A stretch of DNA of 15,468 bases, from assembly GCA_902773215.1 (NCBI GenBank), contig CACYDQ010000298.1:1-15468 (forward strand). Direction: 5' to 3'. The notes beneath the pieces are model-generated. The model was not told the origin of the DNA, made no database searches, and was given only the letters and a program-made list of their open reading frames with translations. A program made the translations under genes and the position numbers. This DNA comes from an uncultured Spirochaetaceae bacterium (GTDB lineage Bacteria; Spirochaetota; Spirochaetia; Treponematales; Treponemataceae). This document shows, one piece after another, positions 1 to 15,468 of this stretch. How positions within the stretch are numbered: the stretch's first letter is position 1; each line of letters starts with the position of its first letter.

Positions 1-372
1 GATGCGGTCAACCTCAGCGATGAGAGAAGAAACCTCGACCTGGATGTAGGTGCGGTCCTCATCGGTGTAGATTCCGTTGCTTGACTGGACGGCAAGCTCG
101 CGGAGGCGCTGGATGATGTCCTCGGTCTCCTGCAGGTAGCCCTCGGTCGTCTGGATGAAAGAAATGCCGTTGGCGGCGTTCCTGGAAGCCTGGTTCAGAC
201 CGCGGATCTGGGCGCGCATCTTCTCGGAAACTGCGAGCCCGGAAGCATCGTCACCAGCGCGGTTGATCTTCTCGCCAGAAGAAAGCTTCTCGATGTTCTT
301 CTGCTGCCTGACCTCGGTGATTCCCTCGGCCCTCTGAGCGAACATAGCGCTCATGTTGTGATTGATAACCAT
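1..372 (-). CDS. flaB: Periplasmic flagellin core protein FlaB, 5' part
   Basis: Flagellin of the spirochetal periplasmic flagellar filament core. The 124 visible codons translate to a protein starting [14 protein letters not shown], followed by [20 protein letters not shown] and [17 protein letters not shown]. These are the conserved D0/D1 N-terminal segments of bacterial flagellins and are closest in my recollection to treponemal FlaB1/2/3. The gene runs off the left edge, so the middle and the C-terminal D1/D0 helices are missing. The ATG at 372 is preceded by GAGGAG at a normal distance (bases 381-386), and a sigma-28-type promoter lies further upstream (448-474). No signal peptide is expected or seen, because FlaB proteins are exported by the flagellar type III system. 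Which FlaB paralogue this is cannot be told from the N-terminus. Confidence 0.95.
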
Positions 373-447
373 AAATTTATCTCCTCATAAAAAAGATTCG
401 GTACAAAAGCAAGCGACGTGCTCACCTGCTATCCACCCCTAATTTCT

Positions 448-474
448 TTTTCGGTTATTGGAATTCGACCTTTA
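448..474 (-). promoter_or_regulatory. Sigma-28 (FliA) type flagellar promoter for flaB
   Basis: On the minus strand TAAA (474-471) is followed by exactly 15 bases and then ACCGAAAA (455-448). The FliA consensus is TAAA-N15-GCCGATAA, so the -35 core and the spacing match perfectly and 6 of 8 bases match at -10. It lies about 75 bases upstream of the flagellin ATG in the correct orientation. Late flagellar genes are known to use this sigma factor in spirochetes. Confidence 0.8.
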
Positions 475-514
475 GGAAAAAAAGAAAAATATATGCAAAC
501 CCTCCCGTTTCCGG

Positions 515-520
515 TATAAT
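515..520 (+). promoter_or_regulatory. -10 box placing transcription start at the ATG (leaderless)
   Basis: A perfect TATAAT lies 6 bases before the ATG at 527, so the expected transcription start is at or within a base or two of the A of the start codon. The purine run GAGGG (521-525) sits directly against the ATG and would be too close, and probably outside the transcript, to work as a Shine-Dalgarno site. No good -35 box is seen (around 492-497). The next in-frame Met is codon 48, so a later start is unlikely. Confidence 0.5.
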
Positions 521-526
521 GAGGGC

Positions 527-1558
527 ATGAAGCAGCAGACAATAGGCGAGCTGACGGTTCTCTTCATATTATTGCTCTCCTCGGCGCGCGTCTTTTTCAT
601 ACATTCGGAACGGAAGGATCCCCTGTCCATCGCCCCCCTCGCAGCGGTCGTCTGCGCCGCCCTCAGCATGCTGGCATGGGGGGTGTCGGTGCAGGAAATC
701 CTGGTGCTGGCCCTGAGCGCCTGGGTTTTCATCTGGAACTTCCGCGCCTTCCTGCGCCTGAACGAGAACCTGATAATCGACCATTACAGCCCTCTTTTCA
801 TCCTCATATCCATGGTCAACTGCCTGCTCGTGGTCGCAGCCCTCCTGTTCGTCTTCGTTTTCCGCCCCGTCCACGTGAACCTCGGGAAGGCCGGCGTGGA
901 GAGGCAGGTTACCCGGCTCTGCGGCAACCTTACGGAGGGATTCGGGGAAAGCGACGAGACCTTCGCGCGGCGGACAATGGACCTCTCGGTCTACAAGGCG
1001 AAGGACGGGAAGGGACAGCCGCCGAAAGGAACGATTGTATTCCTCCCGGCGGAATGCGCTGCGGTCAGCCTGTACGAGCCCTTCCTGGTCAAGCTCGCCC
1101 GGGACGGCTACACGGTGTACGGCGCGGACTTTTATTCGGATGACACGAAGCCCGAGGACAGCATCGCCTACCGCCGCGAGACAAGGAGATTCAGCTTTGT
1201 CCGTGCCCGCCTGAATGGCAGCGAGGCCTACAAAAGCTGGTGCGCGGAGAAAAAACAGCCGCTCTACATGGAGATGTTCGAGGCGATGAGGAAGCTCGTG
1301 CCCGCCGGGGAAAAGCTCATTATCGTGGGCGACGGCCTCCCCAAGGACCTGTATGTCTCCCTTCTCTGGAAGGACACTCAGTATGACCGCTGCTTCGACA
1401 TAGCGAGCATCAACGACTACAAGACACAGGGCTGGGGTCCTGTCGAACAGACTGACCCTCTGCTCGCCACCGTGCTGGGCTTTTCCCGGGACGGCGCGCT
1501 CTACACGTCCAACAGGATGGCATCGGTACTGGAGCAGATGATAGAAAGCGGGGACTGA
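527..1558 (+). CDS. Membrane-anchored protein with hydrolase-like soluble domain
   Basis: A 343-residue protein that I cannot name. The N-terminal third has about four hydrophobic segments (roughly residues 7-25, 35-53, 56-72 and 88-112), then a soluble domain from about 115 to the end. The soluble part contains a beta strand GTIVFLPAEC (168-177), then EPFLVKLARDGYTVYGADFY (184-203) and a later strand LIIVGDGLP (264-272). This order resembles an alpha/beta-hydrolase core, but the position expected for the nucleophile elbow reads GDGLP, without the serine of GxSxG. Either it is a non-catalytic relative or the resemblance is superficial. It is divergent from flaB, shares only a 154-base intergenic region with it, and is probably translated from a leaderless message. 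No partner gene lies downstream. Confidence 0.8.
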   Translation: MKQQTIGELTVLFILLLSSARVFFIHSERKDPLSIAPLAAVVCAALSMLAWGVSVQEILVLALSAWVFIWNFRAFLRLNENLIIDHYSPLFILISMVNCLLVVAALLFVFVFRPVHVNLGKAGVERQVTRLCGNLTEGFGESDETFARRTMDLSVYKAKDGKGQPPKGTIVFLPAECAAVSLYEPFLVKLARDGYTVYGADFYSDDTKPEDSIAYRRETRRFSFVRARLNGSEAYKSWCAEKKQPLYMEMFEAMRKLVPAGEKLIIVGDGLPKDLYVSLLWKDTQYDRCFDIASINDYKTQGWGPVEQTDPLLATVLGFSRDGALYTSNRMASVLEQMIESGD

Positions 1559-1731
1559 GCCTCAGGCACCCGGAAGCCCGTCGCTGTCAAGGATGTATCC
1601 CGGGACAACAAAAAACTCTTTTTTCTAAACGTTTTTCCCCGGTGAAGTGCAGGAAAACGCAGGTTGCGGACAGATAAATATACAGAGACATGACGGAGGC
1701 GTTTGCCCCCTCTCGGGCCGTTACGTTCACC

Positions 1732-1767
1732 CGCCGACGCAGTCGCTTACGCCGACGCAGTCGCTAT
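1732..1767 (+). repeat. Tandem duplication of an 18-bp unit
   Basis: Two adjacent 18-bp copies share CGCCGACGCAGTCGCT and differ only in the last two bases (TA versus AT). They lie exactly where homology to the intact nuclease gene at 4640-5569 begins, so they mark the recombination or decay junction at the 5' end of the truncated copy. Confidence 0.8.
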
Positions 1768-2469
1768 CGGAAGCCAGATGAATTTGTATGAACAGCCGCT
1801 TCCCTACGGGAAGCTTATGAGTTTCCGCGACGCGGAAACTCACGGAACATGCCCTTGCGCGGTCTCATGTATTTCGCCCAGCTCTACCAGATGAATTTGT
1901 CCGCGAGAGGATTGGACTTGTTCGGTTCCAAGCTCGTGAAGATTCCCTCTCCCAGTTTCGTTGTCTTTTACAACGGCGATAAGGAGCTTCCCGACGTGTC
2001 CGAACAGAAACTGTCCGATGCCTTCGAGCCCGCAGGGAACGGACAGGGCTTCGAATGGACGGCGAAGATCATAAACATCGGCGGAAGGCACAACGAGGAC
2101 TTGCTGAAAAAGTGCAAGGCGTTGTATGATTACTGTAGCTACGTGGACCGCGTGAAAGGGAACCTGAAAGCTGGGATGCCGCACAGGGATGCCGTTGGCG
2201 AGGCCATGGACCATGCCATAAAGGAAAACTACCTTGACGGCTTTTTCAAATCGCAGAAGATGGAGGTTTTGAACATGAGCTTGACGGAGTTTGACCAGGA
2301 AGAATACGATCGCAACCGGCGGCGGGAAGGTGAGGAGGAAGGAATTCTTAGAACTGCCCAGAACTTGCTGGCAATGGAGCTTCTGTCCCCCGAGCAGATA
2401 GCCCGGGCAACAGGCCTTCCTCTTGAGGACGTGCACCGCCTGAGCGAGGAGCTGGCAGCCGCCCGCTAA
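1768..2469 (+). pseudogene. Truncated, frameshifted Rpn-type PD-(D/E)XK nuclease gene
   Basis: Degenerate copy of the gene at 4640-5569. Homology starts at the codons for IGSQMNLYEQ (about residue 92 of the intact protein) and runs to the stop at 2467-2469. The first 91 codons, including the KDRLFKKIFGD segment, are missing. After NLYEQ, 18 bases of the intact gene are replaced by a 50-base segment (1796-1845) made of two hairpins. The 32-base gain breaks the frame. The remaining 206 codons from ATG 1849 are open but have no ribosome-binding site. Identity is patchy: nearly perfect around 1849-1950 and 2115-2145, lower elsewhere and in the C-terminal tail, which suggests gene conversion between the copies. 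The C-terminus (about LLSPEQIARATGLPLEDVHR) keeps a helix-turn-helix-like segment. Confidence 0.85.
1796..1845. repeat. Double hairpin insertion (REP-like palindromes)
   Basis: Two perfect inverted repeats lie side by side. The first is GCTTCCC (1798-1804), TAC, GGGAAGC (1808-1814). The second is an 11-bp stem, TGAGTTTCCGC (1818-1828), GAC, GCGGAAACTCA (1832-1842). They replace 18 bases of nuclease coding sequence. A similar small hairpin (CTTCCC-TTGC-GGGAAG, 4523-4538) precedes the intact copy, and a larger one (CCTTCCCC-TGAG-GGGGAAGG) lies at 9157-9176. A dispersed palindromic repeat family is possible. Confidence 0.75.
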
Positions 2470-2502
2470 CGGCCCCGGGGCTGTCAAGACTTCTGGTACC
2501 CG

Positions 2503-2703
2503 TCAGACCCGTACAACCTTGACTATGTTGCCGTTTTTCATCAGTTGCTCAATTATCCCGGCCGTAGCCGCTTTCGTCTCGGCGACGATTTCCTCCGCTG
2601 TCATGTTCATGTGGCGGAGGGAATTGTACTCGCGGAGCTTCCGTATGTCCTCCACGTCGAAGCGGGGGGAAAGCTCCGGCTCCTTCAGCTCATATACGCA
2701 CGG
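2503..2703 (-). pseudogene. Small ORF without start codon, second half of a decayed pair
   Basis: After the TAG at 2704-2706 the same minus-strand frame stays open for 66 codons to TGA at 2503-2505. The translation looks like real protein: VYELKEPELSPRFDVED, then IRKLREYNSLRH, MNMTAEEIVAETKAATAG and a basic tail. There is no ATG at its beginning; the only in-frame start is a GTG at 2655 without a ribosome-binding site. I do not recognise the family. The size and its place directly after another short ORF recall a toxin-antitoxin pair, but this is an inference. It is probably not expressed as it stands. Confidence 0.4.
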
Positions 2704-2880
2704 CTATAAGTCTCCGAACATTTCATCCACCGTATCATAGAGCCTGAGCTTTCCCTTCCTTCTCTCTTTTTCCATCTGCTTGTCGGCTTTCAGGACTGAC
2801 CGCACGGTTTTCTTCGAATAGTAGCCGTATTCATCGGGAATTACGGAAGCCCCGGTGCCGATATATCCCCGGGCATGACA
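2704..2880 (-). pseudogene. C-terminal remnant of a small, possibly antitoxin-like protein
   Basis: Minus-strand frame open from the edge of a hairpin (2880) to TAG at 2704-2706. The believable protein part reads SVIPDEYGYYSKKTVRSV, then a charged stretch KADKQMEKERRKGKLRL and the end YDTVDEMFGDL. The charged helix and the acidic hydrophobic ending recall the C-termini of RelB/DinJ-type antitoxins, but similarity this short is not proof. No start codon or ribosome-binding site precedes it in frame. The longer open frame up to 2985 only reads through the terminator hairpin and GC-rich spacer and is not convincing as protein. Confidence 0.4.
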
Positions 2881-2912
2881 AAGCCCCCGCCTGCGGTGCA
2901 GGAGGGGGCTTT
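2880..2912 (-). terminator. Terminator-like hairpin downstream of the outer-membrane protein gene
   Basis: AAAGCCCCC (2880-2888) pairs with GGGGGCTTT (2904-2912), and inside it CCTGC pairs with GCAGG around a GGT loop, with one G/A mismatch. It lies about 90 bases after the stop of the minus-strand gene ending at 3004. The T run is only three bases on either strand, so efficiency is uncertain and it could act in both directions. Confidence 0.5.
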
Positions 2913-3003
2913 CTGTCAATATGCCGTCAGCGGCGGGGCAGCCGGAGCCCGCCGGAGCCGTCACTGACGGCAGCAGGGCGGGCACGGACCCACGGGGGCA
3001 GGC

Positions 3004-3960
3004 TTAGAATGTGTAGACGTAGCTCACGCCGATGGAGAGGGCTCGGCGGGTGAAGGTGTCAAAGCGGAAATCCTTGTTCCACCTGTCACTGTCAGCATCC
3101 CAGGACCATGCGGTTCCGCTTGCCTTGGCATCTTTCTTGGAGGCCTCCTTGAGGTCGGTCTCGCCCTTCACGGCTATGAAGTCCAGGAGGTAGCGCAGGT
3201 CGCCCACTATCATGTTGTGGTCGTCGAACTTGTAGCCGAAGCTTCCTCCGAGGATAAGCCCGGGGATGACCCCGTTCGTGATTTTGGCGTCAACGCTGGA
3301 AGAATTGGACTTGCTCTTGTCCGGATAGCCATCAATCAGCCTTCCGTCATAATATGCCCTCGTCGTAGTTGTTGCGGCATCATCCGACCAGGAGACTTTG
3401 CCGACCGGGATGGACAGGTTCAGGCCTCCGTAGGGAGAAAGCACCATGCCGGGCCCGACCTCAAAATCATAGCCCGCGATAATCGGGATGTCAATGGAGC
3501 TGTAGCTCATGCTGCCCGTTCCCTCGCATTCCAATTCTACCCTCGAGTGCGTGGTAGGACGGGTTTCATATTCCCAATCGAACTTGTACTTGACGATGTT
3601 ATGGGAAAAGCCGATTTCCGGCTGCAGGAAAAGGCCGGGAACGGCGTCAAAGGTTATCCTCCCTATCAGTGCCCCGCCCGCGACGATGCTCTCGAAGGGC
3701 TTGACCTTCAGCTTCATGTCATCCCAGCCGGGATCGAAATCATCCTGACGGCCTACGGACAAGCCGTACGACCTGGCCTGATCTACCCAGGCATCCCACA
3801 AAGCATCATAATATGATTTGGCATAATTCTCCGCGACGTTCGTGCTCGACCCCAGCCCGAAGCCGAAGGTGCCCCTCGCACCGATTCCAAAATGCACTCC
3901 CTGCGCTGAAATAAGGCCGGCGGCACCGACGGCCAGCAAGGACGCTATCAATCTCTTCAT
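3004..3960 (-). CDS. Outer-membrane beta-barrel protein with signal peptide
   Basis: 318 residues. The N-terminus MKRLIASLLAVGAAGLISAQ is a classic Sec signal peptide with likely cleavage at Ala19-Gln20 (SA|Q). The mature part alternates hydrophobic and polar residues and is rich in Gly and aromatics, for example VHFGIGARGTFGFGLG, RITFDAVPGLFLQPEIGFSH, VLSPYGGLNLSIP and GLILGGSFGYKFDDHN. It ends in SIGVSYVYTF, with the terminal Phe typical of proteins inserted by the BamA machinery. This fits the porin-like or opacity-like barrel families common in treponemes. An extracellular-loop-like segment rich in Ser, Thr and Asp lies at about residues 194-225. The substrate or adhesion role cannot be told. 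The gene stands alone with its own promoter (3979-4006). The ribosome-binding site is a weak GGGGG about 8 bases before the ATG. Confidence 0.85.
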   Translation of the reverse strand: MKRLIASLLAVGAAGLISAQGVHFGIGARGTFGFGLGSSTNVAENYAKSYYDALWDAWVDQARSYGLSVGRQDDFDPGWDDMKLKVKPFESIVAGGALIGRITFDAVPGLFLQPEIGFSHNIVKYKFDWEYETRPTTHSRVELECEGTGSMSYSSIDIPIIAGYDFEVGPGMVLSPYGGLNLSIPVGKVSWSDDAATTTTRAYYDGRLIDGYPDKSKSNSSSVDAKITNGVIPGLILGGSFGYKFDDHNMIVGDLRYLLDFIAVKGETDLKEASKKDAKASGTAWSWDADSDRWNKDFRFDTFTRRALSIGVSYVYTF

Positions 3961-3978
3961 AAATTTGCCCCCGTGAAC

Positions 3979-4006
3979 ATTATGTTTCTAATTTACTCTA
4001 AGGCAA
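3979..4006 (-). promoter_or_regulatory. Sigma-70 type promoter for the outer-membrane protein gene
   Basis: Minus strand: TTGCCT (4006-4001), a 16-base spacer, CATAAT (3984-3979). The expected start is near 3972, giving a leader of about 12 bases that includes the GGGGG before the ATG. Spacing and orientation are right; both hexamers are imperfect. Confidence 0.5.
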
Positions 4007-4215
4007 CGAAATGCTTTTGTCAAGCCACCGCGTTCCCAAAAACGCCCGAAAACAACATTTTTAAGTAAAAAAAGCGCGGAAATGCTGCCCCTACTGCTTG
4101 TATCGGTCTTCCGGCCCGGCGGTTTTAGGGTTTTCGCAGGATTCGTTTTCCGGGGGGTGCCCCCGGACTCCCTGACCATGCAGGCACAAGTACCAAAAAA
4201 TTTCGTTTGGTATCC

Positions 4216-4240
4216 CCCGTAAACGCCTGCTTTGGGAGCA
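4216..4240 (+). repeat. Flanking repeat, left copy
   Basis: CCCGTAAACGCC followed by TGCTTTGGGAGCA. It matches 4385-4409 at 20 of 25 positions, all five differences being transitions. It also resembles the palindrome at 5787-5808. Confidence 0.65.
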
Positions 4241-4249
4241 CGGTGTCCG

Positions 4250-4364
4250 CACTTATAAGCGAACGGTGCCTGCACTTATAAGCGAACGGTGCGTGCAGTT
4301 ATAAGCGAACGGTGCGTGCAGTTACAACTGCATGGATCATGTAGTTATAACTGAATAGTACCGT
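4250..4364 (+). repeat. Tandem array with 23-bp period upstream of the nuclease gene
   Basis: Five consecutive 23-bp units start at 4250, 4273, 4296, 4319 and 4342. The first three are nearly identical (CACTTATAAGCGAACGGTG plus four bases, with the third starting CAGTTATAAG). The last two are diverged but keep the register. The core is palindromic: CTTATAAG in units 1 and 2, GTTACAAC in unit 4, GTTATAAC in unit 5. Changes on one side are thus matched on the other, except in unit 3. A degenerate extra unit may precede (4227-4249). The spacing is about two helical turns, as expected of a protein-binding array. It lies upstream of both the outer-membrane protein gene and the nuclease gene. Confidence 0.8.
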
Positions 4365-4384
4365 TACAAGATTCGCTTGTCATT

Positions 4385-4409
4385 CCCGTAAACATCCGCT
4401 TTGGGGACA
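4385..4409 (+). repeat. Flanking repeat, right copy
   Basis: CCCGTAAACATCC followed by GCTTTGGGGACA, related to 4216-4240 on the other side of the 23-bp array and to the palindrome at 5787-5808 downstream of the nuclease gene. Confidence 0.65.
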
Positions 4410-4639
4410 TTTGCCGTACAACCCAGAAACCCGAGACGCAAAAAACAATTTTTTTTTGCCCGCGAAGTTTCGATTTTTGTCTTTCATGGACAATACATAT
4501 AGAAGAGCCATAAGCGCCCCTGCTTCCCTTGCGGGAAGACAAGCGCGGCGCACCCCGGATTCCACAGGGAGTCAGCCGACCTCCGCGCAACGGGAATCTG
4601 CCTGTGGCTCGAACAAAACTTATCCATGAGGAGAAGCGT

Positions 4640-5569
4640 ATGAAAGACGAAGAGATTCTGGGGAACTCTGCCCGGCCCCATCCTGCCCGGCCGGCAATCG
4701 TGGCTCTGCAGGATTCCCTCCTGCCCGTCCGCGAGTACAAGGACAGGCTGTTCAAGAAAATTTTCGGCGACACGACGGAGGAAAGCAAGCGCTGGCGGCT
4801 GGATTTGTATAACGCCCTCAACGGCACGGCGTACACCGACCCGGACGAGCTCAAGCTGACGACCATCGAGAACGTCATCTATGTCACGATGAAGAACGAC
4901 ATTTCCTTCCTCATAGGCAGTCAGATGAACCTATATGAACAACAATCGACGTTCAACCCGAACATGCCCTTGCGCGGGCTCATGTACTTCGCCCAGCTCT
5001 ACCAGATGAATTTGTCCGCGAGAGGATTGGACTTGTTCGGTTCCACGCTCGTGAAGATTCCCTCGCCCAGCTTTATCGTCTTCTACAACGGCGACCGCGA
5101 GATGCCCGACGTGTCGGAGCAGAAACTGTCCGATGCCTTTGAGCCCGCTGGCAGCGGAAAGGGCTTCGAGTGGACGGCGAAAGTGATAAACATCGGCGGG
5201 AATCACAGCGGGGACTTGCTGAAAAGGTGCAGGGCGTTGTATGATTACTGTAGCTACGTGGATCGCGTAAAAGGTAATCTTAAGACAGGAATGCCGAAAA
5301 AAGCCGCTGTCGGAGAAGCCGTCGACTACGCCATAAAGGAAAACTACCTTGACGGCTTTTTCAAATCGCAGAAAATGGAGGTGATGAACATGAGCTTGAC
5401 GGAGTTTGACCAGGAGGAGTACGACCGCAACCGGCGGCGGGAAGAAAAGGAAGAAATCGCCCAGAACATGCTGGCGAGGAACTATCCGGTAACCGACATC
5501 GCCGAGATAACCGGTCTCTCCCTCGCTGACGTGGCCCGGCTGAGCGAGGAGCTGGCCGGAGCCCGCTAG
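4640..5569 (+). CDS. Rpn-family PD-(D/E)XK nuclease / putative transposase
   Basis: 309 residues from ATG 4640, chosen because GAGGAG (4628-4633) lies 6 bases before it; the upstream extension to 4529 is not protein-like. The protein matches the PDDEXK_2 (Rpn, recombination-promoting nuclease) families common in gut anaerobes. YKDRLFKKIFGD (33-44) is the usual N-terminal signature, then ENVIYVTMKNDISFL (77-91), SQMNLYEQQSTFNPNMPLRG (94-113), the strand LVKIPSPSFIVFYNGD (137-152), and a Glu/Arg-rich region EEYDRNRRREEKEE. Likely catalytic residues are Glu77, Asp87 and Glu100-Gln101; this assignment is inferred. The C-terminus (about 281-305, VTDIAEITGLSLADVARLSE) is helix-turn-helix-like. Known relatives cut DNA and promote RecA-independent recombination. 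The gene has its own terminator and sits between two 23-bp-period arrays. A broken copy lies at 1768-2469. Confidence 0.85.
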   Translation: MKDEEILGNSARPHPARPAIVALQDSLLPVREYKDRLFKKIFGDTTEESKRWRLDLYNALNGTAYTDPDELKLTTIENVIYVTMKNDISFLIGSQMNLYEQQSTFNPNMPLRGLMYFAQLYQMNLSARGLDLFGSTLVKIPSPSFIVFYNGDREMPDVSEQKLSDAFEPAGSGKGFEWTAKVINIGGNHSGDLLKRCRALYDYCSYVDRVKGNLKTGMPKKAAVGEAVDYAIKENYLDGFFKSQKMEVMNMSLTEFDQEEYDRNRRREEKEEIAQNMLARNYPVTDIAEITGLSLADVARLSEELAGAR

Positions 5570-5576
5570 CGCACAT

Positions 5577-5612
5577 ACGGGCAGGGCAGATTTCCGCCAG
5601 CCCTGCCCGTTT
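5577..5612 (+). terminator. Intrinsic terminator of the nuclease gene
   Basis: ACGGGCAGGGC (5577-5587) and GCCCTGCCCGT (5600-5610) form a perfect 11-bp stem around a 12-base loop, 8 bases after the stop codon. The tail is short (TTT), so termination may be partial. Confidence 0.7.
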
Positions 5613-5725
5613 ACCACTTCCCCTGCGGAAACCTTACACATTCATTGCCGTTCATCAGGCGGATAAGTACATTCGTATCCCGAATATTACCATTCATCAC
5701 GTTCTATCCTCCGGCATTCCCGGAC

Positions 5726-5811
5726 CGTCCGTTCAGGCCGCCCCAAAACGTCCGTAACACACCGGGTAATACGTCCGTTTAGCCCACCCCTAAACGCCCG
5801 TTTAGGGGTAC
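5726..5811 (+). repeat. Second 23-bp-period array, cut by the IS21 element
   Basis: CGTCCGT recurs at exact 23-bp steps (5726, 5749, 5772) and as CGCCCGT at 5795. The second half of the units tends to end in AAA or TAA. The fourth unit is interrupted by the insertion sequence at 5811/5812. Joining 5811 to 8176 (one copy of the GTAC duplication removed) gives CGCCCGTTTAGGGGTA plus CCCTAAA, exactly 23 bp, matching the preceding unit at 17 of 23 positions. Internal palindromes occur: CCCCTAAACG-CC-CGTTTAGGGG at 5787-5808, and in the restored unit TTTAGGG-GTA-CCCTAAA. The rest of the gene-free stretch 5613-5725 shows only a small inverted repeat (ATTCG/CGAAT near 5672-5686). Confidence 0.75.
5808..5811. 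repeat. Target-site duplication of the IS21 element, left
   Basis: GTAC directly precedes the terminal TGTT of the element and is repeated after its other end (8172-8175). Four bases is within the range known for IS21-family elements. GTAC is itself palindromic, so duplication and inverted-repeat extension cannot be fully separated; the restored 23-bp unit supports duplication. Confidence 0.7.
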
Positions 5812-5884
5812 TGTTGGAGTCGGGAGAATTCGACCACCACCGGTCGGCGGAAATCGACCAATTTCAGTCGCGGGATTTCGACCA
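5812..5884 (+). repeat. IS21 left end with three 24-bp-spaced transposase-site motifs
   Basis: CGACCA occurs at 5831, 5855 and 5879, exactly 24 bp apart. IS21-family elements are known to carry several short terminal repeats that bind the IstA transposase. Confidence 0.8.
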
Positions 5885-5908
5885 AGAACCCCACCGCGTC
5901 ATTGTTTG

Positions 5909-6721
5909 CTATTCGATTTCCTGAAGACTGTCAGAAACAGATTTCACTTTCCTTGTGGCGATGTCGAAGGCCTCGCGGTTCTTCCCCCTGTGGCTGGAGC
6001 CCGAGAAGTTGAAGACAATGATGTCGTCAAAGATCCTGTCCATCGCGCACCTGAGGGCATCGTCCTCCGCGAAGCACCGCCTCCAGAACTTCGGCTGCTT
6101 GTTGCTGGTGAAGACGATGTTGAAGTTCCCCTCCTTGTTGTACCTCCTGTCTATCATGTCGAAGAACAGCCTGGTGTTCTCCGCGTCGAAGTCGCAGTAG
6201 CCGACCTCGTCGATGATGAGGCAGGAAGGCTTGACGAGGGAGCCGACGGCCCTGTTCTGGCGGCCGTACTTCCTGGCCTCGGTCAGGATGTCGTTCAGCT
6301 CCGTCATCTTGACGAAGTACGCCTTCATCAGCCGCCTGCAGCATTCGTAGCCGAACGCCATCGCGAGGTGCGTCTTCCCCGTGCCGGACGGCCCGATGAA
6401 GGCGATGTTCCTGCGGGCGTAGAGCGGCGCGAGCGTCATTATGGACTTGAGCCTGTCGAGGCCGTTCCCGGAGAGCTCGCCGAAGTCGAAGTTCCCGAAC
6501 GTCCTCGGGTTCCTCACGGGGAGCCTCGAGCTTTTCAGGAGGAAGTCGACGGACGCCCTGGCCTTCCTCTCCGCGAGCTCGGCGAACACCTCCGCAACCG
6601 ACTCCATCTGCGCCCCGGAGTACCCCTTCCCCAGCATGAAGGCGGATATCTCGTCTGCCCCGACCTTGAGGTTGAGTGTCCCAAGGCTCCTTCCGAGGGA
6701 CTCCATGATGTCATTCTCCAT
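5909..6721 (-). CDS. istB: IS21-family helper ATPase IstB
   Basis: 270 residues, an AAA+ ATPase that helps the IstA transposase select and deform target DNA. Walker A is GPSGTGKTH (110-118) and Walker B is CLIIDEVG (167-174, Asp171-Glu172). The arginine-rich region near 228-232 (CAMDRIFDD) fits the sensor/Arg-finger part of DnaC/IstB-like proteins. Residues 1-100 match the IstB N-terminal region that contacts the transposase. The ATG at 6721 overlaps the end of istA by 11 bases, the standard coupled arrangement in this family. Length and motifs are complete, so it should be functional. Confidence 0.95.
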   Translation of the reverse strand: MENDIMESLGRSLGTLNLKVGADEISAFMLGKGYSGAQMESVAEVFAELAERKARASVDFLLKSSRLPVRNPRTFGNFDFGELSGNGLDRLKSIMTLAPLYARRNIAFIGPSGTGKTHLAMAFGYECCRRLMKAYFVKMTELNDILTEARKYGRQNRAVGSLVKPSCLIIDEVGYCDFDAENTRLFFDMIDRRYNKEGNFNIVFTSNKQPKFWRRCFAEDDALRCAMDRIFDDIIVFNFSGSSHRGKNREAFDIATRKVKSVSDSLQEIE

Positions 6722-8033
6722 GGCCGCCCCCGCTGAAATCGAACTGGTCGAAGTAGTCGTCCCCCAGGGCCTTTGAGGCCAGCTGGCGCACGAGCGTCCG
6801 CACGGGGGCCGTAGGGAATTCCTCCGGCTGGTCGGGCCTGGCGTACTGGTCCTTGCAGTAGCTGTCCTTCCGGCTCCATGTCACCTCGTGCCTCGCGAGC
6901 AGGCCCTTCATGTCGGCGGAGTATATGAGGAGCTCCCTGCCCCGCCTGCAGACGCGCACCGTCTTCTGGACGTATGAATACGGCACGCCGAACCTCCTGC
7001 CCTCGTAGTTCACGAACCCGTCGAACGAGATCCTCCGCTCGGGGCAGAGGTACGGGAGGAGGCTCCCGTCTTCTTCGAGGCTTGCGGCCACGCGGAGGCA
7101 TTCCCCCGCATGCTCGTCGTTGGGCACCATGTCCAGCGCCCTGTGGTATATGGAGTTCTGCCTGTTGCACCAGTCAAGCCCCTGCTCGTTGAGGTCGGTG
7201 ACGTTCAGGAACTCCCTCCCGGCGAGGAAGTTGTCCTTCACGAAGCGGACGAGCCGCTCCACCTTGCCCTTGGTGAACGGGTGGTAGGGCCTGCAGAGCC
7301 TCGTCTGGAATCCCACCGCCGCCATGAACGCCTCGTAGTCGTGGTTCCACAGCGGGCGGCCGTCCGCGTCCCGTCCGGTGACGACGGACTTCATGTTGTC
7401 GGTCAGCACCGTCTTCGGGACCCACATGTACCTGAAGGCATGGATCATCCCTATGAACAGGTTCTCCTGCTTCGCGTTCGGGAAGAACTCGATGAACCGC
7501 TGCCCGCAGTGGTGGCAGACCATGGCGAAGCATGCCGCCCGGACAATCTCCCCGTCCGCGGTGAGCACGTCCGTGAAGCCCCAGTCCATCTGGTAGCTCT
7601 GCCCCGGCCCGGTGGCGTAGCGGCGGCCTCGGTTCCCCTGCGGGGATACGGCCTGCCTCTTTGCGGGGACGAGGCCGCGGTGCCGCGCGATGTAGACCTT
7701 TATGGCCGTGAGACCTCCGCTGTAGCCGACCTCGCGCAGCCTGTCGAGGCACCTCTGCGAGTTCGTGACGTTCTTCCTCAGAAGGTCGTCGAGCACGGCG
7801 GTGTAGCCGGTGAGGACCGTCTTCTCCGGCCTCCTCCCCCTGTTGCCGTGGGGGAGCTCCCTGAACCCGTTCCTCTTGAGACGCCTCAGCCTTGCCCGCG
7901 AGATTCCGGTCAGCCTGCCGAGCTCCGCGAGGTTCACGTCCTCCTCCCTGAACCCGCCGCCTTCGCGGCCCTTAATAATTTCCAGCGCCTGTGATACACT
8001 CAGGAACTGGCCGTTGTCTGTTCTTTCGCTCAT
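6711..8033 (-). CDS. istA: IS21-family transposase IstA
   Basis: 440 residues when started at ATG 8033, which has AAGGAG (8043-8038) 4 bases upstream; an extension to 8153 would run into the terminal repeat and is rejected. An N-terminal helix-turn-helix (about 33-56, LAELGRLTGISRARLRRLKR) is followed by a second DNA-binding region and a DDE integrase core. Catalytic residues are Asp150 in SYQMDWGF, Asp212 in TVLTDNMKS and Glu259 in TKGKVERLVRF. The C-terminal part after 350 (FVNYEGRRFGVPYSYV) is the usual beta-rich domain of IstA. It catalyses strand transfer of the element together with IstB and is translationally coupled to istB. Confidence 0.95.
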   Translation of the reverse strand: MSERTDNGQFLSVSQALEIIKGREGGGFREEDVNLAELGRLTGISRARLRRLKRNGFRELPHGNRGRRPEKTVLTGYTAVLDDLLRKNVTNSQRCLDRLREVGYSGGLTAIKVYIARHRGLVPAKRQAVSPQGNRGRRYATGPGQSYQMDWGFTDVLTADGEIVRAACFAMVCHHCGQRFIEFFPNAKQENLFIGMIHAFRYMWVPKTVLTDNMKSVVTGRDADGRPLWNHDYEAFMAAVGFQTRLCRPYHPFTKGKVERLVRFVKDNFLAGREFLNVTDLNEQGLDWCNRQNSIYHRALDMVPNDEHAGECLRVAASLEEDGSLLPYLCPERRISFDGFVNYEGRRFGVPYSYVQKTVRVCRRGRELLIYSADMKGLLARHEVTWSRKDSYCKDQYARPDQPEEFPTAPVRTLVRQLASKALGDDYFDQFDFSGGGHGE

Positions 8034-8098
8034 GTCGCTCCTTGGATGGAATTCTTGGTCGGAACCCCATTCTAAGGACTCATGGCGGGGACTGGCAA

Positions 8099-8171
8099 TG
8101 GCTTTTTTTGCGCGACTAAAATTGGCTGTTTTCTTCCGACCGGGAGTGGTCAAACTCGCCCGACGCTAACA
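8099..8171 (-). repeat. IS21 right end with three 24-bp-spaced motifs
   Basis: Plus-strand TGGTC at 8147 and TGGCT at 8123 and 8099 are complements of the GACCA/AGCCA motif, again exactly 24 bp apart. The outer 61 bases align without gaps to the left end. Confidence 0.8.
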
Positions 8172-8175
8172 GTAC
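8172..8175. repeat. Target-site duplication of the IS21 element, right
   Basis: GTAC immediately follows the terminal CA of the element and equals bases 5808-5811. Confidence 0.7.
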
Positions 8176-8248
8176 CCTAAATTTCTCCGGAAAATGAGTG
8201 AATTCGCTACAAAACGGAGGGGGCCGCCGGATGTAGGATATTCCCATT

Positions 8249-8281
8249 CCGCCCGATTATATAGAAAAAGTTTGCGGGCGG
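8249..8281 (+). promoter_or_regulatory. Inverted repeat around an AT-rich -10-like box before the LuxR-type gene
   Basis: CCGCCCG (8249-8255) and CGGGCGG (8275-8281) are perfect complements separated by 19 bases. The enclosed AT-rich stretch ATTATATAG (8256-8264) may be the -10 box. Such an arrangement could be an operator or a 5'-leader hairpin lying just before the ribosome-binding site GGAGG (8285-8289). No -35 box stands out. Confidence 0.4.
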
Positions 8282-8294
8282 GACGGAGGAATAT

Positions 8295-9050
8295 ATGTAT
8301 ACGAAAGAAAACGCAGGACAGGTCATCGCGTTCGGTTTCAGCGCGCACAACCTTGTCATGATGGAATCCGAGCTTGCAATCCTGTGGCCGGGGCGCCGCT
8401 TTTCACCCTGCATGAACGCGGTCGAGCTGAACAGGCTGCTGGGCGGGAATACGCTTTCCCGGGAAAGAGCCGGGGAGCTCTCGCTCCTGGTCAACCTGAG
8501 CCGGGAATTCCATGAGCTGGACAGCGCGCTCAGGATGGCGGACGGACGCGGCATCCCGGTCATCGGGGCCGTCGCGACGGATTTCATCAACGCCTACAGC
8601 CTGCGCCTGTGCCTGGACCGGGAGCTTCCCGCCATAATCGGCGAGCTTAACAGCCGGGAAGAGCTGGGCGAGGCAAGGGACGCGATCAGGGCGGGAAGGC
8701 GGTTCGTCCCCCGCACGCTCCTGCGCGATGAAGGATACCGCTTCGTGGATCCGGCAGTCTGCCTGTCGCTCCTGAGCGACAACGAGGCCCTGTGCGTGGA
8801 CGCGAGGCTCGGGGGGCTTTCCGTCAAGGAAATTGCCGGCCGCATGAAGGCCAGCGACTCCACCGTCCGCACCTACGTCAACCGGGCATTCGCCAAGCTG
8901 GGGGTCTCCACGGCGGAAGAGCTCGCATGGCTCCTCGCCGGGCATCCGTCGGGATGCTACCACAGGGAACGGGGCACGCGGCAGAGAATGCTCTTCCCCG
9001 CCCGGAAATCCCGCACGGACATAAAAAAGCCGGAGCAAGCTTACACTTGA
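8295..9050 (+). CDS. LuxR/FixJ-type transcriptional regulator
   Basis: 251 residues; ATG 8295 lies 5 bases after GGAGG. The C-terminal region 157-215 is a LuxR-type helix-turn-helix: LSLLSDNEALCVDARLGGLS, then VKEIAGRMKASDSTVRTYVN and RAFAKLGVSTAEELAWLL. The position of the recognition helix (DSTVRTYVNRAFAKLGV) matches the GerE/LuxR pattern. The N-terminal 130 residues have alternating strands and helices like a receiver domain (IAFGFSAHN, IPVIGAVATDF, RELPAIIG), but I see no acidic pocket or phosphorylated Asp, so it is at best a pseudo-receiver. About 35 residues follow the helix-turn-helix, and the last ten codons overlap the terminator hairpin of the opposite-strand RNA candidate. The target genes are unknown; it is the only DNA-binding regulator in a window with three phosphorelay proteins. 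Confidence 0.8.
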   Translation: MYTKENAGQVIAFGFSAHNLVMMESELAILWPGRRFSPCMNAVELNRLLGGNTLSRERAGELSLLVNLSREFHELDSALRMADGRGIPVIGAVATDFINAYSLRLCLDRELPAIIGELNSREELGEARDAIRAGRRFVPRTLLRDEGYRFVDPAVCLSLLSDNEALCVDARLGGLSVKEIAGRMKASDSTVRTYVNRAFAKLGVSTAEELAWLLAGHPSGCYHRERGTRQRMLFPARKSRTDIKKPEQAYT

Positions 9051-9056
9051 TCCGGC
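9023..9056 (-). terminator. Intrinsic terminator of the structured RNA candidate
   Basis: Minus strand: GCCGGA (9056-9051) pairs with TCCGGC (9034-9029), and inside it CAAG (9049-9046) pairs with CTTG (9039-9036). Six T follow directly (9028-9023). There is no T run on the plus strand, so the signal is specific to minus-strand transcripts. It overlaps the last codons of the plus-strand LuxR-type gene. Confidence 0.8.
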
Positions 9057-9230
9057 GCCCGATGGGTAAGATTGTGCTTGCGGTTGCGATCCAAACTGAG
9101 AAGGAGTGGAAAACTTAGTTTCTCGCGCTTCCTCATGGATTCCCCGGGACGGTGACCCTTCCCCTGAGGGGGAAGGAACTGTCTCCCGAAGGCTCCATAC
9201 CGTTTATCCGTCGGGTCTCATCCCCTCAAC
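9023..9230 (-). ncRNA. Candidate free-standing structured RNA, about 207 nt
   Basis: A good promoter (TGGACA-N17-TATAAT, 9265-9237) and a good terminator (9056-9023) bracket a region with no convincing gene. The predicted transcript can fold. CCCGACGGATAA (9215-9204) pairs with TTACCCATCGGG (9069-9058) in 10 of 12 positions, closing the molecule. A long imperfect hairpin lies inside it (TGGA, CTTCGGGA and CCTTCCCC on one side; GGGGAAGG, TCCCGGGG and TCCA on the other, 9197-9136). A smaller one follows (AAACTAAG/CTCAGTTT, about 9121-9092). A closing stem, an asymmetric central loop with a small hairpin and a terminal rod of this size recall 6S RNA, but I see no decisive signature, and no RNase P, tmRNA or SRP RNA motif. 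An alternative is a message for two short overlapping ORFs. Confidence 0.55.
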
Positions 9231-9236
9231 GTACCG

Positions 9237-9265
9237 ATTATATAGACAGAAAATCCCTTTGTCCA
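9237..9265 (-). promoter_or_regulatory. Sigma-70 promoter of the structured RNA candidate
   Basis: Minus strand TGGACA (9265-9260), exactly 17 bases, TATAAT (9242-9237): five of six and six of six consensus matches, the best sigma-70 promoter in the window. It points away from the receiver-Hpt gene and towards the gene-free stretch 9051-9230. Expected start is about 9230. Confidence 0.75.
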
Positions 9266-9308
9266 GTGAAAACAGGGCGAATTCAGCAAAAAAAATGCCC
9301 TACGTTCG

Positions 9309-10226
9309 TTAGTTTGCCAGATAATCCGAGGCAGCTTCGACAGCCTTCCCGTAAGCTTCCAGCAGCGCGGCGACGTTTGCCCTGACATACTCCAGGTCCC
9401 CGTCGCGGGATGCATGCTCGGCTTTTTCCGCCAGATCCCCCAGAATCATCGCGCCTACCATTCGTGAGCTTGACTTGAGGGAATGCGTCGCTATGCGGTG
9501 TTTGGCAAGGTCGCCTTCCTTCGCGCTCTTCTGTATCGTGTATCCGTTCTCCATGTACGCGTCCGCCCAGTTCTTGAGCAGCTGCTTGTACATCTCCGTG
9601 TCGCCCCCGGAAAAGGCCAGTCCCCTCGCGGCATCCAGCGGCGCGGACGCTTCTGCCGGGACCGCAGCCTGCGCCATTGTGCCGTCCGCACCCTCGCCGC
9701 CGTCTTCCCCGGTCATCTCCTGTATCTTCGCGAAAAGCCCTCGCTTTCTGGGGGCGGCGGGGGCAGCTTTCGTGGCTTCCGGCTCGTTCCGCGTGACTTT
9801 CCCGGGGGGCAGGAGGGCAAGCAGGAGCTTCTCCACGTCCTCGGGCAGGACGGGCTTGGGCAGGTAGTCGGCGAAGCCCTCCCCCTTGTAATAGGCACGG
9901 GTGGCCTCGCGGGGCGAGAGCGACGGGTCGGCCCCTTCCGCCCGCATGTCGTTGCCGGTCAGGGCGACGAAGGGGGTGGAAAGGTTCAGGTTTCCTTCCA
10001 TAGTATGTGCCATGCGGAAGGCCTCAAGCCCGTCGGGCTGGGGCATCACGTGGTCAAGGAGGACAAGGTCGAACTGTTCTTTGCAGAGGAGGTCGAGCAT
10101 CTCCTGCCCGCCCGTAGCCGTCACGAGCCCGGCCTGGGTGGGAGAGAGGAGGCGCTCCAGAACCATAAGGTTTATCTCCTGGTCGTCCACGGCCAGGATT
10201 CTGGCTTGAGGTGCAGTAAAATTCAT
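9309..10226 (-). CDS. Receiver-Hpt phosphotransfer protein
   Basis: 305 residues with two signalling domains. Residues 9-137 form a response-regulator receiver: acidic pocket Asp14-Asp15 (ILAVDDQEINL), phosphorylated Asp58 (LVLLDHVMPQPDG), Thr90 (ALTGND) and Lys124 (YLPKPV). A flexible Ala/Pro/Gly-rich linker (about 140-195) leads to an Hpt domain (198-303) with phospho-acceptor His248 in the motif ATHSLKSSSRMVGA. Such proteins pass phosphate between receivers in multistep relays. There is no DNA-binding or enzymatic output. The gene follows the double-receiver gene by 15 bases and is surely co-transcribed. No Shine-Dalgarno sequence is visible in that gap, so translation may depend on coupling. 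Confidence 0.9.
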   Translation of the reverse strand: MNFTAPQARILAVDDQEINLMVLERLLSPTQAGLVTATGGQEMLDLLCKEQFDLVLLDHVMPQPDGLEAFRMAHTMEGNLNLSTPFVALTGNDMRAEGADPSLSPREATRAYYKGEGFADYLPKPVLPEDVEKLLLALLPPGKVTRNEPEATKAAPAAPRKRGLFAKIQEMTGEDGGEGADGTMAQAAVPAEASAPLDAARGLAFSGGDTEMYKQLLKNWADAYMENGYTIQKSAKEGDLAKHRIATHSLKSSSRMVGAMILGDLAEKAEHASRDGDLEYVRANVAALLEAYGKAVEAASDYLAN

Positions 10227-10241
10227 CCGTAGTGACCGCGG

Positions 10242-11060
10242 CTACTTCTTCATGAATGTCGGAGAGGGCGGGTTCAGGAAGTTCATCACCTTCTGGATGA
10301 TGACCATCGGCGGCGTCGTCTTGAGGACGTAGCCGACGGGCTTCTCGATGAGGATTTCCTTGACCACGTCCTTGCTGTCGTTCCCGGTCAGGAAGATGAC
10401 GGGGATGGTCGCGGTCTTGGGCTCCATCTTGAGCGAGCGGTAGACCTCAAGCCCGGACATCAGCGGCATCTCGTAGTCGAGCAGCATCAGGTCGATGTGG
10501 TTCTGCTTGGCGGCGCTTATCGCGTCGGTGCCGATTCCTTCCGCTATGACGTTGAAGAACTTGATGAACCAGGACTTGAGCGCGCCCAGGTAGACCGGGT
10601 CGTCGTCCACGATGAGGAGAGTCTTCTTCTTGGGATCCACCGCATAGCTCTTCTCCGTGGGGGAGATGACGTAGTTCAGGCTGTTGGTGCGGATCATGCC
10701 GATGACCTTCTCGGAGGTCACAGGACGCTCCACGACACCGGTGATGAGGGCTTCCTCGATGTACTCCTTGGCGTGGGAGATTTCCGAGGGCTGGCCGATG
10801 AGGTAGAATTTCTTGCGGTCGCTGCCCATCAGGTTCTTGAGCGTGGGGAATATATCGCTGAAAGTACTCTCGATGTCCTCAAGGAACACGAGTATAATAT
10901 CCGGTGAGGCATACTCTGCGTGGGACTGCATATCACGGATTATGCTGCCGTTGGCCGTACAGAACGTGACATCATAGCTCTCCTTTTTGAGCGCGGAAAT
11001 GAGCGTCTGCACGAGGAAGTTCGCGGAATCGCCGGCAACAAACAGAATTTTTTCGTCCAT
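10242..11060 (-). CDS. Double-receiver response regulator without output domain
   Basis: 272 residues from the ATG at 11060 (MDEKILFVAGD). The start at 11066 is only one base after the -10 box and 11096 is upstream of it, so both are unlikely. The N-terminal receiver-like domain (4-125) is degenerate: no acidic pair after the first strand, FLED where the phosphorylated Asp would be, and ERPVT in place of the conserved Lys-Pro. The C-terminal receiver (146-262) is complete: Asp152-Asp153 (LLIVDDDPVY), Asp195 (LMLLDYEMPLMSG), Thr225 (FLTGND) and Lys247 (VLKTTPP). With no output domain it should act as a phosphate carrier or through protein contacts, probably in a relay with the receiver-Hpt protein encoded next in the operon. 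Confidence 0.88.
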   Translation of the reverse strand: MDEKILFVAGDSANFLVQTLISALKKESYDVTFCTANGSIIRDMQSHAEYASPDIILVFLEDIESTFSDIFPTLKNLMGSDRKKFYLIGQPSEISHAKEYIEEALITGVVERPVTSEKVIGMIRTNSLNYVISPTEKSYAVDPKKKTLLIVDDDPVYLGALKSWFIKFFNVIAEGIGTDAISAAKQNHIDLMLLDYEMPLMSGLEVYRSLKMEPKTATIPVIFLTGNDSKDVVKEILIEKPVGYVLKTTPPMVIIQKVMNFLNPPSPTFMKK

Positions 11061-11067
11061 ATCCATA

Positions 11068-11096
11068 ATTATACAAGAGGTCAATTGATAATGCAA
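11068..11096 (-). promoter_or_regulatory. Sigma-70 promoter of the double-receiver operon (leaderless)
   Basis: Minus strand TTGCAT (11096-11091), 17 bases, TATAAT (11073-11068). The ATG at 11060 begins 8 bases after the last T of the -10 box, so the transcript should start at or next to the start codon. No Shine-Dalgarno site precedes that ATG within the expected transcript. Confidence 0.65.
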
Positions 11097-11118
11097 GGGG
11101 AAATTTTAAGGATAGTTA

Positions 11119-11131
11119 GGGGGGGGGGGGG
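11119..11131 (+). repeat. Homopolymeric run of 13 G
   Basis: Thirteen consecutive G, located 23 bases upstream of the -35 box of the double-receiver promoter and about 120 bases upstream of the dnaN promoter. Runs of this length slip during replication. In Treponema pallidum, poly-G tracts upstream of tpr genes are known to vary in length and change promoter strength. Confidence 0.9.
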
Positions 11132-11250
11132 TAACCACCGTTTCACTACCGGGCGTTCCCCCTGCCCCAGCAGCTGCTCCTCGCAGCGCATCCGGAGGCC
11201 CCCTCCCGGGACACGCCCCGGAAAACTGTCTAGCCATTCCCCCCTCTTTG

Positions 11251-11259
11251 TGATACAAT
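11251..11259 (+). promoter_or_regulatory. Extended -10 promoter for dnaN
   Basis: TGATACAAT: TG at the extended -10 position and TACAAT as the hexamer, with no clear -35 box. The expected start is near 11266, so the leader would be only about 13 bases and begin at the ribosome-binding site AAGGAG (11265-11270). Confidence 0.5.
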
Positions 11260-11278
11260 GGAAGAAGGAGTTTTGACG

Positions 11279-12403
11279 ATGAAGTTCACTTTTGACCGCG
11301 ACGCGATGATCGGCGAGGTAGCAATCGCACAGGAGATAATCTCGACCAAGAACGCGGGTTCCATACTTTCCAACGTGTTCCTTTCGGCAGCCGGCAACAC
11401 GCTCACGATAAAGGCGACGGACGTGAAGGTCTCCTTCCTTGCCTCCGTGCCGGTGCAGGTGCAGGAGGAAGGCTCCACCACCGTTTACTGCGACAAGTTC
11501 ATAGGCATCCTTTCCGCGCTCCCGGCGGGCGAGGTGGAGTTCGTCCAGCAGGCCGATGACGGGGGGCAGGCCCAGGGCGTGGTCATCCGCCCGGTCGGCA
11601 AGAAGATAAAGTTCGAGATGCGGACGATGAGCGAGGAGAAGTTCCCCGAGGTCGCCGTCTCCGAGGACGCCCCTTACTTCGAGGTCGGGGCCAAGGAAAT
11701 CAAGGAGATGATTGCGCAGACGATTTTCGCCGTCTCCAGCGACGAGACCCGCTACTTCATGAACGGCGTGTACTTCGAGAAGAAGGGGGACAGGCTGAAC
11801 ATGGTGGCGACCGACGGAAGGCGCATGGGCTTTTCCTCCAAGGAAATCCTCGCGGGCGTGCCGGACTTCCCCGCCGCGATAATCCATCCCAAGGTGCTCG
11901 GAATCGTCCTGAAGCACTGCCCGGACGAGGGCAATATCTGCATGGCGATTGTCGATAAGATGGTCTTCTTCAAGTTCGCGAGCTACCGCTTCGGGGCGGC
12001 CCTGATTGACGGCCAGTTCCCCGCATACGAGCGCGTCATCCCCGCGAGCCAGGCCCACAGCTTCACCGTCTCCAAGGACGAGCTCGTCTCGGCGATGAAG
12101 CGCGTCGCCCTGATGGTGGACAAGAAGGCGGGCCGCATCTACTTCAACATAGAGCCGGGACTCCTCCGCATTACCAGCCGCCAGAGCGACCTGGGCAGCG
12201 CGGACGAGGAGATTGCCTCATCTTACGAGGGCGAGAGCTCCGTCATCGCGATGAACTACCGCTACATTGACGAGCCGCTCCGCGTCATCGGCGCGGACAG
12301 GATAGCCTTCGAGTTCAGCGAGGAGATGAAGGCCGTCACGATGCGGCCAGAGCCCGCCTCCCACTACTTCCACATCATCATGCCGATGCAGAAGGAAGCC
12401 TAG
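11279..12403 (+). CDS. dnaN: DNA polymerase III beta subunit (sliding clamp)
   Basis: 374 residues, the normal length for the ring-shaped processivity clamp that holds DNA polymerase III on DNA. The ATG at 11279 follows AAGGAG by 8 bases and gives the expected beginning MKFTFDRDAMIGEVAIAQEI; the upstream ATG at 11258 lies inside the -10 box and is rejected. Family segments include ILSNVFLSAAGNTLTIKATD (domain 1), DETRYFMNGVYFE and MVATDGRRMGFS (domain 2), and the C-terminal HIIMPMQ, which lines the partner-binding pocket. It is a single-gene unit here, followed by a strong terminator and not by recF. dnaA is not in the window, so its usual linkage cannot be judged on the upstream side beyond the divergent response-regulator operon. 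Confidence 0.96.
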   Translation: MKFTFDRDAMIGEVAIAQEIISTKNAGSILSNVFLSAAGNTLTIKATDVKVSFLASVPVQVQEEGSTTVYCDKFIGILSALPAGEVEFVQQADDGGQAQGVVIRPVGKKIKFEMRTMSEEKFPEVAVSEDAPYFEVGAKEIKEMIAQTIFAVSSDETRYFMNGVYFEKKGDRLNMVATDGRRMGFSSKEILAGVPDFPAAIIHPKVLGIVLKHCPDEGNICMAIVDKMVFFKFASYRFGAALIDGQFPAYERVIPASQAHSFTVSKDELVSAMKRVALMVDKKAGRIYFNIEPGLLRITSRQSDLGSADEEIASSYEGESSVIAMNYRYIDEPLRVIGADRIAFEFSEEMKAVTMRPEPASHYFHIIMPMQKEA

Positions 12404-12424
12404 GTCATCCCTCAGGACACGCAG

Positions 12425-12459
12425 AAGGCCCGCCCGGAGATCTCCGGACGGGCCTTTTT
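12425..12459 (+). terminator. Strong intrinsic terminator after dnaN
   Basis: GGCCCGCCCGGAGA (12427-12440) and TCTCCGGACGGGCC (12441-12454) form a nearly perfect 14-bp stem with one C/A mismatch, extended by AA/TT and followed by TTTTT. On the minus strand the tail is only TTCTG, so it is weaker for the convergent lipoprotein operon. Confidence 0.9.
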
Positions 12460-12485
12460 GTATGCGGCCTTTTTCAAGGCAGCCC

Positions 12486-13514
12486 TTATTTCCTGCTCTT
12501 CTGCGCCTTAAGGCGGCGGGCTGCCTCTATCTCGTCCTCAAGCTCGCGTATCTTGTCCTTGGCGCGGGAGTCTCCCGAGTTCTTCCAGACTTTGTTCATC
12601 AGGGAGAGGGCCTCGTCATATTCCTCCATCGCCTCGTAGAGGAGGGCGGCGTTGTAGCCCGCCTCGAAGGTCCCTTCCTGCTTATATATGGAAAGGAATT
12701 TTCCCCGGGCGGCGACAAGGTTCCCTTTTCCCGCGAGCTTGTCGGCCTCCTTCATGGCCTTGCCTTTGCCCTTGAGCAGGGTCAGCTCACGGGTCTCGGT
12801 GTGCGGGGTGAAGTCTTTCATGATATTGCTGACAACCGAGTTAAGGTAAGGGCTCAGCACGCTGTAGGCGGAGCTGACCTTCTTCCAGTTCGTATCCTTG
12901 GAGGACTTGTCGGAGAAGGAGAACTCGTTCTTGGAGATGACGCGGTTCGTCCCGGTCTCCACCACCTGGTAGAGGACCCTCGCCGAGGCCTCGCGCCAGT
13001 ACCTGGTCTCCATGACCGGCTTATCATCGTCGTCCTTCTTGCCGGTATCGACATCCTCTTTCTCTATCGTGGAGCTGAACTTGGTGAATCCGCCCGTGAT
13101 GTAGACATCGGCAGGAATGTCCGTGCGGTGGCGGATGGCATACTGGACGCTGTCGGGGTCCACGTAGTCCAGCTGACTGCTCTGCATGAGCCGCTCCGTG
13201 AGCCGGTCGTCCAGCTGGGTCAGGAGCACATACTCGTCATTCTCGCTCGCAGCCTTCTGCCCGAGCTTCTGGTAGTAGTCCTCGAATGTTTCCACCGGCT
13301 CGTCATCGTAGCTTGACTTGCCCATCTCTACCGAAGTCTTGAACGGCAGGGCGGAGACGGTCGCGTAGTTCTCCACCTTCAGGTTCGCAGGCTTCTCAAC
13401 CTCCTGCTTCACTGTCGTGGAGCAGGAAACTGCGAGGAGGCCGGCCAGTGCCAGCGGTACTGTCATCCCGGCGTATGCCGCAGCAGAGATGATTTTCTTT
13501 TTGAGAAGGTTCAT
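12486..13514 (-). CDS. Lipoprotein with C-terminal TPR-like helices
   Basis: 342 residues. A long n-region (LLKKKIISAAAYAG) and hydrophobic stretch lead to a lipobox LLAVSC with lipidated Cys31, so the protein should be anchored to a membrane facing the periplasm or the surface. Residues 48-265 form an alpha/beta domain (YATVSALPFKTS, YVLLTQLDDRLTERLM, DVYITGGFTKF, ARVLYQVVETGTNRVISKNE) resembling the nucleotide-free, CsgG/TolB-N-like fold of spirochetal lipoproteins; this is a loose resemblance. Residues 270-335 look like one or two TPR repeats (AARGKFLSIYKQEGTFEAGY, NAALLYEAMEEYDEALSLMN). The ribosome-binding site AAGGAG overlaps the stop of the kinase gene, leaving 10 bases between them, so the two genes form an operon. 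It could be a sensory or envelope partner of the kinase. Confidence 0.8.
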   Translation of the reverse strand: MNLLKKKIISAAAYAGMTVPLALAGLLAVSCSTTVKQEVEKPANLKVENYATVSALPFKTSVEMGKSSYDDEPVETFEDYYQKLGQKAASENDEYVLLTQLDDRLTERLMQSSQLDYVDPDSVQYAIRHRTDIPADVYITGGFTKFSSTIEKEDVDTGKKDDDDKPVMETRYWREASARVLYQVVETGTNRVISKNEFSFSDKSSKDTNWKKVSSAYSVLSPYLNSVVSNIMKDFTPHTETRELTLLKGKGKAMKEADKLAGKGNLVAARGKFLSIYKQEGTFEAGYNAALLYEAMEEYDEALSLMNKVWKNSGDSRAKDKIRELEDEIEAARRLKAQKSRK

Positions 13515-13524
13515 AAATGTCTCC

Positions 13525-15468
13525 TTATGATTCTGTCTGCGCTTTTTCGTAGGCCTCTTCGAGGGCCTTATAGAGCGCGTCCTTGTTGATTGGCTTGGAG
13601 ATGTGCCCGTTCATGCCGGAGCTGAGGCTCTGCTGGACAGCCTCGCTATAGGCGTTGGCGGAGAGGGCGAAGATAGGGATGGTCTTCGCGTCCTCCCTGT
13701 CCAGCGAGCGGATGGCTTCGGTCGCCTCGTAGCCGGAAAGGACCGGCATCTGGATGTCCATCAGGATGCAGATGTAGGTTCCCGGTTCGCATTCCTTGAA
13801 GCGCTTGACGGCGATGGCCCCGTTCTCGGCGGTGTCCGCCTCCAGGCCCATGGCGGAGAGGGTGCGGATGGCTATCTCGGTGTTTATCTCGTTGTCTTCG
13901 GCGAGGAGGACGCGGCCGGAAAGCTTTTTCCGGAGGTCCGAAGCCTGCCTCTGCAGCGACTTGCCGCTCGTTCCCTCTTCGTAGGGGAAGCTTATCTGCA
14001 TGTGGATTTTGGTTCCTTCGTGCAGCTTGCTTTTGACTTCGATCGTGCCGCCCATCAGTTCGACAAGCTTTTTGACGATGTAAAGGCCTATTCCCGTCCC
14101 CGAGCGGAGCTTCTGCCGCTCCGGGTTCCCCAGGTCCTGCGTGAAGGGGGTGAACATCTTCTTCTGGAAGTCATCCCCCATTCCGATTCCGGTGTCCGCC
14201 ACCGTTATGCCGACGGAGCACAGCTTGTCGTCCAGGCGGCGGGAGGCCAGGGTGAACGTGATGCGGCCGCCCTTGGGCGTGTACTTGTAGGCGTTGGAGA
14301 CGAGGTTCAGGACTATCTGGTTGAGCCGCACCTTGTCGGCCCATATCGCGCTGACCTCAACCCCGGACGTGACGGTGAGGAACTCCACCCCCTTCTGATC
14401 GCAGAGGGGGACGAACATGTTCTGTATGTCTCCGATGAACTCGTCGTGGTAGTAAATCTCCGGCACCAGCTCTATGCGGCCCGAGTCTATCTTGGACACG
14501 TCGAGCACGTCGTTTATCAGGCTCATCAGGAACTTGTTGGACGAGCTTATCTTCTCCAGGTCGGAAAGGAGCTTCTCCCTCTCGTCTATGTCCTCGAAGG
14601 CGAAGTCCGTCATGCTCGTTATCGCGGACAGCGGGGTGCGGATGTCGTGGCTGATGCGGGAGATGAATTCCATCTTGGACTTGGCGGCGTTCTCCGCCTC
14701 CAGGACGGCGTTCTCCAGGTTCTTCACGTACTCCTGCTCCTTGGCGTAGGACTCCGTCACGTCCAGGCAGAGGGCGAGCAGGATGTCCATCTCCTCGAAG
14801 GCCCAGGAGAACACGACCTGCAGGCGGCTCTCCCTGCCCCCGGCGACCTGGTTGAAGGAGACGGCGTAGGCCTTCTTGCTCCTGAGCTCCTCGCGTATCC
14901 TCTCTATGCTGGTCGCCTCAAGGTATGCCTGCCTCTCCGCGTCGGTCTGTATGAAGTGCTCCGCCCGTATCCTGCGGACCTCGGCGTAGCTCGAGAGGTC
15001 CACGTTCTGGGGTATGAAGTAGATGTCGGTGCTGTTGGAGAAGAACTCCACCTCCCTCGTGTCCGCATAGACGAACGCGATGAAGTGGAAGCTCTCGGAG
15101 GCGAGGGATTTGACGATGAAGGTGTGCTTCTTCTCCTCGCTAATGTCCACGAGGTAGGTCAGGGCCTCCACGGAGTCGGTCTCCGGGTTCATGCTGAGGT
15201 TCGCCGTGATGCGGAGCCACTTCATCTCGAGCCCGGTGGACGAGTTGGGGAACTCCATGTAGATCTGCTGGATGCCGTTCGTGAAGTCCAGGCGCATGGA
15301 CTCCAGCGAGAAGCGGTCGAAGAACTCGCTCTGCAGCTTGGGGTCCCCTATGTCCATGCCGACCGCGTAGATGAATCCGTCCGCCGTGTCCGACCCGTGC
15401 CGCCTGAGCACCTCGTCGGAGATGCTCTTGTGCTCGTGGCAGCGGTTCTGCGCCAGGTCGAGCAGGGC
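13525..15468 (-). CDS. Hybrid sensor histidine kinase, 5' end outside the window
   Basis: The reading frame is open to the right edge, so the true start is missing; 647 residues are visible (numbered from the edge). Two PAS-like sensor domains end in TYLVDISEEKK (about 104-114) and LCLDVTESYAKEQ (about 233-245). Then come HisKA with phospho-acceptor His274 (SRISHDIRTPLSAI), a HATPase domain with N box LNQIVLNLVSNAYK (around 383-396), G1 DTGIGMG and G2 GTGIGLYIVKKL, and a receiver domain with acidic pair in LLAEDNEIN, phosphorylated Asp571 (ILMDIQMPVLSG) and Lys625 (HISKPI). No membrane segment is visible in this part. All catalytic residues are in place. The domain set implies a multistep relay needing an Hpt protein, and one is encoded 3 kb away (9309-10226). 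Confidence 0.95.
   Translation of the reverse strand, partial: ALLDLAQNRCHEHKSISDEVLRRHGSDTADGFIYAVGMDIGDPKLQSEFFDRFSLESMRLDFTNGIQQIYMEFPNSSTGLEMKWLRITANLSMNPETDSVEALTYLVDISEEKKHTFIVKSLASESFHFIAFVYADTREVEFFSNSTDIYFIPQNVDLSSYAEVRRIRAEHFIQTDAERQAYLEATSIERIREELRSKKAYAVSFNQVAGGRESRLQVVFSWAFEEMDILLALCLDVTESYAKEQEYVKNLENAVLEAENAAKSKMEFISRISHDIRTPLSAITSMTDFAFEDIDEREKLLSDLEKISSSNKFLMSLINDVLDVSKIDSGRIELVPEIYYHDEFIGDIQNMFVPLCDQKGVEFLTVTSGVEVSAIWADKVRLNQIVLNLVSNAYKYTPKGGRITFTLASRRLDDKLCSVGITVADTGIGMGDDFQKKMFTPFTQDLGNPERQKLRSGTGIGLYIVKKLVELMGGTIEVKSKLHEGTKIHMQISFPYEEGTSGKSLQRQASDLRKKLSGRVLLAEDNEINTEIAIRTLSAMGLEADTAENGAIAVKRFKECEPGTYICILMDIQMPVLSGYEATEAIRSLDREDAKTIPIFALSANAYSEAVQQSLSSGMNGHISKPINKDALYKALEEAYEKAQTES

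Follow-up and report, generated by a model that had tools for sequence, protein, structure and literature searches.

A candidate small RNA family of Treponema with long and short forms and a possible small RNA partner

The intergenic DNA between a receiver-Hpt gene and a LuxR-type regulator gene of an uncultured Spirochaetaceae bacterium carries a promoter-like sequence and a terminator-like hairpin on the same strand, raising the question of whether a small RNA is made here and, if so, of what kind. The first-pass annotation of this contig, whose 15,468 nucleotides were analysed as one window, had proposed a structured non-coding RNA, bounded by a promoter and a terminator of its own and similar to 6S RNA in size and outline. 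Our comparison across 274 genomes of the family indicates that the window transcript, here RNA A, is very probably a real small RNA (sRNA) of gut-type Treponema, and that its family, as judged from sequence, is wider than that annotation could see. We regard RNA A as a candidate new sRNA family of Treponema; its kind is known, but its putative partner, RNA B, and its location are unusual.

Analysis of the window revealed the expected boundaries of a transcription unit. The long form of RNA A occupies positions 9023 to 9230 of the minus strand (about 208 nt), with its start deduced from the promoter and its extent compared in an alignment of copies. Upstream, on the same strand, a −35 box TGGACA (9260–9265) and a −10 box TATAAT (9237–9242) are separated by 17 bases and match the consensus at 11 of 12 positions; the promoter is thus present as claimed, but it is not the sole best sigma-70 site of the window, being tied with a second 11/12 site at 3494–3466. 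In relatives the −35 box reads TAGACA or TGGACA, followed by AAA, and the −10 box lies within TATATAAT in seven of the eight copies, with TATATACT in the copy from genome G252. The transcript ends in a terminator (9023–9056, minus strand) composed of GCCGGATCAAG and CTTGCTCCGGC at 9056–9029, which fold as a hairpin, and six T at 9028–9023, as the first reading of the locus had described; a pattern scan of the window did not list this terminator. We infer from this predicted promoter and terminator that RNA A is transcribed from its own start.

The fold of the window copy gives a less sharp picture. The two arms of a possible closing stem, CCCGACGGATAA (9204–9215) and TTACCCATCGGG (9058–9069), both on the minus strand, form the 10 of 12 pairs noted earlier, with the 5' arm altered to CCCAACGG in the copy G213b. 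The long rod anticipated for the interior was also recovered, with z = −3.3 when the middle rod was folded alone and z = −2.1 to −6.6 for the middle domains of the six copies folded. The whole RNA, predicted to be multibranched, folded moderately better than shuffled sequences (z = −2.0, with 5 of 200 shuffles equally good), a score that by itself would not convince.

Decisive support for RNA A as a real RNA comes instead from conservation. A blastn search with positions 9000–9290 found only the window itself among 59 relatives, and seven strong matches in six other genomes of the genus among the 274 family genomes (G234, G164, G252, G257, G165 and two contigs of G213; E = 2.8e-72 to 2.1e-24), giving eight long-form copies in seven genomes with the window included. 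These matches begin at query bases 7–25, just before the −35 box at base 26, and end at bases 268–281, where base 268 is the end of the T-run; the exception is G257, whose contig ends within the RNA. The alignment thus holds from promoter to T-run and decays outside, which upholds the proposal of a non-coding RNA with its own signals. Complete copies are 97 nt (G165), 146 nt (G252) or 198–252 nt long, and because length varies freely between fixed ends we ruled out a protein-coding stretch. RNA A has the gene layout of a trans-acting bacterial sRNA: it is intergenic, has its own promoter and intrinsic terminator and no conserved reading frame, and overlaps the LuxR-type gene at its 3' end.

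Within these fixed ends, conservation is uneven. On the minus strand, the variable middle domain that folds as a rod (9135–9203) is absent in G165 and nearly absent in G252, and a hairpin formed by GAGGAAGCGCGAG and CTCCTTCTC (9098–9134), otherwise conserved, is altered in G252 and missing in G165. The most constant part is a 44-nt core at 9057–9100: the seven copies that span it share 43 of its 44 bases. Two short segments of this strand are central to what follows: site 1, GAGGGGAU at 9220–9227, in the G-rich 5' end, and site 2, CCCAUCGGGC at 9057–9066, which overlaps the 3' arm of the possible closing stem.

The 6S-like length of the window copy is due to the variable middle domain, and the resemblance to 6S RNA did not hold at the level of the family. 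6S RNA is known to bind RNA polymerase and to act as a template from which product RNA is made. RNA A shares with it the length of the window copy and the possible closing stem, but it gave no match to the 6S covariance model (RF00013), and most of its relatives are far shorter (about 60–120 nt). A 6S-type rod, whose large central bubble imitates an open promoter, would find no room in the short relatives, and the predicted fold of the window RNA is multibranched. At the gathering score the window matched no Rfam family, in line with the earlier remark that no signature of a known class was visible, and between 8950 and 9320 no 6S appeared among the Rfam matches up to E = 10, the window RNA having sub-threshold matches only. 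RF00013 passed its cut-off in none of 59 genomes of the order, which would leave a vacancy for a divergent 6S RNA; this result is weak because, of 14 control genomes, no more than 4 passed the cut-off in the same search. We rejected 6S RNA as the family, and consider a 6S RNA that has diverged past recognition extremely improbable. Rfam likewise yielded nothing at the gathering score for 14 loci with RNA A or for six loci including two with RNA B; up to E = 10, a short RNA A and two RNA B loci gave sub-threshold matches only. The strongest, anti-hemB on RNA B of T. putidum (28.2 bits where the cut-off is 49.5; E = 5.7e-5), we read as probably reflecting a common hairpin-plus-terminator outline.

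The genes around the long form are largely constant. The convergent LuxR-type gene (8295–9050, plus strand; Pfam GerE), whose last 28 bases lie inside the RNA A terminator in the window, is the neighbour in all seven copies with sequence on that side. The receiver-Hpt gene (9309–10226, minus strand; Pfam Response_reg and Hpt) lies upstream of the RNA A promoter and adjoins RNA A in five of the seven other copies. dnaN (11258–12403, plus strand) lies 2 kb away, and the order dnaN, response regulator, receiver-Hpt, RNA, LuxR-type is found in the window, G165, G252 and one G213 copy, with G234 and G164 showing the same order from the response regulator onward, as far as their stretches reach. RNA A is preceded instead, in G257 and the other G213 copy, by a gene whose sequence was identified by eye as an ABC-2 type permease. 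The receiver-Hpt, receiver and hybrid histidine kinase genes near dnaN (9309–11096 and 13525–15411) may constitute a phosphorelay cluster beside RNA A. Elsewhere in the window, an IS21-type element with IstB and integrase-core genes (5909–8153) adjoins the LuxR-type gene and was not found in the other long-form loci compared, and two open frames (1849–2469 and 4529–5569) encode closely similar proteins and so represent a repeated gene, the longer product of which (4529–5569) matches no Pfam family.

This arrangement bears on the possibility that the long form acts mainly in cis, through a 3' end that runs antisense to the tail of the LuxR-type mRNA, or through convergent transcription that damps the gene. 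Besides the constancy of this neighbour, close homologues of the LuxR-type protein occur in six of the 274 genomes, all of which carry the long form (matches in three further genomes reach only 24–28%, and G257, whose contig ends inside RNA A, has no close match), and the gene overlaps RNA A by about 25–30 bases in six of seven copies. GerE, at the C-terminus, is the sole Pfam match of this protein; no Pfam family covers the N-terminal half, which seems to be confined to the window's clade. A cis role would nevertheless leave the 44-nt core unexplained, there is no overlap in G252, and the shorter relatives described below lie beside gyrA with no LuxR-type neighbour in the loci read, making regulation mainly in cis an unlikely account.

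Short relatives of RNA A were recovered in other species of the genus with a covariance model (R1) built on the 3' core of the long-form copies. Beyond the known copies, R1 gave ten weak matches in the 274 genomes (E = 6e-4 to 0.06), two of which (L083 and L088) were left out as chance. The remaining eight all had a sigma-70-like promoter, CCAUCAGGC and a GC-rich terminator, and six of the eight had UGGGGAU near the 5' end. A second model (R2), built from four of these short forms, matched 41 of 274 genomes at E ≤ 0.5, including five long-form copies (E = 0.005 to 0.43). A pattern combining signature and terminator matched 65 places in 60 of 274 genomes, compared to seven genomes for the reversed control (our own count). 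Thirteen of these places, in which the stem was no proper hairpin, were left out (G059, G061, G070, G075, two in G084, G092, contig 123 of G005, G169, G228, G230, G238 and G239), and 44 of 46 remaining places together with one in G265 make up the short-form set of 45 loci (L160–L204).

These short forms, too, carry the predicted signals of a transcription unit. With L193 and L202 excluded as cut by contig ends, 40 of 43 short loci had a promoter matching at least 10 of 12 positions, compared to a mean of 3.3 and a maximum of 7 in shuffles, adding support from a second set of loci for the promoter seen in the window. Among 12 close sequences, 10 of 26 pairs had changed on both sides, with a covariation of 0.309 versus 0.176 when shuffled and at most 0.101 when slid. 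All RNA A copies used share the core CCAUC(A/G)GG(C/U) next to the terminator, and in most of them the 5' end is rich in G; in several short-form folds this core sits, mostly unpaired, between P1 and the terminator hairpin. Site 2 of the window RNA is this same signature, carried by the short forms as CAUCAGGC. The case for placing both forms in a single family is built on their common layout, the signature and weak matches of each form to the other's model, and does not draw on position. Two other ideas were set aside: a role as a CsrA sponge through GGA motifs, several short classes having no G-run, and a possible likeness to a 16S rRNA helix.

The short forms share a chromosomal setting of their own. 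In 40 of 45 loci gyrA precedes the short form on the same strand, 97 to 3,105 bases away; among the five remaining loci, four have less than 800 bases of upstream sequence, leaving G073 as the only one that truly lacks it. The 0 to 1500 bases after the short form (L160–L204) are gene-poor and rich in DnaA boxes and parS-like TGTTTCACGTGAAACA. Counted in bins of 500 bp, the first bin after the terminator contained 9.6 exact DnaA boxes and 41 parS-like sites per 10 kb, compared to at most 0.5 and 3.8, respectively, in upstream bins. This stretch after gyrA and the short form is a putative oriC, raising the possibility that the short form belongs to the replication origin, where its transcription or its RNA would affect initiation or segregation, and that the long form is a copy moved elsewhere. 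Gene order is conserved around oriC, however, and this accounts for the position without any such role; parS-like sites are present in 38 of 45 short loci but absent from the stretch read in the other seven, and the long-form loci have none within three mismatches, so that we hold a function in the origin itself to be quite improbable. In the five long-form genomes with a readable gyrA end, no short form follows gyrA and another gene lies directly after it.

RNA B was found only through the complement of the RNA A signature. The complement, GCCTGATGG, occurs at 167 sites in the nine genomes searched; of the 30 read, one was RNA A itself and two (in G147 and G162) were the gene we call RNA B, which has a hairpin (SL1) with loop UUAUCCCCUCCCACCCAUU, then GCCUGAUGGGC, then a terminator, and by appearance is free-standing. 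Its two recurrent elements are the C-rich SL1 loop and a second element, GCCUGAUGG. The RNA B pattern matched 203 of the 274 genomes of the family, spread over 13 of 20 genera, against five genomes for the control (our own count), with at least one match among those listed (G091) looking like chance. In a named genome collection it marked at least 118 stretches, and the 80 matches listed all came from Treponema or other spirochaetes; it is also present in T. putidum, T. porcinum and a T. bryantii record. In the window's genome it lies on the minus strand of contig 383 (L419:1321–1403), located by pattern match. In other species a PEGA-like gene often precedes RNA B and a penicillin-binding-protein-like gene often follows it, both named by eye.

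RNA B shows strong covariation in SL1 and a recurrent type of promoter. Nine of ten SL1 pairs have changed on both sides around an invariant loop, with a covariation of 0.730 versus 0.277 shuffled and at most 0.125 slid. A sigma-28-like promoter was found upstream in 73 of 78 loci with a loose motif and in 63 of 78 with a strict one (shuffled means 2.8 and 0.6, respectively), the motif having been written after viewing the RNA B upstream sequences. It agrees with the TTAA and CCGATAA boxes of PflaB2 of T. denticola, a species reported to have FliA, FlgM and a sigma-28 flaB2 promoter (PMC9481697).

Comparison of the two RNAs revealed complementarity of RNA A to functional elements of RNA B in the same genome. 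Site 2 of the window RNA complements GCCUGAUGGG of its own RNA B with one G-U pair, in a predicted helix of 11 pairs at −21.0 kcal/mol, and site 1 complements AUCCCCUC in the SL1 loop. Site 2 complementarity within our collections is no test of pairing because the patterns that collected A and B are complementary by design. The compensatory change predicted at this site for the window's clade, GCCCGAUG in RNA B, was absent, a G-U pair standing in its place. At site 1, a run of at least 6 nt complementary to the B loop occurs in 31 of 41 short A (shuffles mean 8.6, maximum 15) and in seven of seven long A (mean 3.6, maximum 6). Among 35 paired genomes, GGGGAU in A accompanies AUCCCC in B in 12 and GGGGAA accompanies UUCCCC in six; for the base after GGGGA in A and the base before CCCC in B there is one exception (AU with UU), no AA with AU, and three other combinations, an association (Fisher 0.0003) that ignores kinship in clades that are not independent. 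Thirteen of the 35 paired A have no GGGG, just 7 of 35 genomes had a site-1 energy with the cognate B that surpassed shuffled A at p ≤ 0.05 (the median p being 0.335), and in the window it was not better than shuffles (p 0.425).

The distribution of the two RNAs is asymmetric. RNA B matches 52 of the 54 A-bearing genomes, which are our selection from blastn, R1, R2 and signature-pattern matches, compared to 151 of the 220 others, so B either can do without A or is accompanied in these genomes by an A that escaped our searches; all A and B counts ignore relatedness. One looser pattern search was unfit for counting, matching 53 of 54 genomes with a control nearly equal in GC-rich ones.

Because RNA A mirrors part of RNA B, it may be an antidote of B. 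We propose that RNA A, transcribed from its own sigma-70 promoter and ending at its own terminator, would base-pair with RNA B and keep it from its targets: site 1, present in most copies, would pair with the C-rich loop, and site 2, present in all copies used, with the second element. The loop is of a kind able to bind G-rich ribosome-binding sites, and the outcome would be control of motility or another sigma-28 output. Since the sites come in the same order in both RNAs, two separate contacts rather than a continuous duplex would be needed. We infer the meeting of A and B, the casting of A rather than B as antagonist, the targets and the motility or sigma-28 outcome from these sequence relationships. 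With weak pairing at one of two sites and the predicted compensatory base missing, we consider the evidence evenly poised on whether RNA A antagonises RNA B.

The weak pairing at site 1 would suit an ordinary trans-acting sRNA that uses CCAUCAGGC as a seed on mRNAs, with RNA B as its sponge or a chance complement, and the mostly unpaired signature and the many occurrences of its complement (167 in nine genomes) point the same way. However, no common gene start stood out among the 30 sites read, nothing convincing emerged there for gene starts as targets, and two of the 30 were RNA B and one was RNA A itself. We view conventional action on mRNAs as the less probable course, though one to be taken seriously.

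The antagonist reading can be extended to a two-RNA circuit of Treponemataceae, in which a sigma-28-driven RNA B would be opposed, in part of the genus, by an origin-anchored RNA A. The copy number of the origin, and hence growth rate, would set the amount of free B and thereby the motility machinery, and in the window's clade RNA A would have been captured by the LuxR-type regulator. This extension is speculative, and as a whole we doubt that it is correct.

In the open literature we found no paper on RNA A or RNA B and no described trans-acting sRNA of Treponema. The available parts of PMC7160235 and PMC8525777 contain nothing on either RNA. According to a portion of PMC8040213, thousands of structured RNAs are predicted, some in Treponema, and A or B may be among them.

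In sum, the locus leads to two candidate sRNA families with promoters, structures and a testable interaction. Should A and B truly pair, it becomes possible to test directly whether Treponema motility is controlled after transcription, and the short form of RNA A marks a putative replication origin downstream of gyrA.

Several known systems resemble parts of this arrangement. The 'cuckoo' sRNAs of alphaproteobacteria have conserved C-rich, anti-Shine-Dalgarno-like hairpin loops; the C-rich loop of RNA B is likened to these by description, in a different phylum. Control by a flagellar sigma factor, as the RNA B promoter suggests, is reported for E. coli sRNAs (PMC10578931, in part) and for the FliA-dependent CJnc170 of C. 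jejuni (PMC11187230, in part), a comparison that concerns RNA B and not the window RNA A. The four E. coli sRNAs, as described in that same portion of PMC10578931, are UTR-derived, unlike RNA B, which appears free-standing with its own terminator. Finally, the pair of A and B is likened by description to CJnc190 and CJnc180 of Campylobacter jejuni (PMC8687705, in part), although that pair is cis-encoded whereas A and B lie at separate loci.
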